64,000 bases of DNA from Marinifilum flexuosum (GTDB lineage Bacteria > Bacteroidota > Bacteroidia > Bacteroidales > Marinifilaceae): assembly GCF_003610555.1 (NCBI RefSeq), contig NZ_RAPQ01000008.1:1914490-1978489 (forward strand), in the 5' to 3' direction. A program made the translations under genes and the position numbers. The first letter of the stretch is position 1. Each line of letters starts with the position of its first letter. Below are positions 1 through 64,000 of this stretch, piece by piece. Below the pieces are notes generated by a model. The model saw only the letters and a program-made list of their open reading frames with translations. It was not told the DNA's origin and searched no databases.

Positions 1-646
1 TTCCTACATTTGATTTTTTGTTTCTACTTTCATCCAGAATTACTGCATCTTTGGAGACATCTTCAGGAGAGAACACTACTTGTACTCCTTTATATACGCC
101 TAGTTTATGAAGGCGTTTTCTTAGCATGCGTGCCAATTTGCAATTGTAGGATTTGGAAATGTCGGCAATTTGAATCTTACTTGGATCTGTTTTACCGCCA
201 GCACCCATTGCACTTACAATTTTTAAATTGTATTGCAGACTATGGTAGATCAAGAAAATTTTTGGAGCCAGTGTATCAATGGCATCAACTACATAATCGT
301 ATTCCTCTTCCTTTAATACTTCAATCATTCTTTCATCTTTAAGATATTCATTAAGAATCCTTAAGTCCAAATTAGGATTGATATCTAAAAGACGAGCTCC
401 CATTACCTCTGCTTTGTCTTTGTTCACATTTGAGCTTGTTGCTGGTAATTGTCTGTTAATATTAGATGTGTCAATGGTATCTCCATCAACAATTGTCATT
501 TTTCCTACTCCTGCACGACAAATCTGCTCTGCTGCATATGCTCCAACTCCGCCTAATCCAACTACAAGAACATGTGAATTCTTTAACTTTTCTAGTTTTT
601 CACTTCCCAATAGCAGATTCGTTCTGCTCAACCACTCTTCACTCAT
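1..646 (-). CDS. tcdA: tRNA threonylcarbamoyladenosine dehydratase, partial (3' end outside window)
   Basis: ThiF/E1-like enzyme that uses ATP to cyclise N6-threonylcarbamoyladenosine (t6A37) of tRNA to ct6A. About 215 codons are visible from ATG at 646; the C-terminus lies beyond base 1. The N-terminus has the nucleotide-binding GLGGVGAYAAE motif near residues 29-39, followed by DGD and SNINRQ, typical of E1-like adenylation folds. A later segment (AGGKTDPSKI, then ADISKSYN and LARMLRKRL) resembles the TcdA/CsdL subfamily rather than MoeB or ThiF, which normally carry zinc cysteines. It starts 4 bp after the stop of the TatD gene, so the two are probably cotranscribed. Assignment is by family pattern; the missing C-terminus cannot be checked. 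Confidence 0.88.
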   Translation of the reverse strand, partial: MSEEWLSRTNLLLGSEKLEKLKNSHVLVVGLGGVGAYAAEQICRAGVGKMTIVDGDTIDTSNINRQLPATSSNVNKDKAEVMGARLLDINPNLDLRILNEYLKDERMIEVLKEEEYDYVVDAIDTLAPKIFLIYHSLQYNLKIVSAMGAGGKTDPSKIQIADISKSYNCKLARMLRKRLHKLGVYKGVQVVFSPEDVSKDAVILDESRNKKSNVG

Positions 647-650
647 ATTT

Positions 651-1310
651 TTAAAAACACTTTAGGTAATTTAATAGAATTTGTTCTTTTAAAACGTCAA
701 TCTCAATTCCTTTAATTTCTGCTGCTTTTTGATAAATTTTTCTAATATCAATTTGTTTATCATCAGTTTCAAGAAATATTTTATCCAAAGGGATATCACG
801 AAAAACGGTTTGAAGTTTTTCGTTTCTTAACAAGTTTTCTCCAAATGAAAGGAAAAATCCAAACTTTAATAAATCTTTTGCCAATTGTAAGCTTTTGTTA
901 TAGCCATGAAAAACCCATGCAGTGCCAGTGTCGTTTTCTTGTTTAATCCTAAGCAGTTCTTCCTGAGATTTAACGCAGTGAATGATTACAGGTTTTTGTG
1001 TTAATTTGGCCAGTTGAACTTGGGCAGTAAAAAACTTCTCTTGAATCGAGAAATTAGTACCAATCAATTTATCAAGGCCAATTTCACCAATGGCAATACT
1101 ACTTTTATCAGCAGAAAAATCTTTTAAATGATTATCTATGGAATCGATCTCTAATTTCTCAATGTCCCAAGGATGAATTCCAATTGAATAGGCTTGATTC
1201 CTATCCAATTCATTTTTGTTTTCACTGATACTCCTATTCACAATAGAAAGTATTTCTGGATCAGAATCCGCTTGATGAGTATGAATATCTATGTAAGGAA
1301 TTGATGTCAT
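651..1310 (-). CDS. TatD family metal-dependent hydrolase
   Basis: TIM-barrel metallohydrolase of the TatD DNase family. The metal-site residues are all visible: HTH at 10-12 (strand 1), GEIGLD at 75-80 with Glu76, IHC with His111, FHG with His135, and ETDD with Asp183. At 219 aa it is shorter than E. coli TatD (about 260 aa), a length seen for compact Bacteroidota members. Members are 3'-5' exonucleases or deoxyribonucleases, but the substrate of this protein cannot be read from sequence. It is first in a two-gene unit with tcdA. A -7-like box (TATTTTTG on the minus strand) lies at 1330-1337, 20 bp upstream of the start. Confidence 0.88.
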   Translation of the reverse strand: MTSIPYIDIHTHQADSDPEILSIVNRSISENKNELDRNQAYSIGIHPWDIEKLEIDSIDNHLKDFSADKSSIAIGEIGLDKLIGTNFSIQEKFFTAQVQLAKLTQKPVIIHCVKSQEELLRIKQENDTGTAWVFHGYNKSLQLAKDLLKFGFFLSFGENLLRNEKLQTVFRDIPLDKIFLETDDKQIDIRKIYQKAAEIKGIEIDVLKEQILLNYLKCF

Positions 1311-1329
1311 ATTGATGATTTAATAAACG

Positions 1330-1337
1330 CAAAAATA
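1330..1337 (-). promoter_or_regulatory. -7 box of the tatD-tcdA unit
   Basis: TATTTTTG on the minus strand matches the Bacteroidota -7 consensus TAnnTTTG and sits 20 bp before the TatD start codon. No clear -33 TTG was found at the right distance. Confidence 0.45.
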
Positions 1338-1473
1338 AGAATATTGCATGGTAAGCCAAAGGGAAGAGAAAATGTGGTAAATAAAAATTTTAAATAAGCA
1401 TTTAATTATTTGAATGTTGCAATTACTTCTGCTTGCGATTCGTCAAAAATGTATGAAAAAATCACTGAAACCC

Positions 1474-1504
1474 TTGTTTAATGGTAGATTCTTGCTTACT
1501 TTGC
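1474..1504 (+). promoter_or_regulatory. Promoter of the candidate structured RNA
   Basis: TTG at 1474-1476 and TACTTTGC at 1497-1504 (one base short of TAnnTTTG) are separated by 20 bp, the usual Bacteroidota spacing. Transcription would start near 1510, just before the structured element, and no plus-strand ORF follows. Confidence 0.45.
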
Positions 1505-1509
1505 AAGTA

Positions 1510-1722
1510 GAAACAGAACGTTCTTTACATACAAGATAAACGCATTCCGCATTAATTAGCGATTGTTAAACTCAACAGTTATCACATACCGAGAAAGCAA
1601 CATGCTTGCAAAAGCAGGCCCCAACCTTCGGGTTGCTTCGGCACAGGGGAAACTTGACCAAGCAGGCACTCAAATCCTGTCGTACAGGAGTTTAAAATCC
1701 CATTAATTAATGCGGTTTTTTT
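1510..1722 (+). ncRNA. Candidate structured small RNA (6S-like size and architecture)
   Basis: A 12-bp perfect inverted repeat (1547-1558 with 1704-1715) encloses a second perfect 8-bp one (1566-1573 with 1688-1695), forming a long nested closing stem. Inside are local hairpins: GCTTGC/GCAGGC with an AAAA loop (1604-1619), CAACC-TTCG-GGTTG with a UUCG tetraloop (1622-1635), and CCTGT-CGT-ACAGG (1676-1688). The closing stem runs straight into a T-rich tract from 1716, as in an intrinsic terminator. A plausible promoter lies upstream. The approximately 170-200 nt size and long rod-like closing stem recall 6S RNA, but I do not recognise conserved 6S bases, so the class is inference. The surrounding 606-bp gap (1311-1916) has no other gene I can support; the remnant near 1840-1856 resembles common Bacteroidota repeat debris. 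Confidence 0.55.
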
Positions 1723-1916
1723 ATGCTTTTTTTCTAAAAGTTTTGAATAGTGGAAAGGTAGAAAAGTGGTGAAAATTAATGGACAATACAATGATTCACT
1801 GATGCATCGTTTTAATTCCACATTCACAAAATAACACTCCCTATAGCTATCGGGACACGAAAACTTTCATTTCTGTTGGTGATTCGTATTCCATCATGAA
1901 AGTTTTTATGGTTTTT

Positions 1917-2570
1917 CTATAAAGAACTGCTTTCCACCTGTTTTAATTTATAGCTGGTGCCTTTTTCTTCAAAATTGGGTTCCAATACTTCCCAACAGAT
2001 TAATTTTACAAGAATTCGTTCTGCTTTATATCTGCTTATTTTTGCCAGTCTGCAGAATTTATTCAAACTAATGCTTTCATTAATTTTTAGGTGATCAAGC
2101 AGTAAACTTTCAGTTTCGGTATATTCCAGGTAAGTTCCGGTAGGTTTGGATTTTCGTTTCCAAACTTCCAGAAGTATTCTGTTTGCTAGCTTATTTTCAT
2201 CATCTTTTCGTACGTATGCCAACCATTTTCCATTTTCATTTTGTGCAGAATGGGGCATATCATCTGATGGTTCTATTGTAATTTCAAGTACATTTTTACC
2301 ATGTATGGTCCAAACCTTACTTTCGAATTCGATTTTAGGTTTGGAATACATTTCTGCTGCTGCTTGTATCATATGAAATTCTTCATCAACAATGGTTCCA
2401 GCAATTTTCCCATTGTCTTTAACACCAATAAGCAGTCTGCCACCATCGGTATTGGCAAAAGCCGATAATGATTTGGCAATTTTTCGTGAATCGGTTATGC
2501 AAAATTTGAAATCTTGCTGTTGGTGTTCACCTTCACGAATTAGTTTTTCTATATAGTGAACCATAATCAA
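1917..2570 (-). CDS. AlbA_2 (Schlafen-type) domain putative transcriptional regulator
   Basis: Residues about 5-130 match the AlbA_2 fold seen in COG2865 proteins: EHQQQDFK, then the signature AFANTDGGRLLIGVKDNG and a late LAYVRKDDEN segment. The C-terminal third (about 145-212) reads as a winged helix (SLNKFCRLAKISRYKAERIL). Such proteins are annotated as putative nucleic-acid-binding regulators; their ligand is unknown, and the ATP-binding label sometimes used for them rests on older domain naming. It lies 43 bp downstream of the U32 gene stop region in the same direction as both flanking genes, so cotranscription is possible. Two close starts exist (MIM and MV); the first is used. Confidence 0.8.
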   Translation of the reverse strand: MIMVHYIEKLIREGEHQQQDFKFCITDSRKIAKSLSAFANTDGGRLLIGVKDNGKIAGTIVDEEFHMIQAAAEMYSKPKIEFESKVWTIHGKNVLEITIEPSDDMPHSAQNENGKWLAYVRKDDENKLANRILLEVWKRKSKPTGTYLEYTETESLLLDHLKINESISLNKFCRLAKISRYKAERILVKLICWEVLEPNFEEKGTSYKLKQVESSSL

Positions 2571-2613
2571 AAAACTTTAACGGTTCGTAATATCAGTTAT
2601 TTCAATTCGAAGA

Positions 2614-4434
2614 TTATCCGAAAATAATCTTCATTTCGCAACGCTGACAGTTGAATTCCAACTTGTAGCGATTTTTATTATCTACCAAAAACAATGCCTG
2701 ATTTTTCTTTTTTTCAGTCTTCGTTATCTTTTGGCACATTCCAAATTCATGACGCAAACAATGTTTTGTTGTCATGATGGTTTTACCTGCATGATTTTTT
2801 TGTAGCTCGAATCCCTTTTCGATTTTTTCTACACCGCATTTATGATAGAACTCCTCGGCCTTGCAATTCACCACATTTCCCATATAGCTCAATTCTTTTG
2901 CAGGATATTGTGGATGAGCAATCAATGGTCGGTTTTCTTCTTGTTTTGCAGCTTCTATTCTAATTTCTGTCAATTGCTCCAGGCACTGTCTTCGCAGATC
3001 ATTTAATTTCTTGGCCTGGATAAAAGGAACCTTATCAAAGTTGATTTCGATATTGTTGATTTGAAAGATGGAATCACCACTTTTTTGAAGTTGCTTTTTG
3101 ATGTTACTCAAAGCCAACTCCTCATTTTTCGCACTTTCAAACACTTCCTGAATTTGAATGTTGGCTGAGATTTCATCTTCATCTATGGCAGTAAGATTTA
3201 CACAGTCATCGAAAATATCCAAGTAGAACTCAACTCCAATTTTTCTAATGGAATTGTCCTTTTTCAGAAGCTTCGCAAACTCATGATCGTTGTTACGAAA
3301 CAAGCTAACTCCTCTTTGAAGCATGCTCATGTCATTGGGGAAAATCTTGTTGCCTTGAACGCCATTTACCTGAAATCCTTTTAGAAGCTTATTCTTGTTA
3401 AAGAAACAAAGTCCATCGCCATTGTGCAGTTTAAATTTACTATCAACAACAATGTGATCCTTTTTCACTTCCCGAATTTTCCCAATTTCTTTACCCATTG
3501 ATTTTGGCGTATGGAAATTGGCAATTTCAGGAATTCTGCCTGTAAAAAAGTAAGATGTATACCCACGATTAAAGGTAACATCAGGATCTGGTTTAAAACC
3601 AGGCTTTATTGTTCCCGATGAAGCTTTCTCGTATTCTCTTTTCTTATTGAAAATTTTATCCAAAGATTGACGGTAGTAACTTGTTATATTTTTAAGATAG
3701 GAACTATCCTTTAACCTTCCTTCAATCTTCAAAGAACAAACTCCGGCATCTATAATTTCACGTAAATGATCGGACAAATTCAAATCCTTTAGAGATAGAA
3801 GGTGTTTATCTTTGGCGATTACCTTTCCTTCATCATCAACCAAATCGTACTTCATACGACAAGCCTGGCTGCATTCTCCACGATTTGCTGAACGTCCGCC
3901 AATGGCATGAGAGAAATAGCATTGTCCACTTAGTGAGACACATAAGGCGCCATGAACAAAATATTCCAGTTCTACTGTTGTATGCTTTCTGATATTTTTA
4001 ATCTCTTCGAGGGACAATTCTCTTGCAAGAATAATTCTTTTGAATCCCACTTTCTCTAAAAATTGAATTCTTTCTAAATCGTAGTTATGCGTTTGGGTAC
4101 TGGCATGCAATTCGATAGGAGGCAAATCCATTTCCAGTATTCCCATATCCTGAACAATTAAAGCATCAGCACCCATTTCATACAATTTATGAATTAGCTT
4201 TTCAGCTTCGTTTAATTCATGATCGTATAATATGGTATTCATGGTAATAAATACTTTAGCCCAGTATTTATGAGCATATTGTATTAGTTTACCAATATCT
4301 TCCAAAGTATTTCCTGCAGCAGAGCGTGCTCCAAACTTGGGTGCTCCAATATATACGGCGTCGGCTCCATAATTTATGGCTGCTATACCTGTTTCCAGAT
4401 TTTTAGCAGGAGCCAATAGTTCAATTTTCTTCAT
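2614..4434 (-). CDS. Peptidase U32 family protein (RlhA-like tRNA/rRNA hydroxylation family)
   Basis: The U32 signature is complete: EYFVHGALCVSLSGQC followed by GGRSANRGECSQAC, giving Cys165, Cys172, Cys188 and Cys192, which in RlhA and TrhP bind an Fe-S cluster. RlhA hydroxylates C2501 of 23S rRNA and TrhP acts on tRNA; which one this matches cannot be decided here. The N-terminus (KKIELLAPAKN) is the conserved barrel strand, which favours the ATG at 4434 over an in-frame start 54 bp upstream whose extra residues look like translated leader. The C-terminus carries another cysteine-rich patch (FNCQRCEMKI). The protein is 606 aa, longer than E. coli YegQ-type members and close to the larger YdcP/RlhA-like form. 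A minus-strand -7 box TATCTTTG is at 4454-4461. Confidence 0.87.
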   Translation of the reverse strand: MKKIELLAPAKNLETGIAAINYGADAVYIGAPKFGARSAAGNTLEDIGKLIQYAHKYWAKVFITMNTILYDHELNEAEKLIHKLYEMGADALIVQDMGILEMDLPPIELHASTQTHNYDLERIQFLEKVGFKRIILARELSLEEIKNIRKHTTVELEYFVHGALCVSLSGQCYFSHAIGGRSANRGECSQACRMKYDLVDDEGKVIAKDKHLLSLKDLNLSDHLREIIDAGVCSLKIEGRLKDSSYLKNITSYYRQSLDKIFNKKREYEKASSGTIKPGFKPDPDVTFNRGYTSYFFTGRIPEIANFHTPKSMGKEIGKIREVKKDHIVVDSKFKLHNGDGLCFFNKNKLLKGFQVNGVQGNKIFPNDMSMLQRGVSLFRNNDHEFAKLLKKDNSIRKIGVEFYLDIFDDCVNLTAIDEDEISANIQIQEVFESAKNEELALSNIKKQLQKSGDSIFQINNIEINFDKVPFIQAKKLNDLRRQCLEQLTEIRIEAAKQEENRPLIAHPQYPAKELSYMGNVVNCKAEEFYHKCGVEKIEKGFELQKNHAGKTIMTTKHCLRHEFGMCQKITKTEKKKNQALFLVDNKNRYKLEFNCQRCEMKIIFG

Positions 4435-4453
4435 GCTTATTGCTAATTTCAAA

Positions 4454-4461
4454 CAAAGATA
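4454..4461 (-). promoter_or_regulatory. -7 box upstream of the U32 gene
   Basis: TATCTTTG on the minus strand fits TAnnTTTG and lies 19 bp before the ATG at 4434, supporting that start and ruling against the start inside the leader at 4488. Confidence 0.45.
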
Positions 4462-4618
4462 CCAAGCAATGTTGAAAGCGCTTAGCAATCTTCAATCATA
4501 TTTTAAATTGGTTAAAAAAAATCTTTATTATCAATTCATTTTAAGATTTTTTAATGAAGCTAATTTTTTGGTTCTTGTTCTTATTTATATCTTGTATAAA
4601 TAAAAATAGTAAAAGAAT

Positions 4619-5701
4619 ATGACTAAAAATACATTGCTAAGCAATTTCTCTATAGGAGATTTACAGCTAAAAAATAGAATGGTTATGGCTCCAATGACCA
4701 GAAATAGGGCAGGAGAGGGTAATGTTCCAACAGAATTGATGGCTGAGTATTACCGCCAACGATCTGGGGCAGGCCTAATCATTACGGAAGCAAGCCAGAT
4801 TTCGCCTCAAGGAATTGGATATCCAGCAACACCTGGAATACACTCCAAAGAACAAGTGGAAGGGTGGAAATTGGTTACTAATGCTATTCACGAAAAAGAA
4901 GGAAAAGTGTTTATTCAGTTGTGGCATGTGGGGCGGATTTCTCATTCGGATTTTCACATGGGACAATTGCCAGTAGCTCCATCGGCCATAAAAGCGGCAG
5001 GACAAGCTTTTACCTATGAAGGGTTAAAAGATTTTGAAACGCCAAGAGCTCTTGAACTGGAGGAAATCAAATCGATTGTTACAGATTATAAGCTTGCAGC
5101 AAAGAACGCTAAAGAGGCTGGTTTTGATGGAATTGAAATTCATGCCGCCAATGGCTATTTAATTGATCAGTTTCTGACTGATAAAACCAACCATAGAGAT
5201 GATGAATATGGTGGAAGTGTAGAAAATCGCGCTCGTTTTTTATTTGAAGTAATGGATGCTGTTTGTGAGGTTTGGCCAGGTAATCGAGTAGGAGTTAGGC
5301 TATCGCCAAGTGGTTTATTTAATGATATGGGTGATTCTGATCCGATTGGCTTGTTTGCATACGTAATTGAGAAATTGAATGCTTACAAGCTGGCATATTT
5401 GCACCTGATTGAGCCATTGATGCCAATTGATGAACATCCAAATTTGGTTCAGGATGTAGCTTCTGAATTTGGCAAATTGTATCATGGCGTTAGAATGGTA
5501 AATGGTGGATTTACAAAAGACAGTGGCAATAAGGCTATCGAGAGGAATATTGCTGAATTGGTTTCTTTTGGAGTTCAATATTTGGCAAATCCAGATCTGG
5601 AAAAGAGATTTGAATTGGATGCAGAATTAAATTTTCCAAATCAGGATACTTTTTATGGCGGAAATGAAGTGGGGTATACTGATTATCCAGCTATGAAATA
5701 A
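4619..5701 (+). CDS. Old Yellow Enzyme family alkene reductase
   Basis: FMN-dependent ene-reductase of the NemA/OYE family that reduces activated C=C bonds (N-ethylmaleimide, enones) or nitro groups with NADPH. The 360-aa length is standard. Visible motifs are KNRMVMAPMTRNRA at the barrel start, QLWHVGR near 100, the substrate-binding pair His175 and Asn178 with the proton-donor Tyr180 (HAANGY), and the downstream DEYGGSVENRARF. It is a single gene, divergent from the U32 gene and ended by a clear terminator at 5708-5740. The physiological substrate is not shown by the sequence. Confidence 0.93.
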   Translation: MTKNTLLSNFSIGDLQLKNRMVMAPMTRNRAGEGNVPTELMAEYYRQRSGAGLIITEASQISPQGIGYPATPGIHSKEQVEGWKLVTNAIHEKEGKVFIQLWHVGRISHSDFHMGQLPVAPSAIKAAGQAFTYEGLKDFETPRALELEEIKSIVTDYKLAAKNAKEAGFDGIEIHAANGYLIDQFLTDKTNHRDDEYGGSVENRARFLFEVMDAVCEVWPGNRVGVRLSPSGLFNDMGDSDPIGLFAYVIEKLNAYKLAYLHLIEPLMPIDEHPNLVQDVASEFGKLYHGVRMVNGGFTKDSGNKAIERNIAELVSFGVQYLANPDLEKRFELDAELNFPNQDTFYGGNEVGYTDYPAMK

Positions 5702-5707
5702 TTAAAA

Positions 5708-5740
5708 GTGGCAATTCCATTAGAATTGCCGCTTTATTTT
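5708..5740 (+). terminator. Intrinsic terminator of the ene-reductase gene
   Basis: Perfect 8-bp stem GGCAATTC/GAATTGCC (5710-5717 with 5723-5730), extended by two pairs, followed by CTTTATTTT. It starts 6 bp after the stop codon. Confidence 0.75.
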
Positions 5741-5751
5741 ATACCATTTAT

Positions 5752-5781
5752 AAAAAATAGAGAGCTATTTTAAGCTCTCGA
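5752..5781 (-). terminator. Intrinsic terminator of the aldose-1-epimerase gene
   Basis: GAGAGCT/AGCTCTC stem (5762-5768 with 5775-5781), followed on the minus strand by a T-rich tract (TATTTTTTAT). It is the natural end for the minus gene that stops at 5867 and sits back to back with the plus-strand terminator. Confidence 0.6.
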
Positions 5782-5866
5782 ATATTTTAGGTATAATGCC
5801 GATATATAATTTGTTAGGCATTAGAAGTGAAGCGCACTAATGGCTTATACGAATTAATAATCGGTA

Positions 5867-6745
5867 TTACTCATTTATCCCGATAGAATATTCTGCTGTG
5901 AACTTCTTTCCCGGTTCTAATTGCTGCAACAACTCTTTGCTTGAAAACTCTCGATTGGTATTAGCACCATCAGCAATTCCAATCCAAGGCTCTATACATA
6001 CATATGGAGCATGTGGCTTTGCCCAAAGTCCCAAATATGGAAAATCATCAAAGCGCACTTTCAATTCAAAATTGGATTTTTTGCACTTTAAGCTTACTGC
6101 TGAAGATTTTAAGTTTTTCAGGATTAAGGCATCGTTGGCAAAAATCTCCGGATGAAGATTAATTGTGTTTGAATTGTTTAATACTTGTTTGCCTTCAGAT
6201 CCAATTAAACCACCGTCGGCCAAATTCCAAGTGTTTAAAGTCTCGTTTTGCTCAAACTCCAAATAATAATCGTTGTACTCTTCACCATCTTTTAATTGAC
6301 AATTAAAGGCTGGATGGCCACCCAGATTGAACAACATTTCATTATTTCCGGTATTGGTAATCTCATGAACGACATTCAATTTGTTTGATTCAAGAATGAA
6401 GTGAATCTTGAACTCAAATTCAAAAGGATAAACTTTTCGTGTATGCTCATTCGAAGATAGAATGAAAGTCAGGTGGTCTTGGCTTTGTTCAAATAATTTT
6501 ACATCTGTATTGTTGCGAATAAAACCATGTTTGGGCATGGCATATTCTTTTCCTTCATGAATAAATGCATTTTCTTTTAGGCATCCGATAATAGGAAATA
6601 AGTTGGGAGCGTGGCTTCCCCAAATATCAGGATTGGCTTGCCAAATGTATTCAGTTCCATTTTCAATGGATTGTATGCTGCATAATTCAGCACCTTTTTC
6701 AAGAACGCTTACTTTTAGTTGATCATTTTGTATTGTATATCTCAT
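5867..6745 (-). CDS. Aldose 1-epimerase family protein (LacX-like)
   Basis: Beta-sandwich mutarotase-like protein of 292 aa that interconverts anomers of a sugar or sugar phosphate. Key features are KHGFIR with His73, GGHPAFN with His144 as the catalytic acid candidate, and IEPWIG with Glu252 as the base candidate, matching the His/Glu arrangement of galactose mutarotase. The NLFPIIG and LGGHPAFN motifs fit the LacX subgroup. It has no signal peptide, so it is cytoplasmic. The start ATG at 6745 gives a normal first strand (MRYTIQND). Single-gene unit, with terminators on both sides on the minus strand. Confidence 0.88.
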   Translation of the reverse strand: MRYTIQNDQLKVSVLEKGAELCSIQSIENGTEYIWQANPDIWGSHAPNLFPIIGCLKENAFIHEGKEYAMPKHGFIRNNTDVKLFEQSQDHLTFILSSNEHTRKVYPFEFEFKIHFILESNKLNVVHEITNTGNNEMLFNLGGHPAFNCQLKDGEEYNDYYLEFEQNETLNTWNLADGGLIGSEGKQVLNNSNTINLHPEIFANDALILKNLKSSAVSLKCKKSNFELKVRFDDFPYLGLWAKPHAPYVCIEPWIGIADGANTNREFSSKELLQQLEPGKKFTAEYSIGINE

Positions 6746-6764
6746 TTTCTTCTTTTTGATACAT

Positions 6765-6792
6765 AAAAAAAGCTGCTAGTAAAACTAGCAGC
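6765..6792 (-). terminator. Intrinsic terminator of the moxR-bat operon
   Basis: Perfect 9-bp stem GCTGCTAGT/ACTAGCAGC (6772-6780 with 6784-6792) with an AAA loop. On the minus strand it is followed by seven T. It lies 26 bp past the batE stop. Confidence 0.8.
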
Positions 6793-6817
6793 ATATATTA
6801 TAAATTGAAAGAAATTT

Positions 6818-7567
6818 TTAAATCATTTCAATGTTTTCTTTCTTCAGCCAACCTTCGTTTCCATCGCTCAACTGTATGTTTCTCCAATCTCCCAATTGAT
6901 CGATTACTTTTACTTTGGTTCCTTCGTGTAAAAGAAACAGCTCGGTACCGCTTACATCTGGCGAACCTTTAATGGTAACACTTGGGCTAAAAATAATTGC
7001 TGATTCTCGCTTTGTAATTTCATCGGTTCTGGTTGATGCAAAAGAATAACTAACAATGCTTAGTACTAAACTGATTCCTGCGAAAAAGAAACCTAACTTT
7101 TTTAAACCAACCTTGTTGCTGTACAAGTAGAAACATGCAAACAGCAAACACAAAAAGAACAATCCGATGGAAAGGTAGGACCATAAATCTGCCGAGAAGG
7201 CATTTCTGATTCCTGAAAACCATCGTTTAATGAATAATTCTGGTAATACTTCCAGCTTGTCTAAAACATGAGCCTGAGCCATTTTTAAATTGTACTCCAC
7301 ATCTTTGTCTTGAGGAGCAAGAAGTTTGGCTCTTTCGTAGTTTAAGATTGCTGAAGCGATTTGTCCTGTCTTGTAATATGAATTGGCAAGATTAAAGTAA
7401 ATCTCAGCAGCTTCTATATGGGTTTCCAATACAAACTCGTATGATTTAATTGCCTTTTCGTATTCTCCTTTTTGGTAAAAATCGTTTGCTTCACGAATAG
7501 GAGTATCTTGCGCCTGAGCAGCAGATACAAAAAGTAAAGCAATAAGGATATATAATAATTTCTTCAT
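6818..7567 (-). CDS. batE: BatE: TPR and SH3-like domain protein of the aerotolerance operon
   Basis: Last gene of the Bat operon. A signal peptide (about 1-19, ending AQA) precedes TPR repeats (about 24-95: NDFYQKGEYEKAIKSYE, then YFNLANSYYKTGQIASAI). Two membrane segments follow (about 130-152 and 156-177), and the C-terminus (about 190-249) is an SH3b-like module ending in GWLKKENIEMI. This TPR-TM-SH3 order is that of BatE in Bacteroides and related bacteria. Its role is not biochemically defined; the operon was linked to oxygen tolerance in Bacteroides fragilis. It starts 15 bp after batD. Confidence 0.87.
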   Translation of the reverse strand: MKKLLYILIALLFVSAAQAQDTPIREANDFYQKGEYEKAIKSYEFVLETHIEAAEIYFNLANSYYKTGQIASAILNYERAKLLAPQDKDVEYNLKMAQAHVLDKLEVLPELFIKRWFSGIRNAFSADLWSYLSIGLFFLCLLFACFYLYSNKVGLKKLGFFFAGISLVLSIVSYSFASTRTDEITKRESAIIFSPSVTIKGSPDVSGTELFLLHEGTKVKVIDQLGDWRNIQLSDGNEGWLKKENIEMI

Positions 7568-7582
7568 TTCTATTCGATTTTA

Positions 7583-9388
7583 CTAGATGCTCTTTTCTAA
7601 TTTGGTAATTGTCTCCATTGTTTTCTTGTACAATTCATCCATTTCAGATGATCCTGAAGAAGGAGCGTAGCGTGCAAACTCACAAGTATCCAAAATATTC
7701 AGGAAGTCTTGAACCAGTTCTTCTTCTACATTTTTTCCTTGTAGAATGTCTGTAATGTTTTCCTTGTTCAAATCAGCCAAGGGTAGGTTCAACTTATCGG
7801 AAGTATAACCCCAAAGAGCTTTTAATATTTCATCGTAGAATTCTTCTTTTTTCTGCGCTTTTAAACTTGCCGAAGCTGTTTTTAATCGCTTCATGGCAAC
7901 GCGGTTGGCACGTTTGTTTTTAACACGAGCAAGGTCTGCATTCTCTTTAATTCGTTTTCTGTTGAAAACAAAAGCAAGGATAAATACCACAAATGGAATC
8001 AAGTAGGCAAGATAGAAATTGGTGGTACCAAAGAATACCTGACCTTTCAATCTTGGTGTAAAATCGTTGGTTTTGATAAAACGAATGTCTTTGCCAATAA
8101 ACTTCACATCTTCTTTCGAGAACGAGCTGATGACCGCACTGCTTGCATCGCCACTACCTTTTCCAACTTTAATATTGAATTTTGGAGTTGATCGGGTACG
8201 GTAAATACCAGCTTTTGGATCAAAGAAACTAAAGTCAACCGGTGGAATTTCATAATCACCGGCATGACGAGGTATGATCAAATATTCAAAGGTAGTTGAA
8301 CCTGTCATTCCTTTAGCAGTGCTCTTGATATCTTGTTTGGTAGTTGGATCGTAAACCTCAAAATCTGCAGGGAAGTCAAATTCCGGTGGATTAATCAGTT
8401 TTAAGTTTCCATTCCCCGAGATTTTAACTTTTAAAGAGATCGCCTCATTTGCTTTAAGAGAGTCTTTATCAACATTTGCTGACATTCTAAAGCTACCTAC
8501 AGCTCCATTAAAGCTTGCTGGTTTGTTGGCAGGAAACTCTTTCACACGAATGGTAACAGGTTTACTTTTTCTTGGCACTCGAATGTCTTGATAGTTATCG
8601 AAGAAATCATCAAAGAATCCTCTGTTACCACTTGATCTGCGTTGACGAATGATACATTCCAATTCAAACGGATCAATGGTAATTTTCCCGGTATGCTGAG
8701 GGAATAGAATCAATTTACGGATTACACCGGTATTGTAAATGGTACCATTCACATTTTCTCTTTGCAGAGAAATTTGTCCTGGCGTTGGAATTTCCTGGCT
8801 CAAAAATCCGTTGAACGAAGGAAATTTTGAATCACCAAATCCTGCAATGTTTAAGCGAGTGTAAACTTTAATGGTAGCAACAATATGCTCGCCCATGTAC
8901 ACACTTTTTTGATCAACATCAACCTTTACAAACAAATTGGCTTGGGTAATTTTATTGGCCGATGCCTGTGCAGGCTGACTTCCTTGATTGTTTTGCGGTT
9001 TTTCATTGGCTTTAACAACTTCTATACTTACTGAATTGGAGCTGAACTCATAGCCTTTAACCTTTATTTTGGCTGGGTTTACTGTGTACTTACCTTCTTT
9101 TTCAGCCAGTAATACATATGTGTAGGTATAGGTAGTTGACGAACTCCATTTCCCATTGATGTACTGAGAGCTGGAATTGCGAGAGGTAGAAGGTCCCATC
9201 AAAACTCTAAAGCCTGATAAGGAAGGCAACTGAATATCTTTGGCTTTTTCGTTTACCGTATAAACCAATCGAAATTGTTCGCCCACTTCAACCACACGAG
9301 GTCCTGCTGCTGTAAATTTAACTTCTTCTGCAAACGAGGCAGAAGTAATGAATAATGTTGCTAATAGTAAGAAAAATATTTTCTTCAT
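7583..9388 (-). CDS. batD: BatD family protein
   Basis: Large envelope protein with a signal peptide (MKKIFFLLLATLF..., cleavage near SFA), several Ig-like beta domains (about 25-420) and one membrane segment near 455-475 (YLAYLIPFVVFILAF), leaving a cytoplasmic helical tail of about 120 residues. This matches the BatD/oxygen tolerance family (PF13584). The ATG at 9388 is chosen over an in-frame start 63 bp upstream because it begins directly with the signal peptide. BatD is thought to work with the vWA proteins BatA and BatB at the inner membrane, but its biochemical role is unknown. A gap of 190 bp separates it from batC, wider than elsewhere in the operon. Confidence 0.88.
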   Translation of the reverse strand: MKKIFFLLLATLFITSASFAEEVKFTAAGPRVVEVGEQFRLVYTVNEKAKDIQLPSLSGFRVLMGPSTSRNSSSQYINGKWSSSTTYTYTYVLLAEKEGKYTVNPAKIKVKGYEFSSNSVSIEVVKANEKPQNNQGSQPAQASANKITQANLFVKVDVDQKSVYMGEHIVATIKVYTRLNIAGFGDSKFPSFNGFLSQEIPTPGQISLQRENVNGTIYNTGVIRKLILFPQHTGKITIDPFELECIIRQRRSSGNRGFFDDFFDNYQDIRVPRKSKPVTIRVKEFPANKPASFNGAVGSFRMSANVDKDSLKANEAISLKVKISGNGNLKLINPPEFDFPADFEVYDPTTKQDIKSTAKGMTGSTTFEYLIIPRHAGDYEIPPVDFSFFDPKAGIYRTRSTPKFNIKVGKGSGDASSAVISSFSKEDVKFIGKDIRFIKTNDFTPRLKGQVFFGTTNFYLAYLIPFVVFILAFVFNRKRIKENADLARVKNKRANRVAMKRLKTASASLKAQKKEEFYDEILKALWGYTSDKLNLPLADLNKENITDILQGKNVEEELVQDFLNILDTCEFARYAPSSGSSEMDELYKKTMETITKLEKSI

Positions 9389-9578
9389 CCGTAATGTTCT
9401 GTTTTTCAGATGTGTTCTTTTTGTTTTTTCCTGATAAAAAATCTCGTACAAATGTACTTAATAATCATCAGTATTTTTAGTTTGATCAAGTTTAAATAAA
9501 GTAACAAGTATCAAGACGGGAGGTACAACTTTTAACTTTAAGTACTTAAGTCACTCATAAGTATTTAAGTACTGCAAA
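9389..9578 (-). other. 190-bp batC-batD spacer with small inverted repeats
   Basis: The only sizeable gap inside the operon. It contains AAGTACTTAAGT and AAGTATTTAAGTACT near 9540-9573, forming overlapping small palindromes just after the batC stop. It could hold an mRNA processing or attenuation site. No ORF is visible. Confidence 0.35.
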
Positions 9579-10364
9579 CTACCAATCCTTTTTAATTTTG
9601 GTTTTTTTCGCTTTCATAGCTTTGGCTTTGGCCTTTTGAACTTTTTCCTGAACTTTCTTCTCGTCGTTCTCCAAAGCTTCTAGCAAGCGTTTAGCATCTT
9701 CTTTCGAGATTTTTGGTTGTTGCTGCTGTTGCTTATCCTTATCTCCTTTGTCTTGCTTGTCCTTATTTTGTTGATCTTTATTTTTTTCCTGATCTTTTTT
9801 GTCTTGATCTTTCTTATCCTGGTCCTTCTTATCTTGATCCTTCTTGTCCTGGTTTTTTTTATCCTGATCTTTCTGATCCTTATTTTGATCTTTGTTCTGA
9901 TCTTGTTTTTTCTGCTCCTCTTCCTCTTCCTGTTTCTTTTTCATTTGGCGAGCATATTCCAGGTTGTATTTGGTTTCCTGGGAATTTGGATTGTAACGCA
10001 AGGACTGCTTGTAAGCTTCTATACTTTCATCAATCTTTTTACTTTCCAAAAGTGTGTTTCCCATATTGTGAAACAAGTGACCAAGCTTTTCAGGATTCTT
10101 TTCGTTAACAGCCAAAGTTTGGAACTGTTTTAAAGCTTCCTCGTACTTTTTTTGCTTGTACAATGCATCACCCAGGTTGAATCCTGCTTCGTAAGAATTG
10201 ATTTTCTTATCCAAAGCTTTACGGTATTCCACTTCCGAATTCTCAAATTTTTCTCCCTCGAAAAGTTCATTCCCCGAGCGAATAAACTTTCTTTCCTTTT
10301 GGGCTACTGCCTCCATGCTTAGAAGACAAATCAAGCTAATGAATATCAATAATATTTTTTTCAT
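9579..10364 (-). CDS. batC: BatC: TPR protein with Lys/Gln/Asp repeat tract
   Basis: Signal peptide (about 1-21, ending AVAQ), then three TPR-like repeats (about 30-140: NELFEGEKFENSEVEYRKAL, AGFNLGDALYKQKKYEEAL, MGNTLLESKKIDESIEAYK). From about 143 to 215 the protein is almost wholly K, D, Q, E and N with repeating DQKNK/KDQ units, followed by a short basic end. This fits BatC, a periplasmic TPR protein. The DNA of the charged tract is itself repetitive, so copy number may vary between strains. Twenty base pairs separate it from batB. Confidence 0.85.
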   Translation of the reverse strand: MKKILLIFISLICLLSMEAVAQKERKFIRSGNELFEGEKFENSEVEYRKALDKKINSYEAGFNLGDALYKQKKYEEALKQFQTLAVNEKNPEKLGHLFHNMGNTLLESKKIDESIEAYKQSLRYNPNSQETKYNLEYARQMKKKQEEEEEQKKQDQNKDQNKDQKDQDKKNQDKKDQDKKDQDKKDQDKKDQEKNKDQQNKDKQDKGDKDKQQQQQPKISKEDAKRLLEALENDEKKVQEKVQKAKAKAMKAKKTKIKKDW

Positions 10365-10384
10365 AAGTGAGGATTTGTATCGTT

Positions 10385-11422
10385 CTACTTCGATGGATTA
10401 AATAAATTAATGTCTTTTAAATGACGGTTCTTACGTTCCAAAACAAGGAATTCAATGAATAAAAGCAACAAACCGATTGCCAGGAATATCTGAAACTTTT
10501 CATCGTAAGCAGTATATACTCTGGCTTCCAATTCTGTTTTATCCATTTTATTGATTTCTTTAAATAGAACGTTTAAACCCGTGGTTGTGTTGTTGGCAAT
10601 TACTGCTTTTCCACCTCCGGCGGTTGCAATTTCCTCCACCATTTGCTGATCCAGTTTAGAAATCACAATGTTGCCTTCGTCATCTCGCCTGAAATCACTG
10701 GAACCAGCTCTTACAGGAATAGGTGCCCCTTCGGGCGATCCCATGGCAATGGTATGAACTGCAATTCCCATTTCCTTAGCCATATTAGCTGCCTGTACTG
10801 CATCATCTTCGTGGTTTTCACCATCGGTAATTACAATAATGGCTTTGCTGGCTTCGCTATCTGGTGTAAAACTTCTTGTTGCCAATTCGATGGCAGAACC
10901 AATGGCGGTTCCCTGTATAGGAACAATATCGGTACTAATGGAAGACAAGAACAGTTTTGCCGAAGCATAATCCGTTGTAATTGGCAATTGAGTATAGGCT
11001 TCGCCTGCAAAAACAATCAGTCCAACTTTATCGTTGTTTAGCTTGTCAACCATTTTCGAAATGGCACGTTTGGCACGTTCCAAACGGTTTGGCTGAATGT
11101 CTTGTGCCATCATCGAGTTGGAAACATCCAATGCAATGATTACCTCAACACCTTTTCTTTTTATCTTCTGAAGCTTTGATCCAAATTGTGGACCTGCTAC
11201 ACCAATAATGATAAAGCTTAAAGCCAAAATCAAAATTGAAAATTTATATACAGGTCTGGTGAATGAAGCATAAGGCATCAAATGAGAGATGATGTTCATC
11301 TCACCAAATTTTTGCAAAGCTTTTTTCTTAATTACATGGCTTACCCAGTACAACACTACTAATATTGGTATGAGTACGAATAAGTATAGAAATTCAGGAT
11401 GATCGAAACGAAACTGATCCAT
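10385..11422 (-). CDS. batB: BatB: vWA domain membrane protein
   Basis: Two N-terminal membrane segments (about 12-30 and 60-77), a von Willebrand A domain (about 92-300) and a C-terminal membrane helix (about 310-330). The metal-ion-dependent adhesion site is intact: Asp99, Ser101 and Ser103 (DVSNS), with a later ITDGEN segment. BatA and BatB are paralogues that are thought to form a membrane complex regulated by the MoxR ATPase. It lies 35 bp after batA. Confidence 0.9.
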   Translation of the reverse strand: MDQFRFDHPEFLYLFVLIPILVVLYWVSHVIKKKALQKFGEMNIISHLMPYASFTRPVYKFSILILALSFIIIGVAGPQFGSKLQKIKRKGVEVIIALDVSNSMMAQDIQPNRLERAKRAISKMVDKLNNDKVGLIVFAGEAYTQLPITTDYASAKLFLSSISTDIVPIQGTAIGSAIELATRSFTPDSEASKAIIVITDGENHEDDAVQAANMAKEMGIAVHTIAMGSPEGAPIPVRAGSSDFRRDDEGNIVISKLDQQMVEEIATAGGGKAVIANNTTTGLNVLFKEINKMDKTELEARVYTAYDEKFQIFLAIGLLLLFIEFLVLERKNRHLKDINLFNPSK

Positions 11423-11457
11423 TTATCAATGATTTTCGGTTTATCAAATAATTACAA

Positions 11458-12450
11458 TTAAGGAATATTCCTTAAAATTGAATTGCGTAATGCAATCTCC
11501 AATAGCAAAAACAATGCGGCAAGCATCGCAAAGATTAAGAACTCTTCACTTTTGGTGCTGTATTGTTTTACTTCAATTTTACTTTTCTCAAGCTTGTCAA
11601 TTTCAGCATAAATTGCCTTTAGCTTGTTGTTGTCTGTTGCACGGAAATATTGTCCGCCAGTCATTTCTGCAATCTCTTTCAGTACAGATTCATCAAACTT
11701 AACCGGCAAGTTTTTCATGCTGATACCAAAAGCCGTTTGTACAGGGTAGGGAGCCGTTCCTCTGGTTCCAATCCCAATGGTGTACACACGAATGCCAAAT
11801 GATTTTGCCAGCTCTGCAGCGGTTAAAGGTGCAATTTCACCTCGGTTGTTATCACCATCGGTAAGTAGAATTACCACCCTCGATTTTGCTTCACTGTCTT
11901 TCAATCGGTTCACGGCATTTGCCAAACCCAAACCAATGGCGGTACCATCTTCAATCATACCACTGTGGATATCCTTGAACAGATTAATCAATACAGCATG
12001 GTCGGTAGTTAGCGGACATTGCGTAAAACTTTCCCCACTAAAGATTACCAAACCAATTTTGTCCTCAGGGCGACCTGTAATAAATTGTGTTGCTACATCT
12101 TTGGCAGCTTCCAAACGGTCTGGCTCAAAATCGCGAGCCAACATACTACTCGAGATATCCAAAGACATTACAATGTCGATCCCTTCGGTAATGGTATCCT
12201 GAAATTTGTTGCTTGACTGCGGACGAGCCAGTGCTATAACGATAAATGCTATTGCCAAAACACGAAACAGAATTAGCGCATGGCGCAAATAGTATTTGTA
12301 GGTTTTGGGAGCAGCATTAAAACTTTTTACAGTTGAAACCTGAATACTTGCATGTGCATTTTTGTCCTTCAGAATGTACCAAACGATAATTGGTGCCAGA
12401 AGCAACAAAAGGTAGAAATATTCCGGATTTGCAAATTCTATAGAACTCAT
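11458..12450 (-). CDS. batA: BatA: vWA domain membrane protein
   Basis: Paralogue of BatB with the same plan: membrane helices near 10-27 and 57-75, vWA domain from about 91, MIDAS residues Asp98, Ser100 and Ser102 (DISSS), LLTDGDNNRG, and a C-terminal helix near 308-325. MoxR-linked vWA proteins act as chaperone-like partners in maturation of envelope or enzyme complexes; the client here is unknown. It follows the unknown membrane gene by 18 bp. Confidence 0.9.
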   Translation of the reverse strand: MSSIEFANPEYFYLLLLLAPIIVWYILKDKNAHASIQVSTVKSFNAAPKTYKYYLRHALILFRVLAIAFIVIALARPQSSNKFQDTITEGIDIVMSLDISSSMLARDFEPDRLEAAKDVATQFITGRPEDKIGLVIFSGESFTQCPLTTDHAVLINLFKDIHSGMIEDGTAIGLGLANAVNRLKDSEAKSRVVILLTDGDNNRGEIAPLTAAELAKSFGIRVYTIGIGTRGTAPYPVQTAFGISMKNLPVKFDESVLKEIAEMTGGQYFRATDNNKLKAIYAEIDKLEKSKIEVKQYSTKSEEFLIFAMLAALFLLLEIALRNSILRNIP

Positions 12451-12468
12451 AGTCTATTGTTTCAATGT

Positions 12469-13491
12469 TTACTTTTTATCCTCAGATTTTTCTTCTTGTT
12501 TCGATTCTTCCTCTTTTTTCTCTTCTTCCTTTTCTACCAAAATGGTTGATTCAATAATTTGGTAGGCATATTTCAAACTTTGTTCGTTTTCGTTAGGAAG
12601 AGGTTGAAATTTCGCGAATTTGGCCAAATCGGCACGTTCAAGAACCTCTCTAAGATTCACATGCCATTTGTTGTTCACTTCAACCGAGTTTACTGCCTCA
12701 AGAATTTCATCGGTAGTAGACTCTTGAGTAGACATGTTGTATCTTTCATCAAGGTAAGTTCTAATGGTATCCGTTAAATCTGAGTGGAACTGTTTTACTT
12801 TTCCTCCTTGCCATAATTTCTGCTGTTTGATCTCATCCAATTTCTTTAGCGCAATAACATGAGCTGGTTCAATTGGTTTCGATACAGCAAATAAAGGCTC
12901 ATCTTTCTGACGGAATCTGAAATACCAGATTAGGAATACAATCAATGCAAGTACAAGTAATCCTCCCAATAGCCATGGAGCAACTTCTACAAATGATACT
13001 GGTGTTTGAATCGGCATTACGATGTCGAAATTTCCTTTTGTAGTATCAATTTGCATGGTTTTAACGCCCAATAGCAAAGTATCGGTACGTAAAATCTGAT
13101 TCACGCTGCCATAAACCTGAAATTCGAAAGGTTTTAACTTGTATACACCACCATCGAATGAGGTAATGGTGTAATTCTTGTCCACCTTAATTACACCATT
13201 TTCAAGTGCAGTTGTATCCTGAGGAGTTTGCTCAATAATTTCAACTCCATTAACAATGCTATCGGAAAAAACAGGGAAGCCAATTTTAAGCTCCTTTGGT
13301 TGCTCCACCGATAATTGCAAATTAATCTGATCTCCAATTACAATTACATTGGTATCCAGTTTTACTCCGTAATTGATTCCTCCATCGTTTTGAGCAAACG
13401 AATTGTGTGAGAATAATACTGAAGCAAGTACCAACGTAAAAGCAAAAGCCTTTGTCAGGAAGTTAATATGTTTTTTTATTTGATTTGCCAT
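12469..13491 (-). CDS. Membrane protein of unknown function in the Bat operon
   Basis: Not recognised beyond its place: it stands between the DUF58 gene and batA, where many Bacteroidota have a poorly described protein. There is a signal peptide (about 12-33, ending SFAQ), a beta-rich extracytoplasmic region (about 35-170) resembling one Ig-like BatD module, a membrane helix (about 172-192, WLLGGLLVLALIVFLIWYF), and a cytoplasmic alpha-helical part with conserved-looking YLDERYNMSTQESTTDEIL, ending in a Glu/Lys-rich tail. The helical segment resembles the cytoplasmic end of BatD and DUF4381-type proteins, so it may be a small BatD-like partner. That is inference from layout. Confidence 0.78.
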   Translation of the reverse strand: MANQIKKHINFLTKAFAFTLVLASVLFSHNSFAQNDGGINYGVKLDTNVIVIGDQINLQLSVEQPKELKIGFPVFSDSIVNGVEIIEQTPQDTTALENGVIKVDKNYTITSFDGGVYKLKPFEFQVYGSVNQILRTDTLLLGVKTMQIDTTKGNFDIVMPIQTPVSFVEVAPWLLGGLLVLALIVFLIWYFRFRQKDEPLFAVSKPIEPAHVIALKKLDEIKQQKLWQGGKVKQFHSDLTDTIRTYLDERYNMSTQESTTDEILEAVNSVEVNNKWHVNLREVLERADLAKFAKFQPLPNENEQSLKYAYQIIESTILVEKEEEKKEEESKQEEKSEDKK

Positions 13492-13508
13492 AGTTCTCAG
13501 TTTCCTGA

Positions 13509-14381
13509 TTAATGTCCTCTGCGTTGGAATAGGTTGATCAGTGATCTTACGTAATCCTGATCGGTTCTGATATTAGCCACATCAACTCCCGAACGCTTAA
13601 AAACTTCGGTGGTATTTTCTTCTTGCTTTCGCCACCACCCGGCATATTTTTCACGAACTTTCTTGTTCGATGTATCTACCCAGGAATATTCTCCTGTTTC
13701 GGCATCTTTAATTTTAACCAAGCCAATGGAAGGAAGTTCCGTTTCGCGTTGATCGTAAATTTTAAGTGCCACCACATCATGTTTTTTGTTCGCAATGGTC
13801 AAAGCATTTTCATAATCCTTATCATCGATAAAATCTGAAATCACGAAAGTGGTACAATGCTTTTTAATGGCATTGGTAAGGTATCGCAATGCATTGCTGA
13901 TATCGGTACTTCGGTGTTCAGGTTTAAAATCGATTAACTCACGAATAATTCTCAGAATATGAGTTTTTCCCTTTTTAGGAGGGATAAATTTCTCGATGGT
14001 ATCCGAAAAGAAAATTACACCAATTTTATCGTTGTTCTGTATTGCAGAGAATGCCAAAACAGCGGCAATTTCGGTAATCTGGTTCTTTTTCAGCTTCGAC
14101 ATGGTACCAAACTCACGGCTACCACTCACATCAATCATCAACATTACGGTAAGCTCACGTTCTTCTTCGAACAGCTTAACGTATGGATTGTTGTAGCGCG
14201 CAGTAACATTCCAGTCGATGTTTCGGATATCGTCACCATACTGATATTCGCGAACTTCGGCGAAAGTCATTCCTCGACCTTTAAACGCAGAGTGATACTC
14301 ACCCGCAAAAATATTGCGGGAAAGACCTCTGGTTTTGATCTCGATTTGCCTTACGCGTTTTAATAATTCACTAGTCTCCAT
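13509..14381 (-). CDS. DUF58 domain protein
   Basis: Standard 290-aa DUF58 protein of MoxR operons. The family signature GDDIRNIDWNVTAR (49-62) is intact and is followed by a vWA-like region with DVSGS (84-88). No membrane helix is seen, so it is cytoplasmic. DUF58 proteins accompany MoxR and vWA proteins widely; their action is not established. It starts 56 bp after moxR and ends 17 bp before the next gene, supporting one transcript. Confidence 0.9.
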   Translation of the reverse strand: METSELLKRVRQIEIKTRGLSRNIFAGEYHSAFKGRGMTFAEVREYQYGDDIRNIDWNVTARYNNPYVKLFEEERELTVMLMIDVSGSREFGTMSKLKKNQITEIAAVLAFSAIQNNDKIGVIFFSDTIEKFIPPKKGKTHILRIIRELIDFKPEHRSTDISNALRYLTNAIKKHCTTFVISDFIDDKDYENALTIANKKHDVVALKIYDQRETELPSIGLVKIKDAETGEYSWVDTSNKKVREKYAGWWRKQEENTTEVFKRSGVDVANIRTDQDYVRSLINLFQRRGH

Positions 14382-14437
14382 AGTTTAATTAAGAATGAAT
14401 AATTATTAATTAACAATTACTAATTGATAATTGCTTG

Positions 14438-15433
14438 CTATGGTACTTCAACAGTATTTAGAATTTCGCTAATGATATTTTCGCTGGTAATATTGTTTGC
14501 TTCTGCTTCGTAAGTCAAGCCAATTCTGTGACGCAATACATCGTGAGCCACTGCACGAATATCTTCAGGAATTACATATCCTCTGCGCTTGATGAATGCA
14601 TAAGCTTTTGCTGCAGATGCCAAAGAGATACTTGCACGAGGCGATCCACCAAATGCGATCATTTCTTTGTATTTTTCCAATCCGTAATCAGCAGGGAAAC
14701 GGGTCGCGAAAATGATATCAACAATGTATTTTTCAATCTTTTCATCCATGTAAACATCCTTAACCACATCGCGTGCTTTAATGATATCTTCTGGTTTTAA
14801 GATTTGTGATGCTTTAGGAAATGCTTTCAAAAGATTCTGACGCATGATTAACTGCTCTTCCTCTTTTTTAGGATAGTTAATCACCACCTTAAGCATGAAA
14901 CGGTCAACCTGTGCTTCAGGAAGCGGGTAGGTACCTTCTTGCTCAATCGGGTTCTGAGTTGCCATTACCAAGAATGGTTCTTCCAGTTTATAAGTAGTGT
15001 CGCCAATGGTAATCTGACGTTCCTGCATAGCCTCCAGTAAAGCAGCCTGTACTTTTGCAGGAGCACGGTTGATCTCATCGGCAAGTATGAAGTTGGCAAA
15101 GATAGGTCCTTTTTTCACCACGAACTCCTCTTTCTTCTGGCTGTAAATCATTGTACCCAATAAATCGGCAGGCAAAAGGTCTGGAGTAAACTGAATACGG
15201 CTAAAGTCCGCATCAATAGTAGTTGAAAGTGTATTAATGGCAAGTGTTTTTGCCAAACCTGGAACCCCTTCCAATAGGATATGACCATTGGAAAGCATAC
15301 CAATTAAAAGGCTTTCAACAAGGTGTTTCTGTCCAACAATAACTTTGTTCATCTCCATAGAAATCATATCCACAAAAGAACTTTCTCTTTGGATACGCTC
15401 ATTTAGCTCTTTGATATCAACTGTTTGGATCAT
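14438..15433 (-). CDS. moxR: MoxR family AAA+ ATPase
   Basis: First gene of the Bat operon. AAA+ ATPase of 331 aa with Walker A GVPGLAKT (56-63), Walker B FILADEINR (115-123) and sensor-1 region MATQNP, then the lid domain with the GGSPRAS motif. MoxR ATPases are hexameric chaperone-like enzymes paired with vWA proteins such as BatA and BatB. A minus-strand -7 box TATCTTTG at 15498-15505 places the operon promoter about 65 bp upstream of the start. Confidence 0.93.
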   Translation of the reverse strand: MIQTVDIKELNERIQRESSFVDMISMEMNKVIVGQKHLVESLLIGMLSNGHILLEGVPGLAKTLAINTLSTTIDADFSRIQFTPDLLPADLLGTMIYSQKKEEFVVKKGPIFANFILADEINRAPAKVQAALLEAMQERQITIGDTTYKLEEPFLVMATQNPIEQEGTYPLPEAQVDRFMLKVVINYPKKEEEQLIMRQNLLKAFPKASQILKPEDIIKARDVVKDVYMDEKIEKYIVDIIFATRFPADYGLEKYKEMIAFGGSPRASISLASAAKAYAFIKRRGYVIPEDIRAVAHDVLRHRIGLTYEAEANNITSENIISEILNTVEVP

Positions 15434-15497
15434 AGAAATATTTATTTGTTTACTTAAATTTTGACATAAAATGTTCCGGATTCCCGAAAAACCTCTA

Positions 15498-15505
15498 CAA
15501 AGATA
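15498..15505 (-). promoter_or_regulatory. -7 box of the moxR-bat operon
   Basis: TATCTTTG on the minus strand matches TAnnTTTG exactly. No clean -33 TTG was found, so the call rests on the -7 box and its place ahead of an eight-gene operon. Confidence 0.45.
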
Positions 15506-15958
15506 AATTTTTGATGATTTTATAAAAGTTTAATGCAGTTAAAAAGTGTTAACGTTTTGAAAGCTTCAGGATACACGCGGAAAGTTTCATAAGTCAAATC
15601 CAAAAAATCAAATTCCAAAAAACAAACTTCAAAACTCATGGAAAAAAGGTGAATAGTGTTTTTGGGTAGAGACGGGATTAATCCCGTCTGTGCGGATCAA
15701 ATAATAGAAGTAGAGCCAAGGCAATGCTTTGGCTTTAACAATTAATTCTATTTTTAGTTGTTGTAAAGACAGCATTAATATAGTTGAAAACCACCTCACC
15801 CCAACCCTCTCCTAGAGGAGAGAGATAGAGAGAGTTAAGAACAAGAGATTGTTCACTGCAAATTTTACTTTCCTCTAACTTTTCAACCATTCTACCTTTC
15901 TACTATTTCAGAATTCAACCGTTCGACATTTCGACTCTTTGACTTTTATTCTTTTTAC
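15506..15958. repeat. moxR-truA gap with dispersed repeat debris
   Basis: No gene seen. It contains an 18-bp perfect palindrome (15671-15688, GACGGGATT/AATCCCGTC), an AGCCAA/TTGGCT hairpin (15714-15734), a CACCTCACCCCAACCCTC element with CTCCTAGAGGAG near 15787-15822 that recurs near 42180-42226 and 49916-49946, and a low-complexity tract of CGACATTTCGACTCTTTGAC type near 15921-15945 like that near 39350-39420. Confidence 0.6.
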
Positions 15959-15966
15959 TATTTTTG
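15959..15966 (+). promoter_or_regulatory. -7 box of truA
   Basis: TATTTTTG matches TAnnTTTG exactly. A TTTG at 15938-15941 could be the -33 element, though the 17-bp spacing is short. The box covers the TTG at 15964, so that codon is unlikely to be transcribed and cannot be the start. Confidence 0.5.
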
Positions 15967-15993
15967 TCCCAGATTAAAGAAAAACTCTACGAT

Positions 15994-16752
15994 TTGAACA
16001 AACGATATTTTATCAGATTAAGCTATAAAGGCACAAATTATCATGGATGGCAGATACAACCCAATGCAATTACAGTGCAGGAGGTTTTAAATAAGGCATT
16101 ATCTACCATCTTAAATTGCGAAATCAATGTGGTGGGCTGCGGTAGAACCGATACAGGGGTTCATGCCAGCGATTTTTATGCACATTTCGATGTGGATGAG
16201 CAAGTGACTTTTGATTGCGACAAGCTGACTTTTCGTTTGAATCGTTTTTTACCTCATGATATTGCCATTAAGCAAACTTTTCAGGTGAGGGAAGAGGCAC
16301 ACACACGCTTTGATGCTACGGCAAGAACCTATCATTACTTTATCACCAAAGAGAAGAATCCTTTTCGATTGGAATCGCATTGGAAGGTAGCTTACGAATT
16401 GGATGTGCAAAAAATGAACGAGGCGGCTAAAATTCTGTTCGAATTCGAAGATTTTACCAGCTTTAGCAAGCTGCACACCGATGTGAAAACCAACAATTGC
16501 AAAATCTACCAGGCAGAGTGGAAGGATAATGGCGATGAGTTGGTGTTTACCGTTAAGGCCGATCGTTTCCTTCGCAATATGGTTCGTGCCATTGTGGGTA
16601 CCTTGGTTGAGGTGGGCCGAGGCAAAATGAATCTGGACGATTTCCGCCAGGTAATCGAAAGCAAGAACCGATCAAATGCTGGTTCATCGGTTCCAGGTCA
16701 TGGCTTGTTTTTGGCTACAATTGATTATCCTGATACCATTAGAGATTTGTAG
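15994..16752 (+). CDS. truA: tRNA pseudouridine(38-40) synthase TruA
   Basis: Isomerises uridines 38-40 in the tRNA anticodon arm. The N-terminal strand RLSYKGTNYHGWQIQPN and the catalytic GRTDTGVHA motif, with its aspartate nucleophile, are intact. Later motifs include FRLNRFLPHDIA, DATARTYHYFI and RFLRNMVRAIVGTL. No ATG is available; TTG codons exist at 15964 and 15994. The first lies inside a TAnnTTTG promoter box, so I use 15994, giving 252 aa and MNKRYFIRLSYKG. If the promoter is wrong, the protein gains ten residues. It converges with the Pit-type gene. Confidence 0.9.
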   Translation: MNKRYFIRLSYKGTNYHGWQIQPNAITVQEVLNKALSTILNCEINVVGCGRTDTGVHASDFYAHFDVDEQVTFDCDKLTFRLNRFLPHDIAIKQTFQVREEAHTRFDATARTYHYFITKEKNPFRLESHWKVAYELDVQKMNEAAKILFEFEDFTSFSKLHTDVKTNNCKIYQAEWKDNGDELVFTVKADRFLRNMVRAIVGTLVEVGRGKMNLDDFRQVIESKNRSNAGSSVPGHGLFLATIDYPDTIRDL

Positions 16753-16815
16753 TTGCAAAAGAAAACTTGCAGGTCATTCTTCTCAAATGAGAATAACTTA
16801 ATGGTCAGGAACATT

Positions 16816-17844
16816 TTATTGAATGTGAAGTAATCCTGACTGATCGATCAAATAGGTGAAAAACAGAGATAGTAAGAATGCAATAATTGGAGCGATGATC
16901 CACATGATAAAAAAACGATCGACTTCAGTTTTTTTGAATATGTTACGAAAGCCTAGTTTGGCAACTCCAATGCCGATTATTGCTCCCACGTTAAGCTGAA
17001 CCAACGAGGTGGGTATTCCTTTTATTAAGGATGCACCCAGAAGAAGGCTGGCCGAAATGAATGCAATAATTACAGCTTCTATTTTGCCAAAAAGAACAAT
17101 TTGCTTTCCTGTGTTTTGAACAATTTTATCTCCAAATATGGAACTGCCAATACTAAAGCTTGGTGCTACAATTAGTGTAGCAAGTATTAACACCTGTAAA
17201 TATTGATTTTTTGCAACATTAAGCTCGATACACGCCATGGATGAAAGGGGACCTGCTGCATTTGCCACATTATTTGTTCCTATGGAAAATGCAACATACA
17301 TCGACATTGCAAGGATCAAACCTTTTAAAATATAGCTGTTATTTATTTTTTTGGAGATGGTATAACCCCGTTTTCGAATGGGCCTGTAGATGTATTTCCC
17401 GGCCATGTATGCAAGGATAAAAGAGAGCAGTGGCATAACAAACCATGTTGGAATAATTTCATACAATAGTTTGTCTGAATTTAAGGAATCGAAATACAAA
17501 GCAGGTGCGGTAACCGCCATAACGGTTGCCTGACTGGTAGATTGTGGGATTCCAAATAGATTTGCTATAAGCAATGAAAAAGCTACAGAGAGCAAAATAA
17601 TGGATACAATTGAAAAGCTCATCAGTTCAGGACTAAGTAAGCCTTTTCCAATGGTTTTAGCCGTTTCTTTGCCTCCTGTAATTGCACCAAGAAATACCAT
17701 TAAGCCAAATAAACCGGGAATTAAATTCTTTTTGATGACATTAGATCCGTAGGCAGCCGAAAATGCTGGAGCAGTACCACTTCCTCCCATGGTAATGGAT
17801 AAAAAAATTGCAATGACAAATGGTATTAAAAATGGAATTAACAT
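16816..17844 (-). CDS. Pit-type (PHO4 family) inorganic phosphate transporter, compact
   Basis: Membrane protein with about nine or ten hydrophobic helices. The second PHO4 signature is clear (GTNNVANAAGPLSSM, about 190-204). The first is altered: the N-terminus has GGSGTAPAFSAAYGS where GANDFANAFGTAVGS is usual, retaining only part of the pattern. At 342 aa it lacks the long cytosolic loop of PitA (about 500 aa). Phosphate/cation symport is the family function; the changed first signature leaves open another anion such as sulfate. No PhoU-like gene is adjacent. A minus-strand TATTTTTG box is at 17873-17880. Confidence 0.78.
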   Translation of the reverse strand: MLIPFLIPFVIAIFLSITMGGSGTAPAFSAAYGSNVIKKNLIPGLFGLMVFLGAITGGKETAKTIGKGLLSPELMSFSIVSIILLSVAFSLLIANLFGIPQSTSQATVMAVTAPALYFDSLNSDKLLYEIIPTWFVMPLLSFILAYMAGKYIYRPIRKRGYTISKKINNSYILKGLILAMSMYVAFSIGTNNVANAAGPLSSMACIELNVAKNQYLQVLILATLIVAPSFSIGSSIFGDKIVQNTGKQIVLFGKIEAVIIAFISASLLLGASLIKGIPTSLVQLNVGAIIGIGVAKLGFRNIFKKTEVDRFFIMWIIAPIIAFLLSLFFTYLIDQSGLLHIQ

Positions 17845-17872
17845 AGATTGAATATTTTGATTTTATAGAAAA

Positions 17873-17880
17873 CAAAAATA
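17873..17880 (-). promoter_or_regulatory. -7 box of the Pit-type transporter gene
   Basis: TATTTTTG on the minus strand, 28 bp upstream of the start; matches TAnnTTTG. No good -33 element seen. Confidence 0.35.
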
Positions 17881-17959
17881 TCATCCGCTAATTCCGAAAG
17901 GAACAGTTCTAAAACGTAATGTTGTAGGTGTTTGTGCGTATTTTAACTTGGCTTATAAA

Positions 17960-18598
17960 TTACACTTCGAAAATATGATGCTTGATGGCATAAACAACCA
18001 GAGAGGCTGTGTTTTTTGATTGAGTTTTTAAGAGTAAATTTTCGCGATGTTTGTCAACGGTGCGTTTGCTTATGCATAATTGGTTCGCAATTTCATGGTT
18101 TGATAGCCCTTTACAGATATTATAAAGAATCTCTGTTTCTCTTTGGGTAAGATCGGATTTGTTGTCGTGTTTATGACTCAGGTTTTTAAAGATGCTTTCA
18201 AGAATTTCAGTTGAGAAAAAGCTATTGTCGTTGATTACCGCTTCAATGGCTTGTTGAACTTCTTCGAATTTGGAATTTTTGAGCAGAAAAGCCTTTGCCC
18301 CCGCGTTAATCATTTCCGAATAATAGTTCTCATTGGCGTGCATGGAAAGGGCAATGATTTTTGTATTAGGGTATTTTTTGCATACCTCTTTGCTTGATTC
18401 AATTCCATTCATTACTGGCATTTCGATATCCATTAAAACAATATCAGCATACCAACCTGATAAAAGTGTCATTAAATCCTTTCCATTGCCAGCTTCTTTG
18501 ATTTCACAATTTTCCATTTGCTGTTCAAGAAGAAACTTTAATCCTTCTCTGAATAGTTCATGATCGTCTACTACAGCAATCTTTAGTACTGATTTCAT
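17960..18598 (-). CDS. NarL/LuxR-type response regulator
   Basis: Receiver domain (about 1-120) with the acidic pair DDH at 11-13, phospho-acceptor Asp57 (VLMDIEMP) and Lys in the LLKNS loop, followed by a LuxR-type helix-turn-helix (about 148-205; LTQRETEILYNICKGLSNHEIA, with SKRTVDKHRENL). The ATG overlaps the stop of the histidine kinase gene by 4 bp, so the two are a translationally coupled pair. The targets are not evident from the neighbours. Confidence 0.93.
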   Translation of the reverse strand: MKSVLKIAVVDDHELFREGLKFLLEQQMENCEIKEAGNGKDLMTLLSGWYADIVLMDIEMPVMNGIESSKEVCKKYPNTKIIALSMHANENYYSEMINAGAKAFLLKNSKFEEVQQAIEAVINDNSFFSTEILESIFKNLSHKHDNKSDLTQRETEILYNICKGLSNHEIANQLCISKRTVDKHRENLLLKTQSKNTASLVVYAIKHHIFEV

Positions 18599-19536
18599 TT
18601 TTCAGGAATTTCAATTTTCACATAACAACCTCTGTGTTGTTTATTATTCATCTGAACAGTGCCATTTAAAGATCGTACCCTCGATTTGATATTAGAGATA
18701 CCCATTCCTTCCGTGTTATCCTGTAAAGGAGAATAAGCTTTACCATTATCAGTATAAATTAACTGCAATTTTTGTTGGTATTGTAAAAGAGATATGTCAA
18801 TTTTAGAGGCATTGGCATGTTTTATTGTATTGGTTATTAACTCTCCAATAACCCTGTAGATCACAAGTTCTATATTGTAATCACCCCTTGTATTGTTCAA
18901 TTTTAGGTTCAGAGATATTTGAATTTGTTCGGGTAGATGTATGCCTTCAATGAATGTTTTAATGGCCTTTTCCAATCCGAATCGCTCAAGAATGTGGGGG
19001 CTTAATTTGTTCGATAGCTCTTTAATCGAAAGAATGGCTTCATCGGTAGCATGATCGACCTTTTGCATTAGTTCTGTGTTTTTGGGATGATCAATGCTAT
19101 TGTTTATGGCAGAAACAGTCATCTTAATGCTCGATAAAATTGGACCTAAACCATCGTGCAGCTCTTTTGCAAAAATCTGACGTTCGTTCTCCTCTGTTTT
19201 AATCACAGCATTTAATATTTTGGCTTCACTATCTTTTCGAAGTTTATTAATTTGATCCTGAAGCTGAAAAATTCTTCGGATGTAGAAAGCTCCAATGAAC
19301 ATTAAAAGTGAAATAAAAACAGCAATCCAGTTAGCGAGCGTAAAAATATCGGTATTTGAAGGAGCTGTCCACAGGTGAACCAGTTCGATACATCGTCTGA
19401 TCGCCATCAATAAAAAACCTGCAGATATGAGAATCCAGGAGCTGTTAAATTTTGTTTTTGGGATTAATTTTATTGTGATATAAAATGCCCCAAATTGTAA
19501 TAGTACAGATATTATAAGTGCCACATGCAAAATCAT
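18595..19536 (-). CDS. Membrane sensor histidine kinase (HisKA_3, NarX/DesK-like)
   Basis: Three N-terminal membrane helices (about 4-26, 33-55 and 67-89) with no large periplasmic loop, a short coiled coil (about 90-120), a HisKA_3 dimerisation domain with His127 in KELHDGLGPI, and a HATPase domain (ELITNTIKHANA, DNGKAYSP, GMGISNIKSRVRSLNG). Lack of a sensory loop suggests it senses something in or near the membrane. It pairs with the downstream response regulator. The 330-bp region upstream (19537-19866) has TTCCG-containing degenerate repeats but no clear promoter. Confidence 0.92.
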   Translation of the reverse strand: MILHVALIISVLLQFGAFYITIKLIPKTKFNSSWILISAGFLLMAIRRCIELVHLWTAPSNTDIFTLANWIAVFISLLMFIGAFYIRRIFQLQDQINKLRKDSEAKILNAVIKTEENERQIFAKELHDGLGPILSSIKMTVSAINNSIDHPKNTELMQKVDHATDEAILSIKELSNKLSPHILERFGLEKAIKTFIEGIHLPEQIQISLNLKLNNTRGDYNIELVIYRVIGELITNTIKHANASKIDISLLQYQQKLQLIYTDNGKAYSPLQDNTEGMGISNIKSRVRSLNGTVQMNNKQHRGCYVKIEIPEK

Positions 19537-19866
19537 GTTACAATATTAGGGATATTATTCATGAAAGACTTACGTGAATAAACGTATAATTTCAATTGGA
19601 ATATAAAAACCTTCTTATACCAGTTCGCTTTCAATACTTGGATGGTAGACATGTGTAAAAGTTGTTTTTGCTAAGATTGATTATCCTGAATTGTTAGGGA
19701 TTTGTAAGGCTCCTTTACATGACTTTGTTGTTCCGCAAAACCTTTTTGTTATTCCGTAACATTAGGTGATTAGTCCGTTCGTGAAAATAATCTTTCAGAA
19801 CGGTATTTTATCCTTTCCGTTACAAAGGTGAGTATTTCCTTTATGCAAAGGAAGCAGTGATTTGGT

Positions 19867-20126
19867 GTGCGGAAGGGGTTCCCTCACGTGCGGAAGAACC
19901 AAATTTGTGTGCGGAAGAACCAAACTTGTGTGCTGAAGAACCAAACTTGTGTGCTGAAAAACCAAATTTGTGTGCGGAAGGCTCACCTTTGCGTGCTGAA
20001 GAAGAAAATCGGCGTGCTGAAGCGGTGCCTGGCTGTGCGGAAAGGGTACCTTGGCGTGCAGAAACAATTTCTTTCCGTGCGGAAGCTGATTTTTTGTCTG
20101 CGGAAAGGCTCCCGAATGAACGGAAG
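19867..20126. repeat. Tandem array with exact 21-bp period (12 units plus a degenerate one)
   Basis: The core GTGCGGAAG (or GTGCTGAAG, GTGCAGAAA) recurs at 19867, 19888, 19909, 19930, 19951, 19972, 19993, 20014, 20035, 20056, 20077 and, degenerate, 20098, always exactly 21 bp apart. The remaining 12 bp are nearly identical in the first central units (AACCAAACTTGT) and diverge outward. A last CGGAAG lies near 20121. Because 21 is a multiple of three, several frames stay open on both strands, for example plus 19857-20267 (repeats of CAEEPNL) and minus 19841-20167 (repeats of SAHKFGS). Neither has an ATG, a homologue I know or a good upstream signal. It is not a CRISPR array: cores are too short and spacers are not unique. 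Confidence 0.85.
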
Positions 20127-20145
20127 CTCAACCAATCTGAAATGA

Positions 20146-21090
20146 TCAATTCTTCTCGCAAACCCAAATTCTTCTGGCGAAATTGGCCTTCTCTTTTTTG
20201 CGAACGCTACAATGATCGGTTATGCTCATGCCTGCATTGTTTACAATTTCAGAAATGTCTGTGGTAGAAACAATCACCAAACGATCAGTTACTTTGGCTG
20301 ACGACTCGATGATGTGGGATATGGTATTCTCATCAGCATAGCTAAACAAATTGTATGGCAAGTCGATAATGGCAGCATCGTACCTGTTCTCGATATCTTT
20401 AATATCGGAGCGATATACCGTACTTTCATAATTGAAATGAGCAAGATTTTGGCGCGCTTGTCGGCACACTTTCCAATTGATATCGTTACCTTCAATATTG
20501 TATCCGGCAAAACAAGCTTCGAGCATAATTGTACCAACTCCGCAACAAGCATCCAAGAGTTTTGTTTCCTTGTTGGTTTTGGCAGCCAGGATTACCAATG
20601 CTTTGGCAATGTTAATATTGATTGAATTGCTGTAGGAAAAAGGTTTTTTGTTGTGTTTCTCCCAAGCAAAATCATTTTTAAGCAAGGTTCCAAAATACCA
20701 GGTTCCCTGGTGACAGCAAATGGCATAGGTGATTTTTGGCTTGTAATATTCGGGCATGCCATTAATATTGTAGCCAACATCTCTTAGTTTGTCCAAACGA
20801 TCCTTGTACTTGGTTTTGTCGCCATTTAAAACCACATATTCCACCTTAAAATCATCAACAGAAATCTTTTCATTTTTGATTTTCTCGATCAGTTCCAAAT
20901 AGTCCTCAGATTGAAGCTGAACATCAATTCTTTTTCGGATGAAAGCGCTGCACGTAGGTTCGATCTTGATATCAGAAATCAATAGCTTGTTCTTTTCTTC
21001 CTGGTTGAAAAGATATTTTGATTCGAGCTTACAAAGATCACTTTCGTGATTGTCGTAGATGTAGGTGTATATGTATTTGCTTGCTTGCAT
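20146..21090 (-). CDS. TRM11-like (UPF0020 family) RNA methyltransferase
   Basis: Class I SAM-dependent methyltransferase. Motif I is LLDACCGVGTIMLEA (178-192), motif IV is DLPYN (243-247), the form expected for N2-guanine RNA methyltransferases such as Trm11/Trm14. The N-terminal 150 residues are a divergent RNA-binding region without a clear THUMP domain. The ORF ends with a normal IWVCEKN tail just upstream of the 21-bp array. The substrate (tRNA G10 or another guanine) is inference. Similar proteins are frequent in Firmicutes, so lateral origin is possible but not tested. Confidence 0.75.
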   Translation of the reverse strand: MQASKYIYTYIYDNHESDLCKLESKYLFNQEEKNKLLISDIKIEPTCSAFIRKRIDVQLQSEDYLELIEKIKNEKISVDDFKVEYVVLNGDKTKYKDRLDKLRDVGYNINGMPEYYKPKITYAICCHQGTWYFGTLLKNDFAWEKHNKKPFSYSNSININIAKALVILAAKTNKETKLLDACCGVGTIMLEACFAGYNIEGNDINWKVCRQARQNLAHFNYESTVYRSDIKDIENRYDAAIIDLPYNLFSYADENTISHIIESSAKVTDRLVIVSTTDISEIVNNAGMSITDHCSVRKKEKANFARRIWVCEKN

Positions 21091-21385
21091 TTGTTTTTGG
21101 TAGGTTTAAATTCCTAAGAATGCCCGAAATTATTAAAACCACCTTAACTAACAAAAATCTAGTCAAGTAAAGTTTAATACTAATTACACTATTAAACGAG
21201 CCATATAAATTTAATTCCTTCTATTAAATTGGTCATGCTCAAGCCGCAAGGCTCATCCTTTTTATTCATTAAATAATTTCTTTATTAAGGAATTCATGAG
21301 CTCCCTTCGGTCGGTTCCATCGATGGAAAAGGATGCAAAATCCCGAATGCTCTGGATAATCCAAAAAATGCAATTTACACAAATG
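21091..21385. other. Gap between methyltransferase and lipoprotein genes
   Basis: No gene seen in this AT-rich 295-bp stretch. It has small hairpins (AGCCGCAAGGCT near 21242; CCATCGATGG near 21317) but no promoter-like box I trust. Confidence 0.4.
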
Positions 21386-21420
21386 AAAAAGCAGCTTAAG
21401 GACTAGCTTAAACTGCTTTT
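21386..21420 (-). terminator. Intrinsic terminator of the lipoprotein gene
   Basis: AAAGCAG-TTAAG paired with CTTAA-CTGCTTT with one mismatch, followed on the minus strand by TTTTTCATTT. It is 27 bp past the stop at 21447. Confidence 0.6.
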
Positions 21421-21446
21421 ACAATAATTGTGGGAATAAAGAGGTC

Positions 21447-22652
21447 TTACAAACTTACTGTTTTGTCGGTGAATTGTAATTTTTCGATATTTGTTAGCTT
21501 ATTGGTTCCGTCTCTATTTTCATTGTTATCTGTAACAATAGTAGATTCTTTGTCGGTGCTTATGGTATATTCTGAGCTTTTTCCAGAGAAAATAACTGTA
21601 TTGGAACCAGTATTTCCAGTGATATTATTATCCAATTGGTTCACCGTAACCGTATTGTTGTTGCTTCCTAATAAAGTAACATCTTTTAAGTATTGAGAGC
21701 AGTGGGTGTATGGTTTCGATTTATCAAATTTTAAAGAAAAATTACCATTTAAACTGGCATTAATACGAGCGTTATAAGTTAAGTATGGATGGAAGAACTT
21801 GTTGTTCATTAACTCATAACCCATTGGGTCGTCGGTTTTCATATCTGTGCGGTTGTTTGCCACATACAAGCCCCACATTCCGTGGGTTGTATTTCGTGTA
21901 TATGCTCCCCAAAGGCCATAATAGCTATCGATAACAGCAGCTAGATATTCCTGGCTTAAACTATTTTCTTGAGTTAGCTCGTTAATCCAATCGGTTTGAC
22001 CAATTCCCCATAAATTATTAGATAATCCATTTTTTTGAGCAGCTCTAATTTCTTTTTGAAATTCTGGTGCTGCACCTCGTTTTGATGGTGTGCCATTTTC
22101 ATCAATACCAATACCATAGTCATGAACAAAATGCAAAATTTCTTCGAATGCTGCATCTCTGTGCTCATAGTTTTGATTCATATACCAAGAGCCACCTTCA
22201 ACTTGAATTTCATTTTGATACAATGGCTGCCCAGTTACTTGCTCTCCTACTGGATTGTTTCCATCGTCTTGACCATTTAACAGGCATAAAATAGCATTGT
22301 TATCGGCCATTTTATCGGCTATGGCTGATTTATCGCTGCCATATTTTGAATCAGGGTAATCGGTTAAATAATGATTTAGTATGTTTTTGCATCGAATGAT
22401 TTGTTCGTCGCTTAGTTTATTTTGGGCTACAATATGGATGCTTCCACCATTTGGTGTTGTAACTTTTACGTATCGGTCAAACTGATTGGCAGTACTGTAA
22501 GCACTACCCAAATTGGATGGAATCGTATTACTTATTTCGTTATCGGATATAACAACTGGAGTTTCAGTTACAATGTCATCATCATTACTACAAGCTGTCA
22601 ATGCGAAAGAGCTTAATACGAAAAAGCTGAAAGTTATAAGTTTCTTTGTCAT
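21447..22652 (-). CDS. Lipoprotein with RTX-toxin-like C-terminal tail, function unknown
   Basis: Signal peptide with lipobox ALTAC (Cys21) followed by SNDDD, the acidic residues that often direct Bacteroidota lipoproteins outward. The middle (about 60-320) is rich in Trp, Tyr and Asn and has the segment FEEILHFVHDYG, which recalls a metallopeptidase HExxH helix but does not match it. The last 75 residues (NTVIFSGKSSEYTIS..., then RDGTNKLTNIEKLQFTD) match the end module of hemolysin-type calcium-binding proteins from marine bacteria. I do not recognise the central domain. A minus-strand -7 box TACTTTTG lies at 22685-22692. Confidence 0.7.
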   Translation of the reverse strand: MTKKLITFSFFVLSSFALTACSNDDDIVTETPVVISDNEISNTIPSNLGSAYSTANQFDRYVKVTTPNGGSIHIVAQNKLSDEQIIRCKNILNHYLTDYPDSKYGSDKSAIADKMADNNAILCLLNGQDDGNNPVGEQVTGQPLYQNEIQVEGGSWYMNQNYEHRDAAFEEILHFVHDYGIGIDENGTPSKRGAAPEFQKEIRAAQKNGLSNNLWGIGQTDWINELTQENSLSQEYLAAVIDSYYGLWGAYTRNTTHGMWGLYVANNRTDMKTDDPMGYELMNNKFFHPYLTYNARINASLNGNFSLKFDKSKPYTHCSQYLKDVTLLGSNNNTVTVNQLDNNITGNTGSNTVIFSGKSSEYTISTDKESTIVTDNNENRDGTNKLTNIEKLQFTDKTVSL

Positions 22653-22684
22653 GCTATAAAAATTTTATTTCAACAATCTGGAAG

Positions 22685-22692
22685 CAAAAGTA
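22685..22692 (-). promoter_or_regulatory. -7 box of the lipoprotein gene
   Basis: TACTTTTG on the minus strand fits TAnnTTTG, 33 bp upstream of the start. A hairpin with AAGTCC/GGACTT arms (22724-22729 with 22745-22750) followed by T6 on the plus strand lies just upstream and could be an operator or terminator remnant. The rest of the 384-bp gap (22653-23036) shows no gene. Confidence 0.4.
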
Positions 22693-23036
22693 GAGATAGA
22701 ACTTCTGGCTTTCCTAATCGAATAAGTCCTACTGGTGGTTATTGGGACTTTTTTAATTGCTTTTCCCATAGCTCTAGAATGGTTTTTTAAAAATGGGACA
22801 AAATAATTTGTTGGATAGTTCGAGTAGTAATGTATGCTTGAATTTGTTGGTTGTGTGTATTGTGTTAAGTGTAGCTTACTTTATTTATCCTTATCGAATT
22901 TAATGATGTTACAGGTGTTTATATACGAATTGTTTAAAATTAAAGGGAAGGAATAAAAACAAAGGTTTTAAATGCAAAGATTAAACCATTGGCTCATTAT
23001 CTAGTCTTAGAATCAGTAATTATTAAAAAGAAAAAG

Positions 23037-23888
23037 ATGAATAAGATTATACCATGTGTTTTTGCGGTCCTTGTTGTTTTTGGAAACAGCTTATTTGCTC
23101 AAGACTTTCAGGGCAAAGCATACTATGAAAGTAAAACCACCATTAATATGGATTTTGGGGGAAGACAAATTCCGGAGGATCGTAAAAAGATGATTCTGGA
23201 ACGCATGAAACAGATGAGCGAAAGAACCTACATCTTAAGTTTTAACAGAACCGAATCGGTATACAAACAAGAAGAAAAGTTGGAACAACCAGGAATGGGA
23301 CAGGGCCGAGGTGGTATGCGTATGGGCATGATGATGGGTGCAGGCGGTGAAGATTACTACAAGAATGTGAAGTCGGGAAAATATGCAGTATCGAAAGATT
23401 TATTTGGAAAGATTTTTTTAGTGAACGATAGTTTGCCAAAATTACAATGGCAGATGCAAGCAGAAACCAAAAAGATTGGCAATTATACAGCTTACAAGGC
23501 TACCGCAGTGAAACATGTGAGTGAGCCAAATATGAGGGCGGTTTTTCAGCGAAGAGGTAGAGATCAGCAAGCAGATAACAAAGAGCCTGAGGTGATTGAA
23601 AAGAAGATTGAAATTGTAGCTTGGTATTGTCCTGAGATTCCTGTGAATCAAGGTCCGGGCGAATATTGGGGATTGCCAGGTTTAATCATGGAATTGAATG
23701 ATGGCAGAACCAGTATTCTATGTTCAAAAATCGTAATCAATCCAAAAGAGAAGATCGATATCAAAGAGCCTAAAAAAGGCAAAGAGGTGAATCAGGCTGA
23801 ATATGATGAGATATCGCGTAAGAAAATGAAAGAGATGCGTGAGAATTTTAGAAGTATGAGACCTGGAGGTGGAAGAGGAAGACATTAG
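23037..23888 (+). CDS. GLPGLI family protein
   Basis: Secreted protein of 283 aa with a signal peptide (MNKIIPCVFAVLV..., cleavage after LFAQ). It has the name-giving motif YWGLPGLIMEL near residue 215 and a Met/Gly/Arg-rich low-complexity segment (about 80-100). The ATG at 23037 is used because the signal peptide begins there; an upstream in-frame start would add 16 residues of leader. GLPGLI proteins have no known activity; they often sit next to outer-membrane barrels of the OMP_b-brl_3 family, as here, where the barrel gene follows by 87 bp. A C-terminal RPGGGRGRH tail is basic. Confidence 0.9.
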   Translation: MNKIIPCVFAVLVVFGNSLFAQDFQGKAYYESKTTINMDFGGRQIPEDRKKMILERMKQMSERTYILSFNRTESVYKQEEKLEQPGMGQGRGGMRMGMMMGAGGEDYYKNVKSGKYAVSKDLFGKIFLVNDSLPKLQWQMQAETKKIGNYTAYKATAVKHVSEPNMRAVFQRRGRDQQADNKEPEVIEKKIEIVAWYCPEIPVNQGPGEYWGLPGLIMELNDGRTSILCSKIVINPKEKIDIKEPKKGKEVNQAEYDEISRKKMKEMRENFRSMRPGGGRGRH

Positions 23889-23975
23889 CAGTGATCAGTG
23901 ATCAGTAAACAATGATCAGTAAATAGTGATCAGATAGAATAAACCCACTACTTCATTTAAATTGAAAGGAAAATC
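23889..23975. repeat. GATCAGT tandem repeats between GLPGLI and barrel genes
   Basis: Four or five degenerate copies of (A)TGATCAGTAA. A similar GATCA-rich tract lies at about 50230-50300. Confidence 0.55.
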
Positions 23976-26669
23976 ATGAAAAAGAATTTTTTCATATTGG
24001 TATTGTTGTGTGCAAGTTTTATGACTTTTGCACAGGAGAATGTCAATCTTAAAGGAATCGTTACGGATGATTCTGGTAAGGCCATTGAAATGGCTAATGT
24101 AATTGCAATAAATGCGGAGACGAACTTGTTGGAATCGTATTGTGTTACCAATCATAGTGGTTTGTATAAGGTGAAGTTGAAGTCGGGTTCGGTGTACAAT
24201 ATTAAGGTGAGTTTTATTGGCTATGAAGCTAAAGAATTCCGATACGAAGCTACTACAGAAGATGGAAGTCATGATTTGAGCATGTCGGAAGAGAACAGCA
24301 TGTTGAACGAGGTTGATGTGACTTACACCATGCCTGTAATGGTGAAAGGTGATACCATTGTATACGATACTGATTCGTTTACTGTGGGAACCGAGCGTAA
24401 ACTGAAAGATGTTCTGGTTACTCTGCCAGGGGTGGAGATGAATGAGGATGGACAGATTGAGGTAGAGGGGAAGCAGGTGCAAAAAGTGATGGTGGAAGGA
24501 AAGGATTTCTTCGATGGCGATTCTAAAATTGCTGCCGATAACATTCCTGCCGATGCAGTAAGCAAGGTTGAAGTACTAAGAAACTACAATGAAATTGGCC
24601 AAATGAGAGGCCTTACCAACGACGAGGATAATATTGCTTTGAATATTAGACTGAAGAAAGGGAAGGATAAATTTTGGTTTGGTGAGTTCACTCTTGGTGC
24701 AGGTCCTGATGAGAAGTATTTGGCGCATCCAAAATTGTTTTATTACAGCCCCAAATTCAGTTTAAACCTGATTACCGATGCCAATAATATTGGTGAGGTT
24801 CCTTTTACCCGGAGAGATTTCATGAATTTTACGGGTGGTTTTAGAGGTTTTAATCCAGGAGGAGGAAGTTCCATTAGCGTGGGAGGGAATTCTTTGGGAA
24901 TTTCTACAGCTCAAAATAACCGTGCCAAGGATATCGAAACCAGGTTTGCAGCTTTGAACTTTAGTTATGAGTTGAAAGATAACTGGGATATTGGAGGGTT
25001 TGGAATCTATTCTTACACCGGGACCTTAATGGAAACACAAAAAATAACTACCTACGAGTTAGAGGATAAACAATCGCAGGTGGAGAAAAGCATTAGCAGG
25101 AACGATCAGGATGTAGAGTTGGGTTTGTTCAAGTTCAATTCGGTGTATAAGCCAAATGCAAACTTCCAGTTTGATTACGACATTTTTGTGAAGCAATCGG
25201 ACGATGATGAGGAAGAAGAAGTGGAGTCGACGGTTAATGATGAATTGGATAGAATTTACCAGTTGAAACAACAGGAGCCGATTACTTTGCAACAATCCGC
25301 TAAAATCTATTACACGGCAAATGATAAGAACATATTTGCTTTCGAAGGTCAGCATTTGTATCAAAACGAGGATCCGTTTTACAATTCAGTTCGTGATGAG
25401 TTTGCATTTACTGACTTATTTCCGATAGATAATTCGGTGAGTTTCTACAATATGAATCAGGAGAAGAGAATTGTTACCAATAAAGTAGATGCAAAACTAG
25501 ATTACTATTTGGTAACCGGAGACAAGAGCAACTTGCAGTTTACCTTGGGAACTACTCAGAATCATCAGAATTACGATACGGAGATATTCCAAAAGTTGGA
25601 TGATGAATCTGATTTGGAAATGGCAGGCGATGAATTCAAGAACGATGTGAAATTTAATGTTTCTGATCTGTTTTTCGGATTTCACTACAAATTGAAGGCG
25701 GGGATGTTCACTTTTAATCCTGGGTTTACAGTTCACCAATACGAAACCAAGAGCACACAGCATGACAATAAAGTTAAGGACGATTTGACTTCTGTTTTGC
25801 CAGATGTTTATATCAATATGCAGTTAAAGAAATCGGAAAATTTGCGATTCAACTACAGAATTACCAGAACCTTTACCGATGTGTCGAAATATGCAGAGGC
25901 TTTTGTGTTGAACAATTACAATTCGGTATACAGTGGAAATCCTGAATTGGAAAGCGCTTTAAAACACAATGTATCTCTGAACTTCTTTAGTTTTAACATG
26001 TTCAATTTTACCCACATGTTTGCGAATATCAGCTATACTAAAAGTATTGAAGGGTTCAAGAACAATGTGATTCCTATGGGTATTAACCAGATCAATTCAA
26101 CCATTAATTCTGATTTGTCGGATGAGTCATTAAGCGCCAATGCGAGATACCAACGAACATACAAGAATATAAAAATATCGGCTAAAGCTAATGTTTCCTG
26201 GAGCGAGAACAACAATTTGGTGAATTCTCAGCCAACAAAATCGGAGTCATTTAATCAGAACTATACAGGATCTATTGGTACGAACTTTAAGAATGCTCCA
26301 AATATTGAATTTGGATACAAGTATAGCATCAATAAATACGATAGAGGAGCCACTACAAGTACTTATTATACCAAGCGTCCATTTGCAAGATTAGATATGG
26401 CTTTCCTGAAAAACTTTATTCTTACGGCAGACTACGATTTTTATTCTTATACCGATAAGGACAAGACCATAGAGAATGAGTATAGTTTTTTAGAAGCTGA
26501 TTTAACCTACAGAAAAAAGGATAGTAAATGGGAGTTTGGTATCAAAGGAAAGAATCTGCTGGATACGGATTCTTTGGATAGAAATAGTGAGAACGATTTT
26601 TCCTTTACTTCGTCAACCTACTTTGTGCAGCCAAGGTATTTCTTGTTTACGGTGAAGTATGACATTTAA
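23976..26669 (+). CDS. Outer-membrane beta-barrel protein with carboxypeptidase-like domain (TonB-dependent receptor-like)
   Basis: Signal peptide (about 1-19, ending TFAQ), a CarboxypepD_reg-like beta sandwich (about 22-95; LKGIVTDDSGKAIEMANV), a plug-like region (about 110-215; LKDVLVTLPGVEMNEDGQIEVEGKQV is typical, here cited by position 134-159), and a long barrel domain of the OMP_b-brl_3 type to residue 897, ending in FTVKYDI with an aromatic-rich last strand. No TonB box is evident. Partnered with the GLPGLI gene upstream. The cargo, metal, peptide or glycan, is not indicated. The charged loop EDDDEEEEVE near 415 stands out. Confidence 0.87.
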   Translation: MKKNFFILVLLCASFMTFAQENVNLKGIVTDDSGKAIEMANVIAINAETNLLESYCVTNHSGLYKVKLKSGSVYNIKVSFIGYEAKEFRYEATTEDGSHDLSMSEENSMLNEVDVTYTMPVMVKGDTIVYDTDSFTVGTERKLKDVLVTLPGVEMNEDGQIEVEGKQVQKVMVEGKDFFDGDSKIAADNIPADAVSKVEVLRNYNEIGQMRGLTNDEDNIALNIRLKKGKDKFWFGEFTLGAGPDEKYLAHPKLFYYSPKFSLNLITDANNIGEVPFTRRDFMNFTGGFRGFNPGGGSSISVGGNSLGISTAQNNRAKDIETRFAALNFSYELKDNWDIGGFGIYSYTGTLMETQKITTYELEDKQSQVEKSISRNDQDVELGLFKFNSVYKPNANFQFDYDIFVKQSDDDEEEEVESTVNDELDRIYQLKQQEPITLQQSAKIYYTANDKNIFAFEGQHLYQNEDPFYNSVRDEFAFTDLFPIDNSVSFYNMNQEKRIVTNKVDAKLDYYLVTGDKSNLQFTLGTTQNHQNYDTEIFQKLDDESDLEMAGDEFKNDVKFNVSDLFFGFHYKLKAGMFTFNPGFTVHQYETKSTQHDNKVKDDLTSVLPDVYINMQLKKSENLRFNYRITRTFTDVSKYAEAFVLNNYNSVYSGNPELESALKHNVSLNFFSFNMFNFTHMFANISYTKSIEGFKNNVIPMGINQINSTINSDLSDESLSANARYQRTYKNIKISAKANVSWSENNNLVNSQPTKSESFNQNYTGSIGTNFKNAPNIEFGYKYSINKYDRGATTSTYYTKRPFARLDMAFLKNFILTADYDFYSYTDKDKTIENEYSFLEADLTYRKKDSKWEFGIKGKNLLDTDSLDRNSENDFSFTSSTYFVQPRYFLFTVKYDI

Positions 26670-26686
26670 ATCAATTACGAACTTTT

Positions 26687-26732
26687 AATTACGAATTACG
26701 ATAGAAATTAGCCCTTCTCGTAATTCGTAATT
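26687..26732. terminator. Shared bidirectional terminator-like inverted repeat
   Basis: Perfect 15-bp arms (26687-26701 and 26718-26732; AATTACGAATTACGA and complement) lie between the convergent barrel gene and aroE and reach into the aroE stop codon. The arms also contain direct AATTACGA repeats, a common Bacteroidota intergenic motif. Confidence 0.55.
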
Positions 26733-27474
26733 ATAATTCGTTCCAGATTTCCCAATTCTTCTCAGCTTGCAGATGAAGCATTTTTAAACCATTGTGCATT
26801 TTGGCTCCTTGTTCTGCACCTTTTTTCATGAATAGTGTTTCGGCCGGGTTGTACACCAAATCGTAAAGAAAGTGTTCCTTACTTAAATGTTGGTATGGAA
26901 TGTTCGGGCAAGTATCATCTTTTGGAAATGTACCCAAGGGAGAGCAGTTAACGATTAACTTGTAATCCTCCATGGTTTCCTGTGTCAATTCCTCGTAGGT
27001 GAATTGGTTTTCTTTGGCTGATCGACTCACAAAGCGATATTCGATACCCAAATCTTCCAAACCTCCAGCTACTGCTTTCGATGCTCCACCTGTTCCAAGA
27101 ATCAAGGCTTTTGGTCGTTTTTCTCCAATAAATTCCTTTAGTGATTCCTGAAAACCGTAAATATCAGTATTGAATCCTTTCAGTTTTATTTCATTACCAT
27201 TTTTAATAATCTGAACAGAGTTTACAGCACCCAGCTTTTCTGCTAAAGGATCGATTTCATCCAAAAATGGAATTACTTCTTCTTTGTATGGAATGGTTAC
27301 ACAAAAGCCTTTGAGGCGATTGTTTTCGTCCAAAATTTTAGGCAACTCCTGAATGGAAGGAAGCTCAAAGTTCAAAAATTCAGCTTCGATATTTAAGTCA
27401 GTAAATTTCTCTTCGAAGTATTTTTTCGAGAAGGAATGTCCCAAAGGATATCCAAGAATGCCGTAGGTGTTCAT
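26731..27474 (-). CDS. aroE: Shikimate dehydrogenase
   Basis: Reduces 3-dehydroshikimate to shikimate with NADPH in the aromatic amino acid pathway. Shikimate-binding GHSFSK with Ser14 and Ser16, catalytic Lys64 (IPYKEEVIPF) and Asp104 (GFNTDIYGF), and the nucleotide loop GTGGASKA (127-134) are intact. At 247 aa it is slightly short but complete, as is normal for Bacteroidota AroE. It is the last gene of the operon TPR-DUF368-aroE. Confidence 0.95.
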   Translation of the reverse strand: MNTYGILGYPLGHSFSKKYFEEKFTDLNIEAEFLNFELPSIQELPKILDENNRLKGFCVTIPYKEEVIPFLDEIDPLAEKLGAVNSVQIIKNGNEIKLKGFNTDIYGFQESLKEFIGEKRPKALILGTGGASKAVAGGLEDLGIEYRFVSRSAKENQFTYEELTQETMEDYKLIVNCSPLGTFPKDDTCPNIPYQHLSKEHFLYDLVYNPAETLFMKKGAEQGAKMHNGLKMLHLQAEKNWEIWNEL

Positions 27475-27503
27475 TGTGGTTAATTCAAATTAATAGTTGA
27501 TGT

Positions 27504-28439
27504 TTATTTTGATTCTTCCGGAGAATATTTTTCCATAATCCAAATTAGCAAGAATCCAGCCAGAGCCAAAATTAAAGCAAAGTACAGTTGGGAATCTTGC
27601 GCTTGAATCGACTCAAAGGTTCCAGGTAGAATGTTCTTTTGAAGTACAGGAATAACCTCTCCATGCCTATCAATTCTTGTGGTAATGGTTTCTTTCCAAG
27701 GCCATACCTTGTTTAATGATCCAATCATGAATCCTGAAAGCAAACCAATGGTCATGTTGTGATATTTTTTAAGCAACCAGCTTAATAGGTGAGAGAAGCT
27801 TAGGATACCCACTCCTGCACCTGCGGCCACGGTTGCAATCACATCAACTTTAAAATTGCTCAAAGCGCTTAGGATATGATTGTATGATCCTAATAAGACC
27901 AGGATGAATGCTCCTGAGATTCCTGGAAGAATCATGGCACAAATTGCCAAAGCGCCGGATAGAAATAAAAACCAGTAACTGGTTGGAGCCTCGGCCGGTG
28001 TTAATTCGACAACCATATAGGCTATAACAGTACCAATAATCATGGCAATGATGGTTCTGGCTTTCCATTCTGTAATTTTTCGGGCAACCACAATTGCCGA
28101 AGCTACGATTAGACCAAAAAAGAACGACCAAATTAAAATGGGTTGAGTTTCTAGCAAGTTTTTCACGATCTTAGCCAATGTATAGAAACTAAATCCAATA
28201 CCAGATAATAAGGCCAAAAGAAAATTACCATTAATAGCTTTCCAGAAATCTTTCAGCTTAAACTGCAAAAGAAGTTTGATAGAACTTAGGTTTACTGATT
28301 TAATGGTATTGATTAATTCTTCGTAGATTCCAGTAATAAAAGCAATGGTTCCACCCGAAACTCCAGGTACCACGTCAGCAGCTCCCATACCCATACCTTT
28401 TAGGGCAATAAGAACATAATCTTTAATTTTTCTAGGCAT
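27504..28439 (-). CDS. DUF368 membrane protein (PopT-type polyprenyl-phosphate transporter family)
   Basis: Polytopic membrane protein of about 311 aa with roughly eight helices and the duplicated small-residue motif (GMGMGAADVVPGVSGG near the N-terminus; ILPGISGAFILVLLG in the second half) that defines DUF368. Members of this family were shown to recycle undecaprenyl phosphate across the membrane. The ATG at 28439 is chosen since MPRKIKDYVLIALKG is the conserved start; an upstream start would add ten residues. It lies 38 bp after the TPR gene and 29 bp before aroE. Confidence 0.88.
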   Translation of the reverse strand: MPRKIKDYVLIALKGMGMGAADVVPGVSGGTIAFITGIYEELINTIKSVNLSSIKLLLQFKLKDFWKAINGNFLLALLSGIGFSFYTLAKIVKNLLETQPILIWSFFFGLIVASAIVVARKITEWKARTIIAMIIGTVIAYMVVELTPAEAPTSYWFLFLSGALAICAMILPGISGAFILVLLGSYNHILSALSNFKVDVIATVAAGAGVGILSFSHLLSWLLKKYHNMTIGLLSGFMIGSLNKVWPWKETITTRIDRHGEVIPVLQKNILPGTFESIQAQDSQLYFALILALAGFLLIWIMEKYSPEESK

Positions 28440-28477
28440 AATTGTTTTGTGCGTGAAATTAAGTAGCAATATATTTT

Positions 28478-29884
28478 CTATGCGGAATAAGCCGCTATAA
28501 TCTTCTTGAATTGTGAGTTTTCTTCCAGTTCAGGAAACTGAAGGAAGATTTCATTCAGGTTTTCGGCATCAATATCCGTTGATTTCTTGATGTAATGCTC
28601 TGTTGCATTTAAATCGCCCGAAAGCATGTAATAAGCAGCCAAATTGTTTAAAAGTTCCGGCGAATCAGGATTGTATCCACAACTCTCTAAAAGAACATCA
28701 ATGGCAGTTTCAACCTTTTCATTTCTATGGTAGAATTCTGCAAGAGTGATCGAGAAAGTTGGATCGTAAGGATCTAAATCAATGGCTTCGCGAAAGGCGC
28801 GAACTGCTTTTTGTGGAGTTTCTGATCTCGAATAAGCGGATGCCAAAGCAAACCAATAATCAGGATTGTCGCTATCTAGTTTATTAGCCTTTTCAAGATA
28901 AACCAAGCTCTCATCAATTTTATCCTGGTACATTAAAATCAATCCCATTCCAAACCATGGATCAGGAAGTTCTTCGTTTGTTTTTATGGCAGTTTCGTAA
29001 TAGTTTAACGCTTGATCGTACTCGTTCAATTTTTCGAAACATTCGCCAATATAAGAATAGGTTGAAGCATGATCATCTTCAAATTCTAAATATTCAATGT
29101 AGAGCTTTATTGCCTCCTCAAATTTGCCAGAATTCGCAAGTGCATTTGCCAGATTAAAGTATGCCTTACTGTGCTGTGGATTTACTGCCAAAGCAAACTC
29201 GTAAGCTTCTATTGCTTTAGGAAACGTCGCCATGCGATTGTAAACAATTCCGATATTGTACCAGGCATTATCTGAGAAAGGGTTAATGTCGAGAAATTTA
29301 CTGTAGGTTTTAATACTTTTCTCATCCAAACCAAGCTTCTCGTAGCAATATCCCAGCTCAAAAAGTACTTCGGAATCTTCCTCGTTCAGTCTTAATGCTT
29401 CTTCTAAATATCCAATTGCCAAATCGAATTGGTTTAGTTGTTCGAAAGCCATTGCAATTCTGAAAAGAAGATCTTCTCTGTTTTCGTGATCTTTCTTTAA
29501 AGCTTCGTCGAATTGTTTTTTAGCACTTTTGTGTTTTCCCATCAGGTTATAGATGTTGCCTTTTAAAAGCCAAATCTCCTTGTTGGATGATTCTATTCCC
29601 TGAACTTTATTTAGGATTGCCAGTGCTTCGAGATGTTGCCCACGATTGATTAATACCTGGGCTTTTTTAATTTGAATTGAAATGGCAGTAGGATGCTGCT
29701 TACTAGCAATGGTGGTAACTTTCACCGCATCGCTATATTTATTTTTTTCGATATAATGATCTATGATGTTTTCAAATTCATGAACATCAAAGTAGTAAAG
29801 CTCATTCGCTTTAATCATTTCCTCATATCTACTTACAATCGTAAGCACATCACCATCAAGATAGTTTTCTGTATTATCTATCAT
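28478..29884 (-). CDS. Tetratricopeptide repeat protein
   Basis: A cytoplasmic (no signal peptide) protein of 468 aa built almost wholly of about twelve TPR motifs, for example ADLLFRIAMAF-type helices with AIGYLEEALRLNEEDSEVL and AWYNIGIVYNRMATFPKAIEAYE-like units. It should form a protein-binding superhelix; its partner is unknown. First gene of the operon with DUF368 and aroE, preceded by a well-formed promoter at 29913-29942. Confidence 0.88.
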   Translation of the reverse strand: MIDNTENYLDGDVLTIVSRYEEMIKANELYYFDVHEFENIIDHYIEKNKYSDAVKVTTIASKQHPTAISIQIKKAQVLINRGQHLEALAILNKVQGIESSNKEIWLLKGNIYNLMGKHKSAKKQFDEALKKDHENREDLLFRIAMAFEQLNQFDLAIGYLEEALRLNEEDSEVLFELGYCYEKLGLDEKSIKTYSKFLDINPFSDNAWYNIGIVYNRMATFPKAIEAYEFALAVNPQHSKAYFNLANALANSGKFEEAIKLYIEYLEFEDDHASTYSYIGECFEKLNEYDQALNYYETAIKTNEELPDPWFGMGLILMYQDKIDESLVYLEKANKLDSDNPDYWFALASAYSRSETPQKAVRAFREAIDLDPYDPTFSITLAEFYHRNEKVETAIDVLLESCGYNPDSPELLNNLAAYYMLSGDLNATEHYIKKSTDIDAENLNEIFLQFPELEENSQFKKIIAAYSA

Positions 29885-29912
29885 TTATCAAATTAAAATG
29901 ATTACTGCATTG

Positions 29913-29942
29913 CAAAAGTAGGATTAATTTTAAAAATACCAA
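29913..29942 (-). promoter_or_regulatory. Promoter of the TPR-DUF368-aroE operon
   Basis: On the minus strand TTG (29942-29940) and TACTTTTG (29920-29913) are 19 bp apart, a near-perfect Bacteroidota sigma-A promoter, with a leader of about 20 nt. Confidence 0.65.
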
Positions 29943-30005
29943 GTTGTAAGATATTAACAAAGTAGGTGTTTTTATCACTGAAATATTGGCATTAGCCTAA
30001 AAATA

Positions 30006-30030
30006 AAAGGTCTTGCATGGCAAGACCTTT
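30006..30030 (-). terminator. Intrinsic terminator of the DUF4301 gene
   Basis: Perfect 11-bp stem AAAGGTCTTGC/GCAAGACCTTT with ATG loop; on the minus strand it is followed by TTATTTTT. Only 6 bp past the stop codon at 30036. Confidence 0.85.
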
Positions 30031-30035
30031 GTTGA

Positions 30036-31592
30036 TTATAAGTTTCTGTGTTCTATTCGTAATAAGTCGAAAACTGTTTTTACCGGGTTAAAGGTGATGA
30101 TAGGAACCTCAGCAAATATGGTGTTCCAGTCAGACATTGCACCATTCCACAAACCTGGCAACTCCATGGCTTTTAAATCTCTTCCATTGTTTGATTTTTC
30201 CGAAATAAAACCAGTTTGAGGATCGATAAATTTGCTTAAATCAAACTTGTTTCCCTGGTAATCCTTGGTTCCACAAATCAAATCAACTGGGTTGAAGTGA
30301 GTGGCTCTTTCAAAAATGTTTTTCTGTCTAACATCCGATTTGTCAATTTGAGAACCTTCAACAATTTGTAATGAAACAGAACCATCGGTATTTCTAGCCC
30401 AGAAAGGTCCTCCACCTGGTTCGCCCTCGTTTTTCACCATTCCGCATACACGAATTGGTCTGTTGAATTTATCGAATAAGTACTTTTTAACCTTATCAGG
30501 ATTATCCCTTTTTAAGCTGGCTGGATGTGTAGTACAAAGTTTCTCTTCAAGGAAAGTCAACATTTCGGTAAGAATATCTTCAGAGATATCCTTGTCCTCT
30601 TCCAATAATTTTAAATAATCGAAAAGGATTGATTGATTTTCCAATAATAGACCTGCTAAAACTTTCTTAAACTTGTAAGTAGTTTCTTTTAATCTGTCTG
30701 GAACTACATTGTCTATATTTTTAACGAAAATTATATCAGCTTTAAGCTCGTTCAGATTTTCAATTAATGCGCCATGCCCTCCTGGACGAAACAGAATTGA
30801 TCCATCTTCGTTACGGAAAGGTTCGTTGTTAATATCAACTGCGATTGTATCTGTAGAAGATTTTTGAACAGAATACGATACACTTAAGTTGCCTTGATAT
30901 TTTTCTTCGAAGGTATCTTTGGTTTTGTTGTAGCGATCCTGAAACAATTTTTTGTGATCTTCAGAGACAGTTAAATGAATATTGGCATTCCCAGCTTCAT
31001 CTTTTGCATAATTCAGTGCTTCAACCAAATGTTCTTCGAAAGCTGTTCTTGAATAATGCTTGTATCTATGGAATTTCAACAATCCTTTCGGCAAGTTACC
31101 GTAATTTAGACCCTTGCTATTAAGAAACATCGATAAAATTTCCTTGAATTTATTTTTGTCGGCCATTTTATCCAAGTCCAATCCTTCTTCAGTCATTGCG
31201 TTTTTAAGGTCACCGTAAAAGGCAAAATCTTCCAAGCGATCAAAGAAATTGAACATGGTTTCGGGCCCCTTATTGCATAAGAATTTCAGGTATTCATCTT
31301 CAGTGTCCTGATATGTGTTTAGAAAATCGTAAAGGATTTTAAACATTCTTGATGCTGCACCAGAGGCAGGAACAAACTTTAAAAGTTCTAGATTTTTAGA
31401 ATGTGTGTTATACACTTCTTCATAAATCTCAAGTTCGTCATCTTGAATTTTGGTAATACCGTCTTCAATAGTAGCCGGTTTTTTCAGTTTCATCTTCGGA
31501 AAGCCATTTTTAAAATTGCCAATCTGTTCTTCGATTTTTTCAACAGAAATTCCTTTAGATTGAAATTGAGATAAATCTTGTTCTGAAAACAT
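30036..31592 (-). CDS. DUF4301 family protein, probable nucleotidyltransferase fold
   Basis: Matches the Bacteroidota family DUF4301 (518 aa, no signal peptide). Although listed as unknown, its motifs are those of sugar-nucleotide pyrophosphorylases in order: a P-loop-like PASGAASRM (75-83), LPKGLLKFH around 168-175 in the place of the activating Lys motif, then RPGGHGALIENL (269-280) and VKNIDNV (290-296), like the GGHG and NxDN motifs of UDP-sugar pyrophosphorylases. Later, GGPFWARNTDG fits the product-binding part. I therefore infer a sugar-1-phosphate nucleotidyltransferase-like activity; substrate unknown. Single gene with its own terminator. Confidence 0.82.
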   Translation of the reverse strand: MFSEQDLSQFQSKGISVEKIEEQIGNFKNGFPKMKLKKPATIEDGITKIQDDELEIYEEVYNTHSKNLELLKFVPASGAASRMFKILYDFLNTYQDTEDEYLKFLCNKGPETMFNFFDRLEDFAFYGDLKNAMTEEGLDLDKMADKNKFKEILSMFLNSKGLNYGNLPKGLLKFHRYKHYSRTAFEEHLVEALNYAKDEAGNANIHLTVSEDHKKLFQDRYNKTKDTFEEKYQGNLSVSYSVQKSSTDTIAVDINNEPFRNEDGSILFRPGGHGALIENLNELKADIIFVKNIDNVVPDRLKETTYKFKKVLAGLLLENQSILFDYLKLLEEDKDISEDILTEMLTFLEEKLCTTHPASLKRDNPDKVKKYLFDKFNRPIRVCGMVKNEGEPGGGPFWARNTDGSVSLQIVEGSQIDKSDVRQKNIFERATHFNPVDLICGTKDYQGNKFDLSKFIDPQTGFISEKSNNGRDLKAMELPGLWNGAMSDWNTIFAEVPIITFNPVKTVFDLLRIEHRNL

Positions 31593-31786
31593 GGTTAAAG
31601 TTTTATTAAAGTGTCCGAGGCAAGATAAAGAATACTTTCATAAAAAGAAAAGGCCTATAGCTTTAATTATGAAAAAAATATTCAATGTAGTGGATTTGTT
31701 TTAATCGTAAAAGAATAGGATTAGTAATCAGTCTGTATTCTATATACATTACCTGTAGATTAGGAATTAAAGTAGAATTGTTAAGG

Positions 31787-31815
31787 TTTGATTTAAAATT
31801 CTATTTGTACTTTTG
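31787..31815 (+). promoter_or_regulatory. Promoter of the TIGR01212 radical SAM gene
   Basis: TTTG at 31787-31790 and TACTTTTG at 31808-31815. The -7 box is perfect; spacing of 17 bp is slightly short. It lies 18 bp before the ATG. Confidence 0.5.
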
Positions 31816-31833
31816 TCGCAAAATAAATAACAA

Positions 31834-32781
31834 ATGACTGACATTACTTACCCGTGGGGACATGAGGGACGTTACAACGATTTTCCTTCTTATTTTAAAA
31901 CCAGATTTGCTGAAAGAATTCAAAAGGTATCAATCGATGCTGGCTTTACCTGTCCTAATCGAGATGGGAGTAAGGGTGTTGGTGGTTGTACATATTGTAA
32001 CAACAATAGTTTTAATCCAGCCTATTGCAGTCCACGCAAATCAATTACAACCCAAATTGAGGAAGGTATTGATTTTTTTAAGGCCAAATACAAAACACAG
32101 AAATATCTGGCCTATTTTCAGGCGTACTCAAATACATATGGTCATATCGATAAGATAAAAGAACTGTATGAAGAAGCTTTGGCTCACGAGAAGGTAGTAG
32201 GCTTGGTTATTGGAACAAGACCTGATTGTGTAAGTGATGAGGTGTTGGATTATTTGGAAGAGCTTGCTAAGAGCAATTATATTGCGATTGAGTATGGTGT
32301 TGAATCAGCGAATGATGAAGCTTTGCTGGCTATTAATCGTGGGCATACTTACATTGAGGCAGAAAGGACCATTCAAAGAACAGCCAATCGCGGTATTCAT
32401 ATAGGTGTTCACTTGGTAAATGGCTTGCCTCATGATAGCAAGGAAGATATGCTGAATCACGCAGTTGAAATATCGAAACTGCCTATTGAAACATTAAAAT
32501 TGCATCAGCTTCAAATTCTTAGAAACACTCAAATGGCTAAGGAATATGAGCAAACCCCTGAGCGATTTTACATGTTCGAACTCGATGAGTATTTGGATTT
32601 TATTGTGAATGTAATCGAGAGAATAAATCCTGATGTGATGTTGGAACGCTTTACCAACCAGGCTCCTCCTGGATGGTTGATAGCTCCAAAGTGGGGCATT
32701 AAAAATTATCAGTTCGTAAACAAACTGAATAATCTTTTAAAAGCGAGAAATACTTGGCAGGGCAAGTTGTTCGAGAAATAA
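31834..32781 (+). CDS. TIGR01212 family radical SAM protein (YhcC-like)
   Basis: Radical SAM enzyme of 315 aa. Its iron-sulfur cysteines are C40, C52 and C55 (C-x11-C-x2-C), an unusual spacing that is typical for TIGR01212 proteins, whereas most radical SAM enzymes have C-x3-C-x2-C. Further family motifs are the N-terminal YPWGHEGRYNDFP, YFQAYSNTY, IGTRPDC and EYGVES. The family reaction is unknown; some members lie near tRNA modification genes. It has its own promoter. Confidence 0.9.
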   Translation: MTDITYPWGHEGRYNDFPSYFKTRFAERIQKVSIDAGFTCPNRDGSKGVGGCTYCNNNSFNPAYCSPRKSITTQIEEGIDFFKAKYKTQKYLAYFQAYSNTYGHIDKIKELYEEALAHEKVVGLVIGTRPDCVSDEVLDYLEELAKSNYIAIEYGVESANDEALLAINRGHTYIEAERTIQRTANRGIHIGVHLVNGLPHDSKEDMLNHAVEISKLPIETLKLHQLQILRNTQMAKEYEQTPERFYMFELDEYLDFIVNVIERINPDVMLERFTNQAPPGWLIAPKWGIKNYQFVNKLNNLLKARNTWQGKLFEK

Positions 32782-32859
32782 AGTTTAGAGAGCTAACAGT
32801 GTTTCAATCCTGTCAGGATCTTGTTTTGAATCAATTAAATTACGGAACAGCGAACGTAT

Positions 32860-33585
32860 TTACTGAATTTGCTTCAGAACATCGGCACCTTTTTTATATC
32901 CCATTTTAACCGATGTTTGAATGTCTTTTACGGCGCCATTTTTGTCACCATTCTTTAGTTTGGCAATTCCACGTGCATAATATGCTCTGTCGAGTTTTTG
33001 ATCTATTTTAATGGCTTTGTTGTAATACTTAATGGCATCATTAAAATCGCCTGTGCAATCAAGCGAAACGGCTTTGTTATAATACACGCCAGAGGAATTT
33101 AAGCCAATCTTCATGGAATGGTTATAATCAGCAATGGCTCCTTTGTAATCTTCGATGTAATATTTGCATATGCCACGATAGTGATATGCTTTAATATTTC
33201 GAGGATTAATATTTAAGACATGTGAATAATCTTTTATAGCTTGCTTGTAATTTTTTTGATTCTCATAAAGAATGGCACGGTTTAAATAGGCTTCTTCCTC
33301 AAATTTCTGTTTGCCAATTACAACATTTAAATCTTTTATGGCAACCCGGTTGTTGTTAAGGTATGAATATGCAATGGCACGATTAAAGTATGCAGGCAAG
33401 TAGTTTTTATCCTCTTTTATAATTGAAGTAAAATGCTTGACAGCTTCTTTGAATTTCTTGTCTGCCAGCAATTCAATCCCTTTCTCGTTTTGTCTGTCTT
33501 GCTTTGATTTTTCGCAATTTGTAAACAAAAAGATGAATCCGAATAACAACAAATATTTAAAAGTCGTTTGGTAAAATGGTTTCAT
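32860..33585 (-). CDS. TPR lipoprotein
   Basis: Signal peptide with a lipobox (FLFTNC, Cys24) followed by EKSKQ, then five or six TPR repeats (about 35-225; for example AYFNRAIAYSYLNNNRVAIKD, AYHYRGICKYYIEDYKGAIAD, AYYARGIAKLKNGDKNGAV). It should be an outer- or inner-membrane anchored scaffold; the partner is not indicated. It follows the convergent TIGR01212 gene and precedes the YgiQ gene, with no operon link. Confidence 0.85.
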   Translation of the reverse strand: MKPFYQTTFKYLLLFGFIFLFTNCEKSKQDRQNEKGIELLADKKFKEAVKHFTSIIKEDKNYLPAYFNRAIAYSYLNNNRVAIKDLNVVIGKQKFEEEAYLNRAILYENQKNYKQAIKDYSHVLNINPRNIKAYHYRGICKYYIEDYKGAIADYNHSMKIGLNSSGVYYNKAVSLDCTGDFNDAIKYYNKAIKIDQKLDRAYYARGIAKLKNGDKNGAVKDIQTSVKMGYKKGADVLKQIQ

Positions 33586-33697
33586 AAATTAAGCTTAGAG
33601 TTTGAACACCTAATGTACAACTATATAGAAGAATAATAAAATATTACCTATTTAATGTCATTAAAAATATTATTAACAGTGTTTATTGTTTGTTAAA

Positions 33698-35533
33698 CTA
33701 TCTAAATAACTTGGTGAGTAAATCTTTTTTGCCCATTTTAATTAACTCTTGTTTAATAGCATCGCGATATTCTTTTTTATACCAGAATAAGAATTTTCTT
33801 TGTGACAATTTCTCTTTTTTGGTCTTGGCAGTGAAAACCTTTTTCAAAGTATAAGGGTGATAACCGGAATAATATATTACGGTCGCAACAGTCATGGGTG
33901 TAGGTGTGAAATCTTGAACCTGTTCCAGTTTAAAATCCAATTCTTTGGTTTTTATTGCCAAGTCAGCCATATCAGCCCCATGGCTTCCAGGGTGACTTGA
34001 TATAAAGTATGGGATAAGCTGTTGGTTCATGCCTTCTTTCTCGTTGATTTCATCAAACAAGGCTTTTAGCTTGTAAAACAATTTGAATGAAGGTTTTCTC
34101 ATGACTTCCAGAACTTCATCAGAAGTATGTTCTGGAGCTACCTTAAGTCGACCTGATACATGATTTTTAATTAATTCAATCGCATATTCCTTATTAGATT
34201 TGTTGGTGCTTTCATCTTTTGATTTGTGCATCATTAAATCGTAACGAACACCACTGCCAATGAATGATTTCTTAACTCCTGGAATTTGATCCACCTTTTT
34301 GTAGATATCCAGCATTGGTTGATGATTGGTGTTTAAGTTAGGACAAACATCAGGGTGAATGCAAGAAGGGCGACGGCAAGTTTTACAAATCGATTCAAAA
34401 ATCCCTTTCATCTGGTACATATTTGCAGATGGACCGCCTAAATCAGATAAGTAGCCTTTAAAGTCTGGCATTTTTGTGATGTGCTCAACTTCTTTTAAGA
34501 TTGATTTTTCCGATCGGTTGGCAATAAATTTCCCTTGATGAGCAGAAATGGTACAGAAGGAGCAACCACCAAAACATCCCCTGTGCATATTTACCGAAAA
34601 CTTGATCATTTCAAAGGAAGGAATGTGTTTGCCTTTGTAACGCGGATGTGGGAGCCTTGTGTATGGCAAATCGTAAATCTCATCCATCTCTTTTTCATTC
34701 ATTACCGGATAGGGCGGATTTACAACAATTTGCTGATCACCGTAGTTTTGAGTTAGTTTCTTGGCCATCATGGCATTCGATTCCATCTCGATGTATCTAA
34801 AATTGCTTGCAAATTTCTTTTTGTCAGCCAAACAGTCCTCATGCGAAAAAAGCTCCTGGCTTTGCCATTGCTTTTTTGTGGCATATTTTTCATCCTGATT
34901 TACGATGAATGAGGTTTGAGGAATGTTGGTAAGCGAATAAAAAGGTACACCTCTTTTCATCAAGCGGATAATTTCCTTTAATGGTTTTTCTCCCATTCCA
35001 TATACTAGCAAATCAGCACCACTATCCATTAGAATGCTAGGTTTTAGCTGATCTTCCCAATAATCGTAATGAGTTAACCTTCTTAAAGAAGCCTCTATTC
35101 CACCTACCAATATTGGTATTTCAGGATATAGCTTTTTTAAGATTTGTGTATAAACAACTGTAGGTTTGTCTGGGCGGAACCCATGCTTCCCTCCTGGAGT
35201 ATAGGCATCATCATGACGCAGTCTTCGGTTCGCTGTGTAATGATTCACCATTGAATCCATATTGCCAGCAGTTACTCCAAAAAACAACCTTGGCTGTCCA
35301 AGTTTTTTAAAATCTCTTAAATCATCACGCCAGTTTGGTTGCGGAACTATTGCAACTTTTAAACCTTCGTGTTCAATAATTCGTCCAATTACCGAAGCAC
35401 CAAATGATGGATGGTCCACATATGCGTCTCCGCTAAAAAGAATTACATCCAATTCATCCCATCCTCTTTCTTTAACCTCCTTGGCCGATGTAGGTAGCCA
35501 TTGATTATATCTAGTTGTTTCTTTATTCGCCAT
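33698..35533 (-). CDS. YgiQ family radical SAM protein
   Basis: Large radical SAM protein (611 aa from the ATG at 35533). N-terminal cobalamin-binding-like domain (about 1-200; DVILFSGDAYVDHPSFG, GGIEASLRRLTHYDYW), then the Fe-S motif CFGGCSFC, a Cys-rich insert (CKTCRRPSCIHPDVCPN) and the APEHTSDEVLEVM segment. This is the YgiQ/UPF0313 pattern; the reaction is unknown. An in-frame upstream start would add 50 residues without similarity; a minus-strand -7 box at 35551-35558 lies between the two and supports the later start. Confidence 0.9.
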   Translation of the reverse strand: MANKETTRYNQWLPTSAKEVKERGWDELDVILFSGDAYVDHPSFGASVIGRIIEHEGLKVAIVPQPNWRDDLRDFKKLGQPRLFFGVTAGNMDSMVNHYTANRRLRHDDAYTPGGKHGFRPDKPTVVYTQILKKLYPEIPILVGGIEASLRRLTHYDYWEDQLKPSILMDSGADLLVYGMGEKPLKEIIRLMKRGVPFYSLTNIPQTSFIVNQDEKYATKKQWQSQELFSHEDCLADKKKFASNFRYIEMESNAMMAKKLTQNYGDQQIVVNPPYPVMNEKEMDEIYDLPYTRLPHPRYKGKHIPSFEMIKFSVNMHRGCFGGCSFCTISAHQGKFIANRSEKSILKEVEHITKMPDFKGYLSDLGGPSANMYQMKGIFESICKTCRRPSCIHPDVCPNLNTNHQPMLDIYKKVDQIPGVKKSFIGSGVRYDLMMHKSKDESTNKSNKEYAIELIKNHVSGRLKVAPEHTSDEVLEVMRKPSFKLFYKLKALFDEINEKEGMNQQLIPYFISSHPGSHGADMADLAIKTKELDFKLEQVQDFTPTPMTVATVIYYSGYHPYTLKKVFTAKTKKEKLSQRKFLFWYKKEYRDAIKQELIKMGKKDLLTKLFR

Positions 35534-35550
35534 AAGTCTTGAAATTACTG

Positions 35551-35558
35551 CAAAGATA
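35551..35558 (-). promoter_or_regulatory. -7 box of the YgiQ gene
   Basis: TATCTTTG on the minus strand, 18 bp before ATG 35533. It faces the divergent promoter of the PHP gene about 75 bp away. Confidence 0.5.
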
Positions 35559-35609
35559 GGATTATTTAAAAACATTTTAAAGAAGCATGCTCTTATTCCT
35601 AAACTCATC

Positions 35610-35639
35610 TTGAAAGTTCTTGATATTGCTTTATATTTG
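35610..35639 (+). promoter_or_regulatory. Promoter of the PHP phosphatase gene
   Basis: TTG (35610-35612), 19 bp, TATATTTG (35632-35639): a textbook Bacteroidota promoter. The predicted leader is only about 14 nt. Confidence 0.7.
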
Positions 35640-35658
35640 CACAACATAAAATGAGCTA

Positions 35659-36498
35659 ATGAAATATTTTTCATATCATACACACTCCTCCTACTGCGAT
35701 GGTAAGGGAGATCCGGAAGAGTACATAAAAGAAGGAATCAGTTTAGGAATGAAAGCAATTGGTTTCTCATCCCATGCGCCTTTATGTGAAAGTGTTTCCT
35801 GGGCAATGAAATCTTCGAATATTCAATCTTATCTGGATGAGATCAGTCGATTAAAGGAGGAATATAAGAATGACATTGAAGTGTACTTGTCGCTGGAGTT
35901 AGATTATATTCCTGGAACAACAAAACCCTTTAAAATTTGGAAGAATATTGCCGATTTGGATTATACCATTGGGTCGGTACATTTGGTGAAAGGGGATTCA
36001 AATGATGAGTTTTGGTTTTTAGACGGTCCTGATACCAATTATTCGGAAGGAATTCAGAAGCTGTTTCATGGTGATGTTGAGAAAGCAGTATCTGCTTATT
36101 TCCATCAGGTGATAGAAATGATCGAAACCCAGAAGCCTGATGTGCTTGGTCATATAGACAAGGTGAAGATGAATAATAAGGGACGATTTTTTGAGGAAAC
36201 GGAGGGTTGGTATCTCAACTTGCTAAATAAAACCTTGGATACACTTGAAAAATCAAACTGTATTGTGGAAGTGAACACTCGAGGCATTTACAAAAAGAAA
36301 TCTGACAAGCTGTTTCCTGATGATTATTTTTTAATAGAATGCTGTAAGAGAAATATTCCTGTTACAATTGGTACCGACGCACATCAACCTTCTGAATTAT
36401 TAAGCCATTTTGATGAAACTGGAAAAAAGCTAAAACAGATAGGTTTTAAGCAAGTTAGTGTTTTTCATAAGGGAATTTGGATTAAAGAAAGTATTTAA
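35659..36498 (+). CDS. PHP domain histidinol-phosphatase-type protein
   Basis: Metal-dependent phosphoesterase of the PHP fold, 279 aa. Metal ligands are visible: YHTHSSYCDG (His at the first two positions), LELDYIPG, HIDKV and the terminal GTDAHQPSEL. The HisK-type PHP layout suggests histidinol phosphate hydrolysis in histidine synthesis, but several PHP proteins have other phosphate monoester substrates. No his gene lies nearby, so the pathway role is tentative. It is divergent from YgiQ and followed by a 204-bp gap. Confidence 0.83.
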   Translation: MKYFSYHTHSSYCDGKGDPEEYIKEGISLGMKAIGFSSHAPLCESVSWAMKSSNIQSYLDEISRLKEEYKNDIEVYLSLELDYIPGTTKPFKIWKNIADLDYTIGSVHLVKGDSNDEFWFLDGPDTNYSEGIQKLFHGDVEKAVSAYFHQVIEMIETQKPDVLGHIDKVKMNNKGRFFEETEGWYLNLLNKTLDTLEKSNCIVEVNTRGIYKKKSDKLFPDDYFLIECCKRNIPVTIGTDAHQPSELLSHFDETGKKLKQIGFKQVSVFHKGIWIKESI

Positions 36499-36702
36499 AT
36501 AAAAGAATTGAATAGTGATTTAACCAAATATTCAAGCTCTGATATAAGAAATAATACTATTTTTGCCTAATTAAGACGAAGTGTTCGGTTGAAACGAGTG
36601 CTATCGTTAGACAATCTAAACAGAAACTAAGAAAGAAAGTTAATCTTAATTATTAGACTAAGATTTTGCCTTTTTAAAGGACTTTCAGGAAAATATTTAT
36701 AT

Positions 36703-38508
36703 ATGAAATTAGTCGATCCGAAAGATTTGCTAAAAGCCAGCGAAAGTTTAAATTGGTTTGGCGGTGAAAGCTTTGCCAAATTTCTAATGTACATTTTAAA
36801 ATTAGACAAGCTGAACAAGCTATACTCTGATAATTGTTGTAAAGACGGGATCGAGTTTATAGACGCTTTGATTGAAGAACTAGGTATCAAATTTGAATTT
36901 GATGAAGAAGAATTAAAGCGAATTCCTACTGAAGGTGCATTTATTACCATTTCGAACCATCCATTTGGAGGAATAGATGGGATTATTTTGATAAAACTAT
37001 TAAGTCTTGTTCGACCGGACTTTAAGGCGATGGCGAACTTTCTATTAAAAAAAGTTGAGCCAATTCAGGAATATTTCTTGGGAGTGAATCCTTTTGAAGA
37101 TAGAAAAGGAGCTGCATCAAGTGCAGGAGGCTTAAAAGAAGCATTGAGACATTTAAGTGATGGAAAACCATTGGGGATTTTTCCGGCAGGAGAGGTTTCA
37201 ACCTATCAATCGGCAACGCATAATATTTCCGATAAGCAATGGATGCCTTCCATTCTTAAATTTATTAAGAAAGCAGATGTGCCGGTAGTTCCAATATATT
37301 TTCAGGGAAACAACAGTTTAATTTTTCATTTGTTGGGTATGATTCACCCAAGTTTGAGAACTGTGAAACTTCCTTCAGAATTATTGAATAAAAAGAACAA
37401 GGTTGTACGCATTAGAATTGGTAATCCGATTTCTCAAAAAGATCAGAAAGGCTTTACGGATATCAATCAATATGGAAGATTTTTGCGTGCAAAAACCTAC
37501 ATGTTGGGAACTCCAATCGAGGTAAAGAAATTTTATCGCTTTAAGCGCAAAGCCAAGGTGATTAAGGTGGAAGATGTAATCCCTCCGATTGACGAGAATG
37601 TGATTCGAAATGAGGTAGACAGCTTGAAAGATGATTATTTGCTATTTAAAAGCAGATCGTATTGCGTGTATTGTGCACCTTCATCAAAACTGCCTAACAT
37701 ACTAAATGAAATTGGTCGCTTGCGCGAAATCACTTTCCGTGAGGTGGGAGAAGGGACAAATCAAAGTATAGATATCGATGAGTTTGATTTGTATTATCAC
37801 CAACTTTTCATTTGGGATGAAGAAAATCATAAGATTGTAGGGGCTTACCGTGTTGGGAAAGGACATGAAATCTTATCTGGCTATGGATTAAAAGGCTTTT
37901 ATTTGCAAAGTTTGTTCCGCATGGGTAAGAAATTTCAGCCTATTCTTAGTCAATCATTAGAGCTTGGTCGTTCTTTTATTGTGAAGGAATACCAAAGAAA
38001 ACCAATGCCTCTTTTCTTGCTTTGGAAAGGGATATTGTACTTCTTACTTAAAAATCCGGAATCTCGTTACTTGATTGGTCCTGTTAGTATTAGTAATAAA
38101 TACTCGAATTTGTCGAAGGATTTGATCATTAAATTTATAATGGCCAACTATTTCAATTACGAAATGGGGCAGCATATCAAATCGAGAAAGCAATTCAAGG
38201 TTAAGATTAAAGATTTAGATGTTGATATTTTGCTGGAAACAGCTAAGAATGATATCAATAAATTGGATAAAATAATTGGTGATTTTGAAATTACCAATGA
38301 CAAGTTACCAGTCTTGTTGAAGAAGTATATTTCTTTGAATGCAAAAATTGTAGGGTTTAATATTGATCCGAATTTTAATGATTGTTTGGATGGATTGCTT
38401 GTATTGGATTTGTTTGATGTTCCAATGAAAGTGATTGAATCCTTATCGAAGGAAATAAATGATGATACGATTCTTCAAAGATTTTCTTCGGATGATGTGG
38501 AATTTTAA
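36703..38508 (+). CDS. Fused PlsC-like acyltransferase and GNAT N-acyltransferase (aminolipid synthase-like)
   Basis: A 601-aa two-domain protein. The N-terminal half (about 1-260) is a lysophospholipid acyltransferase domain with NHPFGGID (85-92; His86, Asp92, HX5D) and FPAGEVSTYQS further on. The C-terminal half (about 290-580) is a GNAT/putative hemolysin domain (COG3176: REITFREVGEGTNQSIDIDEFD, HKIVGAYRVGKG, LELGRSFI). This pairing occurs in OlsF and related proteins that make ornithine or glycine lipids: the GNAT half N-acylates an amino acid, the PlsC half adds the second, ester-linked acyl chain. Amino-acid substrate unknown. A LysE exporter gene follows 54 bp later. Confidence 0.82.
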   Translation: MKLVDPKDLLKASESLNWFGGESFAKFLMYILKLDKLNKLYSDNCCKDGIEFIDALIEELGIKFEFDEEELKRIPTEGAFITISNHPFGGIDGIILIKLLSLVRPDFKAMANFLLKKVEPIQEYFLGVNPFEDRKGAASSAGGLKEALRHLSDGKPLGIFPAGEVSTYQSATHNISDKQWMPSILKFIKKADVPVVPIYFQGNNSLIFHLLGMIHPSLRTVKLPSELLNKKNKVVRIRIGNPISQKDQKGFTDINQYGRFLRAKTYMLGTPIEVKKFYRFKRKAKVIKVEDVIPPIDENVIRNEVDSLKDDYLLFKSRSYCVYCAPSSKLPNILNEIGRLREITFREVGEGTNQSIDIDEFDLYYHQLFIWDEENHKIVGAYRVGKGHEILSGYGLKGFYLQSLFRMGKKFQPILSQSLELGRSFIVKEYQRKPMPLFLLWKGILYFLLKNPESRYLIGPVSISNKYSNLSKDLIIKFIMANYFNYEMGQHIKSRKQFKVKIKDLDVDILLETAKNDINKLDKIIGDFEITNDKLPVLLKKYISLNAKIVGFNIDPNFNDCLDGLLVLDLFDVPMKVIESLSKEINDDTILQRFSSDDVEF

Positions 38509-38562
38509 GAGATTTATTCCGAACTTTGGGACTCAATTTTGTTAACTGAAAAAGACGATTAG

Positions 38563-39213
38563 TTGGAATTTCAATATATATTTAAAGGGATTGTTGTGGG
38601 CTTAATGGCTTCAATACCGTTAGGACCCATTGGTGTTCTAATCATTCAAAAAACATTACAGAAAGGAAGGCTGGCTGGTTTTATTTCAGGATCGGGAGCA
38701 GCTGTCGCTGATACTTTATTCGCTTCCATTGCTGTTTTGGGTTTAGGTTTTGTAATTAATTTTATTCAAGCCCAGGAATTTTACTTCAGACTTATTGGGT
38801 CTATTTTTTTGATTTTGGTTGGGTTAAGGATTTTTCTTGCCAATACAGTGAAGCAATTTAAAAAGTCGCAGTCGCCAGGTAAAAGAGGAATGTTTGGTGA
38901 TTTTTTGGCCATCTTTTTTTTAACGCTTTCTAATCCTATTGCGGTCCTGTTTTTTGGAGCTATGTTTGCCGGAGCTTCAGTGTTTGGAGATGCTCATTCC
39001 GCAATGACAGGTCTTTATTTATTGCTTGGTGTATTATTGGGTGGAGCATTGTGGTGGTATGCCTTATCAACCATAGTCGATCTGTTTAGAAAAAAGTTTC
39101 GACTAAAACAGATGTTTTGGATCAACAAAATATCCGGATTAATCATTGCCATTTTGGGATTCTTGGTTTTTCTTTCCTGCTTTGAGCCGATCAAATCATT
39201 CTTGAATTCTTAA
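38563..39213 (+). CDS. LysE/RhtB family exporter
   Basis: A 216-aa protein with six predicted membrane helices and the family start (GLMASIPLGPIGVLIIQKTLQKG, helix 1; G-P motif near residue 23). No ATG fits; TTG at 38563 is used, giving MEFQYIFKG. Members export amino acids (lysine, threonine, homoserine) out of the cell. It lies 54 bp after the PlsC-GNAT gene in the same direction and is probably cotranscribed. Confidence 0.83.
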   Translation: MEFQYIFKGIVVGLMASIPLGPIGVLIIQKTLQKGRLAGFISGSGAAVADTLFASIAVLGLGFVINFIQAQEFYFRLIGSIFLILVGLRIFLANTVKQFKKSQSPGKRGMFGDFLAIFFLTLSNPIAVLFFGAMFAGASVFGDAHSAMTGLYLLLGVLLGGALWWYALSTIVDLFRKKFRLKQMFWINKISGLIIAILGFLVFLSCFEPIKSFLNS

Positions 39214-39422
39214 TTTTCAAAACAGATCTTGAGTAAATCTGACTTTCTGGGGCATCTGTTTTTCAGCGAACTCAGCTTAATAGCTGAAAAATATCATTTG
39301 CTGAAGTATGACGCTTCATTGCATCGTGAGTTGAGCTAATTAAAACTATTCCACGTTTCGACCTTCCGACTCTCGAACATTTGACTCTTTGACTTTCCGA
39401 CTGTTTGACTGTTGTACTGTTC
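39214..39422. repeat. Low-complexity gap after the LysE gene
   Basis: No gene. Bases 39347-39419 contain repeated GACTSTTTGAC-like words (TTTGACTCTTTGACTTTCCGAC), a dispersed element also seen near 15925-15950. Confidence 0.5.
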
Positions 39423-39453
39423 AAAAAAAAGGAGCACAATTCTTTGCACTCCT
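39423..39453 (-). terminator. Intrinsic terminator of the Smr gene
   Basis: A 10-bp stem (39430-39439 with 39444-39453; two G.U pairs) followed on the minus strand by eight T. It lies 25 bp after the stop at 39478. Confidence 0.8.
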
Positions 39454-39477
39454 TCACTCATTCTTTATAATTCGGAA

Positions 39478-40506
39478 TTATCGTATCGTTACCATAGTAG
39501 CACCCCAGCCATATTCTTTAAACGAAGCATCTTGCTGGTAGTGCTTTTTGTATTTGCGTCGCAATTCGTCGTGTACTTTCTTTTTCAAAGTTCCATTTCC
39601 TATTCCATGGATGAACACAATTCTTTTTCCTTTCGAATTTTGGTATTGACGCATGATTTCATGAAACTTGTTCAATTGAAATTCTAGAATGTCTGCATTT
39701 GAAAGACCAGTTACCGAATCAATCAAAGAGTTGATGTGAAGATCTACTTCAATAATCTCCTCTTTGCCTTTCACATTGATTTGTGGTTTTGATGATTTAT
39801 TGGCAGACTCTTTTTCTCGAATTACTTTTTTAAATTCTTTTTGGCTCAGTTCCTCCAATTTGTGCTCTAAATCTTCACCAGTTAGTTTGTGAAGAATTAC
39901 ATTTTGCTGAAAATAGGGAGTGTCTTTGTAGCTTGTAGACTTGTAGAACTTTACCGGTTGAATCTTGATGTTTCGTTCAAGGGGCTTCTTGATGTCAGAC
40001 TCACCTGGTTTGTAGAATAAAATCTGAAAGAAGCAGCTCGATAATTCATTTAACTCCTTAAGGTCATATTCGTTCAGCAGGATTTTTGATTTTGGATCAA
40101 GGTTACCCGCTGTTTGTCCTTCCATCTTGTTGCCTTTTTTATCATAGAATCCATACAGAAGAATATGATTGGTATCATTAATCAGGTATAGTTCCTGAGG
40201 ACTCTCCGTTGGATTATAGCCTTCACGCGGAGCAAATGCTACATATACTTCTTCTTTCTCTACAAATAAGTTTTGTGCACTTGCTTTAACGGTCGAACTT
40301 TCTGATGTAATATGTGTGGTTTGCTGCTGATTTGCTTGTTCGCCACCTGCTGCTTCAACTACTACAAGATTTTTTTTTATGCTTGGAATCTCAAATTCAT
40401 CTTCATCGTTCAACACCATAACGGTATTTGCATCGATAATTTTGGTTACGGTTCCTCCGCCTATATCATTTAAAAAACGGACTTTATCGCCTATATTGAT
40501 TTGCAT
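39478..40506 (-). CDS. DUF2027/Smr domain protein
   Basis: N-terminal DUF2027 (about 1-60: GDKVRFLNDIGGGTVTKI) and a C-terminal Smr nuclease domain (about 255-342: EVDLHINSLID, HGIGNGTLKKKV). Smr domains, as in MutS2, are nicking endonucleases that act on DNA or rescue stalled ribosomes. The middle holds a beta-rich region of unknown role. A minus-strand TAACTTTG box at 40532-40539 gives the promoter; this is back to back with the queA promoter. Confidence 0.87.
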   Translation of the reverse strand: MQINIGDKVRFLNDIGGGTVTKIIDANTVMVLNDEDEFEIPSIKKNLVVVEAAGGEQANQQQTTHITSESSTVKASAQNLFVEKEEVYVAFAPREGYNPTESPQELYLINDTNHILLYGFYDKKGNKMEGQTAGNLDPKSKILLNEYDLKELNELSSCFFQILFYKPGESDIKKPLERNIKIQPVKFYKSTSYKDTPYFQQNVILHKLTGEDLEHKLEELSQKEFKKVIREKESANKSSKPQINVKGKEEIIEVDLHINSLIDSVTGLSNADILEFQLNKFHEIMRQYQNSKGKRIVFIHGIGNGTLKKKVHDELRRKYKKHYQQDASFKEYGWGATMVTIR

Positions 40507-40531
40507 TTGATCTGATTTTTTTAATTCCCAA

Positions 40532-40549
40532 CAAAGTTAGCTATTTTTG
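40532..40549. promoter_or_regulatory. Divergent -7 boxes for the Smr gene and queA
   Basis: Minus-strand TAACTTTG (40532-40539) and plus-strand TATTTTTG (40542-40549), 2 bp apart, both perfect TAnnTTTG. RNA polymerase at one would block the other. Confidence 0.6.
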
Positions 40550-40601
40550 CCGATCAAAATGAATTGCCGCATGATAATGTGTGGCGCACAGATGAAGGAA
40601 G

Positions 40602-41849
40602 ATGGAGATTAATACAGAAAACAAAACATTAGAGACACAACAGATTGAAATTGCAAATTTTACTTACGATTTGCCCGATCATAGAATTGCAAAACACCCT
40701 TTGCAAAATAGAGATTTATCTAAATTGTTAATTTATCGCAATGGTGAGATCAATGAATCTGTATTCAATCAACTTCCGGAAGAAATAGAGTCGGGAACGA
40801 AGATGGTGTACAACAACACCAAGGTAATCCAGGCAAGACTAATTTTCCATAAAGAAACAGGTGCACGTGTTGAGATTTTCTGTTTGGAACCCTTGAATCC
40901 TGCTGATTACAACCTGGCTTTTCAGGCAACTCAAAAGTCTACATGGAAGTGTATTGTGGGGAATTCAAAAAAATGGAAATCCGGAGTGTTAAGCATGTCT
41001 TTCTTTGTAGATGAGAAGGAGTATCAATTGCAGGCAGAGAGAATTCAATTGTTGGAAGGAGCCCAGGAAATTCAGTTTAGCTGGAATCATGAGGAGCTCA
41101 GTTTTAGCGAAGTTTTGGAGCAAACAGGTAAAATTCCAATTCCACCTTACTTGAATCGAGATACTGAAGAAGGTGATTTGGTTCGATACCAAACGGTTTA
41201 CTCCAAATTTGAAGGTTCTGTGGCAGCACCTACTGCAGGTTTACACTTTACCGATAAGGTTTTTGCAGAAATGGATGCCAAAGGAATTGAACGTGAAGAA
41301 TTGACTTTGCATGTAGGTGCAGGTACGTTCAAGCCTGTGAAATCTGATCAGATTGGGGATCATGAAATGCATACCGAACATATCCAGGTAACTGCAGAAA
41401 GCTTAAGAAGTATTGCGGCTACAAAAAATGGAGTCATTGCAGTAGGAACAACATCGGTTCGTACATTGGAAAGTTTGTATTGGATGGGTGTTAAAATCCT
41501 GACAAAGGCAGAAGATCCTAAGTTGTTGAGGCAATGGGAAGCCTATCAATTGCCTAAGAATTATACGGTAGAAGAATCATTTCAGGCCATTTGTGCTTAT
41601 ATGGAAGAGAATGAAATCAGCCTGTTTAATGCAGCTACGCAAATTATTATTGCTCCAGGTTACGATTTTAAGGTGATCAAAGGATTGGTTACCAATTTTC
41701 ATCAACCACAGAGTACTTTGTTGTTGCTAATATCGGCATTGGTGGGTGAAGATTGGAGAAAAATCTACCAGCATGCCTTGGATAACGAATTTCGTTTCCT
41801 GAGCTATGGTGACAGTTCACTCTTAATGAAAAGAGAGATAGTTGGGTAG
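40602..41849 (+). CDS. queA: S-adenosylmethionine:tRNA ribosyltransferase-isomerase
   Basis: Transfers and isomerises the ribosyl moiety of SAM onto preQ1-tRNA in queuosine synthesis. Family motifs are FTYDLPDHRIAKHP, VYNNTKVIQARL, IPIPPYLNR, GSVAAPTAGLHFT, ITLHVGAGTFKPV-like (LTLHVGAGTFKP) and TNFHQPQSTLLLL. At 415 aa it is longer than the E. coli enzyme (356 aa), with extra residues at the N-terminus and near 300-330 (QLPKNYTVEESFQAI). The start ATG at 40602 follows a perfect -7 box at 40542-40549. Other queuosine genes are not in the window. Confidence 0.95.
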   Translation: MEINTENKTLETQQIEIANFTYDLPDHRIAKHPLQNRDLSKLLIYRNGEINESVFNQLPEEIESGTKMVYNNTKVIQARLIFHKETGARVEIFCLEPLNPADYNLAFQATQKSTWKCIVGNSKKWKSGVLSMSFFVDEKEYQLQAERIQLLEGAQEIQFSWNHEELSFSEVLEQTGKIPIPPYLNRDTEEGDLVRYQTVYSKFEGSVAAPTAGLHFTDKVFAEMDAKGIEREELTLHVGAGTFKPVKSDQIGDHEMHTEHIQVTAESLRSIAATKNGVIAVGTTSVRTLESLYWMGVKILTKAEDPKLLRQWEAYQLPKNYTVEESFQAICAYMEENEISLFNAATQIIIAPGYDFKVIKGLVTNFHQPQSTLLLLISALVGEDWRKIYQHALDNEFRFLSYGDSSLLMKREIVG

Positions 41850-42601
41850 TCCAAAGGTCTGGAAAGTAGAAAAGTGAAATAGTAGAATGGTGAAAAAGGA
41901 GAAAGTGTCCCATTCTACTATTTGTATTTTCTTCCGTCGCATATAAACGATCTTCATCAATTAAGCGCATGTAGTTGCGACGATATTTGTATGAACCATA
42001 TACCTTGGGCTACATTCGCTTTGCTCATTTGCCCAAGGCTATAAAGATTACGTCCCTCTGGGGCTATCCTTTAAGTCTTATGGACTCGCTTGTTTAAGAC
42101 TTTTCCAGATTCTTCCAGGCCATTCGACTTTTTGACTGTATAAATAGAACCTTACTCTATCTTCTAAAGAAGAAAAGAAGGCAGTTCCAAACTCCCTCTC
42201 TTTGAGGAGAGCGTTGGGGTGAGGTAATTGCAAGAAAAGAGGCACAAACCAATGCATTACTTGTAATTGTTCATTACTCAATGTTAAAATGACCAATTGC
42301 AGGCTAGAAATCACTTCCATCCGGGATTGGAATGACAACTGGTTCGATTTGCCTGCTGAATGCTGTCATTTGTGTTTATCTGTGGACAAAACTTATCTGC
42401 GAAAATCATATCCATCATCAACATCTGCGTCTAATTCTTCGAGATCTTCGTAAATCTCCTTCTTTTCACTTTTCACCTTTCTCCTTTCTCCTTGTTGCAT
42501 GGTATTTGTGATTTGGTCCCGAAAGCTTTAGGGATTGAATTTTGGGATTTATTCCAAAAATCCCTATTTTTATTTATGTTCATCCCAAACATTGTAAAAG
42601 T
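41850..42601. repeat. queA to ompA gap: dispersed repeats, no gene
   Basis: Bases 41930-42070 are one copy of a palindromic repeat: its inverted copy is at 49678-49811. The core has arms CCTTGGGC/GCCCAAGG (42003-42010 with 42031-42038) around CATTCGCTTTGCTCA. Elsewhere are a CTCTTTGAGGAGAG-GTTGGGGTGAGG element (42190-42226) that recurs near 15787 and 49916, and pyrimidine heptamers near 42471-42500. No protein-coding gene is supported. Confidence 0.6.
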
Positions 42602-44485
42602 ATGGCTACCAAATTTCAACTGACTTTATTGTTTGTTTGCTTTGCTTTTCTGCTGTCTGCTCAAAGCCGATTTTTGAGAAGAGGAGAGAAGGCCTTTGTA
42701 AAGACTCATTATGCAGAGGCAATTGCAAATTTTAAAAATGTAAAAAACAAGAACCCTGAAATCAACCGCAAGATCGCAGAGTCCTATTACTTCTTGGGCG
42801 ATTACCAGGAGGCTGAAAACTATTATCAAAAAATATATGATAGTGAAAAATCTGCAGACGATTTGTTGGCCTTGTCTCATATCCATTTAAATGCGGAAAA
42901 GTATGAAGAGGCAATATTGTGTTGTGAAAGAGCTGCAGAAAAAGGTGCGAATCAGATCCGTGTATGCAAGAGAATCAAAGCTATACAAGAATTAGAGAAA
43001 GCTACTGACGCTTCAGGAATGATTTTACGCGCCATTCATCAGCAGCCCAAATCGAAAAGTTTGGGTGTAAGTGTAGTGGGGAATAAAATCATGTATTCTA
43101 ATCTGGGCAAAAAGAATGCTCGTGGAGTTAAGAACTATCAATTGTTTTACAGTGAGTTTACCGATCAGGAATATTCAGAATTGAAACCTTGGGCCAATCA
43201 ATTGGATAATGCTGTTGATCTTGGTGCGGTTGCTGTTCTTGGAGATGAGAAAACAATGTATTACACGCGTTGGTATACCAGGAAAGGCAGACAGTATATG
43301 GAGATTGTTGAGGCTGAGCTCAAAAAAAATAAATGGAAGGCAAGTTTTGTTCTGCCATTTAATGGTCGAAAATATTCGTGTGCTTATCCCTATATTACCA
43401 AAGATGGCAAGAGTTTGTATTTTTCTTCGGATATGCCAGGCGGATACGGAGGAATGGACATCTATGTATGTCATAAGAGAGGAAAGTTCTGGGGAGCGCC
43501 AATTAATTTAGGAGAAGAAATCAATACCAAACATCATGAAATTTACCCTTCCATTTTAAAGGATGGAAAGTTGTGGTTTGCTTCCGACGGGCAGGTTGGT
43601 TATGGTCATTTGGATCTGTTTTATGCATCGAAAACAAAAGAAGGCGAGTGGGGAGAGGTGAAGAATGCAGGTCCTGCTTTAAATTCATCGCAGAATGATT
43701 TTAGCATTCAGAATAGTCCTGAAGAAGGACAGCTTTTAATGGTTTCGGACAGAAACAATAAGGGAATTCGAGATCGAATTTATTCATTTGGTGCAGATCG
43801 AAAAATGCAGGTTGAGCTTTTTGTGAAAGATGAGATCAGCAAGGAGTCAATTGCGAATGCGAAGATTGAAGTGGAAAAGGTGCTGAGTAATCAAATGATT
43901 GTGCCACAACAAATCGCTGCAGGCAAGTTTCAGTTTGAGGTTTCGTGTTATGAACTGGGCGAGGGCATTCTTTATGAGATAAATGCAGAGAAACAAGGCT
44001 ATGAGAAGACTCGTGTAAAGTACTATCCGGTGAAATCTAATTTGAGCATTGATATACTGCTTAGGAAATTAGAGGAAAACATGGAGGGAGGTTTTGCCAA
44101 AGAGTTGACCCCAATTCATTATCCAGATAAAAGAATGATGTTTCGTAAACTTCATTTTGATGCGGGGCAAGAGAGTTTAAATTCTCAGGCAAAATTAACT
44201 TTATCGAAAATGGCGGGTTTCTGGAAGATGTATCCCGAATTGGATATTGTTATTAATTCGCATACCGATTCGAAAGGAGTTGCTGAGTCCAATAAGACTT
44301 TGTCCATGAAGAGAGCAAAAATGGCCAGGGAATTCTTGATTGCCAAAGGTGTTGATTCCAATAGAATCATCTGTAATGCCTATGGAGAACGTTTTGTTGT
44401 AAATGGATGTGTCGATGATATGGATTGTTCGGAAGAGCTGCATCGACAGAACCGAAGATTGGAATTGTTATTTGTAATCAAATAG
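42602..44485 (+). CDS. PorE-like OmpA family protein (TPR, beta-propeller, CRD, OmpA)
   Basis: Signal peptide (MATKFQLTLLFVCFAFLLSAQ; no lipobox), TPR repeats (about 22-110), PD40/WD40-like propeller blades (about 150-390; TKDGKSLYFSSDMPGG, then SILKDGKLWFASDG), a carboxypeptidase-regulatory beta domain (about 405-500) and a C-terminal OmpA-like peptidoglycan-binding domain (about 530-627; INSHTDSKG). This four-domain order is that of PorE (PG1058) from the type IX secretion system. PorE itself is a lipoprotein; this copy appears to use signal peptidase I. The ATG at 42602 is chosen because the signal peptide begins there; the upstream in-frame start adds 20 leader residues. Confidence 0.85.
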   Translation: MATKFQLTLLFVCFAFLLSAQSRFLRRGEKAFVKTHYAEAIANFKNVKNKNPEINRKIAESYYFLGDYQEAENYYQKIYDSEKSADDLLALSHIHLNAEKYEEAILCCERAAEKGANQIRVCKRIKAIQELEKATDASGMILRAIHQQPKSKSLGVSVVGNKIMYSNLGKKNARGVKNYQLFYSEFTDQEYSELKPWANQLDNAVDLGAVAVLGDEKTMYYTRWYTRKGRQYMEIVEAELKKNKWKASFVLPFNGRKYSCAYPYITKDGKSLYFSSDMPGGYGGMDIYVCHKRGKFWGAPINLGEEINTKHHEIYPSILKDGKLWFASDGQVGYGHLDLFYASKTKEGEWGEVKNAGPALNSSQNDFSIQNSPEEGQLLMVSDRNNKGIRDRIYSFGADRKMQVELFVKDEISKESIANAKIEVEKVLSNQMIVPQQIAAGKFQFEVSCYELGEGILYEINAEKQGYEKTRVKYYPVKSNLSIDILLRKLEENMEGGFAKELTPIHYPDKRMMFRKLHFDAGQESLNSQAKLTLSKMAGFWKMYPELDIVINSHTDSKGVAESNKTLSMKRAKMAREFLIAKGVDSNRIICNAYGERFVVNGCVDDMDCSEELHRQNRRLELLFVIK

Positions 44486-44570
44486 CTATATCAGTTAGCA
44501 GTTATAAAAGTAGAAAAGTAAAATAGTAGAAATGTAGAATGGCAGGAGGCGCTTTTTCTTTCTCGTTTTT

Positions 44571-44619
44571 TCCTTTCTCCTTTCTCCTTTCTCCTTTCTC
44601 CTTTCTCCTTTCTCCTTTA
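44571..44619. repeat. CTCCTTT heptamer array
   Basis: About seven tandem copies of CTCCTTT. The same heptamer forms a larger array before rnpB (46292-46470) and a short one near 42471. Confidence 0.85.
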
Positions 44620-44735
44620 CCCTTGACTTTTATCAGTATTAATATAAAATCTTAATTGGTAATCATCCGAAAATTATTATATTTACTACGAATATTGCGT
44701 TCAATTTATCTCTGTACTCTATTCTATCTTGCACT

Positions 44736-45869
44736 ATGAGAAATATCTATTTTATCATCTGTTTTGTTTTATCGGTTGGGACAATCGGCTACTTTTCCCC
44801 TGTTTTAGATTTGAATTTTAATGTAGCATCATCTGGTAGTACTTCTTATGCAGTTGAGATTGCAAAATACAAATACCCTGTTTACACTGATTACTTTGAG
44901 AATTTAGAAGGGGTGATTGAATTGAGTAGCAAAGAAGGTGATTTTCATTACATTTCAGGGATTACAAAGTCTTTGAACGAAGCAAAAGACTTGAGAGAGA
45001 GGTTAAAAGAAACTGGATATGCAGAGGCCAGAGTTGTTGATTTGTTAGAGGAGTTTTCGGAAGAAGAGTTAGAGGGAGTAATCAAATCGGAACCACAAGA
45101 TAAGAATGTTCAGAAAAAGAAATCTGCAGAACTGGCAATATCAAAATTGACGAATGTAGAAAATGCATATTTCTATACCATTAAATTAAAAGAATCAAAA
45201 GAGATTTTAACGGCAAATCAATTTGAAGCTTTGAAGCCTAAGGTACACAAGCAGGAAGGGCTGTATTACTATTTGTTAGGAAAATTTGAGGATGTGGGTA
45301 ATGCAGAAAAATATCTGAATGATAAAGTGAAGAGCAAGTATGCAAATGCAGAATTACTTGTAATGAATAAGGGACAATTGGTGAATGTTTCGAAAGCCAA
45401 AAATACCAAAAAGACGAGTGAGGGATCTTATAATATGGGACGCAAAATGCGTGGTAAGGAATATGTTGATTACTACTATGAGTCGTCAAGTCTGAAGATT
45501 TCCAAATCCCCAATTTATTATATCGAAATTGGACCGTATGCCGACAAAGAGGAAGCAGATGATGCAGTTCAAAAACTTCATGATCTGGGCTTTACCAAAG
45601 CAGGAGTCAAGGATCCAAGTAAAGACAGGAGAGTCGTAAATCAGCCTGATGCTGCAGCTGATGCTCATTATACCATTCAAATTTTTGCTGGAAAGAACAA
45701 AGTGAAAAACTCTCGCTTTAAGCTACAAGATGTGAGTCAGTCCTATGATCAGCACGATAAATTGTATCGCTATTTTGTGGGTAACTACGACAACTACTGG
45801 GTTTGCCGTCGCGAGTTACGCGAAGTGCGCAAGAATGGCTTTAGGGATGCGTTCATTGTAAAACTTTAA
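44736..45869 (+). CDS. SPOR-like repeat protein, secreted
   Basis: Signal peptide (about 1-21) then four modules of about 70 residues with the pattern of SPOR domains, short beta-strands around a helix ending in a small residue: residues 38-101 (YAVEIAKYKYPVY, LNEAKDLRERLKETGYAEARVVDL), about 144-212 (YYLLGKFEDVGNAEKYLN), about 264-305 (YYIEIGPYADKEEADDAVQKL) and about 310-377 (YTIQIFAGKNK, CRRELREVRKNGFRDAFIVKL). SPOR domains bind denuded peptidoglycan. It follows the PorE-like gene by 250 bp in the same direction, so both may act at the peptidoglycan. Module limits are approximate. Confidence 0.72.
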   Translation: MRNIYFIICFVLSVGTIGYFSPVLDLNFNVASSGSTSYAVEIAKYKYPVYTDYFENLEGVIELSSKEGDFHYISGITKSLNEAKDLRERLKETGYAEARVVDLLEEFSEEELEGVIKSEPQDKNVQKKKSAELAISKLTNVENAYFYTIKLKESKEILTANQFEALKPKVHKQEGLYYYLLGKFEDVGNAEKYLNDKVKSKYANAELLVMNKGQLVNVSKAKNTKKTSEGSYNMGRKMRGKEYVDYYYESSSLKISKSPIYYIEIGPYADKEEADDAVQKLHDLGFTKAGVKDPSKDRRVVNQPDAAADAHYTIQIFAGKNKVKNSRFKLQDVSQSYDQHDKLYRYFVGNYDNYWVCRRELREVRKNGFRDAFIVKL

Positions 45870-45875
45870 TCAAGC

Positions 45876-46290
<415 letters not shown>

Positions 46291-46291
46291 T

Positions 46292-46470
46292 TCCTTTCTC
46301 CTTTCTCCCTTCCACTTTCTCCTTTCTCCTTTCTCCTTTCCTCCTTTCTCCTTTCTCCTTTCTCCTTTTTTCCTTTCTCCTTTTTTCCTTTCTCCTTTTT
46401 TCCTTTCTCCTTTTTTCCTTTTTTCCTTTCTCCTTTTTTCCTTTTTTCCTTTCTCCTTTCCTCCTTTCTC
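46292..46470. repeat. CTCCTTT/TTTTTCC pyrimidine array
   Basis: About 180 bp of almost pure C/T on the plus strand, made of CTCCTTT heptamers with stretches of CTCCTTTTTTCCTTT. It ends exactly before the -7 box of rnpB. Minus-strand ORFs across it (KGERRKEKRK-type) are artefacts of composition. Confidence 0.9.
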
Positions 46471-46472
46471 CT

Positions 46473-46480
46473 TATCTTTG
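46473..46480 (+). promoter_or_regulatory. -7 box of rnpB
   Basis: TATCTTTG matches TAnnTTTG exactly and is 6 bp before the RNA start. The place for the -33 element falls inside the pyrimidine array, where no TTG exists. Confidence 0.6.
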
Positions 46481-46483
46481 CTG

Positions 46484-46838
46484 CTGGCAAACCGTTCTAT
46501 CGCTGTTTCGCAAGAAGGAGAGGAAAGTCCGGGCAACGCAGAGTAACATACTTCTTAACTGGAAGAAGGCCGAAAGGCTTTAGTAGTAGAGCAGAAAATA
46601 ACCGCTCCAATTTATTGGTGTAAGGGTGAAAAGGTGAGGTAAGAGCTCACCGGTACCTGTGGTGACATGGGTAGCCGTGTACCTTATGTGTTGCAAGATC
46701 AAGTATACCGTCAGTTGTAGGCTTACTCGGCCGATGTCGGGGGGTAGATTGCTAGAGACATTTGGTAACAAATGTTCAAGATAAATGATAGAAACTCTTT
46801 TTTTAAGAGGACAGGACCCGGCTTATAGGTTTGCCAAT
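46484..46838 (+). ncRNA. rnpB: RNase P RNA component, bacterial class A
   Basis: Catalytic RNA that removes the 5' leaders of pre-tRNAs. The 5' and 3' ends pair as P1 (GGCAAACC at 46486-46493 with GGTTTGCC at 46828-46835). The conserved blocks are present: GAGGAAAGTCCGGGC near 46518-46532 and ACAGGACCCGGCTTATA near 46811-46827. The interior GGTGAAAAGGTGAGGTAAGAG segment fits the class A specificity region. Exact ends are estimated from the P1 pairing. A terminator follows at 46874-46903. Confidence 0.97.
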
Positions 46839-46873
46839 TTTAATTAGTAATGAACAATTGTTAATTAATAATG

Positions 46874-46903
46874 CCATCTCAATGTTTTGAGGTGGTTTTT
46901 TTT
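46874..46903 (+). terminator. Intrinsic terminator after rnpB
   Basis: A 9-bp stem CCATCTCAA/TTGAGGTGG (one G.U) with a TGT loop, followed by TTTTTTTTG. Confidence 0.8.
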
Positions 46904-47310
<407 letters not shown>

Positions 47311-47341
47311 TTGCTTTTGATAAATTAAGGCTGTACTTTTG
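47311..47341 (+). promoter_or_regulatory. Promoter of the polysaccharide dehydratase gene
   Basis: TTG (47311-47313), 20 bp, TACTTTTG (47334-47341): both elements fit. The leader to ATG 47397 is about 50 nt. Confidence 0.65.
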
Positions 47342-47396
47342 TCAAGTTGACTATACGAGTTAATAATACCACTTATACTACTATAAATTGTTTATT

Positions 47397-49352
47397 ATGA
47401 CTTTACCTAAAATTAACATTTTTGATAAGACAACTCCACGTTGGATTGTTTTTGTGATCGATTTAGCGATTAGTTTGGTTTCGATTACAGCTGCTTATCT
47501 TCTGCGTTTTAATTTTAATTTGGAAGAGATTCATTTGAATGCCGCAAAGGTAATTATTCCCTTGTTTGTATTGTTAAGGGCTTTGACTTTTCTATATGGA
47601 GGCACTTATGCAGGAATTGTTAGGTATACAAGTTCTAAAGATGCGGAAAGAATATTTGTTGTGGTTTCGATAGGGTCTGCGGTCTTTACTTTGTTTAATT
47701 TATTGAGTTATGTTGCAAGGGATGGTGTCTTTATTGTGCCCTTTTCAATTTTGATTATCGAATACATTGCAGTTGTCTTTTTAATGACAAGTAGTCGCAT
47801 CATATTCAAGGCCATTTACTATAGGTACTTGACTCGATCTAAGATTCGTGAGAATATTTTGATTTACGGAAGTGATGAGTTTGGTATCATGGCAAAGCAT
47901 GCTTTGGATAGTGGTAGTGAAGTAAATAGTTCTATCGTTGCATTTATCGACCACAATAACAAAAAGGTGGGAAGTAAACTAGAGGATGTGAAGATATACA
48001 GTACTTCCGATTTGCAGGATTTGATTGAACGCAAAGAGGTTGATAAGGTTATTATTGCCAAGAAAGATTTATCTCATACTCAAAAGAGTGAGGTGGTTGA
48101 AAAATGTCTTGAATTCAATGTGAAAGTTTGGGAGGTGCCTAAGTTTGAAAGTTGGGTGAATGGAGAATTGAGCGTTAAACAAATTAGGGCCATTAAAATT
48201 GAGGACTTGTTGGAGAGGGATCCAATTCATTTGGATTGGGATCAGATCAACGAGCAGGTGAATGGAAAAACTGTTTTGGTTACAGGAGCTGCTGGATCTA
48301 TCGGTTCCGAGATGGTTCGTCAGGTTGCGCGTTTCTCTCCAAAATGTATTGTCTTGTTCGACCAGGCGGAATCTCCATTGTACGATATTGAATTGTCCTT
48401 AAAAGAAGAGTTGAGCTTTTTTAATGCTGAAATTGTTATTGGAGATGTTCGCGATAAGGAGAGAACTCAAAGAATGTTTGATGTTTATAAGCCTAATTTG
48501 GTATATCATGCCGCGGCATACAAGCATGTTCCCATGATGGAAAACAACCCTTCTGAAGCGATTAAAACAAATGTATTGGGAACAAAAAATATTGCCGATC
48601 TATCACTTGAATATGGAGTGGAGAGATTTGTGATGGTTTCCACGGATAAAGCGGTGAATCCAACCAATGTGATGGGGGCGTCAAAAAGAATAGCAGAGAT
48701 TTATACACAATCATTAAATTATCCAGGATGTCCTACGCATTTTATTACTACGCGTTTTGGTAATGTTTTGGGATCGAATGGATCGGTGATTCCAAGATTT
48801 AAAGCTCAAATCGATAAAGGAGGGCCAATTACGGTAACCCACCCTGAAATTACCAGGTACTTCATGACCATTCCAGAGGCGTGTCAATTGGTGATGCAGG
48901 CTGGAGCAATTGGTTCTGGAGGGAAGATTTTTATTTTTGATATGGGGAGATCTGTTAAGATTGCAGATTTGGCCTATAAGATGATCAAATTGAGTGGTTT
49001 AAAATTGGGTGAGGATATTCAGGTTCAATTTACAGGTTTAAGACCTGGTGAGAAATTGTATGAGGAGTTGCTGAATGTAAAAGAGAATACCATTCCAACC
49101 AAGCATCCTCGTATTATGGTCGCTAAGGTGAGAGAGTATGAATTGGCAGAGGTGCAGTTGCTGATTGAGCAGTTTTATGAATTGCTGGAAACCAATGATA
49201 ATTTTAAGATTGTGGCCCACATGAAAGCAATAGTTCCGGAGTTTAAATCGATGAACTCAATTTATGAACAATTGGATAAGCGTTTCGTGTCAAAATCCAA
49301 ACTGGTTGGAGAACAAAGTGTGTCTGAAGAAATTAAAGAGATGTTGAGCTAG
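47397..49352 (+). CDS. FlaA1/WbpM-type UDP-sugar 4,6-dehydratase (polysaccharide biosynthesis)
   Basis: Inner-membrane nucleotide-sugar dehydratase of about 651 aa: four N-terminal membrane helices (about 12-125), a Rossmann-like linker (about 135-240), and the cytoplasmic SDR domain starting at GAAGSIGSEM. The active site has the S-M-K variant seen in WbpM and PglF: STDKAVNPTNVMGASK with Met in place of Tyr. It makes UDP-4-keto-6-deoxy sugars from UDP-GlcNAc (family function). The ATG at 47397 is preferred over a TTG nine bases earlier. A strong terminator follows, so this gene is a separate unit upstream of the exporter gene. Confidence 0.93.
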   Translation: MTLPKINIFDKTTPRWIVFVIDLAISLVSITAAYLLRFNFNLEEIHLNAAKVIIPLFVLLRALTFLYGGTYAGIVRYTSSKDAERIFVVVSIGSAVFTLFNLLSYVARDGVFIVPFSILIIEYIAVVFLMTSSRIIFKAIYYRYLTRSKIRENILIYGSDEFGIMAKHALDSGSEVNSSIVAFIDHNNKKVGSKLEDVKIYSTSDLQDLIERKEVDKVIIAKKDLSHTQKSEVVEKCLEFNVKVWEVPKFESWVNGELSVKQIRAIKIEDLLERDPIHLDWDQINEQVNGKTVLVTGAAGSIGSEMVRQVARFSPKCIVLFDQAESPLYDIELSLKEELSFFNAEIVIGDVRDKERTQRMFDVYKPNLVYHAAAYKHVPMMENNPSEAIKTNVLGTKNIADLSLEYGVERFVMVSTDKAVNPTNVMGASKRIAEIYTQSLNYPGCPTHFITTRFGNVLGSNGSVIPRFKAQIDKGGPITVTHPEITRYFMTIPEACQLVMQAGAIGSGGKIFIFDMGRSVKIADLAYKMIKLSGLKLGEDIQVQFTGLRPGEKLYEELLNVKENTIPTKHPRIMVAKVREYELAEVQLLIEQFYELLETNDNFKIVAHMKAIVPEFKSMNSIYEQLDKRFVSKSKLVGEQSVSEEIKEMLS

Positions 49353-49374
49353 ACATCTAAAAAAAAGATAGGTT

Positions 49375-49414
49375 AAAAGCTGTTTTGCATCATGTGTAAA
49401 ACAGCTTTTGTTTT
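49375..49414 (+). terminator. Intrinsic terminator of the dehydratase gene
   Basis: Perfect 12-bp stem AAAAGCTGTTTT/AAAACAGCTTTT (49375-49386 with 49398-49409), followed by GTTTT. Starts 23 bp after the stop. Confidence 0.85.
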
Positions 49415-50440
49415 ATTCAGATGTTAATGGACTGGGAAGCAATCGAACTTGACACTTTTGGCAGCTTTTTTATTGAGAATTTTTAACTACCATTGCACGA
49501 GAGTAACAAAAAAGCAAAAGTAGAAAAGTGAAAAGGTAGAATGATGGAAAAGTTCAGGAAGTAAACAATTAGCATTCCAATTTTGTAGTCATCTCTCTAC
49601 CATTCAGGATAGGGAGAAGGATTTCTCTCAATTATGAATGGTTAATGATTCACAGAGGAATGGTCATTGTAAATAAAGCCCCAGGGGGGCGTAATCTTTA
49701 TAGCCTTGGGCAAATGAGCAAAGCGAATGTAGCCCAAGGCATATGGTTCAGGCATATGTCGTCGCAAATGCATGCCTTTGATTAATGAAGATCGTTCATA
49801 TGCGACGGAAGAAACCTAAAGTCGTAATGTCTGGAAGAGTCAAAGAGTCTAGAAAAGTGGAATGGTAAAATAGTAGAAAAGAGGAATGAGTATGCAAAGT
49901 TTGGAAGCTGTGTTCTTCTCTCCTAAAGGAGAGAGATAGAGTGAGGTTGATTTGATTTTGATCATCCCGAAAGCTTTCTGGATTGGATTTCTTCCTGTGT
50001 TTACCCTTTAATTATTCCTTTTAGTCATGAGACGCTTCGTTTTGTAATCTAAAGGGGCTTGTTTGATGCAGAAAAAAGTCCCCTTTAGGGGATTTAGGGG
50101 TAGAAAGAGGAATAGAAAAAAGAAACAGGTCTTGTGCTCCCACGAATTATCAGGAACCGAGAGATCTAAACTTTAAAAGTCATAAGTGGAGTGGGAATGT
50201 GGGGAGTGGGAAGGTATCGCTCTCAACTTACTGATTACTGATTACTGATCATTGTTCACTGTTTTGATCACTATTAACTGATCATTGATCACTAAACACA
50301 GCGTTTAGATCATTGAGGTGTAAATTTTGGTCTTTGGAGCTAGAGATTTGTTTTTTGGAATTTTACTATTGCCTTAAAAATATGTTAGAAAAATATAAGA
50401 TAAAATAGCCCAAAAATTAGGGAATTGGACGACAGTTTTT
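49415..50440. repeat. 1-kb gap: dispersed repeats, no gene
   Basis: Bases 49678-49811 are the inverted copy of 41930-42070 (CCTTGGGC...GCCCAAGG core and the AAGATCGTTCATATGCGACGG end). Further on are TCTCCTAAAGGAGAGA (49919-49938), a CCCCTTTAGGGGATTTAGGGG element (50088-50101) of a type also near 52996, and GATCA-rich words (50230-50300). Together with copies elsewhere in the window these are repeat debris. No ORF is supported. Confidence 0.6.
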
Positions 50441-50448
50441 TATTTTTG
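50441..50448 (+). promoter_or_regulatory. -7 box of the exporter gene
   Basis: TATTTTTG matches TAnnTTTG, about 108 bp before the ATG. No -33 TTG at suitable distance. The leader contains a 9-bp inverted repeat (50464-50472 with 50488-50496). Confidence 0.45.
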
Positions 50449-50463
50449 CGCAACTGTGAAAAT

Positions 50464-50496
50464 CTTTGATCAGACATAAGTGGGGTTTGATCAAAG
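50464..50496 (+). promoter_or_regulatory. Leader hairpin of the exporter gene
   Basis: CTTTGATCA/TGATCAAAG, perfect 9 bp with 15-nt loop, in the predicted 5' leader. It lacks a T-tract, so is not a plain terminator; it could be a regulator site or RNA hairpin. Confidence 0.4.
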
Positions 50497-50555
50497 CAAA
50501 ACGGTCTAGATTGAATAATAGGTGTAAACCATAAGCTTTTTAATAGAATACAATT

Positions 50556-52991
50556 ATGATTCGATTATTTCGAAAAACTCTTTTTCTGGGATTGATCTTC
50601 GCTTTTGCTGCTCTGGGAGCAGAGGCGCAAAATACAAATATCAACCCGGCCACGGTAAATGTAAATGCATTAAGCGACAAGCAAATTGAACGAATCATCT
50701 CCGAAATGGAGAAGAATGGTATGAGTCTGGAAGAAGCTATGGCTTTGGCTCGTGCACGGGGAGCTTCTCAAATGCAAATCGATCAAATGACTCAGCGCAT
50801 CAAGGATTACAAATTGAAAAATCAATTTGCTGGATCAAATACAAATGTGCAAACTTCTGAATTGCCTGCTGAATCGCCTGCAGATTTATCTGCAGGATCA
50901 GAGAAGAAGGAGTTCAAAGCAACAGAAAAAAACAAAGAGATTTTTGGTTTTCATTTTTTCAACTCAGAGAATTTGAGCTTTGCGCCAAATGTGGATGTTC
51001 CGGTTTCAGATTCTTATGCTTTGGGCATAGGAGATGAAGTAAATATTGCAGTTTATGGTGCATCTCAACAGTCTTATATGTTGGTGGTTCAAAAAAATGG
51101 AGCCATTATCATTCCTGATTTGGGTCCAGTCAATGTATATGGAATGTCTTTCGCAAAGGCCAGTGAAAAAATCAAATCCAGATTAATTTCCATTTACAAT
51201 GGCATGCAAGGAAATCAGCCCAATACATTTGCAGATGTAAGTTTGGGAGCCTTAAAGGGAGTGAAGGTTAATGTAATAGGGGAGGTGAACTTACCAGGAA
51301 CCTACGATTTGCCGGCAACCGCTTCTGTTTTCAATGCACTGTATTTGGCAGGAGGGCCAAATGAAAATGGATCTTTTCGTGTAATCGATTTGATTCGTGA
51401 CGGGAAAGTGATCAATTCGGTAGATGTATATGAATATTTAATTGATGGAAAAACTCAAAACAATGTGCAATTGCGCGATCAGGATGTAATCATGGTGCGC
51501 CCATATGTTAATCGCATTAAGGTAGCGGGTGAATTCAAACGTACGGGTTTGTTTGAGGCCAAGGATGGCGAGTTTGTAGCCGATATTTTGCGTTTCGCAG
51601 GTGGTTTTACCGATAAAGCCTATACGCACCGTTTGGATCTGTACAGAAATAATTCTCGTACACTAAGTGTGGTAGATGTGCCAGCTGACAAATACAATCA
51701 AATTACATTAATGAATGGTGATGAGATTAAATCAGGTGCCATTACAGAGCGTTTCGAAAATAGAATCAGCATTGAAGGGGCAGTCTATCGTCCTGGTGAT
51801 TATCAGTTGTTAGATGGGATGAAGCTTTCTGAATTAATTGCAAAAGCAGAAGGCCTGAAAGAGGAAGCCTTTATGGAACGTGGTGTCATTACCCGCAAGC
51901 AGAAGGATTTAAGTCTGGAGGCCATCTCGTTCTCGCCACGTGAAGTCTTGAATGGTAAAGCGGATGTATTATTGCAGCGTGAAGATCGAATTCAGATCTC
52001 TTCCATTTTCGATCTGCGCGAAGCGCGCACGGTTGAAATTGTAGGAGAAGTGCAATTCCCGGGAAGCTATGCCTGGGCAGAGAACATGAAAATTGCCGAC
52101 CTGATTTTCCAGGCAGGTGGATTCCTGGAAAATGCAGAGGTGAGCTCTGTGGAGGTAAGCCGTGTATTGGATTACAACGAAACCAAAGAATTGACCAAAT
52201 CATTATTGCATACCTATCAATATGGATTGGATCGTAACCTGAAGCTGGATGCAGAAGGTGAAGCATTTATTTTGAATGCCTTCGATAAGGTATACATTCG
52301 CCGAGCACCAGGATATCGCCCACAAGGAACCGCAAGTGTGCAGGGAGAAGTAAAGTATGCGGGAGAGTATGGGATCACCCGCAAGGATGAAAAGATATCA
52401 GATGTCATTCGCAGGGCTGGAGGTTTGACCCCTGAAGCCTATGTGAAAGGAGCCTCTTTGCGCAGAAGAATAGAATTGAGCGAAGCAGAATACCAGGCAA
52501 AACTAGCCATTGCCATGCAGGATACCACCATGAATGCCGAAGAGGTAGAAAAGGTACAGTATCAGATAGTAGGAATTGATCTGCCAAAAATCATGAAAGA
52601 ACCGGGTTGTGTGGAAGATTTGCAAATGCTGGATGGGGATCAGTTGATGGTGCCTTCCAAATTGCAAACCGTTATGGTATCAGGTTCGGTATTGAACCCG
52701 GTGGCACATACTTTTACAGACAAGAAAAAAGCAAAAGATTACATCATGAGCTCAGGTGGTTTTGCCCAAAGAGCCAAGAAAGGAAAAGTTTATGTGCTCT
52801 ATGCCAACGGAACAACAGCAGCCACAAAAGGTGGATTATTCGGAAGACGATTCCCAAGAATCGAACCAGGCTGTGAAATCATCGTTCCGGAAAAACCAGA
52901 AGTAGACAAAGCTGCAAACGCAAGCAAGTGGCTGGCCTTCACATCAACATTGGCGAGTTTGATTACGGCAATAGCAGTTGCTACCCGTTAG
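50556..52991 (+). CDS. Polysaccharide export protein (Wza-like, SLBB repeats)
   Basis: Outer-membrane/periplasmic exporter of 811 aa. Signal peptide (about 1-24, ending AEAQ; no lipobox), helical region to about 140, a Poly_export domain (about 150-235; LGIGDEVNIAVYG, QKNGAIIIPDLG), then several SLBB ligand-binding beta modules (GEVNLPGTYDLPATASVFNAL, VAGEFKRTG, IEGAVYRPGDYQL, VQGEVKYAGEYG), ending with a membrane helix (WLAFTSTLASLITAIAVAT). It should form the exit channel with the Wzz-like protein encoded next. Length is about twice E. coli Wza because of extra SLBB copies, a normal Bacteroidota form. Confidence 0.92.
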   Translation: MIRLFRKTLFLGLIFAFAALGAEAQNTNINPATVNVNALSDKQIERIISEMEKNGMSLEEAMALARARGASQMQIDQMTQRIKDYKLKNQFAGSNTNVQTSELPAESPADLSAGSEKKEFKATEKNKEIFGFHFFNSENLSFAPNVDVPVSDSYALGIGDEVNIAVYGASQQSYMLVVQKNGAIIIPDLGPVNVYGMSFAKASEKIKSRLISIYNGMQGNQPNTFADVSLGALKGVKVNVIGEVNLPGTYDLPATASVFNALYLAGGPNENGSFRVIDLIRDGKVINSVDVYEYLIDGKTQNNVQLRDQDVIMVRPYVNRIKVAGEFKRTGLFEAKDGEFVADILRFAGGFTDKAYTHRLDLYRNNSRTLSVVDVPADKYNQITLMNGDEIKSGAITERFENRISIEGAVYRPGDYQLLDGMKLSELIAKAEGLKEEAFMERGVITRKQKDLSLEAISFSPREVLNGKADVLLQREDRIQISSIFDLREARTVEIVGEVQFPGSYAWAENMKIADLIFQAGGFLENAEVSSVEVSRVLDYNETKELTKSLLHTYQYGLDRNLKLDAEGEAFILNAFDKVYIRRAPGYRPQGTASVQGEVKYAGEYGITRKDEKISDVIRRAGGLTPEAYVKGASLRRRIELSEAEYQAKLAIAMQDTTMNAEEVEKVQYQIVGIDLPKIMKEPGCVEDLQMLDGDQLMVPSKLQTVMVSGSVLNPVAHTFTDKKKAKDYIMSSGGFAQRAKKGKVYVLYANGTTAATKGGLFGRRFPRIEPGCEIIVPEKPEVDKAANASKWLAFTSTLASLITAIAVATR

Positions 52992-53239
52992 GGTAAAGTC
53001 CCTCTTTTAAGGGGGATGCAGGGGGAGGTTTTTGATTTGGATTGAACAGATTTACAGTCATCCTGATCTTTGCAGTCATTCCGTCATCCAGAACTGACGA
53101 GGTCATCCAGAACTGACGAGGTCATCCTGAACTTGTTTCAGGATCTTAGGATCTCAGGATCTAAGAAATAAGAAGAAAGAGATGCTGAAATGAGTCCAGC
53201 ATTATATATATAAGTGCTGAAAAATCAGCAGGACGAAAA
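52992..53239. repeat. Repeats upstream of the GIY-YIG gene
   Basis: Two 19-bp tandem units (53082-53100, 53101-53119: NGTCATCCAGAACTGACGA) followed by the palindromic GTCATCCTGAACTTGTTTCAGGATC element (53121 on; arms ATCCTGAA and TTCAGGAT), and an AGTCCC...GGGGGA element near 52996. Similar words recur after the gene (53553-53690). Confidence 0.75.
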
Positions 53240-53527
53240 ATGAAGAGAGCATACATATATATCATGTCAAATAAAAATAGAACGACATTGTATATTGGAG
53301 TAAGCTCTGATTTGAATAGAAGAATGGCTGAACATTCGGAAGGGATAGGAGCAAAGTTTACAAAAAGATACAATTTGACTGACTTGCTTTATTATGAGGA
53401 GTTTGATGATATAAGTGAAGCTATAGCCAGAGAAAAACAATTGAAAAATTGGAAGAGAGAATGGAAGTTAAATTTAATTAAGAGTTTGAATCCAGGATTA
53501 AAAGATTTAAAAATGGATTTTAGATAA
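53240..53527 (+). CDS. GIY-YIG nuclease family protein (COG2827-like)
   Basis: Ninety-five residues with the GIY-YIG core in variant form: YIYIMSNKNRTTLYIGVSSDLNRRMAEHS, with Tyr and Ile of the second strand, Arg in DLNRR and the Glu region near AREKQLKNW. This is a single-domain member of the YhbQ type, often multicopy in Bacteroidota. It lies between long stretches of the GTCATCCTGA-type palindromic repeat and interrupts the polysaccharide locus, suggesting insertion. Whether it is active is unknown. Confidence 0.85.
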   Translation: MKRAYIYIMSNKNRTTLYIGVSSDLNRRMAEHSEGIGAKFTKRYNLTDLLYYEEFDDISEAIAREKQLKNWKREWKLNLIKSLNPGLKDLKMDFR

Positions 53528-53880
53528 ATGAAATTATTCTGTGGAGTTATCCTGAATTGACGCAGTCATCCTGAGTTTATCTCAGGATCTCAAGAATACA
53601 GAAACAGGTGCTGAGCTGACGCCGTCATCCTGAACTGACACAGTCATCCTGAACTTGTTTCAGGATCTCATAATCTCAGCATGACAAAAAAAACATAAGA
53701 TTGAAAAGGTGCTGATCCAGACAGTTGTTGGGACAGCATAATATTAGAAATAGAATAGTACGAAAGATAGATAAACACAATAAAAAAATAAACGCTGATT
53801 AAAAGTAGAAACGCTTATTAGTGAAATCCGTCCTAATCCGCGTAATCAATATAAAAATCGGCGAAATCAACATACACAGT
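53528..53880. repeat. Repeats downstream of the GIY-YIG gene
   Basis: Palindromic GTCATCCTGAACTTGTTTC-GGATCTCA units (53640-53680) and related words from 53553, then an AACGCTGATTAAAAGTAGAAACGC / AATCCGCGTAATC type dispersed repeat near 53791-53865 that continues into the region just before the Wzz ATG. The in-frame GTG at 53821 would translate that repeat, so is not used. Confidence 0.6.
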
Positions 53881-54990
53881 ATGCAAGAACAAAAAAATAT
53901 AACCCAAGCCGACGACGAAATCGACCTAATTGCACTCGCCAAAACCCTCTGGGAAGGCCGCCGAACAGTAATAAAGACGACCATCATTTTCATGCTCATA
54001 GGTATCTTCGTAGCCATATTCTCAGAAAAAGAATACACTGCTTCATGTACTATCGTGCCACAAATGACTGATGGCGGTAGTAAGCTGGGAGGAAGCCTTG
54101 GAGGATTAGCAGCTATGGCTGGAATTAATCTAGGTTCAGTGGGCGTAGGATCAGACATCCCACCAACTTTGTACCCTAAAATTGTGAACAGCATTGCCTT
54201 TCAAAAAGATTTAATGAAAACACCTTTGACCATTGAAGGAGAGGATAAGCAAGTAACATTTGCCAACTATTATTTAGAAATCAAAAAAACAGGTCTACTT
54301 ACATATTTTAAAAAATATACAATTGGCTTACCGGGCTTAATCCTAAAAAAAATTCGTGGCACATCCTCAGTCACTAATGCGCAGTCAACAAAGGATGGTT
54401 TATTGTCAATTACCCAAGATGAAAAAGATCTTATTGATCTTCTACAAGGTAAGTTATCTGTTGAGTTTAACAAAAAGAATGGGTATTTATATATTTCGGT
54501 AAAAATGCCAGAAGCGAAAGCTGCTGCTCAGATGGTACAAAGTGCGCAAATAATCTTACAAGATGCAATCACTAAGTTTAAAATACAAAAAGCAAAGGAT
54601 CAGTTGGTATTTGTAGAAGAGCGTTATCTTGAAAAGGAGAAAGAGACACAAGAAGCTCAACAAAAGTTAGCACGATTTAGAGATAGTAATAGAAATATAA
54701 GTTCGGCATTAGCGCAAACAGAATTAGAACGATTAACTGCAGAGTATAACTTGGTTTATGGTGTTTTTTCCGAATTAGCTAAAAAATTGGAGCTCCAGAA
54801 AATTCAAGTTAAGGAAGATACTCCCGTTTTTACGGTAATTGAGCCTGTATATATACCCTTTGAACGTTCAAAACCTAAAAGATCAATTATTTTAATAGTT
54901 ACTACATTACTTGGAGGAGTAATAGGTGTTGGTGTAATTTTTTTGAGAAAGTTTTGGAGAGGTATACAACTTGAATGGAATGAAGGATGA
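53881..54990 (+). CDS. Wzz/GumC-like polysaccharide chain-length protein
   Basis: Inner-membrane protein of about 369 aa from the ATG at 53881. Two membrane helices (about 33-51 and about 342-360) flank a periplasmic part with a coiled coil (about 220-310; KDQLVFVEERYLEKEKETQEAQQKL). A Pro-rich segment before the second helix (YIPFERSKPKRSI) is typical of Wzz. No tyrosine kinase domain is fused, and none follows. It controls chain length and bridges to the Wza channel encoded upstream. A start 60 bp earlier lies in a dispersed repeat and is rejected. Confidence 0.88.
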   Translation: MQEQKNITQADDEIDLIALAKTLWEGRRTVIKTTIIFMLIGIFVAIFSEKEYTASCTIVPQMTDGGSKLGGSLGGLAAMAGINLGSVGVGSDIPPTLYPKIVNSIAFQKDLMKTPLTIEGEDKQVTFANYYLEIKKTGLLTYFKKYTIGLPGLILKKIRGTSSVTNAQSTKDGLLSITQDEKDLIDLLQGKLSVEFNKKNGYLYISVKMPEAKAAAQMVQSAQIILQDAITKFKIQKAKDQLVFVEERYLEKEKETQEAQQKLARFRDSNRNISSALAQTELERLTAEYNLVYGVFSELAKKLELQKIQVKEDTPVFTVIEPVYIPFERSKPKRSIILIVTTLLGGVIGVGVIFLRKFWRGIQLEWNEG

Positions 54991-55021
54991 GTTTTAAAAT
55001 TAATTTGTAAGAAGATAGAAT

Positions 55022-55246
55022 ATGGAAATTAAGGAGTTTATTGAAAAATTTGCGGAGGCAATTGAAGTTGAAGAAGTAGAAATTTTGAATGCGGAAACGG
55101 AATTTAGAGAATTAGATGAATGGAGTTCATTGTCTATTATGATGTTAATTGCTATGATGGATGAAGAATATGAGAAGCAAGTAGGAGATAAGGAAATTAA
55201 AGCTTGTCAAACGATTCAGGATTTATATGGCATAACTTTATCATAG
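55022..55246 (+). CDS. Acyl carrier protein
   Basis: A 74-aa acidic helical protein with the phosphopantetheine site in the form WSSLS (Ser36 by alignment to DSL of standard ACPs) and following helix MMLIAMMDEEYEKQVG. It differs strongly from primary AcpP (no DSLDTVEL), so is a dedicated carrier. It starts 31 bp after the Wzz gene and leads a packed cassette: the ketosynthase gene follows 6 bp after its stop. It would hold acyl groups made by the ketosynthase and reductase. Confidence 0.88.
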   Translation: MEIKEFIEKFAEAIEVEEVEILNAETEFRELDEWSSLSIMMLIAMMDEEYEKQVGDKEIKACQTIQDLYGITLS

Positions 55247-55252
55247 TTTTAT

Positions 55253-56311
55253 ATGGCGGTCTTAGAGTTTGAAAATATTGGAATCTCAGCTATGTCTGGT
55301 GCCGTTCCTAAAACTGTTATTAATAACTACGAGTATACAAAGCATTTTCCAGTTGAACAAGTAAAAGAAGTAGTGGATAAAATTGGAATTTATGAGCGTA
55401 GATTTGTTGATTCTAGTACATGTGCTTCGGATTTGTGCTTTGCTGCTGCGGAAAAGTTAATAGAGGATAATCAGATTGATAAAAATGAAATTGACTTGAT
55501 TGTTTTCATTTCACAGACACCTGATTATCGAATGCCTGCTACCTCATTGTTGTTGCAAGATCGTTTGGGTTTATCAAATAAAACTATTGCTTTTGATATT
55601 AATCTTGGTTGTTCTGCATTTATTTATGGACTATCTGTGGTTTATGGGTTCATGCAAAATAAAAATATTCGTAAAGCATTAATATTAGATGGGGAAACTA
55701 GATCTAAAGTTTATTCTCCTAAGGATCGACAAAGTGCCTTTATTTTTGGAGATGCTGGAGTGGTTGCGTTGATAGAGAGAAACGAAAAATTTGGAAAATC
55801 ATACTTTTCGTTAAACTCTGACGGATCAAGATCTGACCTAATAATGATAAAAGGAGGTGGATATCGTTGTCCCAGTTCATTAGAAACTTTGGAAGAAAAG
55901 GTTGTGGATGAATATGGTAATATTCGTAGTGATGAACATGGATATATGAAAGGTGGAGATGTTTTTAACTTTGTAATAAGAGAAGTGCCGAAGGATTTAA
56001 AATTCTTGATGAAATATGCAGAAATGGATAAAGATGAGTTTGATTATTATGTTTTTCATCAGGCAAATAATTTTATCAATTCATATATTGCAAAGAAATT
56101 AAAACTGGATTCTACTAAAATACCAGCGACTATTCATAAATATGGTAATACTTCTTCTGTATCTGTACCATTAACTATTATAAGCGAGTTGAAAGAACAA
56201 TTTACCACCCCTAAAAAAGTTCTTTTGAGTGCTTTCGGTGTTGGCATGACTTGGGCTACAGGTGTTATAAATTTGGATAATTGTGCAATTAGTGAAATAG
56301 TAGAAATTTAA
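55253..56311 (+). CDS. 3-oxoacyl-ACP synthase III-like ketosynthase
   Basis: FabH-type thiolase fold, 352 aa. The Cys-His-Asn triad is intact: Cys120 in NLGCSAFIYGL, His269 in VFHQANNF and Asn299 in KYGNTSSVSVP. It should condense an acyl starter, often acetyl-CoA, with malonyl on a carrier. It differs from housekeeping FabH at the N-terminus (GISAMSGAVPKTVI) and belongs to the kind found in polysaccharide loci. It lies between the ACP gene (6 bp) and the SDR gene (3 bp), so they are one transcript and probably one pathway. Confidence 0.9.
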   Translation: MAVLEFENIGISAMSGAVPKTVINNYEYTKHFPVEQVKEVVDKIGIYERRFVDSSTCASDLCFAAAEKLIEDNQIDKNEIDLIVFISQTPDYRMPATSLLLQDRLGLSNKTIAFDINLGCSAFIYGLSVVYGFMQNKNIRKALILDGETRSKVYSPKDRQSAFIFGDAGVVALIERNEKFGKSYFSLNSDGSRSDLIMIKGGGYRCPSSLETLEEKVVDEYGNIRSDEHGYMKGGDVFNFVIREVPKDLKFLMKYAEMDKDEFDYYVFHQANNFINSYIAKKLKLDSTKIPATIHKYGNTSSVSVPLTIISELKEQFTTPKKVLLSAFGVGMTWATGVINLDNCAISEIVEI

Positions 56312-56314
56312 TTT

Positions 56315-57079
56315 ATGAATTTTAATCCCTTTAGTCTTAAGGATAAAGTTATTGTTATAACAGGTGCTTCATCAGGAATAGGGCAACAATGTGCTATTGA
56401 TTGTAGTAAGATGGGGGCAAAAGTTGCATTACTTGGAAGAGATTGTGATAGGTTAAAAATGACGATTTCTCAAATGAAGAATCGAGAGAAACATTTGATG
56501 TTCTCAGTTGATTTGGCGGATGTAAAGTGCCTTAAAGATGTTATATCAACTGTAGTGTCCTCTCTTGGTAAGGTTAATGGTTTTATTCATGCTGCAGGAA
56601 TAGAAAAAACATTGCCATTAAAGCTTACTAAACAACAAGATATGAAGGAAGTTTTCGATGTTAATGTTATCAGTGCAGTAGAATTGCTGAAAATATTGAC
56701 TAGTAGGAAATTTAAAGGTGATGGACAAAAACATGTCCTAATTGCATCTATAACAGGAGTAATTGGTAGAGCTGGATTGACGGCTTATTCTGCATCAAAA
56801 GGAGCATTGATTTCATTAACAAGAAGTCTTGCTTTAGAATTAGCTCCTAGGAGTATAAATGTAAACTGTGTATCTCCTGGAACTATTCTAACTCCTATGA
56901 TGGAAAGTTTTCTTTCAAAGCTGTCAGATGATGAAAGGATTAAAAGAAGTCAAGGCTTTCATCTAGGACTAGGTAAAACAACAGATGTTTCTAATGCATG
57001 TATTTTTTTATTAAGTGATGCTGCTAATTGGATGACTGGTCAAAATATTATTATTGATGGTGGATATACTTCAGGGTGA
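56315..57079 (+). CDS. FabG-like SDR family oxidoreductase
   Basis: Classical short-chain dehydrogenase, 254 aa. Cofactor loop TGASSGIG (17-24), Asn117, Ser145, Tyr158 and Lys162 (YSASK) are all present, so it should be active, with NADP(H) the likely cofactor (family knowledge). By position it probably reduces the 3-oxoacyl group made by the upstream ketosynthase to 3-hydroxyacyl. Its 3' end overlaps the next gene by 23 bp, implying translational coupling. Confidence 0.9.
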   Translation: MNFNPFSLKDKVIVITGASSGIGQQCAIDCSKMGAKVALLGRDCDRLKMTISQMKNREKHLMFSVDLADVKCLKDVISTVVSSLGKVNGFIHAAGIEKTLPLKLTKQQDMKEVFDVNVISAVELLKILTSRKFKGDGQKHVLIASITGVIGRAGLTAYSASKGALISLTRSLALELAPRSINVNCVSPGTILTPMMESFLSKLSDDERIKRSQGFHLGLGKTTDVSNACIFLLSDAANWMTGQNIIIDGGYTSG

Positions 57080-57686
57080 TAATTATAAAATTAAAAGGAT
57101 TATTAATAAACCAGTATCATCTAATTGTTATATAGTATGTAGCAAAAGTGGAGGAGTTATAATTGATCCAGGATCTCCAGATATTACGGATATTGAATTG
57201 TTTCTTAGTAAAAATTGCATGGTGCCTAGATTTATAATTCTTACGCATGAACATTGTGATCATTCATCGGGAGTTAATCAGCTAAGAGAAATATATCCTG
57301 AAATAAAGTTGATTTGTTCTAGTGGTTGTAATAAAGCAATGGCAGATAGTGCCTATAATCTTTCGGAATATTTTGAAGGGTATGAGACATATGCTGTGCA
57401 GTGTGCTGAATATGAAATAAGATCTAATAAATCAATGAGCTTGATAGATTTGGATTTTAAGTTTATAATTTCCCTGGGGCATAGTGTTGGTGGGATGACT
57501 GTGTTTTTTGATAATAATGTATTTACAGGTGATTTAATTATTCCTGAAACAAAGGTAATTACAACATTAAAAGGAGGTGATAAATCATTAGCTGAAGAAA
57601 GTAGGAAAAAGGTTTTAAAAGAATGTAGTGATAATTATATTATCCTTCCTGGGCATGGAGGTATTATTAAGAAGATTGAACTTTAA
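57057..57686 (+). CDS. MBL-fold metallohydrolase (glyoxalase II/thioesterase-like)
   Basis: Metallo-beta-lactamase fold protein of about 209 aa. The two-metal motif is complete: THEHCDHSSG (HxHxDH), a following GHSVGG histidine, TGDLI aspartate and GHGG histidine. Members in this size class hydrolyse thioesters such as S-lactoylglutathione. In this cassette it could release or edit acyl groups on the carrier protein; this is inference. I take ATG 57057, overlapping the SDR gene by 23 bp; a TTG 3 bp earlier is also possible. Confidence 0.85.
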   Translation: MVDILQGDNYKIKRIINKPVSSNCYIVCSKSGGVIIDPGSPDITDIELFLSKNCMVPRFIILTHEHCDHSSGVNQLREIYPEIKLICSSGCNKAMADSAYNLSEYFEGYETYAVQCAEYEIRSNKSMSLIDLDFKFIISLGHSVGGMTVFFDNNVFTGDLIIPETKVITTLKGGDKSLAEESRKKVLKECSDNYIILPGHGGIIKKIEL

Positions 57687-57707
57687 GAAATAAACTCAAT
57701 TACTATC

Positions 57708-59516
57708 ATGATAGATGTTTTAGAAAAGAAGGATTGTACTGGATGTAGTGTTTGTGTTGATGTTTGCCCTACGAAAGCAATATCACTAATTAGCGATATA
57801 GAAGGTTTTTGGTATCCTGAGATAGATTCAAATAAATGTACTAAATGTAATTTATGCGAAAAAAAATGTCCTGTAATTAATCTTCATAAATCCAAAATAA
57901 CTACACTAGAGGAGCCTAAATGTTTTGTTGCTATACACAAAAGTATAGAAACACGTTTTAATAGTACTTCAGGGGGGGTGTTTAGCGCCTTAGCAGAGAA
58001 TACTTACAAGGAAAATGGCTATGTTGGAGGAGCTATTTATGGAGAGAATTTTGAAGTTAAGCATTACATTTCTGATAATGTTGATGATTTAGTAAAATTA
58101 AGACAAAGCAAATATTCTCAGAGTAAAATAGATGGATTCTACAAAAATGTTAAGCTGCTATTGAATGAAGATAGGAAAGTGTTGGTTTGTGGAACCCCAT
58201 GTCAAATGGCTGGATTAAGGGGGTTTTTAGGTAAGGATTATGAAAATCTATTAATTGTTGATTTTATCTGCAAAAGTATAACATCTCCTAAATTCTATAG
58301 TAAATATCTTGAGCACTGGGAGGAAAAAGTTGGAAGTAAGCTGATTTCATTTAAGTTCAAAGATAAAGAGTTGGGATGGAGGGAGTTAGTGAAGCGCTTT
58401 GACTTTAAGAATGGAAAATCTTATTATAGCTCAATGGCAGATGGTGATTTATATAGTTTGGCATACCATGGAAATGTTGTAAGCCGTCCGTCTTGTTATA
58501 ATTGCAAGTATAAAGGATATCCTAGAAATGCGGATATAACCATTGCGGACTTTTGGGGAGTTGAGAACTATTTCCCTGAATTGGATGATAATGCAGGTAC
58601 TTCAGCTATTATTGTGAATACAGAAAAAGGACTCGGATATCTGAAAAAGCTTAATTCAAGATTAATTTTGAAAGATGCTTTTTTAAAGGATATTCAAAAA
58701 TATAACCCGGCATTAATTGAGAGTCAAGCGTATCCCAAGGTGGATCGTAAATTCTTTTTTAATTTGATGGAGGAGGAAGGAATTGAGAAAGCTGTTAATA
58801 TATGCACTCCTCAAGTTAGGAGAAAGTTAACATTTGTAGAGAAGTTGAAAAAAATCGCTCGAATTGTTTTATCAGTTAAAAACCACACTCAATGCAGAAT
58901 TAGACCAATTTGGAAATTTATCTTCTATAATTTTTTAAAAAGAAATGTTAAAACAAACTGGATGAATAATGGTTTTATTTATCCGACTCCTTATGCCATA
59001 ATTGAAATAAAAAAAGGTGCAAAAATTGAACTAAATGGTCCTTTAATAGTAGGAAGTAAAAAAATTAGAAAATCTCGTGCTGAGACTGTTTTATCTATTG
59101 CTAACAAGGGGAATTTATTTATTGATCAACGTTTTGAGTTAGGGTATGGAAGTATGGTTGAGGTGTTTGAAAATGCTACTTTAGAAATTGGTAACTCAGG
59201 AACTAATTATGGTTGTACAATTATATGTGGCAAAAAAATAGAACTGAGAGGTCGGGTATCTTTAGGACGCGAGGTTTCTATCAGAGATACTAATGCACAT
59301 ATAATTGCGATCGATGGCTATAAGGTTTTACGTCCTGTTATAATTGAGAATCATACTTGGTTATGCAGTGGCAGTATTATATGTCCAGGGGTAAAAGTTA
59401 AAGAGGGTGCTGTTGTTGGAGCTTCTTCTTATGTAGTTCAGAATGTTCCAGCGCATAGTTTAGTAAGTGGAAATCCAGCAAAAGTAGTGATGAGAGATAT
59501 TCTTTGGAAGTTATGA
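57708..59516 (+). CDS. Fe-S/FrhB-type oxidoreductase fused to a left-handed beta-helix acyltransferase
   Basis: A 602-aa fusion. Residues 1-60 hold two 4Fe-4S sites (C10, C13, C16, C20 and C44, C47, C50, C54), residues about 80-370 are the FrhB/F420 hydrogenase beta-subunit region seen in polysaccharide loci (TSGGVFSALAE, GTPCQMAGLRG, CKYKGYPRNADITIADFWG), and residues about 405-602 are a hexapeptide-repeat beta-helix ending with the CysE/WcaF-like VVGASSYVVQNVPAHSLVSGNPAKVV. The second part suggests O-acetyl or other acyl transfer to sugar. Separate FrhB-like and acyltransferase genes are common; this fusion is less usual. It overlaps the next gene by 4 bp. Confidence 0.86.
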   Translation: MIDVLEKKDCTGCSVCVDVCPTKAISLISDIEGFWYPEIDSNKCTKCNLCEKKCPVINLHKSKITTLEEPKCFVAIHKSIETRFNSTSGGVFSALAENTYKENGYVGGAIYGENFEVKHYISDNVDDLVKLRQSKYSQSKIDGFYKNVKLLLNEDRKVLVCGTPCQMAGLRGFLGKDYENLLIVDFICKSITSPKFYSKYLEHWEEKVGSKLISFKFKDKELGWRELVKRFDFKNGKSYYSSMADGDLYSLAYHGNVVSRPSCYNCKYKGYPRNADITIADFWGVENYFPELDDNAGTSAIIVNTEKGLGYLKKLNSRLILKDAFLKDIQKYNPALIESQAYPKVDRKFFFNLMEEEGIEKAVNICTPQVRRKLTFVEKLKKIARIVLSVKNHTQCRIRPIWKFIFYNFLKRNVKTNWMNNGFIYPTPYAIIEIKKGAKIELNGPLIVGSKKIRKSRAETVLSIANKGNLFIDQRFELGYGSMVEVFENATLEIGNSGTNYGCTIICGKKIELRGRVSLGREVSIRDTNAHIIAIDGYKVLRPVIIENHTWLCSGSIICPGVKVKEGAVVGASSYVVQNVPAHSLVSGNPAKVVMRDILWKL

Positions 59517-60430
59517 TGGAAAAAATTAAGCTAAATAATGGTTATGATATTCCACTTATAGGTATTGGACCAGGAAGTGTTATGAGAGGTTACTCAGTTC
59601 AAATATTTGGAAAGTCAAAAATTGGACAATTATGTAACAAGATATCAAATAGATTATTATACATCTATAAGGCAAAGAAGTATATAAAGTCGGTTGTTAG
59701 TGCCATTAATACAGGCTATAGATTAATAGATTATTCAGCTGCTTACGGAAGTGAAAAGTTAATTGCTAAGGCAATACAGAAAAGTGGTGTTGAAAGAGAA
59801 GATTTGTTTGTTACATCAAGGATTACTAATCACCAGCAATTGAACAAAGATGTTAGAACTTCTTTCTTTGAGTCATTAAAAAAACTAGAATTAGATTATA
59901 TTGACTTTTATATGTTTCATTGGCCTGTAACAGGTTATTATGAGGATACTTGGCTTGAAATGGTCGAATTATATAAGGAAGGTTATATTAGAGCATTGGG
60001 TGTAGCAAATTGTCACCAACATCATATAGATAATTTGATTAAAAAGAGTGAAATTCTTCCTACAATTAATCAGGTAGAAGTACATCCTCTGTTTACTCAA
60101 AAACCATTGATAGAATATTGTTCGAAAAAGGGAATTATAGTTGAAGGATATACTGCAATAGCACGTTTTGATGATCGTCTAATAAGACTCCCTGCTTTAA
60201 AGCAAATAGCACAAAAGTATAATAAAAGTATTGTTCAGATTGTTATTAGGTGGCACCTACAAAACAAAGTAGTTCCAATAATACGTTCATCAAATAAAAG
60301 GCGTCAGTTAGAAAATATATCGGTATTCGATTTTCAATTAACCAAAGAGGAAATGCTTAAAATAGATAGCATTAATATTAATTCACGTTTACGTTATGAT
60401 CCTGATAACTGCGATTTTTCTGTTCTTTAA
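59513..60430 (+). CDS. Aldo/keto reductase-like protein with substituted catalytic Lys
   Basis: TIM-barrel AKR fold, 305 aa. Of the catalytic tetrad, Asp73 (GYRLIDYS), Tyr78 (AAYGSE) and His136 (YMFHWP) are present, but the Lys is Arg103 (VTSRIT; codon AGG). There is also a long insertion, about 30 residues, near 24-57 between the first strand and the conserved AIxxGYR helix. Such changes may alter or end NADPH-dependent reduction. It sits in the sugar-modification cassette; ATG at 59513 overlaps the upstream stop by 4 bp and the stop overlaps the next start by 1 bp. Confidence 0.85.
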   Translation: MMEKIKLNNGYDIPLIGIGPGSVMRGYSVQIFGKSKIGQLCNKISNRLLYIYKAKKYIKSVVSAINTGYRLIDYSAAYGSEKLIAKAIQKSGVEREDLFVTSRITNHQQLNKDVRTSFFESLKKLELDYIDFYMFHWPVTGYYEDTWLEMVELYKEGYIRALGVANCHQHHIDNLIKKSEILPTINQVEVHPLFTQKPLIEYCSKKGIIVEGYTAIARFDDRLIRLPALKQIAQKYNKSIVQIVIRWHLQNKVVPIIRSSNKRRQLENISVFDFQLTKEEMLKIDSININSRLRYDPDNCDFSVL

Positions 60431-61968
60431 TGAGAGAAACTACTAATAATAAAACAATAGCAAAGAACACATTGTTCTTGTATATCCGTATGATGTTTAC
60501 GTTGTTTGTGTCTTTGTATACATCTCGTGTCATATTAGATATTTTAGGAGTAAACGATTTTGGTATTTATCAATCTGTTGGAGGAATCGTTGGATTTTTA
60601 TCTTTTGTTAGTAGTGCCTTAAGTACAGGGTCATCTAGATTTATAACCTTTGAACTAGGCACAGGTAATAAGGAAAAGCTTCGTCGTACATTCTCAACAA
60701 TATTAACAGTTCATATTATTTTGGCATTATTAATTGCTATAATTGCTGAGATTTCAGGCCCGTGGTTTTTATATAATAAATTGATAATTAGCCCTGATAG
60801 AATGGATGCTGCAGTTTTTGTCTTTCATGTATCCATTTTTACGGCTGTGGTGTCTTTAACACAAGTGCCGTATAATGCTAGTATAATTGCTCACGAAAAA
60901 ATGTCCATATATGCCTATGTTAGTATTTTTGAAGTATCTGCAAAATTGTTAATCGTATATCTATTACCACTTGGTGGAATAGATAAGTTAATATTTTATG
61001 CAGTTTTGCTATGCGCAGTTCAAATCGGAGTAATGTTGTTTTATCGAATATATTGTATTAGTAATTTTAATGAAACCAGGTACAAATTTATTTTCGATAA
61101 AACCATATTTAAAGAAATTGCAGGTTTTTCTGGGTGGAGTTTATTTGCTAATGCATCAATTGCTTTAAATAGTCAGGGAGTGCTATTACTTTTGAATATG
61201 TTTTTTTCACCTACTGTTGTTGCAGCGCGAGCTATTTCTATTCAAGTAAACATGGCTGCAACACAGTTTGTAAATAATTTTAGGACAGCTGTTAACCCTC
61301 AGATTGTAAAGCAATATGCCTCTGGGAATTATGAGGAGTCAAAAGAACTTTTATTATCGTCTACTAAATATTCTTATTATTTAATGTTGATATTGAGTTT
61401 TCCCATCTGCTTGTTAGCCAAACCCCTGTTGGAGTTGTGGTTAGTTGAGGTGCCAGATTATACTGTAATTTTTCTTCAAATTGTTATTGTTCAGAGTTTA
61501 TTTCAAGTGTTCGACTATTCATTTTATATGGCACTATATGCTAAAGGAAGGTTAAGGGAAAATGCATTGATCTCACCCACTATTAGCTTTCTAATATTTC
61601 CTGTCACCTATTTCTTATTTCAGTCAGGATATTCTCCTGTTACATTATCTTGGGCAAGTCTTATTGCTTATGCAATAATAGGTGTTGTTGTTAAACCGAT
61701 AATAATAATAAAAGTAGTGGACTATAAAAAGAAGGATATTTTAAAAGTTTTTACCTCTTGTTGGTGGGTAAGTCTTTGTGCACTCCCCATTCCTATCATT
61801 TGTAATTTTATTTTTGATAAAGGAACTATGATTGGTTTTATTTCACTGGGTATGATTACTATAATTTCAGTGGCTTTAAGTGTCTTTTTTATAGGTTTGG
61901 ATCAAAAAATAAGAAAGAAAATTATTGATGTGATAAGTAATAAGATAAGTTTAAAATTTAATATTTGA
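60430..61968 (+). CDS. Wzx-type polysaccharide flippase (MATE/MVF superfamily)
   Basis: A 512-aa membrane protein with about 12 to 14 hydrophobic helices and the oligosaccharide-flippase N-terminus (NTLFLYIRMMFTLFVSLYTSRVIL, LGVNDFGIYQSVGGIVGFLSF). It moves undecaprenyl-linked repeat units across the inner membrane. ATG overlaps the preceding TAA by one base. No wzy polymerase gene is in the window; it would be expected downstream. Confidence 0.9.
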   Translation: MRETTNNKTIAKNTLFLYIRMMFTLFVSLYTSRVILDILGVNDFGIYQSVGGIVGFLSFVSSALSTGSSRFITFELGTGNKEKLRRTFSTILTVHIILALLIAIIAEISGPWFLYNKLIISPDRMDAAVFVFHVSIFTAVVSLTQVPYNASIIAHEKMSIYAYVSIFEVSAKLLIVYLLPLGGIDKLIFYAVLLCAVQIGVMLFYRIYCISNFNETRYKFIFDKTIFKEIAGFSGWSLFANASIALNSQGVLLLLNMFFSPTVVAARAISIQVNMAATQFVNNFRTAVNPQIVKQYASGNYEESKELLLSSTKYSYYLMLILSFPICLLAKPLLELWLVEVPDYTVIFLQIVIVQSLFQVFDYSFYMALYAKGRLRENALISPTISFLIFPVTYFLFQSGYSPVTLSWASLIAYAIIGVVVKPIIIIKVVDYKKKDILKVFTSCWWVSLCALPIPIICNFIFDKGTMIGFISLGMITIISVALSVFFIGLDQKIRKKIIDVISNKISLKFNI

Positions 61969-61978
61969 AGCAGTTAAA

Positions 61979-63052
61979 ATGAAAATTGGAATATTAACAC
62001 ATCCATTAGGACATAACTACGGTGGGATACTTCAAAACTACGCACTTCAAGTAGTGTTAAAAAAAATGGGACATGATCCTACAACCATAAGGATTGGTAA
62101 GTATACCATTCTGAATTGGTTAGTGTCTATGATTAAAATATTCATCCTGAAATTAATAGGTAGGGAATTACAATATCCATTGGCACCTTGGGTTAAATTA
62201 AAAAAAGAGAAGCCATTAACTGACTTTGTTGATAGGAATGTTAAATGTTCAACAAAGAAATTATGGTTTGAAGAAAAGGAAGTGTTAAAATATAATTTTG
62301 ATGCACTGCTTGTAGGTAGCGATCAAGTATGGCGTCCATGCTATAATCTTCATATTGAAGATCTATTTCTTAATTTTGCGCGAAATATAGAGATAAGAAA
62401 AATTGCTTATGCTGCTTCGTTTGGTACTGATGAGTGGGAGTTCTCTGTGGACCAAACAAAACTTTGTAAGGATTTAATTAAACAATTTGATGCAGTTTCG
62501 GTTAGGGAGGATAGTGGCGTTAAATTATGCAATTCATTTCTTAATCAAAAGGCTGAAGTCGTGCTTGATCCAACTTTATTGTTGTCAAAAAGTGAATATG
62601 AGAAAATATGTAAAAATGTGGAGAAGTATAGTTCTCCTACTCTGGCAGTTTACATTCTTGATATGACTAATGAAAAAATGAACTTTGTTGAGAGTTTCGC
62701 AAAGAAAAAGAACCTTAGGGTAAAATTAATGAATGTAGTTGAAATAACACATAAGTATGATACTATTGAAACTTGGTTGAGTACTTTCCGTGATGCAGAA
62801 TTTGTAATTACCGATTCATTTCATGGAACAATTTTTTCCATTATTTTCAATAAGGACTTTTATTCTATTTGCAATTTAGAACGAGGTGCATCAAGGTTTG
62901 AATCATTGTTATCATTATTTGGACTAAAAAGCAGATTGTTGTATGGCCTGGACTTAAATAATGATTGTAGCATTAATTGGATTGAAATAAATGAAAAATT
63001 AGAAGAATTGCGAGATCAAAGCAACTTATTTTTAAAAAACAGCCTTTCCTGA
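61979..63052 (+). CDS. Polysaccharide pyruvyl transferase family protein
   Basis: Cytoplasmic transferase of 357 aa of the CsaB/WcaK kind. The family motifs are GILTHPLGHNYGGILQNYALQ at the N-terminus, LLVGSDQVWRP near 110, SVREDSG and ITDSFHGTIFS near 275. It transfers pyruvate from PEP to form ketals on sugars in the family's characterised members, although several EPS-locus members are uncharacterised. Often found beside FrhB-like Fe-S proteins, as here. Confidence 0.88.
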   Translation: MKIGILTHPLGHNYGGILQNYALQVVLKKMGHDPTTIRIGKYTILNWLVSMIKIFILKLIGRELQYPLAPWVKLKKEKPLTDFVDRNVKCSTKKLWFEEKEVLKYNFDALLVGSDQVWRPCYNLHIEDLFLNFARNIEIRKIAYAASFGTDEWEFSVDQTKLCKDLIKQFDAVSVREDSGVKLCNSFLNQKAEVVLDPTLLLSKSEYEKICKNVEKYSSPTLAVYILDMTNEKMNFVESFAKKKNLRVKLMNVVEITHKYDTIETWLSTFRDAEFVITDSFHGTIFSIIFNKDFYSICNLERGASRFESLLSLFGLKSRLLYGLDLNNDCSINWIEINEKLEELRDQSNLFLKNSLS

Positions 63053-63996
63053 TGACTAAAGTTTCTGTTATTATTCCTATATATAAGGTAGAAAAATATA
63101 TAGAAAAATGTGTGCGTTCATTATTTGAACAAACATATAGTGAAATGGAATATATATTTGTAGATGACTGCTCTCCTGATAATAGTATTTCTATTCTTAA
63201 GAGGGTTCTTGAGGACTATCCTTTTAGGAAGAAGCAATTAAAAATTATTAGAAATAATAAGAATTTAGGTTCTGCTTGCGTCCGAAATATAGGACTAAAG
63301 GCTGCAAGTGGAGATTATATAGGTTGGGTTGATGCTGATGATTGGGCAGATCTGGATATGTTTCAATGTTTGGTTGAAAAAGCTATTGATTGTAAATCGG
63401 AGGTAGTTATTTGTGATTATTATGAAGAATGGACAGGTCAAAGTATTGAGATAAAGCAAAGTATAAATAATTCAAAGATATTGCCACAAATGTTTAATAG
63501 AAATAAAACTGTTTCTTGGGCTTTGTGGAATAAATTATTTGAGGCGAATCTTATTAAAAAATTTGATTTTGTTAATAATGCGGATATGGGCGAAGATATG
63601 ATGATAGTTGTATCAACTCTTCTAGCCACAAATAAAGTATCCTATTTAAATAAATCATTATATCATTATAATAGATCAAATTTGAATTCATTAGTGAACA
63701 ATTGGAGTAAGGATAAAATTTTGCAATTGATTACTAATACAAATAATTTAGAAATTAATGCGAAAAGAATTGGAGTATATTCCAGAAAGGAAATTTCGAA
63801 GATAAAATTGATTTCAAAATATCATTTGCTTGATTATCATATCGCAGATTATAAACTTTGGAGAGAACTTTATCCAGAAGCAAATTATTATATTTTGTGT
63901 AATAATTATTTCTCAGTAAAAGCTAAGATTATTCAAGCTATTGTTTGGTTTAGGTTAAACTTTTTATATAAAGCTATAATGTCAATAAAAAATTAA
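63052..63996 (+). CDS. Glycosyltransferase family 2
   Basis: GT-A fold sugar transferase of 314 aa. VSVIIPIYKVEKYIEKCVRSL starts the nucleotide-binding domain, with VDDCSPDNS and the DxD-like DADD (GWVDADDWAD). The sugar donor and acceptor cannot be told. It begins 1 bp inside the previous gene and ends just before the window's end; the locus clearly continues. Confidence 0.92.
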   Translation: MTKVSVIIPIYKVEKYIEKCVRSLFEQTYSEMEYIFVDDCSPDNSISILKRVLEDYPFRKKQLKIIRNNKNLGSACVRNIGLKAASGDYIGWVDADDWADLDMFQCLVEKAIDCKSEVVICDYYEEWTGQSIEIKQSINNSKILPQMFNRNKTVSWALWNKLFEANLIKKFDFVNNADMGEDMMIVVSTLLATNKVSYLNKSLYHYNRSNLNSLVNNWSKDKILQLITNTNNLEINAKRIGVYSRKEISKIKLISKYHLLDYHIADYKLWRELYPEANYYILCNNYFSVKAKIIQAIVWFRLNFLYKAIMSIKN

Positions 63997-64000
63997 AACT

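Follow-up and report, generated by a model that had tools for sequence, protein, structure and literature searches.

A predicted acyl carrier protein module with a GloB-like hydrolase adjoins a separate FrhB gene set in a Marinifilum flexuosum polysaccharide locus

Do six tightly packed genes in a polysaccharide locus of Marinifilum flexuosum encode one pathway that builds an acyl group on its own carrier protein and passes it to a sugar, as a sequence-only reading had proposed? In the 64,000-nucleotide stretch of DNA analysed here (the window), all six open reading frames were found on the forward strand where that reading had placed them, with the reported motifs. The first encodes a dedicated acyl carrier protein (ACP; 55022..55246, 74 aa), whose PP-binding match (PF00550) scored 27.9 bits against a cut-off of 20.8 and whose predicted phosphopantetheine Ser is S36 in EWSSLS. 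It is followed by a ketoacyl-ACP synthase III (KSIII; 55253..56311), which matches the N- and C-terminal ACP_syn_III families and carries the triad C120/H269/N299, and by an SDR resembling 3-oxoacyl-ACP reductases (56315..57079; adh_short), in which the glycine motif TGASSGIG at residue 17 and YSASK at 158 are intact. The fourth product is a GloB-like metallo-beta-lactamase-fold hydrolase (MBL; 57057..57686; Lactamase_B) with an intact HEHCDH motif, followed further along by the expected His, Asp and His. The fifth gene is a fusion of an Fe-S/FrhB_FdhB-like part (57708..58907, about aa 1–400; Fer4 and FrhB_FdhB_N/C) and a left-handed beta-helix (LbH) acyltransferase part (58908..59516, about aa 401–602), where the Hexapep match was weak (23.8 bits, below the cut-off of 27). 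The sixth encodes an aldo-keto reductase-like protein (AKR; 59513..60430; Aldo_ket_red) that, as reported, lacks the catalytic Lys, with Arg where the relative in locus L147 has Lys. Intergenic distances, computed with ATG starts at 57057 for the MBL and 59516 for the AKR, were 6, 3, −23, 21 and −1 bases. Chance packing was ruled out by the gene order kept in relatives.

The block divides into two predicted units: a four-gene acyl-ACP module (55022–57686) and the start of another conserved set (57708–63052), which comprises the FrhB-LbH fusion, the AKR, a Wzx-like flippase (60430..61968, forward strand; MatE in Pfam) and a polysaccharide pyruvyl transferase (61979..63052, forward strand; Pfam). 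The proposal of a single six-gene pathway was not supported, because FrhB and AKR recur without ACP or KSIII: locus L148 contains FrhB, an AKR adjoining it, LbH proteins and a pyruvyl transferase, and neither ACP nor KSIII was detected there. The fusion and AKR recur with the flippase and pyruvyl transferase, whether or not an ACP is present; flippase homologues occur in both L147 and L148, and FrhB and the pyruvyl transferase were present in exactly the same 3 of 121 loci. A full-length FrhB-LbH fusion was also found in genome G319 (43% identity) by searches in which scoring was limited to the top 3 or 4 candidates of each genome. The AKR is probably part of this second set and not of the acyl-ACP module. 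Its Arg is shared with L148 at 55% identity, and a broken AKR was not supported.

The KSIII is distinct from housekeeping FabH. In the tree, 15 FabH rows formed one side of a branch with SH-aLRT support of 100, and the window KSIII fell within a 12-row group of island KSIIIs (support 99), a separate group on a long branch. It shares the KSIII fold family and triad with FabH but scored 210.8 bits against the TIGR00747 (FabH) cut-off of 292.1, and narrowly missed the broader subfamily model PRK09352 (240.7 versus 249). A stretch of 23 residues in FabH is 33 residues long in the window protein. Two positions conserved in 15/15 FabH rows are also changed: the Phe is Met in the window KSIII (and Phe in just 1 of 100 island KSIIIs, 80 of these being the best of at least 588), and the Trp is Glu. 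The functional roles of these positions would bear on primer and carrier choice, so the enzyme may use a primer and carrier other than acetyl-CoA. No ACP or SDR adjoined the 15 FabH controls within a neighbourhood of ~1.5 kb per side, whereas both adjoin the window KSIII. Grouping with FabH had been named as one way in which the proposal could fail, and the tree and neighbourhood controls rule out this identity.

ACP and SDR genes lay on the same strand within 3 kb of KSIII at 17 of 20 family loci (drawn from 15 genomes) and at 65 of 80 named loci (the best 80 of at least 588 confirmed matches), compared with 0 of 15 FabH controls; the HMMs used were built from the very loci they count, and the Louvain clusters may merge distinct subfamilies. 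SDR genes considered singly were found within this distance at 18/20 and 69/80 loci, and within 10 kb we found PglD at 17/20 and 41/80, DegT at 14/20 and 31/80, and a FabD-like transacylase at 6/20 and 3/80, the 80 again being the best of at least 588. Bacteroides faecichinchillae (L056), the closest named relative in the KSIII tree among the best 80 of at least 588 named loci, has ACP, KSIII, SDR and MBL in the same order as the window. Genes one to four are thus a recurring module of predicted acyl-ACP function. The earlier idea that a dedicated ACP, KSIII and SDR make 3-hydroxyacyl-ACP in a polysaccharide locus is supported at the level of sequence, and the worry that the genes might not co-occur elsewhere does not apply to this widespread core. 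Phosphopantetheinylation of the ACP, also questioned earlier, is predicted as well: the Ser is invariant in 72/72 cluster members and the genome has a PPTase match (G000:C1:837726). A second, stronger PP-binding match lies at G000:C6:107299.

The MBL is supported as a genuine component of such islands, in line with the earlier proposal. Its HEHCDH motif and later His, Asp and His are invariant in 18/18 aligned rows (window row included), and its AlphaFold2 model (pLDDT 94.5) matches BLEG-1 and Staphylococcus aureus GloB. It also gives a PqsE match; the GloB and PqsE families hydrolyse thioesters. Compared with GloB, YcbL and BLEG-1, the window MBL has the same fold and metal ligands but falls far below the GloB equivalog cut-off (39.5 versus 200.8 bits), with its own conserved motifs and a KSIII-island context. 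Within the family, and at the thresholds applied, a search with the single window sequence placed 18/18 members of this MBL subfamily (its own included) in KSIII islands. Across the order sample, 9 of 143 profile matches scored at least 129 bits and 134 scored at most 117 bits, with a profile (A3) built from island MBLs, which raises the scores of island-like MBLs partly by construction; the family search is free of this bias. All 7 high-scoring MBLs outside the family adjoin KSIII and SDR, although no ACP or PglD was detected at one of these loci (L194), whereas none of the 8 low-scoring loci looked at, of 134, had a KSIII, ACP or SDR beside the MBL. A PglC-type sugar transferase lies near 4 of these 8. 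The score split and the neighbourhoods rule out a stray housekeeping GloB. Because the islands compared were found via KSIII or hold one, the MBL is not separable from KSIII islands as such. What is new here is a predicted GloB-like subfamily that, at these thresholds, was confined to KSIII islands.

We consider it reasonably probable that genes one to four make 3-hydroxybutyryl-ACP for sugar acylation, with the MBL as an editing thioesterase. The ACP would be converted to its holo form by the genome's PPTase and then carry malonyl. In a single round of fatty-acid-type synthesis, the KSIII would join malonyl-ACP to a short primer (most likely acetyl-CoA); reduction by the SDR would then give a 3-hydroxyacyl-ACP, most likely the 3-hydroxybutyryl form. 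From its association and fold, the MBL would clear wrong or stalled acyl groups off the ACP. The hydroxyacyl group would then be moved to a sugar of the surface polysaccharide. If this reading is true, an MBL of this subfamily would flag such an island, and its function could be put to the test. The acyl groups on many Bacteroidota glycans that are as yet uncharacterised could then be predicted from the KSIII count, carrier and transferase in the DNA. The reading also raises the question of what FrhB-type redox proteins do in glycan assembly, for which we know of no settled role.

The transfer step is where the window departs from its relatives. In many of them, a PglD/VioB-type enzyme probably transfers the acyl group to an aminotransferase-made amino sugar. 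A search of the entire genome gave no PglD_N match at E ≤ 0.001, and no DegT-type sugar aminotransferase was found among the locus proteins scanned; the genome has two strong DegT matches more than 300 kb from the block and six further weak, partial ones. The LbH domain of the fusion is the best transfer candidate because this PglD/aminotransferase pair is missing here. Apart from a formyltransferase, no other acyltransferase domain was recognised in the scanned proteins of the locus. The LbH domain missed the cut-offs of all 25 families listed; the PglD N-terminal domain of PglD/NeuD/VioB proteins is absent, and just the hexapeptide end matches TIGR03570. An LbH end with a conserved GNPAK region and a central-loop His is the pattern expected of WcaF/WbbJ/maltose-type O-acetyltransferases, the type to which most of the best solved relatives belong. 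The LbH structure model was poor (pLDDT 68), matched O- and N-acetyltransferase folds alike (TM about 0.3) and was set aside as evidence. A PIG-L deacetylase is encoded downstream in the locus. The acceptor might be an amine freed by this deacetylase, or a hydroxyl.

The sequence-only reading had called the set unlike any described system, which was not supported. An ACP/KSIII/reductase/acyltransferase core has already been described for Flavobacterium psychrophilum wfpC-G (PMC6519341) and Pseudomonas syringae vioS/vioR/acp/vioB (PMC3927599), and no description of the exact six-gene set was found in the literature searched. The F. psychrophilum O-polysaccharide R-group genes (wfpC, wfpD, wfpE, wfpF and wfpG) likewise provide a dedicated ACP, 3-ketoacyl-ACP synthase and 3-ketoacyl-ACP reductase. 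They too belong to a polysaccharide locus of the Bacteroidota, where UDP-L-FucNAc genes are also found, and a type II fatty-acid-like route is proposed there; these acyl-group genes, next to wzy, influence LPS antigenicity (PMC6519341). That system differs in having two synthases (one KSIII in the window), a 3,5-dihydroxyhexanoyl product, and a PglD homologue (wfpG) with pglE/pglF, and no MBL or FrhB-LbH fusion was found named there, the string "metallo" being absent from the main text (PMC6519341). The P. syringae viosamine island has a single KSIII, a single 3-oxoacyl-ACP reductase and a single ACP, to which a sugar-borne 3-hydroxybutyryl group is attributed; modified viosamine is missing from the vioR mutant, and vioS and acp were assigned by homology (PMC3927599). 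It modifies a flagellin glycan through VioA/VioB chemistry on a 4-amino sugar, unlike the surface polysaccharide here, and the seven genes named in the source text include no MBL (PMC3927599). Among the features of these systems, the window has a dedicated ACP with the phosphopantetheine Ser, a non-housekeeping KSIII with an intact triad and an adjacent putative 3-oxoacyl-ACP reductase, recognised at SDR family level, but no PglD/VioB-type acyltransferase. A genome with no detectable PglD_N protein is new here relative to the described systems. In the open-licence PMC literature, the terms used retrieved no paper on an MBL or FrhB-LbH fusion in such loci.

The LbH domain could also simply use acetyl-CoA. 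There is a substantial possibility, somewhat short of an even chance, that the acyl-ACP module works as proposed while the LbH domain, as part of the FrhB/pyruvyl transferase set, is an ordinary acetyl-CoA O-acetyltransferase; an enzyme unrecognised here or encoded elsewhere would then move the hydroxyacyl group. By sequence, most of its closest relatives of solved structure are CoA-dependent O-acetyltransferases (galactoside, maltose, polysialic acid), and both the gene content of L148 and the co-occurrence of FrhB with the pyruvyl transferase are consistent with this. On the other hand, the genome has no PglD_N match, the locus proteins scanned offer no other acyltransferase family beyond the formyltransferase, and in L147 the same fusion directly follows an unrelated ACP cassette. 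That arrangement, in which the AKR is the third gene after the fusion, and L190, a KSIII/MBL island of the order with an AKR relative at its edge (35%, E 2.9e-51), speak a little for one six-gene pathway in which FrhB and AKR would work on the acyl chain or on its acceptor, as does the tight packing. Such a pathway is nonetheless very unlikely: no AKR match was found at E ≤ 1e-55 in the 55 other genomes of the family, at E ≤ 1e-10 the 100 KSIII loci (80 being the best of at least 588) contained a single FrhB (L094) and nothing related to the AKR, and L148 pairs FrhB with AKR where acyl-ACP genes were not detected.

The proposed 3-hydroxybutyryl product depends on the primer. If the KSIII took a different primer, short or branched and perhaps delivered by a carrier of another kind, a different 3-hydroxyacyl group would result; this is possible but rather doubtful. 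The Met and Glu at the FabH Phe and Trp positions point in this direction, as do AMP-ligase genes near 12/20 family and 13/80 named KSIIIs (best 80 of at least 588), whereas no AMP ligase was found among the locus proteins scanned and the one-KSIII P. syringae system carries 3-hydroxybutyryl (PMC3927599). It is quite unlikely that the MBL is a release step that frees the hydroxy acid for other use or secretion. Its GloB-like fold and PqsE match would suit such a role, but 20 of 22 MBL-bearing relatives also have a gene of PglD type within the stretch mapped, and a PglD-type enzyme would need the thioester. We retain editing as the preferred role.

A broader, unlikely conjecture is that Bacteroidales surface-glycan islands share a GloB-like proofreading thioesterase for glycan ACPs, across KSIII islands whose make-up varies (SDRs, FkbH-like genes or AMP ligases next to the KSIII), and that the window FrhB-LbH protein, as a redox-acyltransferase fusion, replaces the PglD/aminotransferase pair, taking the acyl group from the carrier, with FrhB reducing the acyl chain or sugar before transfer. 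In plasmid and phage searches, all KSIII matches were below 60% identity. Azospirillum stretches carried no annotated ACP in an incomplete gene table; their KSIII genes lie near sugar or glycosyltransferase genes. Terminator-like sites numbered 4, versus 3.4 ± 1.7 in shuffles, and promoter-like sites 46, versus 37.1 ± 6.5.

All six ORFs that the sequence-only reading had placed at 55022–60430 on the plus strand were found, and the family of each (ACP, KSIII, SDR, MBL, FrhB-LbH fusion, and AKR; genes 1–6) was confirmed with Pfam. As claimed, they are tightly spaced, with intergenic distances of 6, 3, −23, 21, and −1 bases computed with ATG starts at 57057 (MBL) and 59516 (AKR); an alternative AKR ATG is possible at 59513. 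The catalytic motifs were likewise intact except for the AKR lysine: the KSIII carries C120/H269/N299 as its triad, the SDR a glycine motif and YSASK, and the MBL its metal ligands; in the AKR, Arg stands at the place of the catalytic Lys. The same change in this AKR (59513–60430) is found in a 55%-identical relative from another genome (L148, 8288–9205). Because that relative has Arg too, the substitution suggests a subfamily trait rather than decay.

A KSIII match at E ≤ 1e-40 was present in 38 of 56 Marinifilaceae genomes. Among the 54 KSIII places listed for this family, 26 were classed as non-housekeeping (E ≤ 1.3e-56 for 25 and 9.4e-46 for the last) and the other 28, at 30–32% identity, as housekeeping FabH. 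Twenty family regions (15 genomes) and 80 named-genome loci, the best among 588 confirmed, were compared with 15 FabH controls, comprising 13 loci of other genomes at 30–32% identity, L018 (E 1.4e-43), and the FabH copy in the window genome (L149). The proposed co-occurrence of ACP, KSIII, and SDR elsewhere was borne out: ACP and SDR both lay within 3 kb of the KSIII on the same strand in 17/20 family regions and 65/80 of these best named loci, versus 0/15 controls, whose loci span only ~1.5 kb on each side. An ACP lay within 300 bp in 13/20, 62/80, and 0/15, respectively. Other neighbor families, labeled from one representative each, were counted within 10 kb on the same strand (family; best 80 of 588 named): PglD (17/20; 41/80), DegT (14/20; 31/80), PglC (15/20; 19/80), AMP ligase (12/20; 13/80), FabD-like transacylase (6/20; 3/80), and MBL (14/20; 8/80). 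Within 4 kb, 18/20 and 41/80 of these loci had one KSIII, and 2/20 and 39/80 had two. Two Parabacteroides plasmid records are annotated with a matching gene set: an acetyltransferase, a KSIII, an SDR, an AMP-binding protein, and one or two carrier proteins. In locus L057, an ACP-KSIII-SDR triad with a 70%-identical KSIII lies at 9772–11861; across its 21 kb the cluster labels recognized no sugar gene, and the two scanned upstream neighbors are CTP synthase and YidC.

The earlier view that the KSIII stands apart from housekeeping FabH was borne out in a quick 165-row maximum-likelihood tree. A single branch (length 1.84, SH-aLRT 100) separated the 15 FabH rows from the rest; the window KSIII belonged to a 12-row group (SH-aLRT 99) with L032, L033, L056 (Bacteroides faecichinchillae), L057, L058, L059, L061, L062, L063, L065, and L068. 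PglD is present in the drawn stretch for 6 of these 11 partners (L033, L056, L058, L062, L065, and L068), so the window is not alone in having no neighboring PglD. In the midpoint-rooted drawing, 30 second-copy island KSIIIs grouped on the far side of FabH; a single origin of all island KSIIIs is therefore not established by this tree. Two positions holding Trp and Phe in 15/15 FabH rows, which we take to be the CoA-stacking Trp and pocket Phe of E. coli FabH, differ in the islands: the former is another residue in at least 97/100 island KSIIIs (Glu in the window), and the latter is Phe in 1/100 (Met in the window). One stretch is longer in the islands, at 30–33 residues in 98/100 island rows versus 23 in every FabH row. 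The ACP serine was invariant in 72/72 cluster members and the window genome has one PPTase match, so phosphopantetheinylation of the ACP appears possible at the sequence level. A second PP-binding match elsewhere in this genome is stronger than that of the block ACP.

Using the MBL as a single-sequence query (E ≤ 1e-12), we obtained 18 matches, the window's own included, in 13/56 family genomes. Each of the 18 had one of the non-housekeeping KSIII places (26 in total) no more than 6 kb away, and 20 of those 26 places had an MBL within 10 kb; some matches were short or contained a stop (G036; G007, G024). A profile gave 143 matches in 295 Bacteroidales genomes, 9 at ≥129 bits and 134 at ≤117, a split that partly reflects the island MBLs from which the profile had been made. 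All seven high-scoring MBLs outside the family were beside KSIII and SDR, and six also beside ACP; among eight low-scoring controls, none was beside KSIII, ACP, or SDR, and four had a PglC-type gene nearby. MBL also occurred in KSIII islands with an FkbH-like gene (L034, L035, L070, L073, and L074), a label derived from a relative in L147 with an FkbH_N match. Since no MBL island was seen without a KSIII, the association may be tied to KSIII rather than to carriers in general. The MBL model (pLDDT 94.5) matched BLEG-1 and S. aureus GloB (TM 0.85–0.90), and the profile also matched PqsE; on this basis, a putative editing thioesterase is our best guess. The MBL is a well-supported extra component of the acyl-building module.

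In F. psychrophilum, wfpC–G were assigned to the 3,5-dihydroxyhexanoyl group on Qui2NAc4N, with wfpD as ACP, wfpC and wfpE as synthases, wfpF as reductase, and wfpG as PglD homologue; the group was seen by NMR, and its biosynthetic route is a prediction (PMC6519341). In P. syringae, modified viosamine carries a 3-hydroxybutyryl group to which vioS, vioR, acp, and vioB were assigned; a vioR mutant lacked modified viosamine (PMC3927599). One synthase goes with C4 and two with C6 in these two cases, which suggests by analogy that KSIII number may set acyl chain length. At a single Xanthomonas locus (L110), an ACP-KSIII-SDR-SDR-PglD-type set lies ~9 kb or less from flagellin and FliD genes. The acyl-building half of the block is a member of this wfp/vio-type kind. 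Such systems have an acyltransferase and an aminotransferase, whereas neither a PglD-type protein nor a DegT aminotransferase was found among the scanned proteins of the window-genome locus; PglD_N had zero matches across the whole genome, and its two strong DegT matches were both >300 kb from the block, six more being weak and partial. The block is therefore not a full member. The claim that the set is unlike described systems is not supported: its acyl-building half is of a known kind. The MBL and the undetected PglD/DegT pair set it apart from those systems. The whole is a variant of the wfp/vio kind, with an MBL added and a candidate-level transfer step.

Genes 5 and 6 had been read as part of one six-gene pathway. 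With scoring confined to the top 3 or 4 candidates in each genome, the full-length FrhB-LbH fusion had a single counterpart elsewhere in the 295 order genomes (G319, 43% identity) and, at E ≤ 1e-100, no further one among 395 Bacteroidota genomes. In G319 (L147, 8981–14379), a different ACP cassette (FkbH_N, glyoxalase-like, MaoC, SDR, and ACP) lies immediately 5′ of the fusion, and a flippase, SDR, AKR, ORF without Pfam match, and pyruvyl transferase lie 3′. In L148 (genome G186), an FrhB without LbH adjoins a 54%-identical AKR, near a pyruvyl transferase, a flippase, and two separate LbH proteins; ACP and KSIII were searched for in this locus and neither was detected. Among 121 scanned loci, FrhB and pyruvyl transferase occurred in the same three (L094, L147, and L148), two of which were fetched because of FrhB, and an AKR relative occurred in L147, L148, and L190, in the last case on the border of an island with KSIII and MBL. 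Because FrhB, AKR, and pyruvyl transferase recur together, in L148 without detected ACP or KSIII, genes 5 and 6 look like part of a second module. The single-pathway reading is supported for genes 1–4, a recurring acyl module, but not for genes 5 and 6. The best argument that the LbH domain may take acyl groups from a carrier is that this apparent second module follows two unrelated ACP cassettes, in the window and L147; the content of L148 and the likeness of the LbH to O-acetyltransferases argue against it.

Upstream of the block lie genes for Polysacc_synt_2, polysaccharide export, and Wzz-like proteins; the last two flank a GIY-YIG catalytic-domain ORF (95 aa, 53240–53527; PF01541, 73 bits). 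On the downstream side (L136, same genome), a weak Wzy match is followed by glycosyltransferases. L136 also has an FnlA-like dehydratase (553 bits vs cut-off 730), a WecB-type 2-epimerase, and an RmlD-like reductase, from which we infer the make-up of a UDP-L-FucNAc route, together with a further NAD-epimerase, PIG-L deacetylase, PglC-like sugar transferase, formyltransferase, WbuC cupin, and nucleotidyltransferase. The deacetylase, PglC-like transferase, and formyltransferase are grouped at L136 8888–11073, and the same trio adjoins the KSIII module in L033. Just 5′ of the polysaccharide genes lies a bacterial class A RNase P RNA (RF00010, 242 bits; 46484–46841). Perfect 7-base tandem repeats occur at 45876–45935 (AAGTATA ×8.6) and 46964–47020 (TATAAAG ×8.1), with a TCCTTTC-type array at 46292–46477. 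Past the polysaccharide locus, L136 13158–19749 holds many tandem arrays, with units including 7, 8, 16, 24, 64, 106, and 170 bases.
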